The notes below the pieces were generated by a model. That model was not told the origin of the DNA, did no database searches, and worked only from the letters and a program-made list of their open reading frames with translations. The position numbers were made by a program, and so were the translations under genes. 64,000 bases of DNA from an uncultured beta proteobacterium (lineage in GTDB: Bacteria > Pseudomonadota > Gammaproteobacteria > Burkholderiales > Burkholderiaceae_C), in NCBI GenBank assembly GCA_903909815.1, contig CAIVXG010000247.1:1-64000 (forward strand), given 5' to 3'. This document shows positions 1 through 64,000 of this stretch, one piece after another (position 1 is the stretch's first letter; each line of letters begins with the position of its first letter).

Positions 1-329
1 CTGCGGCTTCACTGGACCGTCAGTGCGGGGCCAAAGGGCCGCGGCGATCTATCTCGGGGCTGCATGAAAAATTCATGGATTGCCACGCTTGCTCGCAATG
101 ACGATTTAGCGGGCTGCGGCTTCACTGGACGGTCAGTCCGGGGCCAAACGGCCGCGGCGATCTATCGGCGCCGCATGAAAAATTCATGGATTGCCACGCT
201 TCGCTCGCAATGACGATTTAGCGGGCTGCGGCTTCACTGGACCGTCAGTGCGGGGCCAAAGGGCCGCGGCGATCTATCGGCGCTCCATGAAAAATTCATG
301 GAGCGCCACGGTTCGCTCGCAATGACGAA
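1..329. repeat. 112-bp tandem repeat, about 2.9 copies, downstream of rpoD
   Basis: Three head-to-tail units begin at 1, 114 and 226, each starting CTGCGGCTTCACTGGAC and ending near a CGCTCGCAATGACGA block. Unit lengths are 113, 112 and about 104 bases. They differ by scattered substitutions (for example GTGCGGGG against GTCCGGGG). Each contains CATGAAAAATTCATGGA, itself a small dyad. A degenerate GCTCGCAATGACGA recurs at 377-390, next to the rpoD stop codon. The array may continue to the left of the window. The terminal block is shared with the dispersed palindromes elsewhere in the window. I see no coding capacity. Confidence 0.85.
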
Positions 330-399
330 GCCGGAGTTCGTGGCAAGAATGCAGTTTCGCCATCCGACCCAGGCGGCTCGCAATGACGAAAGAAGCGGT

Positions 400-2748
400 T
401 TACAGCGTGTCGATGAAGCTGCGCAGCTTGTCGGAACGGCTGGGGTGCTTGAGCTTGCGCAGCGCCTTGGCTTCGATCTGACGGATGCGTTCACGCGTCA
501 CGTCAAACTGCTTGCCCACTTCTTCCAGTGTGTGGTCGGTGGACATCTCGATGCCAAAGCGCATGCGCAGCACCTTGGCCTCACGCGGAGTCAGCGAGTC
601 CAGGATGTCCTTCACGATGTCGCGCAGGCCGGCCTGCATGGCGGCCTCCAGCGGCGCCGTGTTGACGCTGTCTTCGATGAAATCACCCAGGTGCGAATCG
701 TCGTCGTCGCCGATCGGCGTTTCCATGGAGATCGGCTCTTTTGCGATCTTCATGATCTTGCGGATTTTGTCTTCCGGGATTTCCATGCGCTCGGCCAACA
801 CGCTGGCGTCGGGCTCGAAGCCGAACTCCTGCAAGTGCTGACGGCTGATGCGATTCATCTTGTTGATGGTCTCGATCATGTGCACGGGGATGCGGATGGT
901 GCGCGCCTGATCCGCGATCGAGCGCGTGATGGCCTGGCGAATCCACCAGGTGGCGTAGGTGGAGAACTTGTAGCCGCGACGGTATTCGAATTTGTCCACA
1001 GCCTTCATCAGGCCGATGTTGCCTTCCTGGATCAGGTCCAGGAACTGCAAGCCGCGGTTCGTGTACTTCTTGGCGATCGAGATCACCAGGCGCAGGTTGG
1101 CCTCGATCATTTCGCGCTTGGCGTGGCGCGAAGACGCCTCGCCTTCGTTCATGCGCTTGTTGATGTCCTTCAAGCGATCCAGTGGAACCACCACGCGCGA
1201 CTGGATGTCGGTGAGTTTTTGCTGCAGGTCCTGCACTGGCGGGATGTTGCGCGCCATGATGACGCTCCAGGGCTTGCCGGAAGCGGCCTGCTTCTCGATC
1301 CACTTCAGGTTCAGCAGATGGGACGCCACCTTGTTGCCGTTCTTGTCGCGACCGCTGAAGTCGGCGATGAAGTTGTCCTGCGGATAGCCGCACTTGTCCA
1401 CGATGATGCGGCGCAGTTCGCGCTCCTTCTTGCGCACGTCATCGACCTGGGTGCGCACCATGTCGCACAGCTTCTCGATCGCCTTGGCGGTGAAGCGGAT
1501 CGTCATCAGCTCTTCGGACAGCGCGGCCTGAGCCTTGACGTAGGCCGGCGTTCCGTAGCCTTCCTTGTCGTAGATCTTGTGCACTTTCTCGAACAGCTCG
1601 CGCATCTTGTCAAAGCGCGTCAGCGCTTCGCGTTTGAGCTCCTCGAGTTTCTTCGTCAGCGCCTTGGAGCCGCCCTTGCCGTCGTCGTCGTCCTCGGCGT
1701 CGAACTCGTCAAAGTCTTCCTCGGCCACATAGTCGTCGGCCTCGTTCGGATTGGAAAAACCATCGACCACGGCCGTGATCACGACCTTGCCTTCGCGAAT
1801 TTCTTCCGACAGACGGAACACTTCGGCAATGGTGGCCGGGCTGGCACTGATGGCTTCCATCATGCGCATCAGGCCGCCTTCGATGCGCTTGGCGATTTCG
1901 ATTTCACCTTCGCGCGTGAGCAACTCGACCGTGCCCATTTCACGCATGTACATGCGCACCGGATCGGTGGTGCGGCCAAACTCGCTGTCCACGGTCGAGA
2001 GCGCTGCTTCGGCTTCTTCCTCGGCTTCTTCCTCGGTGGCGGTGGTGGGCGCGGTGTTGTTTAGCAGCAGGGTTTCGGCGTCCGGCGTCTGCTCGTAGAC
2101 GGCCACGCCCATGTCGTTGAGCATGGCAATCACGACTTCAAGCGTCTCCGCGTCCACCAGTTTGTCGGGAAGGTGATCCGAGATTTCGCCGTGCGTCAGG
2201 TAGCCGCGGGTCTTGCCCAGCTTGATCAGCGCCTTCAGGCGCAGGCGGCGCTTGGCCATGTCTTCTTCGGACAGGACGGTTTCGTCCAGGCCGAATTCCT
2301 TCATCAAGGCGCGCTCTTTTGCCTTGCTGATCTTCATGCGCAGTGGCTTGACCTTCTCGCCGTTGGCATCCAGCACCACGACCGCCGCTGCTGCAGGCTC
2401 TTCAGCGAATTCGGCTTCGATGTCGGCAAAGTCGTCCGGCGCGGCAATCGAACCCTTGGGTTTGGGGCCGCGCTTGGCGCCTACGCGCACCGGTACGGCT
2501 GCCGCTTTGGCGGCAGGACCGGTCTTTTTCTTCGCTGTTTCAGACGGTGGAGAAATCGCTTTTGCGGGGCTGGCTTTGGTCTTGGATACGGGCACGGTCT
2601 GTTCTTTCGTAGCGGGGCGCGATGGCGGCTTGGTAGCCGTCGCTTTGGCGGAGGTTTTCACTGCGGCTTTGGCAGCAGGTTTTGCAGGTGGCTTGATGCC
2701 CGCTTTGACGACGGTATCGGCAGGCTTCTTGGACTTTTGAGCGGGCAT
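400..2748 (-). CDS. rpoD: RNA polymerase primary sigma factor RpoD (sigma-70)
   Basis: This is the housekeeping sigma factor, 782 residues, which directs core RNA polymerase to -10/-35 promoters. The first 130 or so residues are a Lys/Ala/Pro-rich extension. Region 1.1 follows, then region 1.2 with [11 protein letters not shown], an acidic non-conserved linker rich in Asp/Glu, region 2 with [18 protein letters not shown] and [14 protein letters not shown], region 3, and region 4 with the helix-turn-helix [18 protein letters not shown], ending [11 protein letters not shown]. The ATG at 2748 is preceded by GTGAGG. The long linker and basic N-terminus are usual in betaproteobacterial RpoD. The gene stands alone on the minus strand with a repeat array beyond its stop. 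Identification is firm. Confidence 0.98.
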
Positions 2749-2969
2749 GATGCAACCTCACAGATCAAAAACAACAAAAGAAACAAACAAATGTGCGCCG
2801 CCAATGGCTTGGCTTGGGTCGCATGGCAGAGGAGTTCCTCAGTGGCAAGAAGGGTGGGCGAACATTTGGTGTGCAGTCCTTGCGGTAGGTTGGCCAAGTG
2901 TGAACGAAGTTCTACGATGGGCCGGGTCCGGAGGTGCTGCTGTCGCTCTTGCCGAGAGAATGACCTTGG

Positions 2970-2998
2970 ATTGTACCAAAAAGTGCAGCGACTGCCAG
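2970..2998 (-). promoter_or_regulatory. Candidate sigma-70 promoter for rpoD
   Basis: On the minus strand, TACAAT (2975-2970) is preceded 17 bases upstream by CTGGCA (2998-2993), a 4/6 match to TTGACA. It would give an rpoD leader of roughly 215 bases. The rest of the 309-base gap between rpoD and the cysteine dioxygenase gene (2749-3057) shows no other gene or hairpin that I can support. Confidence 0.4.
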
Positions 2999-3057
2999 AG
3001 CGAGCGCCAGACCGTGTACATTGGCCGATCATCATTGAGCGCTCAACTCATCATCCC

Positions 3058-3696
3058 ATGGACACTCCACCGAATCTGACCCGCTTGCGCCACTTCGTGC
3101 AAGCCTTGGCCGCACTGCTGGAGCGTGAACCCGGCGAGCCCGAAATCATCGACCAAGGTCGCGCTCTGCTGGCGCAACTGTTGGCACACGATGACTGGCT
3201 GCCGCAGGCCTATGCCCAGCCCAATCCACAGCGCTACCAGCAATACCTGCTGCACGCCGATGCGCTGGAGCGCTTTTCAGTGGTGAGTTTTGTCTGGGGT
3301 CCCGGGCAGTCCACCCCGATTCACGACCACACGGTCTGGGGCCTGATCGGGGTGCTGCGTGGCGCCGAGCAGGAGCAGCCGTTTGTCCGCGGCGACGATG
3401 GGTGCTGGCTCGCGCAGGGCGAGCCGCGGACGTTGCTGGCGGGGCAGGTGCATGCCGTGTCGCCCACGGTGGGCGACGTACACCGCGTAAGCAATGCCCT
3501 GGCAGATCAACCTTCCATCAGCATCCACGTCTACGGCGCCAACATCGGCGCGGTGCAGCGCTCCGTCTTTCTGGAGGATGGGACTCGCAAGCCCTTCGTT
3601 TCGGGCTACAGCAACACCACCTTGCCCAACCTGTGGGATCGCTCGGCAGAACTCAACGCGCAACTCAGGGCCGCCACGCCTGCGTCAGTTCCGTGA
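3058..3696 (+). CDS. Cysteine dioxygenase family protein
   Basis: A predicted non-haem iron cupin enzyme of 212 residues that oxidises cysteine (or a related thiol such as 3-mercaptopropionate) to a sulfinate. The cupin iron ligands are visible as H89 and H91 in STPIHDHTVWG and H142 in GDVHRVSN. There is no cysteine where mammalian enzymes carry the Cys-Tyr cross-link, as is usual for bacterial members. The ATG at 3058 gives the normal family length. The stop codon overlaps the GTG start of the rhodanese gene by four bases, so the two are probably translated together. The exact thiol substrate cannot be read from the sequence. Confidence 0.85.
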   Translation: MDTPPNLTRLRHFVQALAALLEREPGEPEIIDQGRALLAQLLAHDDWLPQAYAQPNPQRYQQYLLHADALERFSVVSFVWGPGQSTPIHDHTVWGLIGVLRGAEQEQPFVRGDDGCWLAQGEPRTLLAGQVHAVSPTVGDVHRVSNALADQPSISIHVYGANIGAVQRSVFLEDGTRKPFVSGYSNTTLPNLWDRSAELNAQLRAATPASVP

Positions 3697-4985
3697 GCAC
3701 TTCATTCCCCACAAAGACCTTTCAAGGCGTGCGCCAGTCGCTGCTGGCGCGCCAGGAGATTGCGCTGCTGGACGTGCGCGAGGAGGATGCCTTCGCGCAG
3801 GCGCACCCGCTGTTCGCCGCCAACCTACCGCTGGCCCGCGTTGCACCCGATGCCTGGCGCCGCATTCCGCGCCTGGACACCGAGATCGTGGTCTATGACG
3901 ACGGTGAAGGGCTGGCTGCCACGGCGGCGCAGGCGCTGCGCCAATTGGGCTACAGCCAGGTGTCGCTGCTGGCCGAAGGCCTGCAAGGCTGGCGTGACGC
4001 GGGCGGGGAAATTTTCATTGACGTGAACGTTCCCAGCAAGGCCTTTGGCGAGTTGGTGGAGTCGCAGCGGCACACGCCCTCGCTCTCGGCGCAGGAGGTG
4101 CAGGCGTTGCTGGACCAGAAGGCGGATGTGGTGGTGCTGGATGCGCGTCGCTTCGATGAATACCAGACCATGAACATCCCCGGCAGCGTCAGCGTTCCCG
4201 GCGCTGAACTGGCATTACGTGCGCGCAGTCTGGCACCCGATCCGGCGACCCGCATCATCGTCAATTGCGCTGGTCGCACGCGCAGCATCATCGGCACGCA
4301 GTCGCTGGTGAATGCGGGCATACCGAATCCGGTGGCGGCGCTGCGTAACGGCACCATCGGCTGGACGCTGGAGGGCCAGGCGCTGGAGCGCGGAGCGAGT
4401 CGGCGCTTCGGCGAAGTCTCCCCTGGGCAGCGCGCGCAGGCCGCCATTTCGGCGCGCGCCGTGGCTGACAGGGCCGGCGTGCGCCGCGCTGCAGGGTCGG
4501 ACGTGGCGCACTTTTTGGGGGAGGCGGAACGCACAACCTACCTGCTGGATGTGCGCACGCCTGAGGAGTTTTCAGTGGCGCATTTGCCCGGATTCCGTAG
4601 TGCGCCCGGTGGCCAGTTGGTGCAGGAGACGGATGTGACGGCACCAGTGCGCGGCGCCCGCATCGTGCTCAGCGATGACGACGGTGTGCGCGCCAACATG
4701 AGCGCGTCGTGGCTGGCCCAGATGGGCTGGGACGTGTGGGTGCTGGATGATGTGGCCGGCGCTGAAGGCCCGATGCACGCTGTTGAAGAAAGACCCTGGA
4801 TCGCCGGCGAACCCACGCTGACATCAGAGCAATCCGCCTTGGCATCGATGCCTGGGCGCCGCTATCGCCGACCCTACGAAGGCACTGACAACCCGCGCGA
4901 AGCCATGCAGGCGTATCTCGATTGGGAGTACGGACTGGTGGCGCAACTGGGGCGAGACGGCACGCACGGCTTCAAGGTCATCTGA
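3693..4985 (+). CDS. Multi-domain rhodanese-like sulfurtransferase
   Basis: A 430-residue protein with three rhodanese-type repeats at about residues 8-105, 125-225 and 265-370. Only the middle repeat has the active-site cysteine (C192 in IIVNCAGRTRS). The equivalent loops in the first and third repeats read VVYDDGEG and LSDDDGVR. The middle domain could transfer sulfane sulfur, while the outer ones look structural or binding. The C-terminal 60 residues (RRYRRPYEGTD and onward) form a separate tail. The GTG at 3693 is chosen because it overlaps the preceding TGA (GTGA) and places the first domain at the N-terminus. Coupling to a cysteine dioxygenase suggests a role in thiol sulfur metabolism. 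Confidence 0.8.
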   Translation: MSTSFPTKTFQGVRQSLLARQEIALLDVREEDAFAQAHPLFAANLPLARVAPDAWRRIPRLDTEIVVYDDGEGLAATAAQALRQLGYSQVSLLAEGLQGWRDAGGEIFIDVNVPSKAFGELVESQRHTPSLSAQEVQALLDQKADVVVLDARRFDEYQTMNIPGSVSVPGAELALRARSLAPDPATRIIVNCAGRTRSIIGTQSLVNAGIPNPVAALRNGTIGWTLEGQALERGASRRFGEVSPGQRAQAAISARAVADRAGVRRAAGSDVAHFLGEAERTTYLLDVRTPEEFSVAHLPGFRSAPGGQLVQETDVTAPVRGARIVLSDDDGVRANMSASWLAQMGWDVWVLDDVAGAEGPMHAVEERPWIAGEPTLTSEQSALASMPGRRYRRPYEGTDNPREAMQAYLDWEYGLVAQLGRDGTHGFKVI

Positions 4986-5006
4986 TTGTTCGAATAAGAT
5001 CGCCCC

Positions 5007-5393
5007 ATGCTCTTTACCCAGGCCTCCCGCCAACTCACCCTCAGGATCGCGCTCTTTGCGATGCTGATGGCGGCGTTGATGCCGACGCTGTCGCACGCGC
5101 TGCAAGCCGGTGGCAGCAAGGCCTGGATCGAAGTGTGTACGGTAGTGGGTGCCAAGTGGGTCACGCCCGAAAATTCAAACCCCGACGAACAGGCACCGGC
5201 CTCCATGGCCAGCATGGACCATTGCCCTTATTGTTCCACGCAGGGGCAGCTACGGGCACTGACACTGTCGTTGACGCTGGCGAGCGCGAGCTCGGCGTTG
5301 CAGTTTGACGTACCACGCTTATTCCTCCTTGCACCCCTTACGCACCACGCCTGGGCTAGGGCGCTGCCGCGCGCACCTCCGCGCGGCTTCTGA
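5007..5393 (+). CDS. DUF2946-type small secreted protein with a HCPYC motif
   Basis: 128 residues. An N-terminal hydrophobic segment (LRIALFAMLMAALMPTLSHA) ends in a plausible signal peptidase site. The exported part has Cys in EVCTVVGAKWV and the motif MDHCPYCSTQG, then a second hydrophobic stretch (LTLSLTLASASSAL). This layout matches DUF2946 proteins, whose function is unknown; Cys/His pairs of this kind often bind copper or another thiophilic metal. It stands 21 bases after the rhodanese gene and 165 bases before a Cys-motif beta-barrel. Family assignment is fair; any metal role is inference. Confidence 0.6.
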   Translation: MLFTQASRQLTLRIALFAMLMAALMPTLSHALQAGGSKAWIEVCTVVGAKWVTPENSNPDEQAPASMASMDHCPYCSTQGQLRALTLSLTLASASSALQFDVPRLFLLAPLTHHAWARALPRAPPRGF

Positions 5394-5558
5394 CATCGCG
5401 CCGAGCCTGCTCGCACGCGCGGGCCGGCCGTCAGCTGCACCCTTGAGCTGATCAGGCGGGCTGCAAGCCCACGATTCAGCTTCGCATCCCGTCCTCATTG
5501 GCCAGGATATTGCCTTCGAATTTTCCCCCGGAGCTCTGCCAAGAGCAGCCCCAAGATC

Positions 5559-6620
5559 ATGACTTACCAATCCAAATATCACCTTTCCCTCCTGGCAGCC
5601 GCGCTCGCCACGCTACCTGCGGGTAGCGCCTTCGCCTGCGCCACGTGTGGTTGCTCGCTGTCATCCGACGCGGCCATGGGCTACTCGTCTTCGGCTGGTT
5701 GGAGCGCCACCCTGCAATACGACTTCATCGATCAAAACCAGTTGCGCACCGGTGCCAGTGCGCTCAGGGCGGCCCAGGTCGCTGCGATCAATAACGCCGG
5801 TGGCAGCCAGGAGGTGGAGGGCGTTACCACCAACCATTACGTCACGGCGGCCATCGGCTACGCGCCCAACGCGGACTGGAATTTCAAGTTCATGCTGCCC
5901 CACATTGACCGCGTCCACAGCACCTATGGACAGGCCAGCAATCCGCTGTCTGCGTCAGACCTCAGTGGGGCCTCGGTCAAGGGCATTGGCGACGCCAAGC
6001 TCATCGCCAGTTTCCAGGGCTTCCTGCCCACCCATAACCTGGGCGTGCAATTGGGTCTCAAACTGCCAACCGGCGCCTATGGCGGACCCAATGCCAGCGC
6101 CAGCGGCACCATCGGACGCAATCCAGCGGTGTTCAACAGCGGACCCAATGCAGCGCAGGCCACACCCGACAACCTGCTGGACACGAGCCTGAATGCGGGC
6201 ACCGGCAGCACCGACCTGATCGTGGGCTCGTATTACTACCAGGCCATCAGCCAAAACTTCGATGGCTTCGTCAACGCCCAGTTCCAGACGGCGATCAGTC
6301 ACAAGCTGAACCAGACCGGGGCGGACTTCAAACCCGGTGCCAGCGCCAATCTGAGCTTGGGCCTACGCTACCAAGTCAACCCCAATTTCGTGCCGCAACT
6401 GCAGCTCAACATAGCGCACAAGCGCAGTGATCAGGGCGTGCTGGCAGACACTGCGGACAGCGCTGGCACGGTCGCGTATCTGAGCCCGGGATTCACCGCG
6501 TACATGGGCGACGCAAGCCAGGTGTATGCGTTTTTGCAACTCCCGGTGTACAGCAGGCTCCAGGGCTACCAGCTATTTCCCCACTGGACTGCCAGTGTGG
6601 GCATCAGCCACAGTTTCTGA
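5559..6620 (+). CDS. Putative outer-membrane beta-barrel protein with N-terminal CATCGC motif
   Basis: 353 residues. A signal peptide (about 1-27, ending GSAFA) is followed at once by CATCGCSLSSD, a compact three-cysteine motif at the mature N-terminus. The remainder is rich in alternating polar/hydrophobic and aromatic strands (YDFIDQNQ, YQAISQNFDGFVNAQFQ, LGLRYQVNPNF) and ends VGISHSF. A terminal Phe is the usual signature for outer-membrane barrel insertion. It resembles transporter-like or phenol-degradation MetA-type barrels in layout, but I do not recognise a named family with confidence. It lies between a DUF2946 protein and a TlpA-like thioredoxin on the same strand, 29 bases before the latter, so the three may act together. 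Confidence 0.6.
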   Translation: MTYQSKYHLSLLAAALATLPAGSAFACATCGCSLSSDAAMGYSSSAGWSATLQYDFIDQNQLRTGASALRAAQVAAINNAGGSQEVEGVTTNHYVTAAIGYAPNADWNFKFMLPHIDRVHSTYGQASNPLSASDLSGASVKGIGDAKLIASFQGFLPTHNLGVQLGLKLPTGAYGGPNASASGTIGRNPAVFNSGPNAAQATPDNLLDTSLNAGTGSTDLIVGSYYYQAISQNFDGFVNAQFQTAISHKLNQTGADFKPGASANLSLGLRYQVNPNFVPQLQLNIAHKRSDQGVLADTADSAGTVAYLSPGFTAYMGDASQVYAFLQLPVYSRLQGYQLFPHWTASVGISHSF

Positions 6621-6649
6621 TTCGACTGACCTACGTGGGGGAATGCGAC

Positions 6650-7219
6650 ATGAACAGTGAAGAGTTCAAACGGACGCGTCGACGCTGGCTCCATCAGGCT
6701 GCCTCGCTGGGGTTGATGGCAGCGGGTGCTGCTGCTTCGCCGGTGCGGGCACGCTTCAACGAACTCACGCTCGGACAACTCGCACCACCCTTGACGCTGC
6801 ACACTCTGGACGGCCGCAGCATCTCCACCCGCGACCTGGTGGGCCAGGTGGTGATCGCCAGCTTTTGGGCCACATGGTGCGAACCCTGCCGCGAGGAGCT
6901 ACCCCTGCTGTCGGACTACGCCAGACGCAACGGCAAGAAGGGGTTGCAGGTGCTCGGGTTCAGCCTGGACGGGCCCGCAGAGTTGTCCAAGGTGCGCGCC
7001 GTAGCCTCGGGGCTGAGTTTCCCCGTCGGTCTGGTGGCCAGCCCGTGGGTGGAGGGCTATGGTCGGATCTGGCGCCTTCCGGTGAATTTCGTGATCAATC
7101 GGCAGGGTATCCTGGTTGGCAACGGTTGGGACGACGACAACCCGGTATTCACGCCTGAGCGCCTGACGCGCGAAGTAGATCCGTTGCTCGCGTTATCCGG
7201 TTCGGGCAGAGCTGCCTGA
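6650..7219 (+). CDS. TlpA-like thioredoxin-fold protein, periplasmic
   Basis: 189 residues. The N-terminus has consecutive arginines before a hydrophobic segment (RTRRRWLHQAASLGLMAAG), compatible with Tat or Sec export. The redoxin fold follows, with active site W76-C77-E78-P79-C80 in FWATWCEPC and the cis-proline region WRLPVNFVINRQG. Proteins of this type reduce disulfides or deliver reductant to periplasmic metalloproteins. The ATG at 6650, preceded by GTGGGGGAA, is preferred over an upstream GTG at 6635. The neighbouring exported Cys-rich proteins are plausible substrates (inference). Confidence 0.8.
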   Translation: MNSEEFKRTRRRWLHQAASLGLMAAGAAASPVRARFNELTLGQLAPPLTLHTLDGRSISTRDLVGQVVIASFWATWCEPCREELPLLSDYARRNGKKGLQVLGFSLDGPAELSKVRAVASGLSFPVGLVASPWVEGYGRIWRLPVNFVINRQGILVGNGWDDDNPVFTPERLTREVDPLLALSGSGRAA

Positions 7220-7368
7220 ATGGCTGAACGCAGCGCGATCTGCGTGATCAAGTTTGCATTTTCCGGTGGCTTCGAGTGATTTGTCTGTGGTCACTGCTGT
7301 TCCAACAGCAGCGCTTGCCGTGATGGATTGGCGGTGGCTTTGCTTGACAGCGAGTAAGCGGTTTGAAT

Positions 7369-8028
7369 TCACTCCGGCGCGCCGCTCTTGAGCGCAAAGC
7401 GCAGCAGCGCCGCGCTGCTGTCCAGGCCAAAGCGCTGCCGGATGTTGGCACGATGTGTGTCGACGGTGCGAAAGTCAATGCCCAGTTCGCGCGCGATCTC
7501 CTTGCTCGTCAGTCCTCTGGCAATCAGGGCCAACACCTCGGTTTCTCGCGCCGTCAGTGCAGGTTGGCTCCGGCGCCGATCCAGTGCCCGGCGCAGGCCC
7601 GCCGGGTAATGCGTGGCGCCACTCATCACCGCTTCAATGGCCTTGACGATCTCGCCTTCTTCCGACTCTTTCACGACGTAGCCGCCGGCCCCGGCGTCGA
7701 AGGCCTGCAGCATGTGTTCTTCCTGGGTCGAGGCCGTGAACACCACGAAGCGAATGCCGGGCTGGCGCTGGCTCAATCGCGTGATCAGTTCGATGCCGCT
7801 GGTGGGCTTCATCTGCAGGTCCGTCAGCACCACGTCGGGTGACGTCAGCTCCGCCTGCACCAGCGCTTCTTCGGCGTTGTGGGCCTGGGCCACGACCTGG
7901 AACGCTGGGCCGTAGGCGGTGAGCAGGCTGATGAGGCTGCGCCGCACGATCGGATGATCATCGACGATCAGCAGTTTGATCGGTGCCGGCTGTCCCGTGG
8001 CCTGGTCTGGACGAGTCAAGTCGGTCAT
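7369..8028 (-). CDS. LuxR/NarL-family response regulator
   Basis: About 219 residues. The receiver domain starts IKLLIVDDHPIVRRSL and has the phosphoacceptor Asp in VVLTDLQMKPTSG. A C-terminal LuxR helix-turn-helix follows (LTAREtEVLALIARGL, then SKEIARELGIDFRTVDTH). It lies just downstream of the kinase gene in the same direction, so the pair is co-transcribed. The ATG at 8028 was chosen; a GTG at 8040 in the same frame is an alternative. The pair diverges from a CstA-family transporter, which is the likely target by analogy with two-component control of related pyruvate/peptide transporters. Confidence 0.9.
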   Translation of the reverse strand: MTDLTRPDQATGQPAPIKLLIVDDHPIVRRSLISLLTAYGPAFQVVAQAHNAEEALVQAELTSPDVVLTDLQMKPTSGIELITRLSQRQPGIRFVVFTASTQEEHMLQAFDAGAGGYVVKESEEGEIVKAIEAVMSGATHYPAGLRRALDRRRSQPALTARETEVLALIARGLTSKEIARELGIDFRTVDTHRANIRQRFGLDSSAALLRFALKSGAPE

Positions 8029-8046
8029 GGCGTGTTGCACTTCGGT

Positions 8047-9402
8047 TCAGGTTTTCAGCGCTGCAGCCGGCAGCGAGGCGCTCAGGACGGTGGCTCCAGC
8101 TTGCGACAGGATGCTGAACTGTCCGCCCAACGTTTCCATGCGCTCGCGCATATTGCTCAGACCCAGCCCCTCGCGCGCCTGGCGCAATTTGTCGCCCACA
8201 TCAAAGCCACGGCCATCGTCGTGCAGTTGCAGTTCCAGACCGGCGTCGCTGTAGCGCAGCTGCAGCGAAACGCGTTTGGCATCAGCGTGCTTGGCGATGT
8301 TGCCGAGTGCTTCCTGCACCACTCGAAACATGGCCGTGGCCGCCGCTTCCGGGATTTGGGGCAGGGCGTCGAGTTGTGTTTGCACTGCGATGCCCGAGCG
8401 CTCGCCGAACTCGCGAGCAATCTGTTCAAGCGCACTGGATAGACCCAGATCGTCCAGCAGGGTGGGGCGCAGGTCGTGGGAGATGCGGCGCACGTCGGCC
8501 ATCACGCCGCGCATTTGCGCCAGTCCGTTGCGCAGCGTGGCGGCGGCGTCACCGGTGCCCCGCTCGAGTTGCACCAGCGCCGACTCGAACACGAATTTCA
8601 CCGACGCCAGCCACTGGCTCACGCCGTCGTGCAGCTCCCGCGCCACGCGCGATCTCTCGGTCTCCTGCGACAGCACGACCTTGTGCGCCATGCTGCGCAG
8701 TTTGCCGTCGGCCGCGCGCTGCTCATACAGGTTCAGCGCCAACCCGCCGGCAGCCACCAGCAGCAGCGCCACCGAGGCAATCAGCAGGATCTGATCGAGC
8801 GTGCTGCGAATCGCGGTAGCCGTGGACGTGGTGATCACGGCCTGCGTCTCCTGCAGCTTGTCCAGGTACAGGCCGGTGCCGATCATCCAGCCCCATTCGG
8901 GTATGAGTTCGACGTAGCCGAGCTTGCGTTCCTCGCGCCCGGTGGAAGGGCGATTCCACAGGTAATCCACGAAGCCGCCGCCGGCACGCGCCTGGGCGAT
9001 GAGCTGCTGGATGATGGGCTTGCCGGTGCTGTCGTGCAAATCCCACTGGCTGTGCTTTTCCAGTTGCGGCAGGCGCGGATGCATCAGGTTCATACCGCTG
9101 AGGTCATACACGAAGAAGTAATTGTCATCACCAAAGTCCATGCGCCGCAGCAACTCAAGCGCTTCATGTTGCGCCGCTGGATGTGCGCCAGCGCCCAGGT
9201 AGAGCTGCGCTATGGCGCCGCGTCCCACTTGCACAAAGTGCTTAAGTTCATCCTCACGCGCCTGGCGCAGGATCGCCTGGACCGCGGTGATTTGCGTCTG
9301 CGCCAGTTGGACCGATTGCTGACGCACGATCCACACCACTGCGGCGATGGCCAGCATCAGCGGCACCGCTGCCAACAGCATCACCATCGACCGTAAACGC
9401 AT
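8047..9402 (-). CDS. Sensor histidine kinase, Cache sensor plus HisKA_3 kinase
   Basis: 451 residues. Membrane segment at about 7-27, then a periplasmic single-Cache-type domain (DDNYFFVYDLSGMNLMHP, PEWGWMIGTGLYLDKL) and a second membrane segment at about 200-220. The cytoplasmic dimerisation region carries the phosphorylatable His in SRVARELHDGVSQWLASV, and the ATPase domain has LQLHDDGRGFDVG. Such Cache domains commonly bind small carboxylates. The ATG at 9402 follows a strong purine-rich site (GTGAAAGGAAACAAGG). It shares a 231-base divergent region with cstA, which suggests that it senses the transporter's substrate or a related metabolite. Confidence 0.9.
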   Translation of the reverse strand: MRLRSMVMLLAAVPLMLAIAAVVWIVRQQSVQLAQTQITAVQAILRQAREDELKHFVQVGRGAIAQLYLGAGAHPAAQHEALELLRRMDFGDDNYFFVYDLSGMNLMHPRLPQLEKHSQWDLHDSTGKPIIQQLIAQARAGGGFVDYLWNRPSTGREERKLGYVELIPEWGWMIGTGLYLDKLQETQAVITTSTATAIRSTLDQILLIASVALLLVAAGGLALNLYEQRAADGKLRSMAHKVVLSQETERSRVARELHDGVSQWLASVKFVFESALVQLERGTGDAAATLRNGLAQMRGVMADVRRISHDLRPTLLDDLGLSSALEQIAREFGERSGIAVQTQLDALPQIPEAAATAMFRVVQEALGNIAKHADAKRVSLQLRYSDAGLELQLHDDGRGFDVGDKLRQAREGLGLSNMRERMETLGGQFSILSQAGATVLSASLPAAALKT

Positions 9403-9633
9403 CCTTGTTTCCTTTCACACCTGCGGTGTGGCCGCGATTGTAGTGACAGGGTTGACGCGCAGCGTTCCGTCAAGCGGCGTTTCGGGTTTTGCGTCCGAGG
9501 GTAAACCTTTATGTATTCACGCGACGCACGACCCTGTCAAGACACGGATGCGGGCGCGCACCCAACATTTGATACTGGCAACGCTCGTCAGAGCTCGGTA
9601 CGCTCTGCCATTCCTTACCCATGAGAAGAAACC

Positions 9634-11730
9634 ATGAAAACCCTGTTGAATAAGTCCGGCTTTGGCCGACACATCCTGTGGGCTCTGATTGCCCTGGCCG
9701 GAGCCGGCGCGCTGGCCACCATCGCGCTGCACCGCGGCGAAACCGTGAATGCGCTGTGGATCGTGGTGGCCGCGATCGCGGTTTACGTGATCGCCTACCG
9801 CTACTATGGTCTGTTCATCGCCAACAGCGTGCTCGCGCTCGATCCGACTCGGCCTACACCAGCGGTGCGCCTCAACGACGGTCTGGACTACGTGCCAACC
9901 AACAAGTTTGTGCTGTTCGGTCATCACTTCGCCGCCATTGCAGGCGCTGGCCCGCTGGTGGGACCGGTGCTGGCGGCGCAGATGGGCTATCTGCCGGGCA
10001 TGCTCTGGATACTGGCGGGTGTGGTGTTCGCCGGGGCGGTGCAAGACTTCATGATCCTGTTCATATCGACCCGGCGCGATGGCCGTTCCCTGGGCGAGCT
10101 GATCAAGACCGAACTGGGCGCGGTGCCGGGCGTGATTGCGCTGTTTGGCACGTTCATGATCATGGTCATCATCCTGGCGGTGCTGGCGCTGATCGTGGTC
10201 AAGGCGCTGACCGACAGTCCCTGGGGCACGTTCACCGTGGCCGCAACCATTCCGCTGGCGCTGTTCATGGGCATCTATAGTCGTTACATCCGCCCGGGCC
10301 GCATCGGCGAAATCTCGCTCATCGGCTTTGTGCTGTTGATGGCCTCCATCGTCGTCGGCGGGCAGGTGGCGCAAAGCACCACGCTGGCGCCGCTGTTCAG
10401 CTTCGATGGCAAGCAACTGACATGGATGCTGATCGGCTACGGCTTTGTCGCTTCGGTGCTGCCGGTGTGGCTGCTGCTGGCGCCGCGCGACTACCTCTCG
10501 ACTTTTCTCAAGATCGGCGCCATTGTGGCGCTGGCACTGGGCATTGCGCTGGTTGCGCCCGACCTGAAGATGCCGTCCACGACGCGCTTCATCGACGGCA
10601 GCGGACCGGTGTGGTCGGGCAGCCTGTTCCCATTCCTGTTCATCACGATTGCCTGCGGCGCGGTGTCTGGCTTTCATGCGCTGATCTCTTCCGGAACCAC
10701 ACCCAAGCTGATCGAGAATGAGGCGCAGGCCCGCTTCATCGGCTACGGCGCGATGCTGATGGAATCCTTCGTCGCCATCATGGCGCTGGTGGCCGCCTCC
10801 ATCATCGAGCCTGGCGTCTACTTCGCCATGAACAGCCCGGCCGCGTTGATCGGAACCACCGCCGAGAGTGCCGCCAAGGTGATCTCGCAATGGGGCTTTG
10901 TGGTCACGCCCGACATGCTTCTGGATACCGCTCGGGACGTCGGCGAGAAGAGCATCATTTCGCGAGCCGGCGGCGCTCCCACGCTGGCCGTGGGCATGGC
11001 ACAGATCTTCTCTCAGATGCTCGGTGGCAAAGCCCTGATGGGCTTTTGGTACCACTTCGCGATCCTGTTCGAGGCGCTCTTCATCCTGACCGCCGTGGAC
11101 GCGGGCACGCGCGCCGGCCGGTTCATGCTGCAGGACCTGCTGGGCACCTTCGTGCCGGCGCTCAAGAAGACGGATTCCTGGCTCAGCAACGGCCTGGCCA
11201 CGGCGCTGTGCGTCAGCGCCTGGGGCTACTTCCTCTATCAGGGCGTGATCGATCCGCTGGGTGGGATCAACACGCTGTGGCCGCTGTTTGGTATCTCCAA
11301 CCAGATGCTGGCCGGCGTGGCGCTGATCCTGGTGACGGTGGTGCTGTTCAAGATGAAGCGCGAGCGTTTTGCCTGGGTGTCGCTGCTGCCAACGACCTGG
11401 CTCTTGGCCTGCACCATGACGGCAGGCTGGCAAAAGATATTCGATACCAGTCCAAAGATTGGTTTTCTCGCGCACGCTGCCAAGTACCAGGGCGGGCTGG
11501 ACCGCACAGAGCTGCTGGCACCGGCCAAAACAATGGGGCAGATGCAGCAGATCATCTTCAACGACTACATTGACGCGGGCCTGTGTGTGCTTTTCATGCT
11601 GGTGGTGCTGAGCATCCTGGGCTATGGAATTCGTGCCTGCGTGCAGGCAAGGCGCTTGCATTTTCCGAGCACGGTCGAGGCGGGCGGCGGGGCCTGGAGC
11701 AGCGCCTCGCGGCAAGGCGCTGGCGCGTGA
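9634..11730 (+). CDS. cstA: CstA-family carbon starvation / pyruvate transporter
   Basis: A polytopic inner-membrane protein of 698 residues in the CstA/BtsT family, whose members import pyruvate or peptides. Visible hallmarks are the N-terminal helices, TNKFVLFGHHFAAIAGAGP, LVGPVLAAQMGYLPG, and numerous further helices through to the C-terminus. The ATG at 9634 has GAGAAGAAACC upstream. Its stop overlaps the GTG of a YbdD-type gene (GTGA). The NarL-type two-component genes are divergent. Whether it prefers pyruvate or peptides cannot be told from the sequence. Confidence 0.92.
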   Translation: MKTLLNKSGFGRHILWALIALAGAGALATIALHRGETVNALWIVVAAIAVYVIAYRYYGLFIANSVLALDPTRPTPAVRLNDGLDYVPTNKFVLFGHHFAAIAGAGPLVGPVLAAQMGYLPGMLWILAGVVFAGAVQDFMILFISTRRDGRSLGELIKTELGAVPGVIALFGTFMIMVIILAVLALIVVKALTDSPWGTFTVAATIPLALFMGIYSRYIRPGRIGEISLIGFVLLMASIVVGGQVAQSTTLAPLFSFDGKQLTWMLIGYGFVASVLPVWLLLAPRDYLSTFLKIGAIVALALGIALVAPDLKMPSTTRFIDGSGPVWSGSLFPFLFITIACGAVSGFHALISSGTTPKLIENEAQARFIGYGAMLMESFVAIMALVAASIIEPGVYFAMNSPAALIGTTAESAAKVISQWGFVVTPDMLLDTARDVGEKSIISRAGGAPTLAVGMAQIFSQMLGGKALMGFWYHFAILFEALFILTAVDAGTRAGRFMLQDLLGTFVPALKKTDSWLSNGLATALCVSAWGYFLYQGVIDPLGGINTLWPLFGISNQMLAGVALILVTVVLFKMKRERFAWVSLLPTTWLLACTMTAGWQKIFDTSPKIGFLAHAAKYQGGLDRTELLAPAKTMGQMQQIIFNDYIDAGLCVLFMLVVLSILGYGIRACVQARRLHFPSTVEAGGGAWSSASRQGAGA

Positions 11731-11945
11731 TCGGCGGGTCCGCTGTGCTGAGCGATCTGTCCAAAATTGGCAAGTACCTGGGCCAGGCCGCGCACCTGAT
11801 GGTGGGCCTGCCCAACTATGAAACCTACGCCACCCATCTGCGCAGCCAGCACCCGGAGCGAGCGGTGATGAGCTACGAGGAGTTCTTTCGCGAGCGCCAG
11901 CAGGCGCGTTACGGCGGCAAGAGCCGGATCGGGCGCTGCTGCTGA
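11727..11945 (+). CDS. YbdD/YjiX-family small protein
   Basis: 72 residues starting with GTG inside the cstA stop (GTGA overlap). The family core is clear: YLGQAAHLMVGLPNYETY, HPERAVMSYEEFFRERQ and ARYGG, ending RCC. These small cytoplasmic proteins accompany CstA-type transporters in many proteobacteria and are thought to assist or regulate them; the mechanism is unsettled. The terminal Cys-Cys is noteworthy. Confidence 0.88.
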   Translation: MIGGSAVLSDLSKIGKYLGQAAHLMVGLPNYETYATHLRSQHPERAVMSYEEFFRERQQARYGGKSRIGRCC

Positions 11946-12003
11946 CCGCAACAAATTTTCGGAAAAATTGTAGTCTGAGGCGCTACGCACTACAGCAGAA
12001 CCC

Positions 12004-12171
12004 ATGATTGAGGGTTTCCAATACAAGGGCTTGCAGCGGTTCTTCGAGGCGGGAACCCTGAAAGGTGACTTGAAAGGGCATTGGGCCATGACTGTCTATG
12101 GAAATTGGCGCATGGTGTTCGCGTTTGAAGGGACAGATGCCGTGCTGGTTGATTATCGTGACTACCACTGA
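12004..12171 (+). pseudogene. Internally deleted HigB-type toxin (55 residues)
   Basis: The reading frame encodes only 55 residues. Its start (MIEGFQYKGLQRFFEAG) matches the beginning, and its end (LKGDLKGHWAMTVYGNWR, FEGTDAVLVDYRDYH) matches the end, of RelE-superfamily HigB toxins, which are normally about 90-95 residues. About 35-38 residues between FFEAG and LKGDLKG are missing without a frameshift. That part normally holds the long helix and linker (typically HVKRLRRILAAL). The frame and stop are intact, nine bases before the antitoxin gene, so a stub may still be made. Loss of toxicity is inferred. The gene could also be called a very short CDS. Confidence 0.75.
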
Positions 12172-12180
12172 GGTATTGAA

Positions 12181-12456
12181 ATGACACGCATGCATAACCC
12201 GCCGCATCCGGGCGCAGTCCTTCGGCAGTATTTGGGTGGAGTCACTGTGACCGAGACCGCACTGAAGTTGGGCGTCAATCGGGTAACGCTGTCCCGCGTG
12301 GTGACGGGCAAGGCCGGTGTCTCCGCTGATATGGCTTATCGCTTGGGTGAAGCCTTGGGAACGAGTCCGGAACTATGGGATGGCATGCAGTTGCAGCATG
12401 ACCTGTTCCAGGCAGGGAAGGTTAAACGACCCAAAATCGAGAGGTTGGCGGCCTAG
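12181..12456 (+). CDS. higA: HigA-type antitoxin, XRE helix-turn-helix
   Basis: 91 residues. It starts MHNPPHPGAVLRQYLGG after a few residues and has the helix-turn-helix TVTETALKLGVNRVTLSRVV with DMAYRLGEALGTSPELWDGMQ, the usual HigA layout. It would bind the HigB toxin and repress its own promoter. It lies nine bases downstream of the shortened toxin gene. It looks complete, so it may now act only as a DNA-binding protein. Base composition around 11950-12460 looks lower in GC than the flanks, compatible with acquisition by transfer. Confidence 0.88.
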   Translation: MTRMHNPPHPGAVLRQYLGGVTVTETALKLGVNRVTLSRVVTGKAGVSADMAYRLGEALGTSPELWDGMQLQHDLFQAGKVKRPKIERLAA

Positions 12457-12560
12457 CCCCGTCATTGCCCGAAAACGGGAAGAAAGGAGGCACGACGTGC
12501 CACCCTCCATTGCCGTCCACTGTTCCCAAACCCGGCCATCGGTATCCGGCTCAATCCGAG

Positions 12561-13154
12561 CTAAGCGATCTGCGCGACCTCGTCGAAGTCGAGTCGTGGG
12601 GCGCGCGGATAGATGCCTGCCGGGTCGGCGTGGCCCAGGTTCACCAGGAAGTTGGCGCGGTAGCGGCCATCAGGGAAGAAGGCCTGATTCACCGCGTTGG
12701 CGTTGAAGCCCGATTGCGGACCGGCATCCAGCCCCAGCGCGCGCGCGGCCAGGATCAGGTAGGCGCCTTGCAGGCTGCTGTTGCGGCTGGCCGTGGCCTC
12801 GGCCAGGGCGGCATTGCCTTCGAACAGGGGCTTGGCGTCGTAGCCCGGAAACTGCTGCGGCAGGTGCTCGAAAAAGCGCGTGTCCTGGGCCACGATCACC
12901 GTCACCGGCGCGGCCAGCGTCTGCGCCACATTGCCTGCTGACAGCGCGGGTTGCAGCTTGGCCTTGGCGGCAGGGCTGCGCACGAAGACATAGCGCGCCG
13001 GCTGCGCGTTGAACGCGGTCGGGCCCCATTTCAGCAGGTCGTAAAGCTGGTGCACAGTGGCGTCGGAGATCGGGTCGGCCTTGAAGGCGTGCACGGTGCG
13101 TGCGCCGCGAAAGAGTTGGTCCAGAGCGGCGTCGTTGAGGGTTTGCGTGGTCAT
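12561..13154 (-). CDS. RutE/HadB-like nitroreductase family protein (malonic semialdehyde reductase type)
   Basis: 197 residues, an FMN-dependent NAD(P)H oxidoreductase fold. It follows the RutE pattern closely: [72 protein letters not shown] and [11 protein letters not shown]. RutE converts malonic semialdehyde to 3-hydroxypropionate during pyrimidine breakdown, but no other rut genes are nearby, so the substrate is open. The ATG at 13154 ([15 protein letters not shown]) is preferred over an upstream start 14 codons earlier, because homologues begin here. It is followed upstream in the operon by an MmgE/PrpD gene. Confidence 0.85.
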
Positions 13155-13192
13155 GGTGATTGCGGATTGAAGATTGGAAATGGATTTGTCGT

Positions 13193-14572
13193 TCAAGGGC
13201 GAGCCAGGGCGGTGAGCGCACGCAGATTCGCGGCGCCGCCTACCGCCCAGCAGGCTTTGAGAATGTCAGCGGTCCTGGTTGCGCCCAGCACCGGGTCGGA
13301 CAGGCCGTGAAACTTGGCTTCCAGCATCGCGTCTGTCATGGGGTTTTGCAGCGAGCCGATGGCGTGCTCGACGAAGACATGCACGCGTTGGCCGTCTTTG
13401 AGTACGGCGGTGACGTCGGCGCTGGCCTCGTCGATGCTGTCGTCCACGGTGGCGACCACTTTGCGCCGCAGCGCCACCATGTCGGCACGATTCACCACCT
13501 CGTCGGAGAACTCGTCCTCGGCGGCGTGGCCAAAGCTCAGGCCGGCGGCGCAGCCGTGATAGACGCTGAACTTGGCCTGCAGGCCGTCGGCCGGCTCCTT
13601 CTTGCCGGTGAGCTCCAGCACCAGCGAGTGCACCCGCAGTTCGATGCGTTCGATCTGCTCGGCATTCACGCCCAGGGCGCGCAGTTGCGCGCAGGCGTCG
13701 ATCGCCGGGTGGATCACGATGCCGCAGGCAAAGGGCTTGTAGCTGTTGAAAGAGATTTCGAAACGCTGTCCCAGCTCATTCGTGATTTCGTTCCAATCGT
13801 TCTTGGTGGACACCGTCTGCATCATGCCGCGCGGCGCCTCCAGCGCCTTGGGGCTGGCGCTGAAACCCTGGCTCGCCAGCAGCGCCGACATCAGTCCGGC
13901 ACGCGCTGCAGCGCCGGGGTGAAAGGGCTTGGTCATGGAGCCGAACTGCTCGCGCATGCCGATCGGCTGGGAAGCGGCGATGCCCAGCGCCATGGCGGTC
14001 TGCCGGGTATTGAGCCCCAGCAGTCGGGCGCAACCCGCCGCAGCACCCAGCGTGCCGGTGGAGCCCGTGATGTGCCAGCCGCGGTCGTAATGATCGGGGT
14101 ACATGGCATTGCCCAAGCGGCACGAAACGTCGATGCCCAGCACCAGCGCGTCGATCAGCGCGCGGCCGCTGGCGCCCCGATGTTCCGCCAGCGCCAGCAG
14201 CGCCGAGGCGACTGGTCCGGCTGGGTGGATGATGGTCTTGAGGTGCGTGTCGTCGAAGTCGAAGGTGTGCGAGCTGATGCCGTTGAGCAGGGCGGCGCTG
14301 GCCATGTCGACTTGTTCGTGGCGGCCCAGCACGCTGGCCTGTGGCGCTGGCTGCAGCAGTGCGACTGCGGCCAGCGCTGCGTGCACGGATTCATGCTGGG
14401 CCGCGCCGATGGCGCAACCGAACCAGTTGAGGAAAGTGCGGTGCGCTTCGTGGTCCACGGCCGCGCTCCAGCCCCCCGCCAGATAGCCAGGATGGTTGGC
14501 TACAAACTCGGCCAGGATGTGGGTGATGGGCGGGGCGTTGTGGTCGGCAGCGACCTGGGTATTTCGAGCCAT
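13193..14572 (-). CDS. MmgE/PrpD family protein
   Basis: 459 residues. Family features include [15 protein letters not shown], the DFDDTH segment in [39 protein letters not shown] and [16 protein letters not shown]. Members act as 2-methylcitrate, aconitate or itaconate-type dehydratases/decarboxylases and in breakdown of other branched acids. The ATG at 14572 ([15 protein letters not shown]) was chosen, since the frame upstream of it is not protein-like. It sits 38 bases downstream of a Bug-type receptor gene and 38 bases upstream of a nitroreductase gene on the same strand, which suggests uptake and breakdown of an organic acid. Confidence 0.88.
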
Positions 14573-14610
14573 GGTGGGATTGGGTAAGAATAAAAAGGAG
14601 AGGAAGAAAA

Positions 14611-15573
14611 TCAGTTGTCCAGATGGATGTCGCGGGCCTTCGCGACCTGGGTCCAGCGGGCGATGTCGGCGCGTATGAATTCGCCGAATTCCTGCGGTGT
14701 CTTGATCATGGGCTCTACCGCCTCGACTGACAATCTCTCGCGCAACTCGGGCGCGCGCAGCACCACAGCCAGGGTCTCGTTGAGCTGCTTCACGATGGGC
14801 GCGGGCATCTTGGCAGGCCCGACCACGCCGTACCATTGCTGCGCATCAAAGCCCTTGAAGCCCGACTCATCGAGCGTGGGCAGATCGGGAAACAGGGGGT
14901 GGCGCTTCAAGCCTGTCACCGCCAGCGCGCGCACGCGCCCGGAGCGGATGTGTGGCAGCGCCGCGGCCAGACCCGGGAACATGGCCTGCGTCTGCCCAGC
15001 CATCAGATCGACGAAAGCGGGCGCGATGCCGCGGTAGGGGATGTGCACGATGAAGGAGTTGATCTGTAGCTTGAACAGTTCCATCGTCAGGTGCGTGAGG
15101 GAGCCTTGTCCGGCCGAGCCGTAGCTCACCTTGCCCGGGTTCTTCTTTACGTAGGCGATGAATTCCTTCACGTTGTTGATGGGCAGGGCAGAATTCACCA
15201 CCAGCACATTGGGCGTGGCGCCGATCATGCCGATGGGGGTGAAGTCGCGGATGGCGTCGTACGGCAGTTTGCGTGTGGCCGGGTTCGTGCCCAGCGTGCC
15301 GACGTAACCCTGCATCAGCGTATAGCCATCGGGCGTGGCGCGGGCCGCGGTCTGGCAGGCAATCACGCCGCCGCCGCCGCCCAGGTTGTCAACGAAGATG
15401 CTTTGGTTGAGCAGCTTGCCCCAGCGATCGGTCACGGTGCGACCGATCATGTCGCTGCCGCCACCCGCAGCCACGGGCACGATGTAGCGGATCGCACGGT
15501 TGGGATAGGCAGCTTGCGCCAGGGCCAGGCCGGGCAGCGTCAGGGCTGAGCCTAGAAGGGTGCGACGTTTCAT
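14611..15573 (-). CDS. Bug/TctC-family periplasmic substrate-binding protein
   Basis: 320 residues with signal peptide (MKRRTLLGSALTLPGLALAQA). Typical Bug features: YPNRAIRYIVPVAAGGGSD near the mature N-terminus, QTAARATPDGYTLMQG, NPGKVSYGSAGQGSLTHLTMELFKLQ and PALD-type C-lobe motifs (DLPTLDESGFKGFDAQQWYG). These proteins bind small carboxylates for tripartite tricarboxylate transport or for sensing. No TctA/TctB membrane genes are next to it, as is common for the expanded Bug families of Burkholderiales. Probably co-transcribed with the MmgE/PrpD gene. Confidence 0.9.
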   Translation of the reverse strand: MKRRTLLGSALTLPGLALAQAAYPNRAIRYIVPVAAGGGSDMIGRTVTDRWGKLLNQSIFVDNLGGGGGVIACQTAARATPDGYTLMQGYVGTLGTNPATRKLPYDAIRDFTPIGMIGATPNVLVVNSALPINNVKEFIAYVKKNPGKVSYGSAGQGSLTHLTMELFKLQINSFIVHIPYRGIAPAFVDLMAGQTQAMFPGLAAALPHIRSGRVRALAVTGLKRHPLFPDLPTLDESGFKGFDAQQWYGVVGPAKMPAPIVKQLNETLAVVLRAPELRERLSVEAVEPMIKTPQEFGEFIRADIARWTQVAKARDIHLDN

Positions 15574-15631
15574 GCCAGCGTCTCCAAATGAGTTTGAAAT
15601 GAACCGCAGAGCTGCTCAGCGGTGTTCGTAA

Positions 15632-15655
15632 AAAAAGGCCCCGCAGGGCCTTTTT
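15632..15655 (-). terminator. Rho-independent terminator after the YccA-like gene
   Basis: AAAAAGGCCC CGCA GGGCCTTTTT: a 5-bp GC stem flanked by a 5-bp A/T extension with a four-base loop. It lies about 50 bases beyond the stop of the YccA-like gene and can work in either direction. Confidence 0.85.
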
Positions 15656-15703
15656 GAAATGGCTAAGTCATCGACGCCATCGATCGCCGTGAATCGTCGG
15701 GTG

Positions 15704-16393
15704 TCAGTCGCGCTCTCCACCCATGATGCCCAGCAGCGACAGCAGGCTCTGGAACACATTGAACAGGTCCAAGTAGAGCGCGAGCGTGGCGCTGATGTAG
15801 TTGGTCTCGCCGCCGTCCATGATGCGCTTCAGATCAAACAGCATGAAGGCGCTGAAGATTCCGATCGCCAGCATCGATATCACCATCATGCCCACGGTCG
15901 AACCGACGAAGATGTTGATGACGCTTCCCACGATCAGCACCAGGGCGCCCACCATGAGCCACTTGGCCATGCCCGAGAGGTCGCGCTTGATGGTGGTGGC
16001 GAGCGCCGCCATCACGAAGAACACGCCCGCCGTGCCGCCAAAGGCTGTCATGATGAGAGAGGGTCCGTTTTTGAAACCCAGGGTGTGCTCGATCAGGCCT
16101 GAGAGCATCAGCCCCATGAAGAAGGTGAAGCCCAGCAGCACAGGCACGCCCGTGGCCGAGTTCTTGGTCTTCTCGATCGCGTACATGAAACCGAACGCCC
16201 CGCCCATGAACACGATCAGCCCCAACATCCCCGTGAGCGCGTGGGTGATGCCGGTGGCCACGCCCATCCAGGCCCCGAGCACCGTGGGCAGGAGGCTCAA
16301 TGACAACAGCCAGTAGGTGTTGCGCATGACGCGGTTGCGTTCCTGTGCGCTGCTGACGTAGCCGTAGTTGAGAGATTGAACTTGATCGAACAT
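15704..16393 (-). CDS. Bax inhibitor-1 / YccA family membrane protein
   Basis: 229 residues with seven hydrophobic segments, starting MFDQVQSLNYGYVSSAQERNRV with the usual short cytoplasmic lead. Family marks are NTYWLLSLSLLPTVLGAW, GPSLIMTAFGGTAGVFF and FMLFDLKRIMDGGETNYI near the C-terminus, where the acidic residues belong to the conserved core. YccA in E. coli modulates the FtsH protease; other relatives are calcium-leak channels. The start ATG at 16393 is followed closely by the first conserved residues. Monocistronic, with its own terminator, and divergent from the SpeD-like gene. Confidence 0.92.
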   Translation of the reverse strand: MFDQVQSLNYGYVSSAQERNRVMRNTYWLLSLSLLPTVLGAWMGVATGITHALTGMLGLIVFMGGAFGFMYAIEKTKNSATGVPVLLGFTFFMGLMLSGLIEHTLGFKNGPSLIMTAFGGTAGVFFVMAALATTIKRDLSGMAKWLMVGALVLIVGSVINIFVGSTVGMMVISMLAIGIFSAFMLFDLKRIMDGGETNYISATLALYLDLFNVFQSLLSLLGIMGGERD

Positions 16394-16516
16394 GCTGAAC
16401 TCCTTGATTGAACTGCCCGGTGCAGATGGGCGCATTGTAGGTGGATTCAAGTCCCCGTGTTTCGCCGCGGAACACTGCGGCTGCACGCGGCGCGAGTTAG
16501 GCGTTAAAGTCCGAGA

Positions 16517-16903
16517 ATGCAAGGCCTGCACCTCACCGCCGATCTCCACCTTTGCCGCTGCGATCCGGCCTGGCTGGTCGATGCCGAGCGCCTGGGGGCC
16601 TGGTGTGTGCAGACCGTGGTGGCGTGCGGCCTGCAGCCCGTGGGCCAGTTGTTCCATCGCTTTCCGGATTCGCTGCACGGCCCGGGCGGCGTCACCGCCA
16701 CGGTGCTGTTGGCGGAGTCGCACCTGTGCGTGCACACCTGGCCTGAGCAGAAAGCGGTGACGCTGGATGTCTATGTCTGCAACTTCGGTGGCGACCACTC
16801 AGCCAAGGCGCAGGCTCTGATGGACACGCTGCTGGCCTTGTTCGCGCCAGAGCGTTCCCAGACCCATAGCCTGCAGCGCGGCGCGCCCATGGGAATGCCT
16901 TGA
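16517..16903 (+). CDS. SpeD-like S-adenosylmethionine decarboxylase family proenzyme
   Basis: 128 residues. It retains the pyruvoyl-enzyme signature ESHLCVHTWPE: self-cleavage would occur between E67 and S68, with H73 and C88 (LDVYVCNFG) as the other processing and catalytic residues. It fits the short class 1B SpeD type. The canonical enzyme makes decarboxylated AdoMet for spermidine synthesis. No speE gene is adjacent, and the segment VTATVLLAESHL differs somewhat from textbook members, so another amino acid substrate is possible. It converges with the SDR gene, whose end abuts its stop codon. Confidence 0.82.
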   Translation: MQGLHLTADLHLCRCDPAWLVDAERLGAWCVQTVVACGLQPVGQLFHRFPDSLHGPGGVTATVLLAESHLCVHTWPEQKAVTLDVYVCNFGGDHSAKAQALMDTLLALFAPERSQTHSLQRGAPMGMP

Positions 16904-17665
<762 letters not shown>

Positions 17666-17690
17666 GCCTTATTCCTTTGTTGTGATGAGA

Positions 17691-19124
17691 TCAGCCGTGG
17701 CGCAGCGCCACGGTCTTGAGCGTGGTGAAACCGTACAACGCTTCGAAGCCTTTTTCGCGCCCGTAGCCGGATGACTTGACGCCCCCGAAGGGCAGCTCCA
17801 CGCCACCGCCGGCCCCGTAGTTGTTGATGAAGACCTGGCCGCTGCGGATGCGCTTGGCCATGCGGAACTGGCGCCCACCGTCGCGCGTCCAGACCCCCGC
17901 CACCAGACCGAAGCGGGTGGCGTTGGCGAGCTCGACGGCGTGATCCTCATCCCGAAAACTCATCGCTGCCAGCACCGGGCCGAACACCTCCTCCTGTGCC
18001 AGACGGTGCGCCACCGGCACGTCGCGCAACAGCGTGGGCGCCTGGTAGAAGCCGGTCTCCGGGGCTTCGTCGACGATGCGGCCCTGCGCCACCATGGGGA
18101 TGCCTGCTACCTGCGCGTCGCTCAGGAAATCCCACACGCGTTGCTGCTGGCTTTGCCGAATCAGCGGCCCCAGATCGAGGTCCATCGCCGCGGGCCCGAC
18201 GCGCAGTTGTTCAAAGGCCTGGCCCAGGCGCTGCAGCAACGGCTCGTAGATCAGTTCATCCACCAGCAGGCGCGAACCGGCGGAGCAGGTCTGGCCGGCG
18301 TTTTGCACAATGGCATTGATGATGACGGGAACGGCTTCGTCCAGATTGGCATCGGCAAAGACGATCTGGGGGCTTTTGCCGCCGAGCTCCAACGTGACCG
18401 GGCAATGGCGCTCGGCGGCCACCTGTTGGATCAGCGTGCCCACGCTGGGGCTGCCGGTGAAGCTGATGTGCTCGACGCCGGGGTGCCGCGCCAGCGCATC
18501 TCCCACTTCGTGGCCGTAGCCGGTGACGATGTTGATGGCGCCGGGCGGAAAGCCCACTTCGGACGCGAGTTGCGCCACGCGCAGCAACGACAGGCAGGCA
18601 TCTTCCGCCGGCTTGACCACGCACACGTTGCCTGCAGCCAAGGCGCCGCCCACACTGCGCCCGAAGATCTGCATCGGGTAGTTCCAGGGAATGATGTGCC
18701 CGGTGACTCCGTGCGGCTCGCGCCACGTGAGCACACTGTAGCCGTCCTGGTAGGGAAGGGTTTCGCCGTGCAGCTTGTCGCAGGCGCCCGCATAGAACTC
18801 GAAGTAGCGGGCCAGTGCGACGGCGTCGGAGCGGGCTTGTTTGGTAGGCTTGCCGCAGTCGCGTTGTTCGATCAGTGCCAGCTCGTCGACGTGCTCCAAC
18901 AGCTTTTGGGACAGGCACATCAGCAGGCGGCCACGGTCTACGCCACTGGTCTTTTGCCAAACGGAGTCCATGCAATGGCGCGCGGCCTGCACCGCCAAGT
19001 CGACGTCAAGGGCGTTGCTGCGCTGGATTTCGTCGAACACCTCGCCGCTGGATGGGTCGATCACGGGCAGAGTGAACCCGCTGGCGCTGGGACAGGGCCG
19101 ATTGGCGATGAAATTGAATTGCAT
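17691..19124 (-). CDS. NAD(P)-dependent aldehyde dehydrogenase
   Basis: 477 residues. Family motifs are all present: PWNYPMQIFGRSVGGALAAG, KPAEDA, FTGSPSVG, the general base E246 in VTLELGGKSPQ and the nucleophile C280 in NAGQTCSAGSR, then EEVFGPVL and a C-terminal INNYGAGGGVELPFGG. The pattern resembles gamma-aminobutyraldehyde/betaine aldehyde dehydrogenase-like enzymes. The ATG at 19124 (MQFNFIANRP) is preferred over a start 15 codons upstream. It lies between a MarR-like regulator gene and an SDR gene on the same strand. Confidence 0.92.
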   Translation of the reverse strand: MQFNFIANRPCPSASGFTLPVIDPSSGEVFDEIQRSNALDVDLAVQAARHCMDSVWQKTSGVDRGRLLMCLSQKLLEHVDELALIEQRDCGKPTKQARSDAVALARYFEFYAGACDKLHGETLPYQDGYSVLTWREPHGVTGHIIPWNYPMQIFGRSVGGALAAGNVCVVKPAEDACLSLLRVAQLASEVGFPPGAINIVTGYGHEVGDALARHPGVEHISFTGSPSVGTLIQQVAAERHCPVTLELGGKSPQIVFADANLDEAVPVIINAIVQNAGQTCSAGSRLLVDELIYEPLLQRLGQAFEQLRVGPAAMDLDLGPLIRQSQQQRVWDFLSDAQVAGIPMVAQGRIVDEAPETGFYQAPTLLRDVPVAHRLAQEEVFGPVLAAMSFRDEDHAVELANATRFGLVAGVWTRDGGRQFRMAKRIRSGQVFINNYGAGGGVELPFGGVKSSGYGREKGFEALYGFTTLKTVALRHG

Positions 19125-19213
19125 GCTGCAATTGTGCGCCGAACCGAGCCTCGTCGCCCGTGAAAACACTGCAACGCACCCATGCGGTCACCCGCACGGG
19201 CGAGGGTCGCAGT

Positions 19214-19576
19214 CTATTTCATGGATTTGGACAGCGATGCACCCATCTTGTCAAAGAACGACATCGTCTTTTGCGTGGGCACCAGCAGCTTGATGCGAAG
19301 ATTTCCCGGGCTGGACTTGTCTTCAATCAGACCCATGGTCTTGAGCCTGGAAATTCGACGATGCAGGGTGGAGGGGGAGCCCAGCGTATCCAGCGTCATG
19401 GCTTCGCGCACAGCCAGTGGCTTACCCGCCATCCAATGCAAGGACAGTGCATTCAGCAACGCGCCCTCGTTGGCATCGATCGGCGGGGCGGTGGGGTGAG
19501 ACTCGATGGCCTTGGCCAACTGCAGAAAACGCAGATAGGACTCAGCGAGGGATTTCATCTTGGGCTGCGAGGTCAT
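19214..19576 (-). CDS. MarR-like winged-helix transcriptional regulator
   Basis: 120 residues. The central part (ALLNALSLHWMAGKPLAVRE, then LGSPSTLHRRISRLKTMGLI and SSPGNLRIKLLVPTQKT) reads as a winged helix with recognition helix and wing, as in small MarR-type or dimeric phage-like regulators. It lies 90 bases upstream of the aldehyde dehydrogenase gene on the same strand and may control that operon. The ATG at 19576 is chosen because it lies about 31 bases after a good -10 element, whereas longer in-frame starts would begin upstream of that promoter. Confidence 0.7.
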   Translation of the reverse strand: MTSQPKMKSLAESYLRFLQLAKAIESHPTAPPIDANEGALLNALSLHWMAGKPLAVREAMTLDTLGSPSTLHRRISRLKTMGLIEDKSSPGNLRIKLLVPTQKTMSFFDKMGASLSKSMK

Positions 19577-19613
19577 GGCGGCTCCCTGGTAGGTTAAAAA
19601 GAATGTGGTTCTT

Positions 19614-19619
19614 ATTATA
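19614..19619 (-). promoter_or_regulatory. -10 element of the MarR-like gene
   Basis: A perfect TATAAT on the minus strand within GCTATAATAAG, about 40 bases before the ATG at 19576. No strong -35 is visible at 17 bases; the region above it is AT-rich (TTGAATTTGATGAGTTTTGC). The remaining gap up to 19881, about 300 bases in all, holds no gene I can support. Confidence 0.55.
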
Positions 19620-19881
19620 GCAAAACTCATCAAATTCAATATTTTGCGCGAGCTGAGACCTGACAGCAGATGTTTGCTTTGGCGGGTACATGGCTTGGCA
19701 CCACCATCGGCGACCGGTCCACCCGCCATGACCAAGCACCCGGTTATTGACCCGCCTGAAGAGACCATGGATGCTGCGGGGTTGATCCGGTTGCCGCGAT
19801 GGCGGTCCGAGGCAATATGTCAGCATGACGAGGAAGTGGCTGGATTGTTCAGTCATCCCATTGACCCACAGGAGCATACAC

Positions 19882-20325
19882 ATGGTTCACAGTCATCTGA
19901 CACAGAGGTTTCTTGCCGCCGCGGTCTTGGCGCTTGCCAGCGTCGCGAGTCTGGCAGCCGGCCCGAACGTCTCTCTGGGCGGAAAACTCAGCGGCGTCAA
20001 CGAAGTGCCGGCCAACGCCAGCGTCGGCACCGGAACGATTGAGGCGAGCCTGAATCAGGAGACGCGCGAGTTGAAATGGAAGGTCGTTTATTCGGCCATG
20101 ACCGGCGCCGTCACAGCAGGGCATTTCCACGGGCCAGCGGAGACGGGCAAGAACACGGGTGTGGCGCTGGGTTTTAAGGGTAGCGTCGAAAGCCCCATCG
20201 AGGGTGCTGCGACGATCACACCCGAGCAAGCCGCCGATTTGCTCGCGGGCAAGTGGTATGTGAATCTGCATACCAAGGCCAACCCCGGCGGCGAGATTCG
20301 CGCCCAGCTCACGCCCGCGAACTGA
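19882..20325 (+). CDS. CHRD domain-containing secreted protein
   Basis: 147 residues. Signal peptide about 1-26 (FLAAAVLALASVASLAAG), then one CHRD domain: LSGVNEVPANASVGTG, HFHGPAETGKN and the closing NLHTKANPGGEIRAQL. CHRD domains are found in chordin and in many bacterial exported proteins of unknown role. The ATG at 19882 has the ribosome site ACAGGAG. It is followed by a terminator and appears monocistronic. Confidence 0.88.
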   Translation: MVHSHLTQRFLAAAVLALASVASLAAGPNVSLGGKLSGVNEVPANASVGTGTIEASLNQETRELKWKVVYSAMTGAVTAGHFHGPAETGKNTGVALGFKGSVESPIEGAATITPEQAADLLAGKWYVNLHTKANPGGEIRAQLTPAN

Positions 20326-20433
20326 AGCGCTCGCCGACGCGCTTTGTGGTGCCAATAGCGCCCCCCGGCGCGGGGTCGATGTGAATGCACAGGCAAGCAT
20401 TCAGCGGCTCCAACCCCTAAACCAATCCACATC

Positions 20434-20457
20434 AAGCCCGCCGCGTGCGGGCTTTTT
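20434..20457 (+). terminator. Terminator after the CHRD gene
   Basis: AAGCCCGC CGCGT GCGGGCTT followed by TTT: an 8-bp stem with a five-base loop and a short U run, about 110 bases after the CHRD stop. Confidence 0.85.
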
Positions 20458-20493
20458 GCCGCGCTCAATCGAGCATTGTGGAAACGGTGGGTG

Positions 20494-20519
20494 GAAAAAC
20501 AAAACGCCCCGAAGGGCGC
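20494..20519 (-). terminator. Terminator after tRNA-Ser
   Basis: On the minus strand GCGCCC TTCG GGGCG is followed by TTTTGTTTTT. It has a stable UUCG-type tetraloop and lies directly beyond the 3' end of the tRNA gene. Confidence 0.8.
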
Positions 20520-20535
20520 ATGTTTGTTGACGTTC

Positions 20536-20625
20536 TGGCGGAGAAGGCGGGATTCGAACCCGCGGAGGGTTTTACCCCTCGCACGCTTTCCAGGCGTGTG
20601 ACTTAAACCGCTCATCCACCTCTCC
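20536..20625 (-). tRNA. tRNA-Ser(GGA)
   Basis: On the minus strand it starts GGAGAGGTGGATGAG and ends CTTCTCC-G-CCA, with the CCA encoded. The anticodon arm is CACGC-CTGGAAA-GCGTG, giving anticodon GGA, which reads UCC/UCU serine codons. A long variable arm (GAGGGGTAAAACCCTC) is typical of class II serine tRNAs. The T-arm GCGGGTTCGAATCCCGC is intact. Total length is 90 bases. Confidence 0.97.
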
Positions 20626-20686
20626 AGAGCTTGCTATTTTAGCAGTGACAGCGCCCGTTTCGGGCTGAGACCGCATCATTCTCCGG

Positions 20687-21601
20687 TTAACTGGCCTTTT
20701 GACCTTGCACCATCTTCATAGCCGACGTGATGAGCGTGGCAACTTCCGTCATATTGCTGGGCACGATGAGCGTCGTGCTGGCAGCAGCAGCAACCCGGCT
20801 GTAGGCATCCACTGCCCGCTCTGCCACCTTGAGTTGCACGGCGTCCGCACCGCCGGGCTGACGGATGGCGGCAGCGATGGCGGAGATTGCATGCGCCGTT
20901 GCTTCGGCCACCGCCAGGATCGACTGCGCCTCGCCCTGCGCTTTATTGATCACTGCCTGTTTTTCGCCTTCGGAGCGTGCGATGAACGCCTCGCGCTCGC
21001 CGGTGGCGATGTTGATCTGCTCCTGCCTGCGCCCTTCGGAAGCGGCGATCAGGGCGCGCTTGCCGCGTTCTGCTGTGATCTGTGCCTGCATCGCGTGCAG
21101 GATTTCCTTCGGCGGCGTCAAGTCCTTGATTTCGTAGCGCAGGACCTTGACGCCCCAATTCAATGCCGCTTCATCGATGGCCGCGACGACCTGGGCATTG
21201 ATGATGTCGCGCTCCTCGAAGGTCTTGTCGAGTTCGAGTTTTCCGATAACCGAACGCAGCGAGGTTTGCGCCAGTTGGGAGATGGCGACGATGTAGTTGG
21301 ACGAACCGTAGCTGGCGCGCATCGCGTCCGTCACTTGAAAGTAAAGAATGCCGTCAACCTGCAACTGCGTGTTGTCGCGGGTGATGCAGACCTGGCTGGC
21401 AATGTCCAGCGGAATCTCCTTGAGCAGGTGTTTGTAGGCCACGCGATCGACAAAAGGCATCAGAAAGCTCAGTCCCGGCGTGAGCGTGGCGTGGTACTTG
21501 CCCAGGCGCTCCACCACCCAGGCATTTTGCTGCGGCACGACCTTGATGGATTGCACGATGAAGATGACAGCGATGACGAATATGACGAGGGCTATTTCCA
21601 T
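20687..21601 (-). CDS. SPFH/Band 7 membrane protein (stomatin/QmcA-like)
   Basis: 304 residues. One N-terminal membrane helix (IALVIFVIAVIFIVQSI) is followed by the SPFH domain (VVPQQNAWVVERLGKYHATL, VDRVAYKHLLKEIPLDI), then an Ala/Glu-rich coiled coil (ITAERGKRALIAASEGRR, EAQSILAVAEATAHAI). Such proteins form membrane cages and quality-control scaffolds, often with an NfeD partner; the NfeD gene lies 54 bases upstream in the same direction. The ATG at 21601 precedes the membrane helix directly. Confidence 0.92.
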   Translation of the reverse strand: MEIALVIFVIAVIFIVQSIKVVPQQNAWVVERLGKYHATLTPGLSFLMPFVDRVAYKHLLKEIPLDIASQVCITRDNTQLQVDGILYFQVTDAMRASYGSSNYIVAISQLAQTSLRSVIGKLELDKTFEERDIINAQVVAAIDEAALNWGVKVLRYEIKDLTPPKEILHAMQAQITAERGKRALIAASEGRRQEQINIATGEREAFIARSEGEKQAVINKAQGEAQSILAVAEATAHAISAIAAAIRQPGGADAVQLKVAERAVDAYSRVAAAASTTLIVPSNMTEVATLITSAMKMVQGQKAS

Positions 21602-21655
21602 GAAGAGGCTCCGGTAAATTGATGCAGCAACAGTCCTTGTTGCAAGTGCGATGAG

Positions 21656-22081
21656 TCAGGTTTTCTCGACGATAAGCCGACTTCCGACGATTTCCACCAC
21701 CCGGTGTTCACCGGTGGTTGGCACTTGCCCGGGTCGATGCATGACGGCCCATTGTGCGCCACGGTATTTGACGCTCGCGCTGCCGTCGGCATTCCATGCG
21801 TCAACGTGAACTGTGGCTCCGACGTCGAGATTCGCGTCGGGATTGGCACCCGCGGCAAGGGACCGCCCACGTCGTCCTCGCATGAGGCGCCAGGCGTTCA
21901 CTGCGCCACCACCCACGACGGCCGCAACCAGCAATTGCACCACGCTGCTGGCCCCGGCATGGGCGCTCAGGGCGGCCGCAGCCAAGCCCAGTGCCAGCAT
22001 CAAAAGATAGAACGTACCGGTCAGCAGTTCGACCACGATGGCGGCTCCTGCCAGGGTCCACCAAATGATTGCGTCTGGCAT
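21656..22081 (-). CDS. NfeD family protein
   Basis: 141 residues. The N-terminal half is membrane-spanning (IIWWTLAGAAIVVELLTGTF, YLLMLALGLAAAALSAHAG). The C-terminal part is a small OB-fold domain (VGATVHVDAWNADGSASVKY and onward to EIVGSRLIVEKT). It pairs with the SPFH protein encoded next. It is divergent from the decarboxylase gene, with about 120 bases between the starts. Confidence 0.9.
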   Translation of the reverse strand: MPDAIIWWTLAGAAIVVELLTGTFYLLMLALGLAAAALSAHAGASSVVQLLVAAVVGGGAVNAWRLMRGRRGRSLAAGANPDANLDVGATVHVDAWNADGSASVKYRGAQWAVMHRPGQVPTTGEHRVVEIVGSRLIVEKT

Positions 22082-22204
22082 GAATACTCGCTGTGTGTGT
22101 TGTCAGGCCCACATTTTGGGACATAAAACCCGTTGCGTAGGACATGCGAAGGATTATTTCCTTACACTTCGCCTTCTTTCCACGAACCCCCCGGGCGACT
22201 TGCC

Positions 22205-24493
22205 ATGAAATTCCGCTTTCCCATTGTCATCATCGACGAAGACTTTCGTTCCGAAAACACTTCGGGGTCAGGCATTCGTGCGCTGGCCCAGGCAATCGAA
22301 ACCGAGGGCTTTGAGGTGCTGGGAGCGACCAGCTACGGCGACCTGGCGCAGTTTGCGCAGCAGCAAAGCCGAGCCAGTGCGTTCATCTTGTCGATCGACG
22401 ACGAAGAGTTCACTCCGGGACCGGATCTGGACCCTGCCGTGCTGAACCTGCGCCACTTCATTGAAGAGGTGCGGCGCAAGAACCTGGACGTGCCGATCTA
22501 TATTTATGGCGAAACCAAGACCTCACGCCATCTGCCCAATGACATTCTGCGCGAGTTGCATGGCTTCATCCACATGTTCGAGGACACGCCCGAGTTCGTG
22601 GCGCGCCACATCATTCGCGAGGCCAAGAGCTACCTGGAAGGGGTGCAGCCCCCGTTCTTCAAGGCGCTGCTGGACTACGCCGAGAACGGCTCCTACTCCT
22701 GGCACTGCCCGGGTCACTCCGGCGGCGTGGCCTTTCTGAAAAGCCCGGTTGGGCAGATGTACCACCAGTTCTACGGCGAGAACATGCTGCGTGCGGACGT
22801 GTGCAATGCGGTCGAAGAACTGGGACAACTGCTCGATCACGACGGCGCCATCGGCAAAAGCGAGCGCAACGCGGCGCGCATCTTCAACGCCGACCACTGC
22901 TTTTTTGTGACCAATGGCACCAGCACCAGCAACAAGATGGTGTGGCACCACACGGTGGCACCCAACGATGTGGTGGTGGTGGACCGCAACTGCCACAAGT
23001 CGATCCTGCACGCCATCATCATGACCGGCGCGATTCCGGTCTTTCTCAAGCCCACGCGCAACCATTTCGGCATCATCGGCCCGATACCCAAGAGCGAGTT
23101 TGAACCCGCTGCGATCAAGGCCAAGATCAAGGCCAACCCCTTGATTCGCGAGCACCTGCGGGGCGTGGACATCAGCAAGATCAAGCCGCGCGTGTTGACG
23201 CTGACGCAGTCCACCTACGACGGGGTGCTGTACAACACCGAGACTGTCAAGGACATGCTCGACGGCTACGTTGAGAACATCCACTTTGACGAGGCCTGGC
23301 TGCCGCACGCCGCCTTCCATCCGTTCTATGGGTCCTACCACGCCATGGGCAAGAAGCGCGCGCGACCCAAGCACGCCATGGTGTACGCGACACAGTCGAT
23401 CCACAAGCTGCTGGCGGGCATCAGCCAAGCCAGCCATGTGCTGGTGCAGGACTCGCAAACCGTCAAATTGGACAAGCACTTGTTCAACGAGGCCTATTTG
23501 ATGCACACCAGCACCAGCCCGCAGTACAGCATCATCGCCAGCTGCGACGTGGCCGCGGCCATGATGGAGCCGCCCGGTGGCACGGCGCTGGTGGAAGAGA
23601 GCATCGCAGAGGCGCTGGATTTTCGCCGCGCCATGCGCAAGATCGACGAAGAGTATGGCGACGACTGGTGGTTCAAGGTGTGGGGCCCGGACAAGCTGGT
23701 GGATGAGGGCGTGGGCCGCGCCGACGACTGGATCATCAAGGGTGAATCGGCCAAGGCCAAGGCGGGCGTGAACTGGCACGGCTTTGGCAAGATGGCGACG
23801 GGCTTCAACATGCTCGATCCGATCAAGTCGACGATCGTGACGCCCGGCATGGACCTGAACGGCAAGTTTGCCAAGACCGGCATCCCAGCCAGCATCGTCA
23901 CCAAGTTCCTGGCCGAACACGGCGTGGTGGTGGAGAAGACGGGGCTGTACAGCTTCTTCATCATGTTCACCATCGGTATCACCAAGGGCCGCTGGAATAG
24001 CATGCTGACCGCTTTGCAGCAGTTCAAGGACGATTACGCTAAAAACCAGCCGATGTGGCGCGTTCTGCCCGAGTTCTGTCAGAAATATCCCAAGTACGAA
24101 TCCATGGGGCTGGCCGACCTGTGCCAGCATGTGCACCAGCTCTACGCCAAGTACGACATCGCGCGCCTGACGACGGACATGTACCTGAGCGACCTGATGC
24201 CGGCGATGAAGCCCAGCGATGCCTACGCGCACATCGCGCTGCGCAAGACCGAGCGCGTGGCAATCGATCACCTCGAGGGCCGCATCACGGTCGGATTGGT
24301 GACGCCTTACCCGCCCGGAATTCCGCTGCTGATTCCAGGCGAAGTGTTCAACAAGAAGATCGTCGACTACCTGAAGTTCTCACGCGAGTTCAATGCGCAG
24401 TGCCCCGGATTCGAGACCGACATCCATGGCCTGGTGGAAGAAGAAGCCGCAGACGGGGAGCGGCGCTATTACGCAGATTGTGTGAAAAGCTGA
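22205..24493 (+). CDS. Class I (fold type I) Orn/Lys/Arg decarboxylase
   Basis: 762 residues. An N-terminal receiver-like wing domain (FPIVIIDEDF to about 130) precedes the PLP domain with SWHCPGHSGG, HFDEAWLPHAAFHPFY and the Schiff-base lysine K401 in ATQSIHKLLAG, and a C-terminal domain with the closing VTPYPPGIPLLIPGE. Length and domain order match AdiA/LdcC/SpeC enzymes. The DEAW sequence resembles AdiA more than LdcC or SpeC (DSAW), which slightly favours arginine, but the substrate is not certain. The ATG at 22205 is chosen over an upstream frame extension. No antiporter gene is adjacent, so an acid-resistance pairing is not shown. Confidence 0.9.
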   Translation: MKFRFPIVIIDEDFRSENTSGSGIRALAQAIETEGFEVLGATSYGDLAQFAQQQSRASAFILSIDDEEFTPGPDLDPAVLNLRHFIEEVRRKNLDVPIYIYGETKTSRHLPNDILRELHGFIHMFEDTPEFVARHIIREAKSYLEGVQPPFFKALLDYAENGSYSWHCPGHSGGVAFLKSPVGQMYHQFYGENMLRADVCNAVEELGQLLDHDGAIGKSERNAARIFNADHCFFVTNGTSTSNKMVWHHTVAPNDVVVVDRNCHKSILHAIIMTGAIPVFLKPTRNHFGIIGPIPKSEFEPAAIKAKIKANPLIREHLRGVDISKIKPRVLTLTQSTYDGVLYNTETVKDMLDGYVENIHFDEAWLPHAAFHPFYGSYHAMGKKRARPKHAMVYATQSIHKLLAGISQASHVLVQDSQTVKLDKHLFNEAYLMHTSTSPQYSIIASCDVAAAMMEPPGGTALVEESIAEALDFRRAMRKIDEEYGDDWWFKVWGPDKLVDEGVGRADDWIIKGESAKAKAGVNWHGFGKMATGFNMLDPIKSTIVTPGMDLNGKFAKTGIPASIVTKFLAEHGVVVEKTGLYSFFIMFTIGITKGRWNSMLTALQQFKDDYAKNQPMWRVLPEFCQKYPKYESMGLADLCQHVHQLYAKYDIARLTTDMYLSDLMPAMKPSDAYAHIALRKTERVAIDHLEGRITVGLVTPYPPGIPLLIPGEVFNKKIVDYLKFSREFNAQCPGFETDIHGLVEEEAADGERRYYADCVKS

Positions 24494-24494
24494 T

Positions 24495-24605
24495 GTCATT
24501 GCGAGCGAAGCGCGTTGCCGCGTCGCTGGCGCTTCTCGCAATGACGATTTCGAATGGTTAGCCGCCATGGACTGCCACGTCGCTTCGCTCCTCGCAGTGA
24601 CGAAT
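24495..24605. repeat. Dispersed palindromic repeat (TCATTGCGAG family) after the decarboxylase gene
   Basis: GTCATTGCGAG (24495-24505) and CTCGCAATGAC (24535-24545) form a perfect 11-bp inverted repeat, with a further pairing arm GAAGCGC/GCGCTTC inside. A second, degenerate half (GACTGCCACGTCGCTTCGCT then CTCGCAGTGACGA) follows to about 24603. The core matches the array at the left end of the window. Confidence 0.8.
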
Positions 24606-24657
24606 CCGCTGCCTCTTCCGATTCGAAGGAAGCAGCGCTCTTACCAAGACTAAGCGA

Positions 24658-25452
24658 TCAGCCCTTGTCGGTCTCCACCACCGCCACGGCGGTCTGGCTG
24701 ACGCCGCAGTCGACATAGGAGATCTGGCCCGTCATGCCCGAGGCCAGATCGCTCAACAAGAACGCGGCCACGTTGCCGACCTCGTCGATCGTCACATTGC
24801 GTTTGAGCGGCGAGGCGCTGGCTGAAATGGACAACAGCTTGCCGAAGTCCTTGATGCCGCTGGCGGCCAGGGTCTTGACTGCGCCGGCGCTGATGCCATT
24901 GACGCGCATGCCACGTGGACCAATCGCGTCCGCCAGATAGCGCACCGACGACTCCAGCGACGCCTTGGCCAAGCCCATGGTGTTGTAGCTGGGAACGACG
25001 CGCACGCCGCCCAGATAGGTCAGAGTCAGCAGCGACGATTTGTCGCTCAGGTAGGGCAGGGCGGCCTTGGCCATCGCCGGAAAACTGTAGGCGCTGATGT
25101 CGTGCGCAATGCGAAAGTTCTCGCGCGACAGGCCGTCCAGAAAGTTGCCCGCAATCGCTTCACGTGGGGCGTAGCCGATGCTGTGCACAAAGCCGTCAAA
25201 CTGGGGCCAATGGAGCGCCAAGTCCTTGAACATCTGGTCAATTTGTTCGTCGCTGCCCACGTCGCAGTCGAAAATCAGTTTGGAGTCGAACTCGGCGGCG
25301 AACTCGGTGATGCGCTCCTTGAAGCGCTCGCCGACGTAGCTGAAGGCCAGCTCGGCACCCTGCGCGTGGCAAGCACGTGCAATGCCATATGCGATGGAAC
25401 GATTGGACAGAACGCCCGTGATAAGCAGTTTTTTGCCCGCCAGAAATCCCAT
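24658..25452 (-). CDS. fabI: Enoyl-[acyl-carrier-protein] reductase (NADH) FabI
   Basis: 264 residues. It performs the last reduction of the fatty-acid elongation cycle. The SDR-like fold carries the FabI-specific active site Y146 and Y156-x6-K163 (TLTYLGG, PSYNTMGLAK). Other family marks are VLSNRSIAYGIARA at the cofactor site and NGISAGAVKTLAASGIKDF. The ATG at 25452 gives the exact family length. It is divergent from exbB. Inhibitor-binding residues look standard. Confidence 0.97.
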   Translation of the reverse strand: MGFLAGKKLLITGVLSNRSIAYGIARACHAQGAELAFSYVGERFKERITEFAAEFDSKLIFDCDVGSDEQIDQMFKDLALHWPQFDGFVHSIGYAPREAIAGNFLDGLSRENFRIAHDISAYSFPAMAKAALPYLSDKSSLLTLTYLGGVRVVPSYNTMGLAKASLESSVRYLADAIGPRGMRVNGISAGAVKTLAASGIKDFGKLLSISASASPLKRNVTIDEVGNVAAFLLSDLASGMTGQISYVDCGVSQTAVAVVETDKG

Positions 25453-25649
25453 GAGACAGTCTCCAAAAAATGTGGGCCGAATTGTCGCACGTCGCTGCCT
25501 CGCTATGGAAAACCCTAGGCCAAAGTAGCAAAACTACACAAATTCGAGACGGAACTCAACCTATACTCTGGGCTCCGGAAAAAGTCGATTCTGGCTCCAC
25601 GATCTACGTGCAAGAAATCACGCGTCCGCACTCAACAAAGGAAACTGCT

Positions 25650-26498
25650 GTGCCCATTCAATCTGGTTCTTCTCTCAAGTCTTTGCTTGCTGCTGTTATT
25701 TTGGCGTCGGTGGCGCTGGCCGGCACATCCGCTGTGGCCCAAACACCGGCTGCCTCCGCTGCCGTTGAAGCAGCCAGCGCCGCACCGGCCGCGATTCCAG
25801 CGGTTGACGCCACAGTCGCCAAGAAGGCCGCCGAGCCCGCAGCCAGCCCCTACGGTTTTGAAGCTCTGTTGAAAGACTCCGATGGGGTGACCAAGACCGT
25901 GCTGGCCCTGCTGCTCATCATGAGCATCAGCAGCTGGTATGTGTTGATCGTCAAGCTGCTGGAGCAGGCCAAGATGGGAAAGCAGTCCAAGGAAGCAGCC
26001 AAGGATTTCTGGCCCGCTGGCACGATTCAGCAAGGTTGCGCCAAGCTGGCCGAAAACAGCCCGTTCCGTTTCATCGCCGAAGCCGGCCTGGAAGCCACCA
26101 AGAAGCATGAAGGCCTGATGGGCCATGTGCCACTGAACGACTGGGTCACGATGGGGATTCAGCGCTCGGTCGATCGCGTTCAAAGCAATATGCAAGGCGG
26201 GCTGTCGGTGCTGGCCACCGTGGGCTCCATCTCCCCCTTTGTCGGTCTGTTCGGCACGGTCTGGGGCATCATGCACGCCCTGACCGCCATCGGCATCTCG
26301 GGCCAGGCATCGATCGACAAGGTCGCCGGCCCCGTGGGTGAAGCGCTGCTCATGACTGCCATCGGTCTGGCCGTGGCGGTGCCAGCGGTGCTGGCCTACA
26401 ACTGGCTGGTGGGTCGCAATAAAAACGTGATGGCTGATGTGCGCGCCTTCGGTGGCGATCTGCACGCCGTCATTCTTGGCTCAGTCAAGTCGGCCTGA
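25650..26498 (+). CDS. exbB: TonB-system proton channel ExbB (MotA/TolQ/ExbB family)
   Basis: 282 residues. A cleavable-looking signal segment (about 1-30) and an Ala/Pro-rich linker precede the first membrane helix (TVLALLLIMSISSWYVLIVK). The remaining two helices lie in the conserved core LSVLATVGSISPFVGLFGTV, GIMHAL and EALLMTAIGLAVAVPAV. With ExbD it forms the proton-driven motor for TonB. The GTG at 25650 is chosen because AAAGGAAA lies just upstream; longer frames would run into the promoter area. First gene of a four-gene operon. Confidence 0.93.
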   Translation: MPIQSGSSLKSLLAAVILASVALAGTSAVAQTPAASAAVEAASAAPAAIPAVDATVAKKAAEPAASPYGFEALLKDSDGVTKTVLALLLIMSISSWYVLIVKLLEQAKMGKQSKEAAKDFWPAGTIQQGCAKLAENSPFRFIAEAGLEATKKHEGLMGHVPLNDWVTMGIQRSVDRVQSNMQGGLSVLATVGSISPFVGLFGTVWGIMHALTAIGISGQASIDKVAGPVGEALLMTAIGLAVAVPAVLAYNWLVGRNKNVMADVRAFGGDLHAVILGSVKSA

Positions 26499-26531
26499 TC
26501 CCGCGCACGTGCGGCATCTCAGGAACAATCT

Positions 26532-26963
26532 ATGTCAATGAATGTTGGCTCACCGGATGATGGCGAAGACGCCGTCATATCGGCCATCAACACCACGCCC
26601 CTGGTGGACGTGATGTTGGTGTTGTTGATCATCTTCTTGATCACCATCCCCGTTGTCACCACCTCGATCCCCGTGGCTTTGCCCAAGGAACGCGTCGAAG
26701 TGCGGGAAACCAAGCCCGAAAACGTCATCATTTCGGTGGACCCCAAGGGCAACATCTTCTATTACGAGGCCCGCATCAAAAGTGTGGATGAACTCGTGGA
26801 AAAGCTCAAGAAGGTGTCTGTGCGCAAGCCACAACCTGAAGTCCAGGTGCGCGGGGACTTTGCCGCAACCTATGAAGGCGTGGGCAAGGTGCTTCTGGCT
26901 TGCCAGCGCGCCGGCATCGTCAAGGTCGCATTCATCACCGAACCACCGCCCCTGGGCGGTTGA
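26532..26963 (+). CDS. exbD: ExbD/TolR family biopolymer transport protein, first copy
   Basis: 143 residues. A short cytoplasmic lead ends in INTTPLVDVMLVLLIIFLI, the single membrane helix with the conserved proton-carrying Asp; a periplasmic domain follows (VIISVDPKGNIFYYEARI, VQVRGDFAATYEGV). It lies 33 bases after exbB. Confidence 0.93.
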   Translation: MSMNVGSPDDGEDAVISAINTTPLVDVMLVLLIIFLITIPVVTTSIPVALPKERVEVRETKPENVIISVDPKGNIFYYEARIKSVDELVEKLKKVSVRKPQPEVQVRGDFAATYEGVGKVLLACQRAGIVKVAFITEPPPLGG

Positions 26964-26982
26964 TACAACAAGGATTCATCCC

Positions 26983-27417
26983 ATGGGAATGAACGTAGGA
27001 AGCGCCAGCGGCTCCGATGAACCCGAGGTGCTGATGGACATCAACACCACGCCGTTGATCGACGTGATGCTGGTTTTGCTGGTGATGCTGATCATTACCA
27101 TCCCGATCCAATTGCACTCGGTGAATCTGGAAATGCCGGTGGGCACGCCACCGGTGAACCTGATCAAGCCGGAAAAGATCCAGATCGATATCGACGAACA
27201 GAGCACGGTCTATTGGCAGGGACTACCCGTCAGTGCGGCCGAACTGGACGAAAAGATGAAGGCCATTGCGGGTCTGGAAAACCAGTTGCAGCCGGAGGTG
27301 CACATTCGTCCGAACAAGAGCTCGAAATACGCCGTCTTCGCCAACGTGCTGTCTTCGAGCAAGCGCCTGGGTCTGAACAAGATTGCCGTGATCGGTGCGG
27401 AGCAGTTTATCCAATGA
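26983..27417 (+). CDS. ExbD/TolR family biopolymer transport protein, second copy
   Basis: 144 residues, homologous to the preceding gene: MDINTTPLIDVMLVLLVMLI holds the membrane helix with the key Asp, then a periplasmic domain (IQIDIDEQSTVYWQGLPVS, VHIRPNKSSKYAVFANVL). The ATG at 26983 has AAGGA eight bases upstream. Its stop overlaps the tonB start (ATGA). The two copies differ clearly in the periplasmic part, so they may form a mixed ExbD dimer or serve different partners. Confidence 0.92.
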   Translation: MGMNVGSASGSDEPEVLMDINTTPLIDVMLVLLVMLIITIPIQLHSVNLEMPVGTPPVNLIKPEKIQIDIDEQSTVYWQGLPVSAAELDEKMKAIAGLENQLQPEVHIRPNKSSKYAVFANVLSSSKRLGLNKIAVIGAEQFIQ

Positions 27418-28091
27418 ATACGCCCGCAATGAAGATGCCCGTGTTGAGCACACCCGGGATGCGTCACGGCTACGAGAACCGCGACCCGTCTCGACGGGTC
27501 AAGGGCCTGATCATCGTGATTGCACTGCATGTGCTAATCGGCTACGCGCTGGTGTCCGGTCTGGCGCGCAAGGGTCTGAACCTGATCAAGAAGCCGCTCG
27601 AAGCAGTGGTGATTCAGGAAGTGATCATTCCGCCGCCGCCCCCACCGCCGCCACCGAAGAAGATCGAAACGCCCAAGGAAATGCCCAAGGTCGACGCACC
27701 GCCGCCGCCCTACGTGCCGCCGGCCGAAGTCACGCCCCAGGTCAGCACGGCGCCGTCGATCGTTTCGGTGGCAACGCCTCCGCCCGCACCGGCAGTGATT
27801 GCACCGCCTCCACCCCCGGCGGCACCGCCAGGCCCGCGGCGCACCACCATCGGCCTGGCTTGTCCGACCCAGGTTCCGCCCGAGATGCCACGCAAGGCGC
27901 TGCAAGACGGAACCACCGGCACCGTCAAGGCGCAGATCCACATCAAGGGCGGCGTGATCCAGAGTGTGGAAATCCTCTCGGGTCCGCGCGTGTTCCACGC
28001 CGCCGTCAAGGCCGCGATGATGCAATACAAATGCGTCACCGACGGCGCCGACGTGGTCGCGACGCAGGAGTTCGATTTCAAGATCGACTGA
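27414..28091 (+). CDS. tonB: TonB family energy transducer
   Basis: 225 residues. N-terminal cytoplasmic part, membrane helix (VKGLIIVIALHVLIGYALV), a proline-rich spacer (from IIPPPPPPPPPKKIETP to about 150), and a C-terminal TonB domain (CPTQVPPEMPRKALQDGTTG, GTVKAQIHIKGGVIQSVEIL, AAVKAAMMQYKC). It connects inner-membrane ExbBD to outer-membrane receptors. The ATG at 27414 overlaps the stop of the second exbD. A terminator follows 20 bases later. Confidence 0.93.
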   Translation: MNTPAMKMPVLSTPGMRHGYENRDPSRRVKGLIIVIALHVLIGYALVSGLARKGLNLIKKPLEAVVIQEVIIPPPPPPPPPKKIETPKEMPKVDAPPPPYVPPAEVTPQVSTAPSIVSVATPPPAPAVIAPPPPPAAPPGPRRTTIGLACPTQVPPEMPRKALQDGTTGTVKAQIHIKGGVIQSVEILSGPRVFHAAVKAAMMQYKCVTDGADVVATQEFDFKID

Positions 28092-28110
28092 CGTCTGGGT
28101 GCGCAACAAG

Positions 28111-28136
28111 AATGGCCCTGCGGGGCCATTTCTTTT
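28111..28136 (+). terminator. Terminator of the exbB-exbD-exbD-tonB operon
   Basis: AATGGCCC TGCG GGGCCATT followed by TCTTTTT: a perfect 8-bp stem and U run, 20 bases after the tonB stop. Confidence 0.92.
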
Positions 28137-28334
28137 TGGTCAATTCGTTTCGTTTCATAGACATCGGTTCGCGCCGCTCGTTGGCGCCGCATCCCGGATC
28201 ATGAGTCGCGCGCCATTTCATCCAATCCTGTTCACATCCAGAGTATTCATGCAAATGGAGGTAAGCTTGCGACTCGGGCGAGCCAGGCGCTGTCCTGCAC
28301 GCAGACATAACTTACACCAGACTTTGGAGTTCCT

Positions 28335-28583
28335 ATGGTTTCCACTCGATTAGTCCCACTTATTTTGCTGATGCTTGGCGGTTGCGCCGCCAGCGACGGC
28401 AAGCAATCAACGGCCGATGTGCAACGGGTTTGCACTCGGGAATATCGGGTTGGGTCGAGCATCCCAGTGGTCAACTGCGAGGCCCCAATGACGGACGAGG
28501 AGCGCCAGCGCTCAATCGAAGAATTAAGAAATGGCGCGCGTCCCGTTCCAACCAAGACGGTCGGAGGAAAAACGGGAGGCTGA
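28335..28583 (+). CDS. Small putative lipoprotein
   Basis: 82 residues. The N-terminus MVSTRLVPLILLMLGGCAAS has a lipobox (LGGC, Cys at 17), so the mature protein would be lipid-anchored and about 65 residues long. The rest (VCTREYRVGSSIPVVNCEAP and MTDEERQRSIEELRNG) contains two cysteines that could form a disulfide. I do not recognise a family. It sits between the tonB operon and the receptor gene on the opposite strand. Confidence 0.65.
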   Translation: MVSTRLVPLILLMLGGCAASDGKQSTADVQRVCTREYRVGSSIPVVNCEAPMTDEERQRSIEELRNGARPVPTKTVGGKTGG

Positions 28584-28680
28584 GATCAACTTTCAATAGG
28601 GCTTTGGGGTTTAGAAATTTATGGCCGGAAATTGAAGGTCCGTCACTCCGGCTCAACCTCGACACTGGACGCAGAAATAA

Positions 28681-28718
28681 AAAAAGAGGAACAGCGCCGT
28701 AGCGTTGCTCCTCTTTTT
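28681..28718 (-). terminator. Terminator of the TonB-dependent receptor gene
   Basis: On either strand AAAAAGAGGA and TCCTCTTTTT pair, with an inner imperfect arm ACAGCG/CGTTGC. It lies about 30 bases beyond the receptor stop and may also stop transcripts from the lipoprotein gene. Confidence 0.85.
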
Positions 28719-28746
28719 GGATCGGCCTTACAGCCGATACGAAGGC

Positions 28747-31431
28747 TTAGAAGTTGTAGGTGCCGCGGAGGTAATACGCCCGGCCGGTTGGGTCGGCAAA
28801 GCGCGGGTCATACCCCACCTGGAAGGTCGCACCTTGGTTCGATGCTGGCGGCTTGGTGTCAAGTAGGTTGCGTACACCACCGACAATCGAAATGGCCTTG
28901 GTAATCGCCCAGCTTCCGTTGACGTCCCAAAGTGAAAATGCGCCAACGTGATGGTTCTGCAGTGCAGGGTCAAGAACTGCAGTCGGATCGTTTTGGTCGG
29001 TATAACCAGATTTGTAGCGGTTCGTCAGACCAATGCCATAAGCGCCATAGGTCCACTGAACGTTGGCAGTCTGCTGCCAGCGGAAGACCGGACCGGCACC
29101 GGAATAGATGCCCACATTCTGGATCCACTCGCCACCGGCTTCATTCTGATACTCGTACTTGGCAACATAGGTCCCGTTCAACATGAAGTTGAACGTTCCC
29201 GTCTGCGAAGTGCGCAGGCGGTAGGCCAAAGTCACGTCGATACCGTTCGTGTTGACGCCACCCAGATTCGAAGTCGTATCGCTCACGTAGCCGCAAGCGG
29301 AGCCCGGGCATTGCGTGCCATCGTATGACAGTTGTCCGGCCGGATTGCGCACAAGCAGACTGGCATACTTGGTCGTGTTACCGAATATCGTGGTGTCCGG
29401 CAGGGCCGCAATGGAGTCAGTCAACTGGATCCACCAAAGGTCCACACCCACGGTCAGGTCCTTCACGGGCTCAAATACCGCACCCAACGTGAAGTTCTTC
29501 GACTTCTCCGGTTTGAGCTTGGGATTGCCGCCCGACAGACTCATGAACTGTTGACCGCATGCCGTGGATGCGAACCCGGCTACGGTGGGATTACCATTTG
29601 CATCGCAACCCGCCTTCGGATCGTCCCATGTGTTGGCTGTGTTGGTATAGGTTTGCGGTGCGTAGAGGTCGTACAACGACGGAGCGCGGAAACCGGTCGA
29701 TGCGGAACCACGGAACAGCATGTCGGCCGACGGCTGAAAGCGGAAGCTGAGTTTGGGATTAACAGTGTTGCCGAAATCGCTGTACTTGTCAGCGCGGATT
29801 GCGCCGGTGACATCGAGTTGCTTCGTGACCGGCACGTTCAGTTCACCGTAGGCTGCATAAACATCGCGGCTCCCAACACTGTTGGTTGCGGGGTCAACAC
29901 CAGTGCTTGCGACCACCAAGGAAGCCAGCGGGTCACTCGCCTTGAATGAGAAGCTTTCATGCCTGAGTTCTGCGCCTACTGCCAAGGCTGCAGCTCGGCC
30001 TGCGCCAAACCAATCAGTAAGCTCGCGGCTTGCGTGTCCGTCAATAGTGGACACCGTGCCCTTGCCGGTGAGCAAGTTGCCCGTCACCATTGCGCTGGCT
30101 AACAATGCTGCACCTGCTGCGTTCTGCGCGCCAAAGGGGTTCAAAGTACCATTCTTAACGCCTGCCGTGATGACGGGGCCATTGTTGTAGCCCCCGATCA
30201 GGTTGTCAGTGACGTGGTTCTGGTTGTAGGCTGCACCGATAGAATAGTCCCAACCAGCTGCTGCGCCATCCAATGATGCTAAGAAGCGCTGCTGCTCGTT
30301 GTCGGCACTGTCAGCGCGACCGCCGCTGGCCGCAGTGCGCCACTGTACAGCGATAGGCAGGGCTGGATTGATAGTGAACGTGGTCGGCGCCGGCGTGATG
30401 CCGTTGCCGGGGAAGAAAGCAGTTCCCGCGTCCATCGACAAGGCCGCGTAGGGCACAGGCGCGATCAGTGCCTTGTTGTTACCCTTGGTGAGGAAATACT
30501 CAAGGTTTAGCTGCGCATCTTTGGTCACGGCAAAAGTGCCCTTCAACATCGCCGAGTCCCGTGTGGTCTCGGGAACGAGGTCAACCCAACGTGTGTAGTC
30601 GTAGCGGCACTTGTTGCCCGCAGCAAATCCGTATGGTGCATCGCAACCCGGCCAGCTTGCGTTGGACGAATTACCGGACTGTGAGTAGTTAGCTGGTGAA
30701 GGCGTACCTGAGGATTTCGAAATGCCAAGTGACGGAACCAAGCCGGTGCTGCCGAAGGGGCGCTGCGACGCTTGGATGGCATCCTGTTGCTGGTGATCGA
30801 TAAAGCCCAGAATGTTGTAGCCATCCTTGGTCAGATCGCCAAAACCGAAGCCCGCGTTGATGTTCACCGACTTTCCACCGGGATGCTGGGGCGAATCCGC
30901 ACCAATGGTGACCGTTCCACCTTGCAGGTCCTTGCGGGTAATAAAGTTGATCACACCGCCAATGGCGTCGGTGCCGTACAGGGACGAGGCACCGTCGCGC
31001 AGCACTTCCACGCGCTCCAGCGCGGCAAATGGAATCATGTTCAGGTCGGGTGCCGAGCCGTCAAAGGAGTTATTGGCAACGCGCCGGCCATTCAGCAAAA
31101 TCAGCGTCTTGTTCTGGCCCAGGCCGCGAAGATTCGCGTAGGAGGCGCCACCCGTAGACGCTCCGACCGATTGACTTGTCCCTTGAAGTGTTTGATTTCC
31201 CGCAATCATGTTCAGCACCTGCTCGACCGTCACAACGCCTTCTTTCTTCAGATCGGCAGCTTTGAGAACAGTGACGGGTGCCGATGTTTCGGCCTCGATC
31301 CGTTTGATGGCCGACCCGGTGATCTCGACGCGTTGCAAACTGGCGTCCTGTGCCATCGCGGCGCCTGGTGCAATCGCCAGACTTCCAAAAGCGAGCACGA
31401 GGCCCGAACATAGTTTGGTGTGTTTAAACAT
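28747..31431 (-). CDS. TonB-dependent outer-membrane receptor
   Basis: 894 residues with signal peptide (ending GAAMAQ at about 28). The plug domain follows: VEITGSAIKRIEAETSAPV, VTVEQVLNMI, YANLRGLGQNKTLILLNGRR and ERVEVLRDGASSLYGTDAIG, then a 22-strand barrel ending YYLRGTYNF with terminal Phe. The GSAIKR start of the plug resembles receptors common in Xanthomonas and Caulobacter relatives. It may be energised by the adjacent ExbBD/TonB. The ligand (iron chelate, vitamin, sugar or peptide) cannot be told. No Fur box is seen upstream. The coding sequence looks less GC-rich than its neighbours, suggesting acquisition. Confidence 0.93.
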   Translation of the reverse strand: MFKHTKLCSGLVLAFGSLAIAPGAAMAQDASLQRVEITGSAIKRIEAETSAPVTVLKAADLKKEGVVTVEQVLNMIAGNQTLQGTSQSVGASTGGASYANLRGLGQNKTLILLNGRRVANNSFDGSAPDLNMIPFAALERVEVLRDGASSLYGTDAIGGVINFITRKDLQGGTVTIGADSPQHPGGKSVNINAGFGFGDLTKDGYNILGFIDHQQQDAIQASQRPFGSTGLVPSLGISKSSGTPSPANYSQSGNSSNASWPGCDAPYGFAAGNKCRYDYTRWVDLVPETTRDSAMLKGTFAVTKDAQLNLEYFLTKGNNKALIAPVPYAALSMDAGTAFFPGNGITPAPTTFTINPALPIAVQWRTAASGGRADSADNEQQRFLASLDGAAAGWDYSIGAAYNQNHVTDNLIGGYNNGPVITAGVKNGTLNPFGAQNAAGAALLASAMVTGNLLTGKGTVSTIDGHASRELTDWFGAGRAAALAVGAELRHESFSFKASDPLASLVVASTGVDPATNSVGSRDVYAAYGELNVPVTKQLDVTGAIRADKYSDFGNTVNPKLSFRFQPSADMLFRGSASTGFRAPSLYDLYAPQTYTNTANTWDDPKAGCDANGNPTVAGFASTACGQQFMSLSGGNPKLKPEKSKNFTLGAVFEPVKDLTVGVDLWWIQLTDSIAALPDTTIFGNTTKYASLLVRNPAGQLSYDGTQCPGSACGYVSDTTSNLGGVNTNGIDVTLAYRLRTSQTGTFNFMLNGTYVAKYEYQNEAGGEWIQNVGIYSGAGPVFRWQQTANVQWTYGAYGIGLTNRYKSGYTDQNDPTAVLDPALQNHHVGAFSLWDVNGSWAITKAISIVGGVRNLLDTKPPASNQGATFQVGYDPRFADPTGRAYYLRGTYNF

Positions 31432-31777
31432 TGAAACTCCAAGAAAGTTTAAAAGCCGCCCACATGCCTCACCTTTTTGTCATTCAAGTATTCCCGGTGA
31501 ATTTAAGAATTCACGGAACTGACACTGACCAAGGATAAGAAAACACGTGTTTGGACCGGAACTGCCATTCTGATTCATTTGTTCAATTTGGCCTCTCTAG
31601 CTGGCTCCAAACAAGAAGAACTTGGATCCAATCGCCACTCGATGTGAATCTGAAGCTCCGTGACTAAGCTGTTGATTAATAACGGAAAGCCACTGTCTTC
31701 CAGGCTTTTGCATCGAGCAATTCAATACTTAGCAACTCATTAATTAAGGGTTAATACGTATAAAAATATTGCCATGC

Positions 31778-31798
31778 TGTTGTGCATAAAACACAACA
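31778..31798. promoter_or_regulatory. Candidate operator: TGTTGTG-N7-CACAACA
   Basis: A perfect 7-bp inverted repeat with a seven-base AT-rich spacer (CATAAAA), centred about 355 bases upstream of the receptor start. The shape suits a dimeric regulator site. No regulator gene is adjacent, so the assignment is tentative. Confidence 0.4.
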
Positions 31799-31817
31799 TT
31801 GAAACTATTGAAAGTTC

Positions 31818-31840
31818 ACGACGGTACGCACTTCCGTCGT
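31818..31840 (-). terminator. Possible terminator of the opp-MFS operon
   Basis: ACGACGG tacgcactt CCGTCGT is a perfect 7-bp stem with a nine-base loop, about 70 bases beyond the MFS stop. The U run is weak, so the function is uncertain. Confidence 0.35.
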
Positions 31841-31909
31841 TCGATGTCGGGGCGACTCATCCTGGCAGATGAAAAAAATTGTCGTTGAAGATGAAACGTA
31901 CAGATCGGC

Positions 31910-33183
31910 TCAGTCGCCCGCTGTCGGCAGACTGCGCACATTGCGAATCACAGGATGCCGCCAGGCCCAAGTCGCCAGCAACAAGGCGCCCGCGCCGCCC
32001 ATCCCCAAGGCATAGCGCAGACCCACGTGCTCACCGACGTAGCCGCCCAGCAGCGCGCCGGGACCGGCCGGAATCAGGATCAGCCAGCGCATCGTGCTGG
32101 TCATGCGCCCTAGCAGCGGCTCGGGCGTGACGGCCTGGCGCAGAGCGAGGAAGTTGATGAAAATCAGCACGGCGCCGGCGCTGAAGCACAGCAGCATCAG
32201 CACAAATGAAGCCACGCCCCAGGCGCCCACGGGCGCAAAGGCCAGTTGCAGCCAACCGACGCCGCACACGGCAAAGCCCAGCACCAGGCAGGGGCCAGGT
32301 CCCAGCCGGCGCGAGATGCGATGCCCTACGGTGCTGGCGGTGATGGTGCCCAAACCCAGCCCGATGTAGCACATGCCGACCTGATGTTCATTCAAGCCCA
32401 GTGTGCGTGTGGCAAAGAGGATCTGCACCACCATGGCGGCGTGATGGCACATCTGCCACAGGCCCACGACCAGTGCCAGGCTCAGCAATAAGCGGTGGGT
32501 CACGACGAAGCTCAGACCTTCGCGCAGGTCGCGCCAGAAACGAGGCTGGGGGTGTGGGACACGTACTTCCACGACGCGTATGCCGCGCAGAATGGTGACG
32601 CTGATCATCAGCAACAACGCGTCTGCCAACAAAGTCAGCGGCGCGCCGACGAGTTTGATCAACAAGCCGGCGACACCGGGACCGGCAACTTCCGCGCCCG
32701 AGCTGGCCAAAGCATTCTTGGCGTAGGCCTCCACCAGCCTGGCTCGAGGCACGATCTGGGTCAGGACGATCTGCGCTGCCGTGCCGGCGGTGACGTTGAT
32801 GCAGCCAATACCGAAGGCCACGGCGTAGAGATAGTTCATGTTCAGACCATCCAGCGCCCATGCCAGTGGCACGCTGGCGACGATCACGGCCACGAGAACC
32901 TCGCCACCGATGTACACAGGCAGCTTGCGCACCCGGTCCAGCCACACGCCCGAGGGCAGGGAGAACAGCACGAACGGCGCGAGCTCCATGGCCGTGAGCA
33001 ACCCCATTTGTGTTGGCGTAGCATTGAGCAGCACGGCGGCCGTCAGCGGCAGCGCCAGCATGGTGATCTGCCCGCCAAACGAGCTGATCAGGATCGACAG
33101 CCACAGCCTGCTGTAGATGCGGTCGCGCAGCAGGTCGGTGGGACCCAAACTCAGGCTGCGGCGCAGCCGGGCCAGCTTGGACT

Positions 33184-33199
<16 letters not shown>
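31910..33199 (-). CDS. MFS transporter, EntS/MFS_3 type
   Basis: 429 residues with about 12 membrane helices. It starts MSVGLKSKLARL, then SRLWLSILISSFGGQITMLA, LFSLPSGVWLDRVRKLPVYI (the MFS loop 2-3 motif) and a repeat of the fold after about 215. The layout is that of drug or siderophore exporters of the EntS type. The ATG at 33199 overlaps the end of oppF by 16 bases and is preferred over a longer frame. As the last gene of the peptide-uptake operon it may export a product or waste derived from the imported peptide (inference). Confidence 0.85.
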
Positions 33200-35170
<1,971 letters not shown>

Positions 35171-35177
35171 GATTCCT

Positions 35178-36095
35178 TTATCGGTCCTTGGGGTCGAGCG
35201 CGTCGCGCAAACCATCGCCCACATAGTTAAAGCAGTACAGCGTGACCGACAGCAGCGCGCCCGGAAACAGCAGCATCCAGGGCGAGACTTCCATAACGCC
35301 GGCGCCGTCCTGGATCAACACGCCCCAACTCGTCATGGGTTCCTGTATGCCCAGTCCCAGGAACGACAGCACCGATTCGGTCAGGATCACGCCCGGGACC
35401 GTGACCGTGGCGTAGATCACCACCACGCCCAGCAGGTTCGGCACGATGTGCGAAAAGATGATGCGGCGCGTGGGAACGCCGATGGCGCGCGCCGCTTCCA
35501 CGAATTCCTTGGAGCGCAGCGACAGCGTCTGCCCGCGCACCACGCGCGCCATGTCCATCCAGGAGAACACGGTGATGGTCAGCACCACCAGGTGAAAGTC
35601 GCGTCCGAGAATGGTCACCATCAGCACCGCGATCAGCAGGTAGGGAATGGCGTACATCATGTCCACGATGCGCATCATCAGCGAGTCGACCCGTCCGCCG
35701 ACAAAGCCCGCGATCGCGCCCCAGGCGATGCCCACGGTGACAGAGGCGATGGTCGCCAACACCCCCACCACGAGCGAAATCCGCCCGCCGATCAGGCTGC
35801 GCACCAAGAGGTCGCGCCCCGATTCGTCGGTGCCAAAGAGGTGCCAGTTCTTGAAGGAAGGCGCCATGCTCATCGCCTCCCAGTCGGCGCTGTCGTAGGC
35901 GTTGGGAAGCAGCCAGGGCCCGACGATGCAGGCCAGCGTGATCAGGCACAGCAGCGCCAGGCTGAGCAGCGCAGCGCGGTTGCGCATGAAGCGCAGCCTT
36001 GCGTCGGCCCATGGGCTGCGGCCCGCCACCGCCGCGTCGGAAGTGGCATCCAGCGCCGCCACCAGTGTGTCTTGTTTCTTGGGGAAGAACATCAT
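35178..36095 (-). CDS. oppC: Oligopeptide ABC transporter permease OppC
   Basis: 305 residues. A cytoplasmic N-terminus (MMFFPKKQDTLVAALDA) is followed by a first helix (LLSLALLCLITLACIVGPWL) and a cluster of five helices with the EAA-type loop VEAARAIGVPTRRIIFSHIV. It has the OppC_N extension and ends LRDALDPKDR, the usual DppC/OppC C-terminus. Its ATG overlaps the oppB stop by one base. Confidence 0.93.
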   Translation of the reverse strand: MMFFPKKQDTLVAALDATSDAAVAGRSPWADARLRFMRNRAALLSLALLCLITLACIVGPWLLPNAYDSADWEAMSMAPSFKNWHLFGTDESGRDLLVRSLIGGRISLVVGVLATIASVTVGIAWGAIAGFVGGRVDSLMMRIVDMMYAIPYLLIAVLMVTILGRDFHLVVLTITVFSWMDMARVVRGQTLSLRSKEFVEAARAIGVPTRRIIFSHIVPNLLGVVVIYATVTVPGVILTESVLSFLGLGIQEPMTSWGVLIQDGAGVMEVSPWMLLFPGALLSVTLYCFNYVGDGLRDALDPKDR

Positions 36096-37015
36096 CAGTA
36101 TCTGATTTTTGGATCGAGCCAGGCGTAGGCCAGATCCACCAGCAAATTGAGCAGCACCGCCACCACCGTGACCAGCACCACCAGGCCCAGCACCAGGGTG
36201 TAGTCGCGGTTGCCGGCGCCGTTGACGATGAGCTTTCCCAGTCCCGGTAGGGAAAACACCGTCTCCGTCACCAGGGCCGAGGTGATGGACGAAATCGTGA
36301 GCGGTCCCAGCACCGACACCACGGGCAACAGGGACGGCTTGAGCGCGTGGCGCAGGATCACGATGCGCAGCGGCAATCCCTTGGCCTTGGCGGTGCGTAT
36401 GAAGTTGCTGTGCAGTACCTCGATCAGGCTGCCGCGCATGACGCGCCCTATGGTCGACACATTGATGAGCGTGAGCAAGGCCACCGGCAGCACCATGTAT
36501 TTCAGCGCGAAGTCGTCCCAGCCCCCTGCTGGCAACCAGTGCAGCCCGAAGGCAAAAACCAATATCAGTACGGGCCCGATCACAAAACTCGGGAAGGCGC
36601 TGCCGATATTGCCCAGGAACATGACAAAGTAGTCGACCCAGCTGTTTTGCCTGAGTGCCGCCAGGATGCCCAGCGCCACGCCGATCACCAGCGACAGCAG
36701 CATCGCAACCCCGCCGATGCTCAGCGACACCGGCAGGGCACGCGCCACCAGTTCGTTCACCGACCAGTCGGCGTAGCGAAACGAGGCGCCCAGATCGCCG
36801 TGAAGCAGGTTGTTCAGGTAGTACAGGTACTGTTGCCAAAGCGGCTCATCCAGGTGGTACTTGGCCTGCAGGTTCGCCAGCACCGCGGCCGAGACCTTGC
36901 GTTCGCCGTCAAACGGACCACCCGGTGTGGCGTGCAGCAGCAGGTAGCACACCGTGATCACGGCCAGCAGGGTGGGAATCGTCGCCAGCGCGCGACGCAG
37001 GCTGTAGGACCACAT
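36095..37015 (-). CDS. oppB: Oligopeptide ABC transporter permease OppB
   Basis: 306 residues, six helices. It begins SLRRALATIPTLLAVITVCY and includes HATPGGPFDGERKVS and the EAA loop RTAKAKGLPLRIVILRHALK. It ends DLAYAWLDPKIRY, typical of OppB/DppB. The ATG at 37015 is four bases from the oppA stop. Confidence 0.94.
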   Translation of the reverse strand: MWSYSLRRALATIPTLLAVITVCYLLLHATPGGPFDGERKVSAAVLANLQAKYHLDEPLWQQYLYYLNNLLHGDLGASFRYADWSVNELVARALPVSLSIGGVAMLLSLVIGVALGILAALRQNSWVDYFVMFLGNIGSAFPSFVIGPVLILVFAFGLHWLPAGGWDDFALKYMVLPVALLTLINVSTIGRVMRGSLIEVLHSNFIRTAKAKGLPLRIVILRHALKPSLLPVVSVLGPLTISSITSALVTETVFSLPGLGKLIVNGAGNRDYTLVLGLVVLVTVVAVLLNLLVDLAYAWLDPKIRY

Positions 37016-37018
37016 GGT

Positions 37019-38632
37019 TCAGTGCTTGATGATGTACAGGTCCTTGGAGCGGAACCGGTCCAGCGAGTTTTCGAGCGAATAGCCGCCAACGTAGGATTTG
37101 ACCAGGCGCGGTATCGTGTACTGCAGCAGCGGGATCATGGGATAGTCCTCCATGATCATCGCGGCGGCTTGCGTCATGAGCTTCTTGCGCTGCGCTGGGT
37201 CTTTGGCGTTGTTGCCCTGGTTGATCAACTCCTCGGCCTGGCGGTTGCAGTTGCCGTTGTCGTTGTTGTTGGAGTCGCACTGGATCTGGGACAGGAAGGT
37301 GGTGACGTCGTTGTAGTCAGCCACCCAGCCGTGGCGTGCAATCTGGAATTCGCCATCGTGCCGGCGCTTGAGCAGGACCTTGAACTCCATGCTCTCGGTC
37401 TCCATGTCCAGAGCCAGCTTGGTCTTCCATTCGGACGCGACGAAGATCGCCATCTTCTTGTGGTACTCGAGCGTGTTGTAGGAGAACACGAGCTTGGTGC
37501 CGGGCTTGACCCCGGCCTGTGCGAGCAGCTTTTTGGCTTCGTCAATGCGGCGGGCCATGGGCCAGGTCGCCCACTCGTATTGCGTGACATCGGCGCCATC
37601 GACGCCGCGCACCACGACGCCGTAGGCAGGCAACTGGCCGTCGGCGGTGACGCGCTGGGCCAGGATGTCGCGGTCGATCACCATGGACAAAGCCTTGCGC
37701 ACACGCACGTCCTTCAGGATCGGGTCTTTGTTCTGCAAGGCGTAGTAGCGCAGTCCCAGCATGGGCGCGTTGCGGATCTCGTTGGGGTACTGCTTCTTGT
37801 ATTTTTCGTAGGTGCCGGAGGGCAGTTGATAGACCCAGTCGTTCTCACCCGATTCGAACAGTTTGACGTCGGCGATGTCGCTCTCCACCGGCAGGTAGGT
37901 TACGCGCGTCAGTTGCACATTGGCCGCGTCCCAGTACTGGGGATTCTTGTCCAGAAGAATCTTGCTGTTGACCTGCCAGTCCTTGAGCACAAAGGCGCCG
38001 TTGCCCACGATCTTGCCGGGCTTGGTCCAGTCCTTGCCGAACTTTTCGATGCTCGTGCGGTGCAGCGGCCCCATTTGCGGATTCGACATCATGCTGAGCA
38101 TGAAGCTGATGGGGTAGGGCGTCCTGACTTCCAGGGTCAACTTGTCAATCGCCTTCACGCCCAGCGCCGTGACGGGCATCTTGCCGGCGATGATCTCCTT
38201 GCCGTTGAGCACAAAAATGCCGTAGGTCGTGGCGTAGGGGGATGCGGTCTTGGGGTCCACATAGCGGCGAATGCCGTAGACAAAGTCGTCGGCCGTGACG
38301 GCTTCACCATTCGACCACTTGGCATTACTGCGCAGCTTGAACACCCAGGTCGTGGGGTTGGATTGACTCCAGGTTTCGGCCACGCCGGGAACGATCCGGT
38401 CGCGCGCATCGACCGCAGTCAGTCCTTCAAACAGGTCGCGGCTGATGTTGTTGGCCCCAACCGACTCGGCCAGCGCCGGATCCAGCGTCTCCGGCTCGGA
38501 GCCGTTGTTACGGACCATGGTTTGGGTAGCGTGAAGCTTCACGCCATTGGGCACCGTCGCCGCGCCTACCGCTGCCGCCAGCAGCAGCAGGGTTGCCGCA
38601 GCAGCCGATTTCATGGTCAAAAAAACACGCAT
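37019..38632 (-). CDS. oppA: Oligopeptide-binding protein OppA
   Basis: 537 residues. Signal peptide (about 1-25, ending VGAAT), then the SBP_bac_5 fold: NNGSEPETLDPALAESVGAN, DLFEGLTAVDARDRIVPGVA, WVFKLRSNAKWSNGEAVTADD, and VRKALSMVIDRDIL. Captures oligopeptides in the periplasm. The ATG at 38632 is chosen because CAGGAG lies ten bases upstream; the ATG at 38614 lacks a ribosome site. First gene of the six-gene operon. Confidence 0.94.
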   Translation of the reverse strand: MRVFLTMKSAAAATLLLLAAAVGAATVPNGVKLHATQTMVRNNGSEPETLDPALAESVGANNISRDLFEGLTAVDARDRIVPGVAETWSQSNPTTWVFKLRSNAKWSNGEAVTADDFVYGIRRYVDPKTASPYATTYGIFVLNGKEIIAGKMPVTALGVKAIDKLTLEVRTPYPISFMLSMMSNPQMGPLHRTSIEKFGKDWTKPGKIVGNGAFVLKDWQVNSKILLDKNPQYWDAANVQLTRVTYLPVESDIADVKLFESGENDWVYQLPSGTYEKYKKQYPNEIRNAPMLGLRYYALQNKDPILKDVRVRKALSMVIDRDILAQRVTADGQLPAYGVVVRGVDGADVTQYEWATWPMARRIDEAKKLLAQAGVKPGTKLVFSYNTLEYHKKMAIFVASEWKTKLALDMETESMEFKVLLKRRHDGEFQIARHGWVADYNDVTTFLSQIQCDSNNNDNGNCNRQAEELINQGNNAKDPAQRKKLMTQAAAMIMEDYPMIPLLQYTIPRLVKSYVGGYSLENSLDRFRSKDLYIIKH

Positions 38633-38731
38633 GTCCAAGCACTCCTGGTTGTGATCCGTCCGCCCCGCGGCAAGGCTGAAGCTTAGCGCATCACAGCGCG
38701 CACACAACACACGGCGAATTGGGCCTCTTCA

Positions 38732-38762
38732 TTGACGAATCGCTGCGATTTTGCGTTACAAT
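38732..38762 (+). promoter_or_regulatory. Candidate promoter of the rimP-nusA-infB operon
   Basis: TTGACG (38732-38737) and TACAAT (38757-38762) are close to consensus, but the spacing is 19 bases. Transcription would begin near 38769, just before the leader hairpin. Confidence 0.5.
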
Positions 38763-38772
38763 CGGCGCTTCA

Positions 38773-38814
38773 CGACCAAACGGGCGGGTTCTCACCGCCC
38801 GTTTTTTTTGGTCG
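38773..38814 (+). terminator. Terminator-like leader hairpin upstream of rimP
   Basis: CGGGCGG (38781-38787) pairs with CCGCCCG (38795-38801), followed by eight T residues. The outer arms CGACCAAA and TTTGGTCG can extend the stem. It lies a few bases after the predicted transcription start and about 70 bases before the rimP GTG, so it could attenuate the whole operon. A second, weaker stem CACACC/GGTGTG (38842-38847 with 38865-38870) lies just before rimP. It could alternatively terminate an unseen upstream transcript. Confidence 0.75.
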
Positions 38815-38886
38815 ATCGCTTTTGGATTGTCTTTTTTTGCACACACCGCGAGGCTGGTTTTCGGGGTGTGATGACGGGGTTTTTGA

Positions 38887-39477
38887 GTGGCGCTGCAAGA
38901 CATTGTCGAACAAACGGTAACCGGACTGGGTTACGAACTGGTGGAGATTGAACGCTCCGCCGGTGGTCTGCTGCGCATCACCATCGATCTGCCCTGGACG
39001 CCTGAGACGACGACCACGCAATTCGTCAACGTTGAAGACTGCGAGAAGGTGAATCGCCAGTTGCAGTTTGCGCTCGAAGTCGACGGAGCCGAATACCGGC
39101 GTCTGGAGATTTCCTCTCCTGGCATCGATCGGCCCTTGCACGGCGAGAAGGATTTTGAGCGATTCGTGGGCTCGATCATTGACATCACGCTCAAGGCGCC
39201 GATGGGCAGCGCGGCCAATGGCCAGGTCAATGCCAACCGCAAGAAGTTTCGGGGTGTGCTGGAGCGTACGTTGACGGGCGATGTCGCCGGTTGGCAAATC
39301 GTGTGGCGCGAGGAGCTCAAGCTCAAGCCGGGGCAAAAGCCGGGCAAGAACCGCGTGTTGCCGCCATTGCAGGCGCTGGGTTTCGAGTTGAATGAAGTGC
39401 GCGAAGCGCGGCTGGCGCCGATTGTGAATTTCAAGGGTCGCGGCGGGTCCGACGAAGCTTCGGAAGATCCGCAGTGA
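38887..39477 (+). CDS. rimP: Ribosome maturation factor RimP
   Basis: 196 residues, needed for 30S subunit maturation. It begins MALQDIVEQTVTGLGYELVE at a GTG codon and contains GGLLRITIDLPW and the conserved VSSPGIDRPL-type segment (here ISSPGIDRPLHGEKDF). A central insertion (MGSAANGQVNANRKKF) is common in Burkholderiales. First gene of the operon with nusA and infB. Confidence 0.95.
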   Translation: MALQDIVEQTVTGLGYELVEIERSAGGLLRITIDLPWTPETTTTQFVNVEDCEKVNRQLQFALEVDGAEYRRLEISSPGIDRPLHGEKDFERFVGSIIDITLKAPMGSAANGQVNANRKKFRGVLERTLTGDVAGWQIVWREELKLKPGQKPGKNRVLPPLQALGFELNEVREARLAPIVNFKGRGGSDEASEDPQ

Positions 39478-39563
39478 GCGGCGGCATGCTTGCCGCTGGG
39501 GACAAGGAAAAGCGTGACGGCGCTGGTCGCTGTTGCAAATCTATTTGATAGGAGAGTCTTGGC

Positions 39564-41069
39564 ATGAATCGCGAAATGTTGATGTTGGTCGATGCGATCT
39601 CGCGCGAAAAGAACGTCGAGCTCGACGTTGTCTTCGCCGCGGTTGAGGCAGCGCTGGCGCAAGCCACGAAAAAGCTCTATTCGGGCGAAGTGGATATTCG
39701 TGTGTCGGTGGACCGCGATAGCGGCAACTACGAGACTTTCCGGCGCTGGCTGGTGGTTCCTGACGATGCTGGATTGCAAAACCCCGATGCCGAGGAGATG
39801 CTCATGGATGCGCGCGAGCGCATCGCCGACGTGGAGGAGGGCGAGTACATCGAAGAGTCCGTCCCCTCGGTGCCGATCGGGCGCATTGGCGCGATGGCGG
39901 CCAAACAGGTGATCCTGCAGAAGATCCGCGATGCCGAGCGTGAGATGCTGCTCACCGACTTCATGTCGCGCGGCGACAAGATTTTCGTGGGCACGGTCAA
40001 GCGCATGGACAAGGGCGACATCATTGTGGAGAGCGGCCGCGTCGAAGGCCGGCTGCGCCGCACCGAAATGATCCCCAAGGAAAACCTGCGTACCGGCGAC
40101 CGGGTTCGCGCCATGATCATGGAGGTGGACCTGACGCTGCGCGGTGCACCCATCATCCTGTCGCGCTCGGCGCCCGAGTTCATGATCGAGTTGTTTCGCC
40201 AGGAAGTGCCTGAGATCGAGCAGGGCCTGCTGGAGATCAAGTCCTGTGCTCGCGACCCCGGTTCGCGCGCCAAGATCGCCGTGCTCTCGCACGACAAGCG
40301 CGTGGACCCGATCGGCACCTGTGTCGGTGTGCGCGGCACGCGCGTCAACGGTGTCACCAACGAGCTCGCCGGCGAGCGCGTGGACATCGTGTTGTGGAGC
40401 GAAGACCCGGCGCAGTTTGTGATTGGTGCGCTGGCACCGGCAAACGTGTCGTCGATTGTTGTTGACGAAGAAAAGCACGCCATGGACGTGGTGGTGGACG
40501 AAGAAAATCTGGCCATCGCCATTGGGCGCGGCGGACAAAATGTGCGTCTGGCATCGGACCTGACAGGATGGAAGATCAACATCCTGGATGCCGCCGAGTC
40601 GGCGCAGAAGACCGCCACCGAAACCGATTCGGGCCGCAAGCTGTTCATGGAAAAACTCGATGTGGATGAGGAGATGGCCGACATCCTGATCTCGGAAGGA
40701 TTCACCAGCCTGGAAGAAGTGGCCTATGTGCCGCTGCAGGAAATGCTGGAGATCGAAGGTCTGGACGAAGACACCGTGAACGAGCTGCGCACCCGCGCCA
40801 AGGATGCTTTGTTGACGATGGAGATCGCCAAGGAAGAGGGCGTGGAGGATGTCTCCCAGATCCTGCGCGATCTGGAGGGCATGACGCCCGAACTGCAGGC
40901 CAAGCTGGCAGACGGCGGCATCCACACCCTGGACGACCTGGCGGATCTGGCGGTGGACGAGCTGACCGACATCACCGGCCAGTCAGCGGACGAAGCCAAG
41001 ACCTTGATCATGAAGGCGCGCGAACATTGGTTTACCGATGATGCCGCTGCTCAAGAGTCCCAGTCATGA
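39564..41069 (+). CDS. nusA: Transcription termination/antitermination protein NusA
   Basis: 501 residues. The RNA-polymerase-binding N-terminal domain ([20 protein letters not shown]) is followed by S1 (about 135-200), KH1/KH2 ([20 protein letters not shown]) and two C-terminal acidic repeats ([20 protein letters not shown] and [20 protein letters not shown]). The ribosome site TAGGAGAG is strong. NusA can affect termination at the operon's own leader hairpin (inference). Confidence 0.97.
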
Positions 41070-41140
41070 ATACATAGTTAAAGTAGTGCTTGACAGGCCC
41101 TATGGGTTTGGCAAGCCGTAAGCCAAAGGTTGCACCATCC

Positions 41141-44050
41141 ATGTCCAATACGACAGTCGCCGAGTTCGCCAACGAGCTCAAGAAATCGAACGAAACCTTG
41201 CTTGAGCAGCTCAAGAGCGCAGGCGTGTCCAAAGATACGGCCACAGATTTTCTGAGTGATGCCGACAAGCAGAAGTTGCTCAATTATCTGCAGACCGCAC
41301 ACGGCACAGCCAGTGGCGATCGCAAGAAGATCACCCTGGTGAAGCGTTCCACGAGCGAAATCAAGCAGGCGGATTCCACTGGACGTGCGCGCACGATTCA
41401 GGTGGAAGTGCGCAAGAAGCGCACCTTCATTCGGCGCGACGAGGGTGTGGAGGCGGGGGCCGAATCGGCGGCGGTTGAACCTGCCACTGTGGCTGCCGAG
41501 TCCGTGTCCGTGGTGGACACGGCCGAACTCATGCGGCGCGAGGAAGAGGCGCGCCATCAGGCCGAGTTCATCCGCCGTCAGGAAGATGAGCTGGCGCAAA
41601 AGCGCTTGCAGCGCGAGGAGCAGGAAGCGCGCGAACGCGACGCCACGGAAAAGGCCGAGAGCGAGGCAGATGCACGTGCCGCAGCCTACGCCCTGGAAAA
41701 GTCTAACAAGGCAGCCGGAGTCAAGTCGACAAAGCTTGCTGTGCCGACTGCACAGGACAAGGCTGCTGCCGAAGCCGCTGTGCTGGCCCAGGCCGCCGCC
41801 AAGGAACTGGCGCTGCAGGAACAGGCCGCCGCCAAGGAAAAGGCCGCTGCAGCCTCCAAGGCGCGTGCGGAAGAAGACGTGGTCCGCGCCGCCGACCTGG
41901 GAGCGCGTCGTCGCAAGGCCGAGGACGAGGCTGCTGCGATCCGCTCCATGATGTCGACGCCGCAAAAGATGCTGGTGGCGAAGAAGCCGGAAGTCAAGCC
42001 GCCAGAGCCCGTCAAAGGAACCTTGCACAAGCCGGCGGCCGGAACGGTCGCGGTCAAACCGGCCAAGCCCGGTGCACCCGCAGCGCCCGCTGCTGCTGGT
42101 GCCGGCAAGGAAGTCAAGTCGGCCAAGCTGTCCAGCAGTTGGGCCGGAGACCCGGCCAAGAAGAAAGAACTCAAGACCCGGGGCGATACCTCCGGTGGTG
42201 TGGGTCGGGGCAGTTGGCGCGGTGGACCGCGCGGCAAGCGCGGTGACAATCGGGATCACGGCGATCACGCACCGGCAGCGCCCATGGAAGTGCGCGTGCT
42301 GGAAGTGCATGTGCCCGAGACCATCACCGTGGCCGAACTGGCCCACAAGATGGCAGTCAAGGCCTCGGACGTGATCAAGCGCCTGATGAAGCTGGGCCAG
42401 ATGTGCACCATCAACCAGCCGCTGGACCAGGACACGGCGATGATTCTGGTGGAAGAAATGGGACACAAGGCAGTCGTTGCGGCACTGGACGATCCTGAAG
42501 CCTTCACTGACGAAGAAGTGTCGGCGCAAGTGGCCGAATCGCTACCGCGTGCACCGGTCGTCACCGTCATGGGTCACGTCGACCACGGCAAGACTTCGCT
42601 GCTGGACTACATCCGTCGCGCCAAGGTCGCGTCGGGCGAAGCCGGTGGCATTACCCAGCACATTGGCGCCTATCACGTGGAAACCGCGCGCGGCATGGTG
42701 TCCTTCCTGGACACTCCGGGCCACGAAGCGTTCACGGCGATGCGCGCCCGTGGCGCCAAGGCCACCGACATCGTGATTCTGGTGGTGGCAGCGGATGACG
42801 GCGTGATGCCGCAGACACGCGAAGCCATCAAGCACGCCAAGGCAGCGGGTGTGCCGATCGTGGTCGCGATCAACAAGATCGACAAGCCCGGTGCGAGCCC
42901 GGACCGCGTGAAGAACGAACTGGTGGTGGAAGACGTGATTCCCGAAGAATTCGGTGGCAGTTCACCCTTCGTACCTGTTTCGGCCAAGACAGGCGCCGGC
43001 ATCGACGCGCTGTTGGAGCAAGTGCTGCTGCAGGCCGAAGTGCTGGAACTGCGCGCGCCTGTGGACGCCATGGCCAAGGGCCTGGTGATCGAAGCGCGCC
43101 TGGACAAGGGGCGCGGCCCGGTGGCGACCATCCTGGTGCAGTCGGGCACACTCAAGACCGGCGACGTGGTGCTGGCTGGTTCCACCTATGGCCGGGTGCG
43201 CGCCATGCTGGATGAAAACGGCAAGTCCATCAAGACGGCCGGTCCCTCCATTCCGGTGGAGATACAGGGCCTCACGGAAGTGCCTCAGGCCGGCGACGAA
43301 TTCATGGTGATGTCGGATGAACGACGCGCCCGTGAAATCGCCACCTACCGCGCCGGCAAGTTCCGTCACACCAAGCTGGCCAAACAGCAGGCATCCAAGC
43401 TGGAGAACATGTTCACCGACATGGCAGCCGGCGAAGTCAAGCTGGTTCCCATCATCGTCAAGGCCGACGTTCAGGGTTCGCAGGAGGCGTTGTCGCAGTC
43501 GCTGCTCAAGCTCTCCACCGACGAGGTCAAGGTGCAACTGGTGTACGCCGCCGTCGGCGCCATCAGCGAGTCCGACGTGAATCTGGCGATTGCCTCCAAG
43601 GCCGTCATCATCGGCTTCAATACCCGCGCCGACGCCGGTGCGCGCAAGCTGGCCGAGAACAACGGCGTGGATATCCGCTACTACGACATCATCTATGACG
43701 CCGTGGACGAGCTCAAGCTTGCCATGTCGGGCATGCTGACCCCGGACAAGAAGGAAGAAGTCATCGGCACGGCCGAGATTCGCCAGATCTTCAAGGTCAG
43801 CAAGATCGGCACGATTGCCGGTTGTATGGTCACAGCAGGTCTGGTGCGGCGTACCGCGCGCCTGCGCCTGCTGCGCAACAACATGGTTATCTACACCGGC
43901 GAGCTCGATTCGCTCAAGCGCTTCAAGGACGATGCCAAGGAAGTGCGCGAAGGTTTCGATTGCGGCTTGAACATCAAGAACTACAACGACATTGAAGTCG
44001 GTGACGTGCTGGAGTTCTTTGAAATCCGCGAAGTCGCCAGAACGCTGTGA
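41141..44050 (+). CDS. infB: Translation initiation factor IF-2
   Basis: 969 residues. An IF2_N segment ([20 protein letters not shown]) is followed by a long Ala/Lys/Glu-rich region, a second IF2_N region ([20 protein letters not shown]), the GTPase domain with [26 protein letters not shown] and NKIDKPGA, and the fMet-tRNA-binding C-terminal domain. The ATG at 41141 (MSNTTVAEF) is chosen over in-frame upstream codons because homologues start here. An internal second start (IF2-beta) is possible but not evident. Confidence 0.96.
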
Positions 44051-44072
44051 TGCGTGCAAGGTCTGACCGTCT

Positions 44073-44444
44073 GTGAAGAAGAAAACCAGCGCACCCAACC
44101 GTGGCCTCAAGGTCGCCGATCAGATCCAGCGCGATCTGACGGAGTTGATCGCGCGCGAATTGAAGGATCCGCGCGTGGGCATGGTGACGGTCCAGGGGAT
44201 TGAGCTCACGCCCGACTATGCTCACGCCAAGGTGTTCTTCTCGCTGCTGGTGGGTGACCCGAAGGCGGCGGAAGAGGGATTGAATCAGGCTGCAGGTTTC
44301 TTGCGCGCCGGACTGTTCAAGCGCTTGCACATCCACACCGTGCCGACGCTGCACTTTCACCACGACCGGACCACGGAGCGCGCGGCCGACATGAACGCGC
44401 TGATCGCGCAGGCCGTGGCCTCTCGTTCCAAGAACGAGGAATAG
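44073..44444 (+). CDS. rbfA: 30S ribosome-binding factor RbfA
   Basis: 123 residues, KH-type fold, helps 16S rRNA 5'-end maturation. Family marks are [40 protein letters not shown] and [15 protein letters not shown]. Starts with GTG at 44073. It lies 22 bases after infB and one base before the truB ATG. Confidence 0.95.
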
Positions 44445-44445
44445 C

Positions 44446-45399
44446 ATGACGACCGCGCCACGGACACGGGTCGTGCGGCGCCCCGTGCATGGGGTGCTGC
44501 TGCTGGACAAGCCTTTGGGCTGGTCCAGCAACGACGCATTGCAAAAAGCCAAATGGCTGCTGCGGGCGGAGAAGGCGGGCCACACCGGCACGCTCGATCC
44601 ACTGGCAACCGGTGTGCTGCCGCTGTGCTTTGGTGCTGCCACCAAGTTCAGCCAGTTGCAGCTGGATGCCGACAAGAGCTACGAGGCAACGGCCCACATG
44701 GGTGTTACCACGAGCACGGCCGACGCGGAAGGGCAAGTCCTGCTGCAGCGAGCGGTGCAGATCACACCGGAGAAGCTGGCGCTGGTGGCACAGCGTTTTG
44801 CCGGCAAGCAGTTGCAGGTGCCGCCGATGTACAGCGCCTTGAAGCGCGACGGACGGGCACTGTACGAATATGCCCGCGAAGGCGTGGTGCTGGAGCGCGA
44901 AGGGCGCACCGTGGAGATCAAGGAATTGGAGCTGGCGCTGGAGCCGGCCATTGAGGAATACGTCGCGCTCAAAATGCGCGTGAAGTGCAGCAAGGGAACC
45001 TATATCCGCACCCTGGCTGAGGACATCGGGGAGGCACTTGGATGCGGCGCGCATTTGACGGCGCTGCGCCGTGTGCGCACTGGCGGCTTTGGCGTGGAAG
45101 ACTGCATCACGCTGGCCGCGCTGGAAGCGATGTCGGAGCAGGAACGCCTGGCGTGTCTGCGACCGGTGGAGTCGATGGTGCCTGACCACACCGTCGTCAC
45201 ATTGGACGAGGAAAATGCAGCACGCTTCTTGAGCGGTCTGCGCCGACGCGGAGATTGGCCAGACAGCGACGCTGTGGCCGTGTGGGGTGAACAACCCCGC
45301 GCCTTGTTGGGAGTTGCCCACATCAAGGCGGGAGAGCTGATACCGGAGCGCTTATTGAGCCCGGTCGAGATAGATCAAATTTTGAAGGAAAAATCGTGA
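44446..45399 (+). CDS. truB: tRNA pseudouridine(55) synthase TruB
   Basis: 317 residues. It makes pseudouridine 55 in the T-loop of tRNAs. The motif HTGTLDPLATGVLPLCFG holds the catalytic Asp. Further marks are KSYEATAHMGVTTSTADAEG and KCSKGTYIRTLAEDIGEALG, with a C-terminal PUA-like part. Its TGA overlaps the GTG of typA. Confidence 0.96.
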   Translation: MTTAPRTRVVRRPVHGVLLLDKPLGWSSNDALQKAKWLLRAEKAGHTGTLDPLATGVLPLCFGAATKFSQLQLDADKSYEATAHMGVTTSTADAEGQVLLQRAVQITPEKLALVAQRFAGKQLQVPPMYSALKRDGRALYEYAREGVVLEREGRTVEIKELELALEPAIEEYVALKMRVKCSKGTYIRTLAEDIGEALGCGAHLTALRRVRTGGFGVEDCITLAALEAMSEQERLACLRPVESMVPDHTVVTLDEENAARFLSGLRRRGDWPDSDAVAVWGEQPRALLGVAHIKAGELIPERLLSPVEIDQILKEKS

Positions 45400-47228
45400 G
45401 TCACAAGCAAATTCGAAACATCGCCATCATCGCCCACGTGGACCATGGCAAGACCACCATGGTTGACCAGTTGCTGCGCCAGTCCGGCACTTTTGCCCAG
45501 CACGAAAAGGTGGTCGACACGGTGATGGACAACAACGCGATTGAAAAAGAGCGCGGCATCACGATTCTGGCGAAGAACTGCGCTGTGACCTGGAAGGACA
45601 CGCACATCAACATCGTCGACACCCCCGGTCACGCTGACTTCGGCGGCGAAGTGGAACGCGCGTTGAGCATGGTCGACGGCGTGGTGCTCTTGATCGATGC
45701 CCAGGAAGGCCCCATGCCCCAGACCCGCTTCGTCACGAAGAAGGCACTGGCCCTGGGCCTCAAGCCGATCCTGGTGGTGAACAAGGTGGACAAGCCCGGT
45801 GCGCGTCCGCAATGGGTGGTGGACGCCGCGTTTGATCTGTTCGACAAGCTCGGCGCCACCGATGACCAGCTGGACTTCCCCGTGGTCTACGCCTCCGGCA
45901 TCAACGGCTGGTCGTCGATGGAAGAGGGCGCGCAGGGCGAACAGTGGGGTCCCGACATGTCGGCCCTGTTCAACACCGTGCTCGATCACGTGCCGCACCA
46001 GCAGGGCGACCCGGATGCACCGCTGCAATTGCAGATTTCTGCGCTCGACTTCTCGACCTTCGTCGGTCGCATCGGCGTGGGCCGCATCAGCCAAGGCACG
46101 ATCCGTCCGATGATGGACGTGGTGGTGATGGAAGGGCCCGATGGCAAGGCGGTCAAGGGTCGCGTGAACCAGGTGCTGACGTTCCAGGGTCTGGAACGGG
46201 TGCAGGCCACGGATGCGGGTCCGGGCGAAATCGTGTTGATCAACGGTCTGACCGACATCGGCATCGGTGTCACCATCACCGACCCCACGAGTCCCAAGCC
46301 GCTGCCCATGCTCAAGGTTGATGAGCCGACGCTGACCATGAACTTCTGCGTCAACACCAGCCCGCTGGCCGGACGCGAAGGCAAGTACGTCACCAGCCGC
46401 CAGATCTGGGACCGCCTGCAAAAGGAACTGCAGCACAACGTGGCGCTGCGCGTCAAGGAAACTGACGAAGAAGGCATCTTCGAAGTCATGGGTCGCGGCG
46501 AACTGCACCTGACCATCCTGCTGGAGAACATGCGCCGCGAAGGCTTCGAGCTGGCCGTGTCCAAGCCGCGCGTGGTGTTCAAGTTCGTCAACGGCGAGAA
46601 GTACGAGCCCATCGAAATGGTGACGGCCGACATCGAAGAGCAGCACCAAGGCGGCGTGATGCAAGCGCTGGGCGAACGCCGTGGCGACCTGTTCAACATG
46701 GAGTCCGATGGACGTGGCCGGGTGCGCCTGGAATACCGCATTCCGGCGCGGGGCCTGATCGGCTTCACCAACGAGTTCTTGAACTTGACGCGTGGCACGG
46801 GCCTGATCTCCAACATCTTCGACAGCTACGAGCCGCACAAGGGCGACATCGGCGGGCGCAAGAACGGCGTGCTGATTTCCATGGACGCAGGCGAGATCTT
46901 CACCTACGCCCTGGGCAAACTCGACGACCGGGGCCGCATGTTCGTCAAGCCCAATGACCCCGTGTACGAAGGCATGATCGTCGGTATCCATAGCCGCGAC
47001 AACGACTTGGTGGTGAACGCCACGCGCACCAAGCAACTCACCAACTTCCGCGTCAGCGGCAAGGAAGACGCGATCAAGATCACGCCGCCGATCGAATGCA
47101 CGCTGGAATACGGCGTGGAATTCATCGAAGATGACGAATTGGTCGAAATCACGCCCAAGTCGATCCGCCTGCGCAAACGCCATCTGACCGAGAGCGAACG
47201 CAAACGCGCCGGCCGCGGAGGTCAGTAA
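45396..47228 (+). CDS. typA: Translational GTPase TypA/BipA
   Basis: 610 residues, an EF-G-like GTPase that acts on the 50S subunit under stress and cold. G motifs: [43 protein letters not shown]. The C-terminal TypA-specific domain has [19 protein letters not shown] and ends RAGRGGQ. The GTG at 45396 lies inside the truB stop (GTGA). It is the last clear member of the operon. Confidence 0.96.
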
Positions 47229-47247
47229 AAGCAGCCTCTGATGAGTT

Positions 47248-47325
47248 GGGGACAGAGCAAAGTTTGTTGCGCCTAACTCCTGAGGACAGAACAAAAACCG
47301 CTGCGCGTAGTTCTTGGTCTGTCCC
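47248..47325. repeat. Imperfect inverted repeat GGGACAGA...TCTGTCCC downstream of typA
   Basis: GGGGACAGAGCAA (47248-47260) is matched by TTGGTCTGTCCC (47314-47325) on the other strand with one mismatch. A further direct GAGGACAGAACAA lies between them. It resembles the ends of a short interspersed element, but I cannot define its full extent. Confidence 0.4.
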
Positions 47326-47343
47326 ACAATATTTCATGAATTC

Positions 47344-48219
47344 ATGAAGCTCACGCACAACCGGGCGGTACTGTTGATGGTGGCGGTGACCCTGATGTGG
47401 TCCATTGCCGGCGTGGTGACGCGCCATCTGGAGCAGGCGCGCAGTTTTGAGGTGACCTTCTGGCGCAGCTTTTTCACGGTGCTGTCCTTGCTCGTGATAC
47501 TGCCGCTGTTTCAAGGGCGCGAGGTGTTCCAGCGCATGCGCCAGGGCGGAGCGGCGCTGTGGATCTCCGGCTTGGCCTGGTGCGGCATGTTCACTTTCTT
47601 CATGCTCGCGATCACGCTCACGAGCGTAGCCAATGTGCTGGTGACGATGTCCATCGGGCCCTTGTTGACGGCATTGGCAGCGCGCATCTTCATCGGCCAC
47701 CGCATCGCGCCCCGGACGTGGGGCGCGATCGTGGTGGCGGGATGTGGCATCGCCTACATGTACGGTAGCCAATTGCATCAGGGGGTGAGTCTCATTGGCA
47801 CGCTGGTGGCGCTGTGCGTGCCGATTTCTGGAGCTGCCAACTGGACCGTGACCCAACATGCGCACACCCAGGGGCGCGACGTGGACCTGATCCCTGCAGT
47901 GTTGATCGGGGCCGTCTTTTCCTCGCTGCTGACGCTGCCGCTGGCCTTGCCGTTTCAGGCGTCCGCTCATGATCTGGTACTGCTGGCGGGCCTGGGTCTG
48001 GTGCAACTGGCGATTCCGTCGGCGTTGGCCGTGCTGTGCACGCGCGTGCTCAAGGCGCCCGAGGTCTCGCTGCTGGGCTTGCTGGAAGTCATCTTTGGTA
48101 TTTTGCTGGCCTGGATCGGCGCCAACGAGGTGCCCGGGCCGAATGTGCTGCTGGGCGGCACTCTGGTGATTGGCGCACTGGCGTTGAATGAACTCATTGC
48201 ATGGAGGGGCAGAGCGTGA
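47344..48219 (+). CDS. EamA/DMT superfamily transporter
   Basis: 291 residues, ten hydrophobic helices in two five-helix EamA repeats (LLMVAVTLMWSIAGVVTRHL, RSFFTVLSLLVILPLF; second half from GTLVALCVPISGAANW). It may export amino acids or metabolites; the substrate is unknown. The ATG at 47344 lies inside the double palindrome TTCATGAATTCATGAA. Its TGA overlaps the GTG of the next gene (GTGA). Confidence 0.88.
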   Translation: MKLTHNRAVLLMVAVTLMWSIAGVVTRHLEQARSFEVTFWRSFFTVLSLLVILPLFQGREVFQRMRQGGAALWISGLAWCGMFTFFMLAITLTSVANVLVTMSIGPLLTALAARIFIGHRIAPRTWGAIVVAGCGIAYMYGSQLHQGVSLIGTLVALCVPISGAANWTVTQHAHTQGRDVDLIPAVLIGAVFSSLLTLPLALPFQASAHDLVLLAGLGLVQLAIPSALAVLCTRVLKAPEVSLLGLLEVIFGILLAWIGANEVPGPNVLLGGTLVIGALALNELIAWRGRA

Positions 48220-49322
48220 ACCCTTGGACATCAGCCGACTTGTTGACCGAGGTACTGCATGAGGTTCGCGGGAACGTGGGCTTCATCACCCTGAATCGAC
48301 CCCGCGCACTGAACGCCCTTTCGCTCGCAATGATTCGTGCCATCACCCAGTGTCTTCTGGCCTGGCGCGAGGATGCCAGGGTGCAGGCGGTGGCGTTTCG
48401 TGGCATGGGCAAGGCCGCAGCCTTTGGCGCATTCTGTGCGGGAGGGGACATTCGTTTCTTTCGGCAGGCGGTTTTGAGCGGTGACCCGGCGCTGGAAGAT
48501 TTCTTCACTGAGGAATACACACTCAACCATTTGATCCATCGCTACCCCAAGCCGACGCTGGCTTTCATGGACGGTATCGTCATGGGTGGCGGCATGGGCA
48601 TTGCACAGGGAACGCGCTGGCGCATCGTCACCGAGCGCAGCCGCATCGCCATGCCAGAAACAGCCATCGGACTGTTCCCGGACGTGGGTGGGGGCTATTT
48701 CCTGAGCCGCTGCCCGGGACACGTGGGCGAGTTCCTGGCGCTTACGGGAGAGGTCATTGGCGCCGACGCTGCGATGCAGTTCGGTCTGGCCGATCGGCGC
48801 TTGGATTCTTCACGGCTGGAAGAACTCTGGCAGTCGCTAGGCGCGCAGGTCTTTTACGATGCAGCGCAGGTCGGGACGTGGCTGATCGGGCAACTGCCAC
48901 AGGCAGCCGCAGCCGAAACGATGGACACGCAAGCGATCGACGCGGTTTTCAGCTTGCCTGACGTGCCCTCCATGGTCAAGGCGTTGGAGGGGCGCGGCGA
49001 CGACCCCTGGGCACAGCGAACGCTGAGCGCGCTGCGTCAGCCCTCGCCCTTGCTGTTGCAGGTGTCGCTGGAGCAGATTCGGCGCGCCCGCCACATTGAT
49101 CTGGCCGCAGACCTGCGCATGGAGCGCGACCTGATGCGCCACTGCTTTGCGCTGCGAACACAAAGCGAAACCTTCGAAGGCATTCGGGCCCGGGTGGTGG
49201 ACAAGGACAACGCGCCGCGCTGGAATCCGTCACGCAGCGAGGACGTCACCGCGGAGATGGTGCAAGCCTACTTTGTCAGCCCCTGGCCGGCTCACGCGCA
49301 TCCACTGCGATTACTCGACTGA
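48216..49322 (+). CDS. Enoyl-CoA hydratase/isomerase family, 3-hydroxyisobutyryl-CoA hydrolase-like
   Basis: 368 residues. The crotonase core is clear: VGFITLNRPRALNALSLAMI, FCAGGDIRFF, GIVMGGGMGIAQGTRWRI and MPETAIGLFPDVGGGYFLSR. The glutamates in PETAIG and the long C-terminal extension match the 3-hydroxyisobutyryl-CoA hydrolase (valine breakdown) branch. The GTG at 48216 is chosen because GGAGGGGC lies just upstream and it overlaps the preceding stop; an ATG at 48201 would add five residues. Confidence 0.88.
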   Translation: MNPWTSADLLTEVLHEVRGNVGFITLNRPRALNALSLAMIRAITQCLLAWREDARVQAVAFRGMGKAAAFGAFCAGGDIRFFRQAVLSGDPALEDFFTEEYTLNHLIHRYPKPTLAFMDGIVMGGGMGIAQGTRWRIVTERSRIAMPETAIGLFPDVGGGYFLSRCPGHVGEFLALTGEVIGADAAMQFGLADRRLDSSRLEELWQSLGAQVFYDAAQVGTWLIGQLPQAAAAETMDTQAIDAVFSLPDVPSMVKALEGRGDDPWAQRTLSALRQPSPLLLQVSLEQIRRARHIDLAADLRMERDLMRHCFALRTQSETFEGIRARVVDKDNAPRWNPSRSEDVTAEMVQAYFVSPWPAHAHPLRLLD

Positions 49323-49351
49323 ATTGCGCGGCAGCAAGACCGCATCCCCAC

Positions 49352-49433
49352 CGTCAGTGCGAGGAGCAAAGCGATGTGGCATCCATCGTGGAAAGCCACA
49401 GCCCTGGCTTGCCGCGCCGTGCTCGCAATGACG
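49352..49433. repeat. Dispersed palindromic repeat between the hydratase gene and smpB
   Basis: CGTCAGTGCGAG (49352-49363) and CTCGCAATGACG (49422-49433) form an inverted repeat with one mismatch around a 58-base centre containing TGGAAAGCCACAG. Same family as the copies at 24495, 52945 and the tandem array. Confidence 0.75.
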
Positions 49434-49454
49434 GATTCAAAACTCAATTGAAAG

Positions 49455-49940
49455 TCAGCGGTTGCGGCTTTTCATCGCGCGCTCAACCTCGCGCTTGCCT
49501 TCACGGTCCTTGATGGTGTCGCGCTTGTCGTGCTCGGCTTTGCCCTTGGCCAGAGCGATGTCGCACTTGACCTTGCCATCCTTCCAATGCAGGTTCAGCG
49601 GCACCAGGGTGTAGCCCTTTTGCTCCACTTTGCCGATAAGCCGCTGGATTTCGGCCTTGTGCATCAGCAGCTTCTTGGTCCTCACCTTGTCCGGGCTGAT
49701 GTGGCTGGACGCGGTGTTGAGCGGGTTGATCTGCAAGCCTATGATGTACAGCTCGCCGTTGCGCACCACCACGTAGCCGTCTGTCAACTGCACCTTGCCT
49801 TCGCGCAAGGATTTCACTTCCCAACCCTCCAGCACCAGGCCCGCCTCAAACCGCTCTTCAAAGAAGTAGTTGTAGGCGGCCTTCTTGTTGTCGGCAATGC
49901 GCCCGGATTTTTGGGCTGCGGATGAAGGTTTCTTGGCCAT
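49455..49940 (-). CDS. smpB: SsrA-binding protein SmpB
   Basis: 161 residues, the tmRNA partner in trans-translation. Starts [20 protein letters not shown]; core motifs [39 protein letters not shown] and [15 protein letters not shown]; basic C-terminal tail [19 protein letters not shown] ending MKSRNR. It is divergent from ratA-rnfH, the usual arrangement in proteobacteria. The ssrA gene is not in this window. Confidence 0.97.
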
Positions 49941-50036
49941 GTCTTTGAATTGCGCTGGGTGTGAGAGGATAGCGGCAGCCCTACAATTGCCACAAGCGCC
50001 GGCGCTGATTTTAGGGCCGGTTTACTCCAGTCGTTT

Positions 50037-50483
50037 ATGTCCATGAAATCCGTTCACAAATCCGTCTTGATCTGGTACAGCGCCGATGAGATGTTTGCGC
50101 TGGTCACCGACATTGATCGCTACCCGCAGTTTCTGCCCTGGTGCGACCATGCGCACGCAGCGACCAACGTCGACCTTTCGGTATCCGCCGAAATCGGCAT
50201 CGCCTTCAGTGGTGTGCGGCAGACCTTCAGCACCTTGAACAGCCATGTGAGCGGCCGCCAGGTCGCGATGAAGCTGGTCCATGGACCGTTCTCCCAACTC
50301 TCGGGGACTTGGGATTTCACGCCACTGGGCGACCCGGCGCAACGCGCCTGTCGTGTCGAATTGAGTCTGAGCTACGGCTTCAGCAACGCCACTCTGGGCA
50401 AACTGGTGGGGCCGGTTTTTGACAAGATCGCGGGCAGCATGGTGGACGCCTTCGTCAAACGCGCGGAGCAGGTCTATGGCTGA
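50037..50483 (+). CDS. ratA: RatA / Coq10-like START-domain protein
   Basis: 148 residues. The START-like fold is shown by KSVLIWYSADEMFALVTDID, YPQFLPWCDHAHA and a C-terminal helix (GPVFDKIAGSMVDAFVKRAE). Such proteins bind ubiquinone or, as RatA, are reported to block 70S assembly; the former role is the more general one. The ATG at 50037 is listed; an ATG two codons later is just as likely. It overlaps rnfH by eight bases and diverges from smpB. Confidence 0.9.
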   Translation: MSMKSVHKSVLIWYSADEMFALVTDIDRYPQFLPWCDHAHAATNVDLSVSAEIGIAFSGVRQTFSTLNSHVSGRQVAMKLVHGPFSQLSGTWDFTPLGDPAQRACRVELSLSYGFSNATLGKLVGPVFDKIAGSMVDAFVKRAEQVYG

Positions 50484-50814
50484 GCCTCAAGGGCTGTCGG
50501 TGTGCGTGGTGTATTCGCCGCAGGCGCGAACCGTGCATCAATACCCGCTGACCCTGCCCGAAGGAGCAACGGTTCTCCATGCGCTCCAAGCCAGTGGACT
50601 GGATGAGATGGTGGCGGGTCGCAACAGCCAATTGGGCGTGTGGGGCCGAACAGCCACTGCGGACCAGGCTTTGAGAGCGGGCGACCGGATCGAGGTTTAT
50701 CGGCCCTTGCGCGTCGATCCCAAAGTGGCGCGCCGCGAGCGTTTTCGCAAGCAGGGCGCACGCAGCGCGGGCCTGTTTGCGACACGCCGCAGCAATGCCA
50801 AATCAGGCTACTGA
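50476..50814 (+). CDS. rnfH: RnfH family protein (ubiquitin-like fold)
   Basis: 112 residues. LSVCVVYSPQARTVHQYPL begins the fold; LGVWGRTATADQALRAGDRI and EVYRPLRVDPKVARRERFRK are conserved. Function is not settled; it belongs to the RnfH/MoaD-like group and commonly follows ratA. Basic C-terminal tail (ATRRSNAKSGY). Confidence 0.9.
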   Translation: MAEPQGLSVCVVYSPQARTVHQYPLTLPEGATVLHALQASGLDEMVAGRNSQLGVWGRTATADQALRAGDRIEVYRPLRVDPKVARRERFRKQGARSAGLFATRRSNAKSGY

Positions 50815-50829
50815 ACCGGTCTTTGATGG

Positions 50830-51315
50830 CTATTTGCAATCGGTGCCGATGATCCCCCTGATGCGCTCGATTTCTGCCGCGCGGCTGGTGTCGCTCAGAT
50901 AGTCAATTTCACCGTTGGCGTTGGGGCCCTTCATGCGAATCCCGGACTGCAGCACCGTTAAACTGCTGCGCGCACGCTCGCAGTTCTGCGCGCGCGCCTG
51001 GGTCAACTTGTCTGCCGCAGATTTTCGTTTCGCCTCTTCGTCGTCTTCTGCCTGCTTCTTCTTGGCCTCCAGAATCGGGTCTTTCCCTGTCAGCTTGGGT
51101 GCGGAGGGCTCACTCATCGGGAGCTCCACTTGCATGCCTCCCTGATAGCCCGTGCGGGAGGGCTGCTTCAAGATATTCTTCTGCGGAATGCTCGGTGGCG
51201 GTGCCAGGTCGCTGTACACCTTGCGGCCGTCCTGGTCAATCCATTGCCACTGCGCAAACCCGCACAGCGGGAAGGCGCAAACCAGCAGCATCAAAAGCGC
51301 GCGAGTGGTGTTCAT
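50830..51315 (-). CDS. DUF4124 domain-containing exported protein
   Basis: 161 residues. Signal peptide about 1-21 (ending CGFAQ), then the DUF4124 pattern [20 protein letters not shown]. The middle part is charged and likely helical ([20 protein letters not shown]), and the C-terminus has [15 protein letters not shown]. Function unknown; common next to guaB in Burkholderiales. Divergent from guaB. Confidence 0.85.
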
Positions 51316-51464
51316 GGCCCAAGTTTAGCGCGGGCGCAAGTCGCACCGCCCAAGGGTTTGCAGGGGTCCGGGCGCGCCTCTGTGAAATCTCATCGAGGTG
51401 TGTTGGCGGTGCAGACGCGGTCGCCTTGGGGGCAAGGGTACAATCGACCATTTGGAGCTTTGAC

Positions 51465-52934
<1,470 letters not shown>

Positions 52935-52944
52935 GCCTATAAAT

Positions 52945-53056
52945 CGTCATTGGGAGCGAGGCGTGGCAATCCATGCCTTCGTTGCTACGCCACCGTGGAT
53001 CGCCACGGCCTACGGCCTCGCGATGACGAAGGTGTGGCGGCGCGCTCCCAATGACG
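52945..53056. repeat. Dispersed palindromic repeat between guaB and guaA
   Basis: CGTCATTGGGAGCG (52945-52958) and CGCTCCCAATGACG (53043-53056) form a perfect 14-bp inverted repeat enclosing a second nested arm (CGTGGATCGCCACGGCC, CCTCGCGATGACGAAGG). Same family as the other elements; here it lies inside a two-gene operon. Confidence 0.8.
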
Positions 53057-53087
53057 AAGGTTTAAGTACATTGACGTAATCCACACC

Positions 53088-54695
53088 ATGCATCAAAAAA
53101 TTCTCATCCTCGACTTCGGCTCGCAAGTCACGCAGTTGATCGCGCGCCGGGTGCGCGAAGCCCATGTCTTTTGCGAAGTCCATCCCTGCGACGTGAGTGA
53201 CGAGTGGGTTCGAAATTACGCCGCGGACGGCCTGCTCATGGGAGTGATCCTGTCCGGCAGCCATGCCAGCGTGTATGAAGACAACACCGACAAGGCGCCG
53301 CAGGCGGTGTTCGAGTTGGGCGTGCCGGTGCTGGGGATCTGCTATGGCATGCAGACCATGGCGCAGCAGCTCGGCGGCAAAGTCGAGGCCGGCCACACGC
53401 GTGAATTCGGCTCGGCGCAGATCCGAGCCCGCGGCCACACCCGGCTGCTGGACGGCATCGCCGACCACACCACCACCGAAGGTCAAGGGCTGCTGGACGT
53501 GTGGATGAGCCACGGCGACAAGGTGACTGAGCTGCCGCCCGGCTTCAAGCTCATGGCATCGAACGAGTCCTGTCCCATCGCCGGCATGGCCGATGAGGCG
53601 CGGCATTTCTACGCGGTGCAGTTCCACCCCGAGGTCACGCACACGGTCCAAGGCCAGGCCATCCTTGAGCGCTTTGTGCTGGGCATCTGCGGTGCCCGCA
53701 CCGACTGGGTCATGGGTGACTACATCGCCGAGGCAGTGGCCAGAATTCGCGCGCAGGTGGGGAGCGAAGAGGTGATCCTGGGCCTGTCGGGCGGTGTGGA
53801 TTCCAGCGTGGCGGCGGCGCTGATTCACCGCGCCATCGGCGACCAGCTGACCTGCGTCTTTGTGGATCACGGCCTGCTGCGTCTGAACGAAGGCGACATG
53901 GTGATGGACATGTTTGTCGGCAAGCTGCACGCCAAGGTGGTGCGCGTCAACGCCGAAGCCCAGTTCCTGGGTCACCTCGCCGGCGTCACCGACCCCGAGG
54001 CCAAGCGCAAGTTCATCGGGCGCGAGTTCGTCGAGGTGTTCAAGGCGGCAGCCGCCAAGCTCAAGGGCGATCAGAACCGCCATGTCGCGTGGCTGGCGCA
54101 GGGCACCATCTACCCGGACGTGATCGAATCGGGTGGCGCCAAAAACAAGAAGGCCGTCACCATCAAGAGCCACCACAACGTGGGAGGCTTGCCGGAACAG
54201 TTGGGCCTGAAGCTGCTCGAGCCGCTGCGCGAACTGTTCAAGGACGAGGTGCGCGAACTCGGCGTAGCGCTGGGGCTTCCGCACGGCATGGTGTACCGCC
54301 ATCCCTTCCCCGGACCAGGACTGGGCGTGCGCATTCTGGGCGAAGTGAAGAAGGAATACGCCGACCTGCTGCGCCGCGCCGACGCCATCTTCATCGAAGA
54401 GTTGCACAACTTCAAGAATGAGGCGGGCAAGAGCTGGTATGAGCTCACGAGCCAGGCCTTCACCGTGTTCCTGCCGGTGAAAAGCGTGGGCGTGATGGGC
54501 GATGGCCGCACATACGACTACGTGGTGGCGCTGCGCGCCGTGCAAACCAGCGACTTTATGACCGCAGACTGGGCCGAGTTGCCCTACGCGCTGCTGAAGA
54601 AAGTCTCCAGCCGCATCATCAACGAAGTGCGCGGCATCAACCGCGTCACCTACGACGTTTCAAGCAAGCCGCCAGCAACGATTGAGTGGGAATAA
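53088..54695 (+). CDS. guaA: GMP synthase (glutamine-hydrolysing) GuaA
   Basis: 535 residues. Class I glutamine amidotransferase domain with nucleophile C85 in [16 protein letters not shown] and the His/Glu pair in [12 protein letters not shown]-pyrophosphatase domain with the P-loop [14 protein letters not shown]-terminal dimerisation domain ending [10 protein letters not shown]. Converts XMP to GMP after GuaB. Confidence 0.97.
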
Positions 54696-54856
54696 GACGC
54701 GCAGCGAAGGTCGAGGGACCCGCGCCAGCGGGATCGACCAGCGCAGCGGCTGGCGAACGAAACGCCCGCGATGGGCATGTCGTGAGTGGTGTAGCACCGA
54801 AACGAATGGCGGATTGCAGGTTTGCCCGATAGACAATTCCATTGGATACTCTGCCC

Positions 54857-55522
54857 ATGTACCTACCATCCCAATTTGCCCCCAAGGACCGCACGCACGC
54901 GCTGGAGTTGCTGCGCACGCACGCTTTTGCCAGTCTGATCAGCAGCGACGACGAGGGCACACCCTTCGTGTCGCATATCCCGCTGCACCTGGAAGATCGC
55001 ACCGCAGCGGGGGCGCCGGCCCACAGTGACTGGGTGCTGTTGGGCCACGTGGCCCGGGGCAACGCCCATTGGCGCTACCTGGAGTCGCGGCCGCGGGCTC
55101 TCGTCACGTTCATGGGGCCGCACGCCTTCATGTCCACGCGGGTCTATCCCGATCTGGTGCGGGTACCGACCTGGAGCTACCTGGCCGTGCATTGCACGGT
55201 GCAGGCGCGCCTGGTCAACGAGCCCGATGCCAAGGACCGCTTGTTGAAAAAGCTGATCGCCGACCATGATCCGGTCTACGCCGAACAATGGCGCGGCTTG
55301 AGCGAGGACTACGCCGGCAAGATGTTGTCGGCGATCGTGGGCTTTGAATTGCAGGTCACGGATGTGCAGTGCAAGATCAAGCTCAATCAGCATCGCCCCG
55401 AATCCCACGCCAGGATGCACGAGCTATACGCGGCTGGCAGCGAAGACGAGCGCGCGCTCGCACAATGGATGGAGCGGCTGGGTTTGACCGGCGTCGAGAA
55501 GGGCCAGGGAGGCCCAGCGTGA
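54857..55522 (+). CDS. PaiB-like FMN-binding protein
   Basis: 221 residues. Starts MYLPSQFAPKDRTHALELL and shows the PaiB flavin-reductase-like fold: FASLISSDDEGTPFVSHIPL, GHVARGNAHWRYL, ALVTFMGPHAFMSTRVYPDL and VPTWSYLAVHCTVQA, then a helix pair with GFELQVTDVQCKIKLNQHRP. Named a negative transcriptional regulator in Bacillus, but its biochemical role is likely flavin or heme related. The TGA overlaps the next GTG start. Confidence 0.88.
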   Translation: MYLPSQFAPKDRTHALELLRTHAFASLISSDDEGTPFVSHIPLHLEDRTAAGAPAHSDWVLLGHVARGNAHWRYLESRPRALVTFMGPHAFMSTRVYPDLVRVPTWSYLAVHCTVQARLVNEPDAKDRLLKKLIADHDPVYAEQWRGLSEDYAGKMLSAIVGFELQVTDVQCKIKLNQHRPESHARMHELYAAGSEDERALAQWMERLGLTGVEKGQGGPA

Positions 55523-55761
55523 AGGGACTGTTCGGACTGGTGGGTCTGCTGCTGACGCTGGCCGTCGTCGGCGTGTTGGTGAAGCAGCAGCTCGCCGCCA
55601 ACCGGGATATCATGCCGTCACGGCAGGTGCCTGGCGCAAGTAGCGCAGAGGGCACTCCCAGCGCTCCCACAGGCCCGGTGACGGATCAGGCCCAACAGCA
55701 GGTGCAGCAGGCGCTGGACGCCGCAGCGCAAAAGGCGCGGGTCGAACCGGACGAAAAATAG
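55519..55761 (+). CDS. Small single-helix membrane protein of unknown function
   Basis: 80 residues. A hydrophobic helix at 3-22 (GLFGLVGLLLTLAVVGVLVK) and a soluble part rich in Gln/Ala/Pro with a predicted helix (QAQQQVQQALDAAAQKA). The GTG at 55519 overlaps the PaiB-like stop and lies within the GTGA pattern seen elsewhere. No recognised family. Six bases separate it from tadA. Confidence 0.6.
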   Translation: MKGLFGLVGLLLTLAVVGVLVKQQLAANRDIMPSRQVPGASSAEGTPSAPTGPVTDQAQQQVQQALDAAAQKARVEPDEK

Positions 55762-55767
55762 CGCGGC

Positions 55768-56769
55768 ATGACCGATTCCCGTTTCATGCAGGCCGCCATC
55801 GCGCTGGCGCGAGAGGCCCTATCCGCGGGTGAGGTCCCGGTCGGAGCGGTGGTGGTGAAGGACGGTTTGATCATTGCCCACGGCCGCAATGCGCCGATCA
55901 GCGCGCACGACCCCACCGCCCATGCGGAAATCGTGGCCTTGCGTGCCGCTGCCAAAGCATTGGGGAATTACCGGCTGGAAGGCTGTGAATTGTTCGTCAC
56001 GCTGGAACCCTGCGCCATGTGCGCCGGCGCCATGTTGCACAGCCGCCTGAAGCGCGTGGTGTATGGCGCGAACGACCCCAAGACCGGTGCCGCCGGATCG
56101 GTTCTGAACCTGTTCGACCAGCCCGAGTTGAACCACCAAACGCTGGTGCAAGGGGGCTTGCTGGCCGACGACTGCGCCGCCTTGCTCCGCAGCTTTTTTC
56201 GAGGCAGGCGCGAGGCGCTCAAAGGCACAGCGTCCCCACTTCGGGAAGACGCACTGCGCACGTCTGAAGCCTGCTTTTCAGGCCTGAACGATTACCCCTG
56301 GCCGCCGCGCTATGTGCTTGACCTGCCGACCCTGTCGGGCTTGCGCCTGCACTACCTGGACGAAGCCGCGGCAGCAACGCCCGCGCTGACCTACCTTTGT
56401 CTGCATGGCCCCGCAAGTTGGAGTTACCAGTTCCGCGCGCAGATCCCGTCATGGTTACGCCAAGGGCATCGCGTCGTGGCGCCGGACCTGATTGGCTTTG
56501 GCAAAAGCGACAAGCCGAAGAAGGCGGAATTTCACACTTTGACGTGGCAGCGGCAGGTGCTGAGCGAGTTGGTCGAGCGCCTGGATCTGCGCCAGGTCGT
56601 GCTGGTGGTGACACCCTGGAGTGCGTTGTTGGACCTCCCTGCGACCGCGCCGCAGCGTTTTATTCAAGTCGAAATGATGGACGCGGCGCAGCCCCTGCCT
56701 GGAGCGGGAGACGAAGCGCCGTATCCGGACCATGGACATCGCGCCGCGCTGCGTGCGTTTGCGCCATAG
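55768..56769 (+). CDS. tadA: tRNA adenosine deaminase TadA fused to a decayed alpha/beta-hydrolase domain
   Basis: 333 residues. Residues 1-150 form a complete TadA (A34-to-inosine editing): zinc ligands H52, C82 and C85 with the proton-shuttle E54 (PTAHAEIVAL, PCAMCAGAM). A linker (about 150-175) leads to an alpha/beta-hydrolase start resembling haloalkane dehalogenases (LHYLDEA, CLHGPASWSYQFR, VVAPDLIGFGKSDKP). The nucleophile segment, normally QDWGG-like, reads VTPWSALLDL (282-290). The cap and C-terminal core are absent apart from a short YPDHGHRAALRAFAP end. The TadA half should work; the hydrolase tail looks inactive. Confidence 0.88.
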   Translation: MTDSRFMQAAIALAREALSAGEVPVGAVVVKDGLIIAHGRNAPISAHDPTAHAEIVALRAAAKALGNYRLEGCELFVTLEPCAMCAGAMLHSRLKRVVYGANDPKTGAAGSVLNLFDQPELNHQTLVQGGLLADDCAALLRSFFRGRREALKGTASPLREDALRTSEACFSGLNDYPWPPRYVLDLPTLSGLRLHYLDEAAAATPALTYLCLHGPASWSYQFRAQIPSWLRQGHRVVAPDLIGFGKSDKPKKAEFHTLTWQRQVLSELVERLDLRQVVLVVTPWSALLDLPATAPQRFIQVEMMDAAQPLPGAGDEAPYPDHGHRAALRAFAP

Positions 56770-56798
56770 CGAGCGGTGACGATGCGATACTCACCAGC

Positions 56799-57731
56799 AT
56801 GAGCCATATCTACATTTATTCACCTTCCAGTGCAGTGCGCGACAAGGCCGCCTTGCGGCGGGGTATTCGCCAGTTGCAGGCGCAAGGCCACGAGGTCGAA
56901 ATCGATCCCGACGCCCGCTCCAGCGCCATGCGCTTTGCCGGTGATGATGAAACGCGTCTGGCTGCCATTCACCGCGCTGGCGCCAGCGGCGCCGACGTGG
57001 CCATGATCGCCCGCGGCGGCTACGGCCTGACGCGCATCCTGCCCGGCATCCAGTACAAGCGCTTGGCCAAGGCGGTTGAGCGCGGCACGCAGTGGGTGGG
57101 TTTCAGCGACTTCACGGCGCTGCAACTTGGCCTGCTGGCCAAGACCGGCGCAGTGAGCTGGGCCGGACCTTCGGTGTGCGATGACTTTGGGGCCCAGGTG
57201 GAGGAGGATGGCTCCCCCGACGTCGTGATGCAGGCCTGCTTCGATGATTTTTTGGTGGGTCAGGGAGAGGGCGCTGGCTGGCGTGTCGCGACCGAGCGCG
57301 GTGCGCCCCTGGCGGCGGATGTCGAGGTCCGCAACGCGCTGCTGTGGGGTGGCAACCTGGCGGTGCTGGTGTCGCTCCTGGGCACGCCTTACTTTCCCGA
57401 AGTCAAGGGCGGCATCCTGTTCCTGGAGGACGTGGGCGAACATCCCTATCGAATCGAACGTATGCTGACCCAGTTGCTGCACGCCGGGGTTCTGGCGCGG
57501 CAGAAGGCGCTGGTGCTGGGCCAGTTCACCGCGTACAGGGCGGCGCCCAACGACAAGGGGTTCAAGTTTGAAACGGTGCTGCAATGGCTGCGCAGCCGCC
57601 TCAAGATCCCCGTGCTGACGAACCTGCCCATGGGCCACGTGCCGACCAAGGTGATGTTGCCGGTGGGGCGCCACGTGACGCTCACGCTGCAGCAGCGCGA
57701 CGCCTTTCTGCTGTGGGAACACGGGCACTGA
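56799..57731 (+). CDS. ldcA: LD-carboxypeptidase (peptidase S66 family), LdcA
   Basis: 310 residues. Cytoplasmic serine peptidase that trims the terminal D-Ala from recycled murein tetrapeptides. The N-terminal IYIYSPSSAVRDKAALRRGI is followed by the nucleophile Ser in WVGFSDFTALQLGLLAKT, and the Glu/His parts in GGILFLEDVGEHPYRIERML and LGQFTAYRAAPNDKGF. Thirty bases after the tadA fusion. Confidence 0.9.
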   Translation: MSHIYIYSPSSAVRDKAALRRGIRQLQAQGHEVEIDPDARSSAMRFAGDDETRLAAIHRAGASGADVAMIARGGYGLTRILPGIQYKRLAKAVERGTQWVGFSDFTALQLGLLAKTGAVSWAGPSVCDDFGAQVEEDGSPDVVMQACFDDFLVGQGEGAGWRVATERGAPLAADVEVRNALLWGGNLAVLVSLLGTPYFPEVKGGILFLEDVGEHPYRIERMLTQLLHAGVLARQKALVLGQFTAYRAAPNDKGFKFETVLQWLRSRLKIPVLTNLPMGHVPTKVMLPVGRHVTLTLQQRDAFLLWEHGH

Positions 57732-57854
57732 ATCCGCCCCGTCGCAGAATTGGCAAAAAAATGACGATTTGAGGGCTATCCCGGATGGCAAACCGCGCAT
57801 CCTGGTCAATACTGTCGCCGACCATTTGACCCCCTTGTTTTTTTGGAGTTTCCC

Positions 57855-59483
57855 ATGCTGGGCTTGATGCAAAACCAACCGCTGCTGATTTCGTCCTTGA
57901 TCGACTTTGCCGAACGCCACCATGGCGAAGGCGAGATCGTGTCGCGTCGGGTCGAAGGCGACATCCACCGCTACACCTACAAGGAGGTGGCCAAACGGTC
58001 GCGCCAGGTGGCGCATGCGCTGGACGCGATGAAGCTGCAGTTTGGCGACCGTGTTGCCACCATCGCCTGGAACGGCTACCGGCACCTGGAGTTGTATTTC
58101 GGCATCAGCGGTTCGGGCCGCGTGCTGCACACCATCAACCCGCGCATGCATCCGGACCAGATCACCTGGGTGGCGAATCATTCGGAAGATCAGGTTGTTT
58201 TCTTTGACATGACTTTCCTGCCGATCGTGAAAGCCATTCACGCGCGCTGCCCTACGGTGAAACAATGGGTCGCCCTGTGCGATGCCGACAAGCTGCCCAC
58301 GGACTCGGGTATCCCGAACCTGGCGAGCTACGAGGCGCTCATTTCGGTACAACCCGACACCTATATCTGGCCACAGTTTGACGAGAACACCGCATCAAGC
58401 ATGTGCTACACCAGCGGCACCACAGGCAACCCCAAAGCAGCCTTGTACAGCCACCGTTCCACGCTGCTGCACGCCTATGCAGCGGCGTTGCCGGACGTGA
58501 TGTGCCTGTCGGCGCGCGACTCCATCTTGCCGGTGGTGCCCATGTTCCACGTCAACGCCTGGGGTATCCCGTACTCGGCCGCGCTCACCGGCGCCAAGCT
58601 GGTGTTTCCCGGCGCCGGCATGGACGGCAAATCGGTGTACGAGTTGATCGAATCCGAGCGCGTGACCTACGCCGCCGGCGTGCCCACGGTGTGGCAGATG
58701 TTGCTGGGCCACATGCAGCCTGCGGGCCTGCGCTTTTCCACGCTCAAGCGCACGGTGATTGGTGGCTCGGCCTGCCCGCCGGCCATGATCGCCGCCTTCA
58801 ACGACCAGTACGGCGTGGAAGTGCTGCACGCCTGGGGCATGACCGAAATGTCGCCGCTGGGAACGCTGTGCACGCTCAAGAACAAGCACCTCACCATGTC
58901 GGAAGACGACAAGATGAAGATCCGCCTGAAACAGGGGCGCGCCATTTTCGGTGTGGACATGAAGATCGTGGACGCCGACGGCGCCGAGTTGCCCTGGGAC
59001 GGCAAGGCCTATGGCGACCTGCTGGTCAAAGGCCCGTGGGTGGTGGCGAATTACTACAGGGGCGAGGGCGGCGACCCACTGGTCGACGGCTGGTTCCCCA
59101 CCGGCGACGTGGCCACCATCGACCCAGAGGGCTATATGCAGATCACCGACCGCAGCAAGGACGTGATCAAGTCTGGCGGCGAATGGATCAGCTCTATCGA
59201 CATCGAGAACATTGCCGTGGCGCACCCGGCGATTGCCATGGCAGCCTGCATCGGCGTCAAGCACCCCAAGTGGGACGAGCGCCCGATCGTGGCTGTGGTG
59301 AAGAAGCCCGGCATGGAAGTCACGCGCGAGGAATTGCTTACGTTCTACGAAGGCAAGACCGCCAAATGGCAGATTCCGGACGACGTGGTTTTTGTGGATG
59401 CGATTCCGATGGGCGCCACCGGCAAGATGCAAAAGACCAAGCTGCGCGAGGTTCTGAAGGACTACAAGCTGCCTGGACTGTGA
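57855..59483 (+). CDS. AMP-forming acyl-CoA synthetase
   Basis: 542 residues. ANL superfamily motifs: ATP P-loop CYTSGTTGNPKAALYSH, HAWGMTEMSPLGTL, WFPTGDVATIDPEGYMQITD, RSKDVIKSGGEWIS and the catalytic Lys in GATGKMQKTKLRE. Resembles medium/long-chain ligases of the FadD3/DmdB-like group; the acid is not evident. The ATG at 57855 has TTGGAG upstream. Monocistronic as far as can be seen. Confidence 0.92.
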   Translation: MLGLMQNQPLLISSLIDFAERHHGEGEIVSRRVEGDIHRYTYKEVAKRSRQVAHALDAMKLQFGDRVATIAWNGYRHLELYFGISGSGRVLHTINPRMHPDQITWVANHSEDQVVFFDMTFLPIVKAIHARCPTVKQWVALCDADKLPTDSGIPNLASYEALISVQPDTYIWPQFDENTASSMCYTSGTTGNPKAALYSHRSTLLHAYAAALPDVMCLSARDSILPVVPMFHVNAWGIPYSAALTGAKLVFPGAGMDGKSVYELIESERVTYAAGVPTVWQMLLGHMQPAGLRFSTLKRTVIGGSACPPAMIAAFNDQYGVEVLHAWGMTEMSPLGTLCTLKNKHLTMSEDDKMKIRLKQGRAIFGVDMKIVDADGAELPWDGKAYGDLLVKGPWVVANYYRGEGGDPLVDGWFPTGDVATIDPEGYMQITDRSKDVIKSGGEWISSIDIENIAVAHPAIAMAACIGVKHPKWDERPIVAVVKKPGMEVTREELLTFYEGKTAKWQIPDDVVFVDAIPMGATGKMQKTKLREVLKDYKLPGL

Positions 59484-59633
59484 CGCGGTTGGCGCGTTGC
59501 GACGCCGAGGCCGCAGTGGCGTAAACGGTGCGGTGCGGCTGCCCGGCCCGGTCGGTACCGGCGTCGTGAAGCTGGCGTCCCGGGGGGAGTGGACCGATTT
59601 GTGCCGTCGACTCCAAAGTCAGCTAACGCACGC

Positions 59634-59900
59634 CTACTCGGTGCTCGCCGACTGGCGATAAAAGGGTTCAACCCGGCCCTTGAGCTTGATCAACAGGGGG
59701 TGGCCCTTGCGATCCACGGTCTTGCCCGCCGGTACTTTGACCCAGCCTTCGCTGACGCAATATTCTTCGACATTGAATCGCTCCTGGTCATTGAGCCGGA
59801 TGCCGATGTCGTGCTCGAACACGGCAGCAACGTGATGGGGACTGCGCACGTTGGTGGACAGGCGGTCGGGGAGCGGAGGGGCTTGGCTGAGGTCTGGCAT
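59634..59900 (-). CDS. DUF3297 family protein
   Basis: 88 residues. PPLPDRLSTNVRSPHHVAAV, FEHDIGIRLNDQERFNVEEY and GWVKVPAGKTVDRKGHPLLI match the DUF3297 family, whose role is not known. The ATG at 59900 (MPDLSQAPPLPDR) was chosen. Divergent from the substrate-binding protein gene. Confidence 0.88.
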   Translation of the reverse strand: MPDLSQAPPLPDRLSTNVRSPHHVAAVFEHDIGIRLNDQERFNVEEYCVSEGWVKVPAGKTVDRKGHPLLIKLKGRVEPFYRQSASTE

Positions 59901-60086
59901 GGATTTCAAACAGGGTGTTGGCTTGGACAGTGGCCATTTTCCACGATTTGGCCCGGAACGTTTTTGCGCGCCGGTGTCGCCGGTGCGATAAGTCGTTGCC
60001 TGACTTAGGGAGAATCCCTGAGATTGACGGACGCCAAAGCTTGTACGCTTGCCGGCGGAACAACATGATTCAAAAGGAGACTATCC

Positions 60087-61346
60087 ATGAAATTCACTCT
60101 CAAATTCGTCGCTGCGGCAGCGATGGTCACATTGGCCGGTGCGGCGCTGGCCCAGCAAGGCGAGACGGTCAAGATGGTGCGCATCGACGCGCAGTCGGGC
60201 CTGCTTGGGCCTGTGGGCGTTAGCCAGCTCAAGGGCTACCAGTTCTTTGCTGAAAAGTTCAGCGGTGCCCCTATACCCGGCAACTCCGATCATCCAGGCA
60301 ACCCGGCGGGCGTCAAGTTTGAGGTCACGGGCATGGACAACAAGCTCAGCCCCACGGAGAGCCTGAACGCCTTGAAATCGGCTATCGACCAGGGTGTGCG
60401 CTACATCATCCAGGGCAATGGTTCGTCCGTGGCGCTGGCGCTGTCGGACGCCATCACCAAACACAACGAGCGCAACCCCGGCAAGGAAGTGATTTTCCTC
60501 AATGACTCCGCCGTGGACCCCGATCTGACCAACAGCAAATGCAGCTACTGGCACTTCCGTTTTGACGCCGACACGTCCATGAAGATGGAGGCCATGAGCA
60601 GTTTCATGATGGAGCAGAAGGACATCAAGAAGGTCTATATCCTGGGGCAAAACTATTCGCATGGCGTGCAGGTGGCCAAGTACGCCAAGGAGACGCTGGC
60701 GCGCAAGCGACCTGACATCCAGATAGTGGGCGAAGACCTGCATCCGATCGCCCAGGTGCGCGACTTCGCTCCTTACATCGCCAAGATCAAGGCATCGGGT
60801 GCCGACACGGTGATCACCGGCAACTGGGGCTCCGACCTGTCGCTGCTGGTCAAGGCCGCGAACGAAGGCGGCTATACAGGCAAGTTCTTCACCTACTACG
60901 CCGGCGTCACGGGCACGCCCACGGCTCTGGGAACGAACGGTGCCGGTCGGGTCTATCAGATCGCTTACAACCACTACAACATGGGCGGGCAAATGGACAA
61001 GTGGATGAAGGAGTTCCACACCAAGTACAACGACGACTTCTACACGGGCTCCACCATCCGCATCTTCGAAACCCTGGGTGCGGCCATGGCCAAGGCCAAG
61101 TCCACCGATCCGGTCAAGGTGGCGGCAGCGCTCGAAGGTCTGAAGGTCAAGAGCTTCAACGGCGAAGTGGAAGTCCGCAAGGCGGACCATCAACTGCAGC
61201 AGCCGCTGTACATGGCCGTGTGGCAGAAGGCCAGCCCCAAGTATCCCTACAGTCCGGAGAACACCGGCATGACGCTGGCGCTGCTGAAAGAGTATCCCAA
61301 CTACGTTTCGAGCACGCCCACCAGTTGCCAGATGAAGCGCCCGTGA
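60087..61346 (+). CDS. Branched-chain amino acid-type ABC transporter substrate-binding protein
   Basis: 419 residues. Signal peptide about 1-22 (ending AALAQ), then a LivJ/type-1 periplasmic binding fold (VKMVRIDAQSGLLGPVGVSQ, VRYIIQGNGSSVALALSDAI, KKVYILGQNYSHGVQVAKYA, TVITGNWGSDLSLLVKAANE). The ligand is unknown; it may be an amino acid, amide or aromatic acid. No permease or ATPase genes are adjacent. It converges with the TctE-like kinase gene and shares its terminator. Confidence 0.9.
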   Translation: MKFTLKFVAAAAMVTLAGAALAQQGETVKMVRIDAQSGLLGPVGVSQLKGYQFFAEKFSGAPIPGNSDHPGNPAGVKFEVTGMDNKLSPTESLNALKSAIDQGVRYIIQGNGSSVALALSDAITKHNERNPGKEVIFLNDSAVDPDLTNSKCSYWHFRFDADTSMKMEAMSSFMMEQKDIKKVYILGQNYSHGVQVAKYAKETLARKRPDIQIVGEDLHPIAQVRDFAPYIAKIKASGADTVITGNWGSDLSLLVKAANEGGYTGKFFTYYAGVTGTPTALGTNGAGRVYQIAYNHYNMGGQMDKWMKEFHTKYNDDFYTGSTIRIFETLGAAMAKAKSTDPVKVAAALEGLKVKSFNGEVEVRKADHQLQQPLYMAVWQKASPKYPYSPENTGMTLALLKEYPNYVSSTPTSCQMKRP

Positions 61347-61383
61347 GTTGAAGATGTGCGTCTGAATGGCGCACGCTCCAGTG

Positions 61384-61424
61384 AAAAAAAGGCCCGAACG
61401 GTGATCCCGTTACGGGCTTTTTTT
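61384..61424. terminator. Bidirectional terminator between the binding protein and sensor kinase genes
   Basis: AAAAAAAGGCCCGAACGG and CCGTTACGGGCTTTTTTT form a long stem with a short loop (TGATC). It works in both directions; the kinase stop (TAA) begins within the T run at 61423-61425. Confidence 0.9.
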
Positions 61425-62810
61425 ACGCCTCGCCTTCCAGCGGGAACTCGATCACCACGACCAGGCCGCTGCCGCCCTGGGTGGGGCTGTCCAGGCGGAT
61501 GTTGGCGGCGCATTGCGATGCGAGTTCCTTCACTATCGCCAGGCCCAGACCGCTGCCGCTGGCGTCGGCTCCGGTCAATCGATGGAAACGCTGAAATATG
61601 GCCTCATGGCAGTCTGGCGGCACGCCCGGCCCGTTGTCTTCAACGATCAGGTCCAGTTTGTCTTTGGACGCTTTAATCCGCACGGTCACGACGCCATGCT
61701 CCGGCGTGTAGCGGATGGCGTTGTCGACCAGATTGATGGCAATTTCTCGCAACGCGGCAGGGTCCGTCGCAATGGTCTTTGCATTGCCGCTGCCCTCGAA
61801 CCCCAGATCGATGCCCTTGGCGTGCGCCTGCGCCGCCAGGTCTTCCAGTACCTTTTGCACGATGTCGCAGCAGTCCTGGGTGCAGAGTCGCGTCCGGTTC
61901 AGTGCATAGGCTTCGGCCGACGAGAGCGTCAGGAACTGGTTCACCATCCGAGTGGTTTGCTGCAGCGTGCGGCGTGCCGCACGAAGTGAGGCTTCGACCT
62001 CCTCGCCGCGCTCGGCGCGCGCAGCGTCGCTGAGCTGGGTATTCAGCACCGCCAGCGGCGTGCGCAACTGATGTGCGGCATTCTGTATGAAGCTGGCGCG
62101 CAGTTGTGTGTAATTTTCCAGGCGCTGGATGTAGTCGTTGAATGAGTTCACCAAAGGTTTGATTTCACTCGGTATCCGATGCGTCTGCAGCAGTTGCAGC
62201 GAGCCCTCCTTGCGGGAGCGGACCTCGTCGCGCAGCCTTAGCAGCGGCTGCAGGCCGCGGCTCAGACCAAACAGGATGAAGACGGCAGTCAGGGCCAGGA
62301 TCAGCAATTGTTCACCCACGGCATGGCGCCACAGGCTTTGCGTTATTTGCCCGTGGCCATGCCGGGTTTGGGCAACTTCCACCGCCACCGGAAGGGTGGA
62401 CGGGTTGCCGATCACAGGTTGAAAAAACGACACCACGCGCACCGCTTCACGCGCATGATGGCGTCAAAAAAGTGCGGTGCATCAGTGGGAAGGTGGCCCG
62501 GCGGCAAAGGCAGTTCGGTGTAACCCGACAGCAGCTGTCCCGAGCCGGTTGTCACACGGTAGTAGATTCGATCGGCGTCGCCGGACTGGAACAGCTCCAG
62601 TGCGGCCGGCGGGATCTGGTGTTGAAATGACCCTTCTTCGAAGCTGATTTGCTGTGCAATCATGCGCGCCGAACCCAGCAGCAAGCGGTCCTGCACCACC
62701 GAGGCCGTGGCCACCGCGCTTTGATACGTCAGCCAGGTATCGACCGCAACTGCGCTCATCAGCGGCACCAGCACCCAGGCCAGCAGCTGCCGACGCAGAC
62801 TGCTACGCAT
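61423..62810 (-). pseudogene. TctE-like sensor histidine kinase, interrupted by a one-base frameshift
   Basis: Two overlapping frames together give a full kinase: 62810-62412 encodes the N-terminus (MRSSLRRQLLAWVLVPLMSA, first helix and start of the 2CSK_N-type sensor) and ends in the non-homologous VKRCAWCRFFNL. 62442-61423 continues from MRVVSFFQPVIGN with the second helix, HAMP-like region, H-box NAAHQLRTPLAVLN, N-box EIAINLVDNAIRYTP and DNGPGVPP. The span of 1388 bases is one short of a multiple of three. A single lost G near 62443-62451 (CGCGTGAAGCGG instead of CGCGGTGAAGCGG) would explain it. Either a real inactivating mutation or a sequencing error. Confidence 0.85.
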
Positions 62811-63477
62811 GGTCCGCCTGGCGCAGCAGGTAGCCCAGGCCGCGCAGCGTCATGATCTTCGCGCTGCTGTGTTCCAGCTTCTTGCGCAAGCGGTGCACGT
62901 AGATCTCGATGGCATCGATGGACACGTCCTCGTCCAATGAAAACAGGCTTTGCGCCAGTGCCTGTTTCGTGACCGTGCTGCCCGCTTTGCGCGCCAGCAG
63001 TTCCAGTACGGCGCGCTCACGAGGTGTGAGTGCCAGCGGTTTATCGGCGATCTGAAACTCACGCGTGTTAGTGTTGAAGCCCAGATCGCCGCAGCTCATG
63101 AGCGGGTTCGATTGGCCGGTGGAGCGGCGCAACAGCACGCGAATTCTGGCCTCCAATTCCTCGATCTCAAAAGGCTTGGCCATGTAGTCGTCGGCGCCCT
63201 CGTCAAGCCCGCTCACGCGGCTGCGAACACTGTTGTTGGCGGTCAGCACCAGCACCGGAGTCGTGTCCTGGCGCGAGCGCAGGCGCCGCAACACCTCCGT
63301 GCCCTCCATCTTGGGTAGGCCCAGATCGAGTATCACCAGGTTGTATTTTTCGCTCTGCAGCGCGAAGTCTGCGTCCGCGCCGTTGCCGATGCAGTCCACC
63401 GTATAGCGCTCCTTGCGCAGCGTGCGCGCCAGCCATTGCGCCAGCTCCACGTTGTCTTCGACTACCAGGATTCGCAT
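62803..63477 (-). CDS. OmpR-family response regulator, TctD-like
   Basis: 224 residues. Receiver domain MRILVVEDNVELAQWLARTL with phosphoacceptor Asp in LVILDLGLPKMEG, and a winged-helix effector domain (LTPRERAVLELLARKAGSTV, IDAIEIYVHRLRKKLE). The start ATG at 63477 is preferred over a longer frame. Its stop overlaps the kinase start by eight bases. The divergent porin gene is the likely target, as for TctD/OpdH-type systems. Confidence 0.93.
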   Translation of the reverse strand: MRILVVEDNVELAQWLARTLRKERYTVDCIGNGADADFALQSEKYNLVILDLGLPKMEGTEVLRRLRSRQDTTPVLVLTANNSVRSRVSGLDEGADDYMAKPFEIEELEARIRVLLRRSTGQSNPLMSCGDLGFNTNTREFQIADKPLALTPRERAVLELLARKAGSTVTKQALAQSLFSLDEDVSIDAIEIYVHRLRKKLEHSSAKIMTLRGLGYLLRQADHA

Positions 63478-63708
63478 CGCGTCGGCTCGGTTCTTAGGGA
63501 TCGAAATATCATGGCAAATCATAGTCGTGCACAGCCGGATAAGTACTTTCCCTAGGTGCGGGAAACTGAAAGCGGACTGAAAGCGCGCTCCACCTACATT
63601 GACCCCGGGTTGGCGGGCAGGGCAGAGGTTTGCGGTATCGGACCGATGACCACTTCACTGTCGGTCAACGCTGGAACGTTCCAACATACTTAACCGGAGA
63701 CATCACAC

Positions 63709-64000
63709 ATGCAAGCAAGCAAACTCGTTCTCATGAGTGCCGCCTTGGGACTCGCGTCCGTCGCGGCGCAGGCGCAGGGCACGGATCAACTGCAGCAAGC
63801 CCTGGCACAGGCGCAAGCCGCCGCGGCCCAGGCACAGGCCGCTGCCAAGCAGGCCCAGGCGGCATTGGAGCAGGCGCTGGCTGCGGCAGATCGCGCCAAG
63901 CAAAGCAGCGCAGCCGTGGCTGCGGCAGAACCCGCCGCAAAGTCAGCCAGCGGCGGCGGCCTGACCGTTGGCAACAGTGCCAGCAGCGCCACTCTGTATG
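63709..64000 (+). CDS. Gram-negative porin with N-terminal coiled-coil, partial (runs off the window)
   Basis: 97 residues are visible. Signal peptide about 1-24 (MQASKLVLMSAALGLASVAA), then an Ala/Gln-rich stretch (residues 25-80, for example QALAQAQAAAAQAQAAAKQA) with heptad character, then GGGLTVGNSASSATLY, which reads as the start of a Burkholderiales porin barrel. The coiled coil lies before the barrel and may anchor the porin to peptidoglycan or trimerise. ATG at 63709 has CCGGAG ten bases upstream. Divergent from the TctD-like gene across a 231-base region. Confidence 0.8.
   Translation, partial: MQASKLVLMSAALGLASVAAQAQGTDQLQQALAQAQAAAAQAQAAAKQAQAALEQALAAADRAKQSSAAVAAAEPAAKSASGGGLTVGNSASSATLY

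Follow-up and report, generated by a model that had tools for sequence, protein, structure and literature searches.

In the window, i.e., the whole 64,000-nucleotide stretch of DNA analysed, an open reading frame on the + strand (55768–56769, starting with ATG) specifies a protein of 333 amino acids in which a TadA deaminase is continued by the shortened remnant of a haloalkane dehalogenase. Relatives in the Comamonadaceae carry this fusion with a complete dehalogenase, catalysis has been lost from it repeatedly, and the erosions in separate lineages spare the same small set of residues, suggesting that the leftover tail took on a new job. On balance, we favour the interpretation that the window tail is an exapted pseudo-dehalogenase module, maintained by selection and with some contact to TadA and/or tRNA.

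A TadA Protein with a Shortened Dehalogenase Tail

The TadA profile NF008113 covers residues 3–153 of the window protein with 202.5 bits (cut-off: 150), the HAE and PCAMC (PCxxC) zinc motifs are present, and the predicted structure superposes on E. coli TadA (1z3a) with a Z score of 25.1 and an rmsd of 1.3 over 148 aligned residues. The fusion protein is the sole match at E ≤ 0.001 in the 4.9-Mb genome. Judged from the sequence, residues 1–153 are a complete TadA, the predicted tRNA(Arg) adenosine-34 deaminase, and the one copy detected in this genome; the earlier note on this DNA had rightly called the deaminase part intact. The window protein shares the deaminase domain and its zinc motifs with the TadA family (NF008113), but the TadA proteins of E. 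coli (168 residues) and S. aureus (2b3j; 159 residues) are free-standing, whereas here about 180 hydrolase-derived residues are added.

Residues 161–309 align to positions 2–151 only of the haloalkane dehalogenase model NF002043 (302 positions), and the score of 137.5 bits falls short of the curated cut-off of 265. Residues 161–307 match residues 3–150 of the HLD-I enzyme DhlA (1edb) with an E-value of 4.3e-37, so that the N-terminal half is homologous to HLD-I. The likeness to this group (NF002043; 1edb, 2xt0, 7avr) starts at DhlA residue 3, and intact fusions (see below) keep all five catalytic residues. Unlike HLD-I enzymes, the window protein has lost the nucleophile (Asp replaced by Pro), the cap Trp, the acid and the His together with the cap and the C-terminal core, and it carries Lys, His and Gly at fusion-specific sites; the Trp that follows the nucleophile position is still there.

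The earlier note had the cap and the C-terminal core missing from the attached hydrolase, in agreement with a match that ends in the first half of NF002043. Its statement that the nucleophile segment is lacking holds for the catalytic Asp, but the β5 strand and the elbow still align (VVLVVTPWSALL for VVLVVQDWGGLL). The first strands and a final piece do remain, as it said, but this final piece is the cap-exit segment PxPDxGHRAALRAF, which aligns to DhlA residues 209–222 or thereabouts, where the cap returns to the core, and not the C-terminus of the hydrolase. The other four of the five genomes searched in the genus encode the same short form, 69–79% identical almost from end to end, so that an assembly artefact is ruled out. 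The features of the locus are collected in Table 1.

Table 1. Features of the tadA fusion locus (window coordinates; residue numbers of the window protein)
Feature	Position	Strand	Evidence
TadA domain, residues 1–153, with HAE and PCAMC	55768..56226	+	NF008113 profile; model superposed on 1z3a
Linker and kept N-terminal DhlA-type part, residues 157–281: R164, GLRLHYLD, LHG..W, PDLIGFGKSDKPK, H256	56236..56610	+	DhlA 1edb match; conservation in eroded forms
Former nucleophile codon, Pro here, Asp in intact relatives	56614..56616	+	Alignments
Scar, residues 282–316: elbow degenerated, cap deleted; highest dN of all parts	56611..56715	+	Alignment, dN
Kept cap-exit motif APYPDHGHRAALRAF, residues 317–331, with fusion-specific G323	56716..56760	+	Conservation; median dN/dS 0.08 in the window genus
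Stop codon, 2 residues past the motif; hydrolase C-terminal core absent	56767..56769	+	Sequence
ldcA-like gene (LD-carboxypeptidase, S66), directly downstream	56799..57731	+	Pfam S66 domains; neighbour of tadA with or without tail

Just upstream of tadA lies a small open reading frame (55519–55761), likely to encode one membrane helix when judged by eye. Similar sequences occur in 41 of 221 loci; 37 of these lie no more than 300 nt from where tadA starts.

Intact Fusions in the Comamonadaceae and the Neighbouring ldcA Gene

A match to the fusion protein was found in 297 out of 299 genomes of the family, and many of the loci encode proteins of 453–474 amino acids that consist of TadA and a complete HLD-I enzyme. 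The whole tail of one of them (L013) matches 2xt0 (E = 7.8e-113), 7avr (E = 4.1e-97) and DhlA (E = 3.1e-96); L013 and a second intact fusion, L167, exceed the NF002043 cut-off with 321 and 327 bits, respectively, and L013 clears the TadA cut-off too. A scan of 84,980 species, one genome per species, yielded at least 569 confirmed stretches, and the genera named among the best 80 of these include Rhodoferax, Polaromonas, Limnohabitans, Hydrogenophaga, Acidovorax, Ramlibacter and Curvibacter, all of which we take to be Comamonadaceae. The TadA–dehalogenase fusion is thus widespread in this family and often intact (about 460 amino acids, with the full catalytic pentad).

The earlier note had named full-length Comamonadaceae relatives as the comparison to make, and complete fusions were indeed found there: among 181 tailed loci, 94 have all five catalytic residues, seven have three or four and 80 fewer than three, although the ratio of 94 to 80 is no prevalence, the genomes having been partly hand-picked among the matches listed (short forms and some long ones). 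The 80 eroded proteins measure 263–530 amino acids, mostly 331–423. For the analyses below, 221 loci were classified as intact (100, including the stand-alone enzyme L287 and the contig-cut rows L182, L192 and L213), eroded (93) or without tail (28, including L285 and L286, the two halves of one contig-split gene), where “intact” means five out of five catalytic residues in the locus count and at least four in the trees.

An ldcA match (over 230 amino acids) adjoins 170 of the 181 tailed loci, intact and eroded alike. In 23 of 25 tail-less loci of the family (L248–L272), ldcA follows tadA in the same orientation at a distance of no more than 270 nt. Since ldcA adjoins tadA with or without a tail, the dehalogenase is located in frame between two old neighbours.

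The tail-less TadA proteins of the L248–L272 group often end in a motif of their own, like IPTGDAIHLD, and all 24 compared have Met at TadA position 87. Three residues on the TadA side that differ between tailed and tail-less proteins (V30, G87 and L90) were considered as tail-linked and set aside: they look like clade markers, being shared by a tail-less protein from within the tailed group (G160; see below).

NCBIfam models name the fusions TadA and, for the two intact ones tested, also haloalkane dehalogenase; neither name alone fits. No description of a TadA–dehalogenase fusion was found in the literature searched, i.e., titles and abstract openings, with most subscription papers and bioRxiv outside the scope.

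Catalysis Was Lost Repeatedly

Phylogenies were inferred from the TadA domain and LdcA, leaving the tail out; 200 loci had both, 194 after identical rows were dropped. Of the 172 tailed rows, 171 group together in a single clade (FastTree support 0.71; SH-aLRT 99 in a 96-row tree). The exception, L087 (in genome G129), has an eroded tail, yet its TadA and LdcA group with tail-less genera, by transfer or by misplacement. Within the tailed clade, intact and eroded rows are intermixed, and the 96-row tree includes well-supported sisters from the same genus (L044/L116, L061/L108, L079/L129 and L276/L120). Constraining 60 eroded rows to one clade costs 876 log-likelihood units, and the AU test (p = 0.00016) rejects a common clade for the short forms. 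The well-supported branches of the quick 96-row tree force at least 10 changes between intact and eroded. On the FastTree tree, there are 31 maximal eroded clades if loss is irreversible (32 counting L087) and 24 changes if it is reversible; one of these events (L133) is doubtful, as the first alignment gives L131 and L132 three catalytic residues and the second has them among the intact forms. The eroded label is weakly clustered on the quick tree (21 out of 500 shuffles are as low). Catalysis was lost repeatedly, therefore, in at least 10 changes and with a point estimate of about 30.

The erosions could be fewer than counted if intact forms had been re-acquired by horizontal transfer, a course compatible with an exapted tail. 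That reversible counting requires 24 changes means that some of these may be regains. To such re-acquisition we give hardly any credence, since TadA and LdcA strongly reject a single eroded clade and ldcA stays next to the tailed loci, be they intact or eroded.

Residues Kept through Erosion

We scored the 86 positions of the tail at which 97% or more of 87 intact rows agree, a site being considered as kept in an event if at least half of its members have it. Numbering follows the intact reference L105; window numbers are higher by one beyond about residue 200 up to the scar, and the motif corresponds to window residues 317–331. R164, H212, D239, G242, G244, S246, D247, P249, H255 and G362 are kept in all 32 events, A162, K248, K250 and H260 in 31 and W217, P357 and P359 in 30; the window itself has a Gln at the H260 position. 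The catalytic sites, whose roles we assume to be those of their DhlA counterparts, fare differently: the nucleophile is kept in 10 events, its Trp neighbour in four, the cap Trp in six, the acid in one and the His in three. Several sites outside the catalytic set are lost as well, despite being invariant in intact forms (P215 is kept in 8/32 events, L220 in 5/32 and F257 in 3/32), and the C-terminal sites of the dehalogenase are mostly deleted in eroded forms.

The pattern GxGxSDKP(K/R) is present in 92 of the 93 eroded proteins. The PxPDxGH motif, located beyond the scar, can be recognised in one member or more for 31 out of 32 events (under a stricter pattern, 80 of the 93 eroded rows contain it), and in eight events some member ends within 25 residues of it.

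The kept residues, as hydrolase topology would have it, presumably lie around the former oxyanion and cap region. This placement, and the Trp next to the nucleophile position that is present in the window, would suit a remnant that still binds a small molecule or an anion and regulates TadA. We find such a ligand sensor very improbable: the Trp pair of the dehalogenase, which we take to be its halide site, is kept in just 4 and 6 of the 32 events, and the cap that closed the pocket is gone.

Fusion-Specific Residues and Stand-Alone Relatives

The 96 intact and 93 eroded tails were compared with 17 stand-alone HLD-I proteins of the same order, the best-scoring ones, two of which have an in-frame stop. 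K250 and G362 are each present in 100% of the intact tails, 97% of the eroded tails and none of the 17 stand-alone proteins; H255 occurs in 100% and 98% of the tails, respectively, and in two of the 17, and A369 in 94% and 94% and likewise in two of the 17. K250 and G362, absent from all the stand-alone relatives compared, thus belong to the fusion. Among the stand-alone enzymes, the closest (L296) carries His at position 255 and Ala at 369 but neither K250 nor G362. In the window protein, K251, H256 and G323 correspond to K250, H255 and G362. The linker residues P157 and R159 are not claimed as fusion-specific, as the stand-alone sequences were trimmed there.

A second family of the order (f3) has an intact TadA–dehalogenase fusion in four genomes (L291–L294), with ldcA adjoining in all four, while a fifth (G394) carries a tail-less tadA ahead of ldcA. 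The f3 fusions have stand-alone-like residues at the fusion-specific sites and a Met at the junction. A single origin of these and the fusion described so far (f1) is rejected with the stand-alone enzyme L296 included (AU p = 0.007) and is not rejected without it (p = 0.545). One stand-alone dehalogenase, L322 (in genome G504), is 68% identical to the L013 tail; it may stem from the lineage of the donor or be a tail that became detached.

The fusion-specific residues are common to intact and eroded forms and would therefore be best explained by a role that the f1 fusion acquired ahead of the catalytic losses.

Selection on the Tail, and Its Losses

For the ten sequence pairs of the window genus, dN/dS ranges between 0.12 and 0.31 for the tail and between 0.13 and 0.21 for the TadA part. 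The medians in this genus are 0.16 for TadA, 0.21 for the kept core, 0.29 for the scar and 0.08 for the motif. Across 14 eroded groups, the values are 0.08–0.35 (motif), 0.14–0.52 (core) and 0.21–0.96 (scar), as against 0–0.17, 0.08–0.26 and 0.03–0.18, respectively, in six intact control sets; as many synonymous distances are near saturation, only the contrast between these values is meaningful. In eroded forms, the scar is clearly relaxed, the core somewhat and the motif least; the motif is under purifying selection. The combination expected of an exapted pseudoenzyme, i.e., lost catalysis with other residues under selection, was thus found.

In one genome (G160; locus L284), the whole tail is cleanly gone, leaving a TadA of 155 amino acids with the ldcA start about 60 nt past its stop, although both other members fetched from that genus carry the intact fusion. 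TadA can, therefore, work without the tail, which is not universally essential. In L073, an in-frame stop interrupts the tail, and the frame remains open after it.

These two cases, together with the absence of catalytic residues, cap and C-terminus from many lineages and the weaker constraint on the core in eroded than in intact groups, would also befit a passive relic, whose substrate is gone and which decays in each lineage, the N-terminal strands remaining because nothing removed them. However, dN/dS is well below 1 for core and motif, the motif persists in nearly every event although it lies beyond the scar, and the fusion-specific residues are retained; we regard a passive relic as clearly unlikely. 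The earlier note had described the fusion as being eroded from inside. This is correct as far as the history goes, since relatives possess the entire hydrolase and the cap and C-terminal core have been lost from it; erosion that is still under way, however, is hard to square with the low dN/dS of the tail in the window genus and with the same residues outlasting about 30 erosions.

Predicted Structure and Charge

The AlphaFold2 model of the short form has a mean pLDDT of 81.5 and a pTM of 0.60 (intact form: 89.9 and 0.68). The TadA domain scores high and the region of the SDKPKK loop 57–74. Structure prediction of the tail, which the earlier note had put forward as a check, recovered part of the hydrolase sheet (pLDDT 84–94) but left the PxPDxGH motif unplaced (below 50). 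Foldseek retrieved TadA first with the short form, followed by DhlA and DpaA (7avr); in VIA-align, all 50 rows were taken up by the deaminase domain. According to the model, the tail keeps part of the hydrolase fold; the model is silent on the partner of the kept patch. The eroded forms were also examined for a strong positive charge that would point to RNA binding, and none was found: the mean net charge beyond residue 150 is +0.9.

Many of the kept residues are Gly, Pro or Asp and could hence be plain fold determinants. Together with the modelled part of the sheet and the lack of a strong net charge, this is consistent with a pure folding or solubility module, i.e., a mini α/β fold held by the kept residues that stabilises TadA without touching tRNA. 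We consider this rather unlikely, since stand-alone enzymes differ at K250 and H255, so that the fold alone does not require these residues.

A Possible Course from Enzyme to Docking Surface

The exapted module that we favour could have arisen as follows. A DhlA-type (HLD-I) dehalogenase came to stand in frame behind TadA, before ldcA. Once fused, the rim of what had been the active site (R164, H212, W217, GxGxSDKPK, H255 and PxPDxGHxA; L105 numbers) may have become a putative docking surface, packing against the C-terminal helix or the dimer of TadA and/or contacting the anticodon arm of the tRNA, a contact that might help stability or substrate handling. With the rim in this new role, the dehalogenase reaction would be dispensable, and the nucleophile, the cap and the C-terminal part would be lost wherever no substrate selected for them. 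Going by the conservation of the kept residues, the tail surface probably docks on TadA and/or tRNA.

The bold version of this proposal holds that a new tRNA- or dimer-contacting surface arose from the active-site rim of the hydrolase, that it is older than the decay and that at least 10, perhaps about 30, lineages dropped the enzyme and kept the surface; we advance it tentatively, as a conceivable rather than a probable course. Against an exapted module speak the loss of the tail in G160, the lesser constraint on the core in eroded groups, the frequent loss of P215, L220 and F257, the Gln at the H260 position in the window, the motif left unplaced by AlphaFold2, the pLDDT of just 57–74 around the SDKPKK loop, the net charge of just +0.9 and the many Gly, Pro and Asp among the kept residues, which the fold alone could explain. 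The suggestion in the earlier note of a structural or RNA-binding extension fits better than ongoing erosion, given that fusion-specific residues are kept, but the tail is without the strong net positive charge that one would look for.

For a tRNA-handling role of the tail, we take the N-terminal domain of ADAT3 as an analogy, and as an analogy only. Like the tail, that domain of the eukaryotic ADAT2/3 enzyme (PMC9643335) is an accessory domain on a TadA-type deaminase; unlike the tail, it is N-terminal and belongs to the inactive subunit of a heterodimer, and we claim no homology to hydrolases for it.

From single cases, it is difficult to work out how an enzyme is exapted into a non-catalytic partner. 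The present family comprises intact, repeatedly gutted and stand-alone forms as well as one complete loss, most of them next to the same gene, so that one can ask on which residues the new role depends and whether the new function preceded the loss of the old one. The fusions also show that an unrelated domain can be taken up and remodelled by an essential enzyme of tRNA modification. If the bold version is true, they would constitute a series of deletions made by nature, from which a newly evolved function could be mapped within the fold of an old enzyme.
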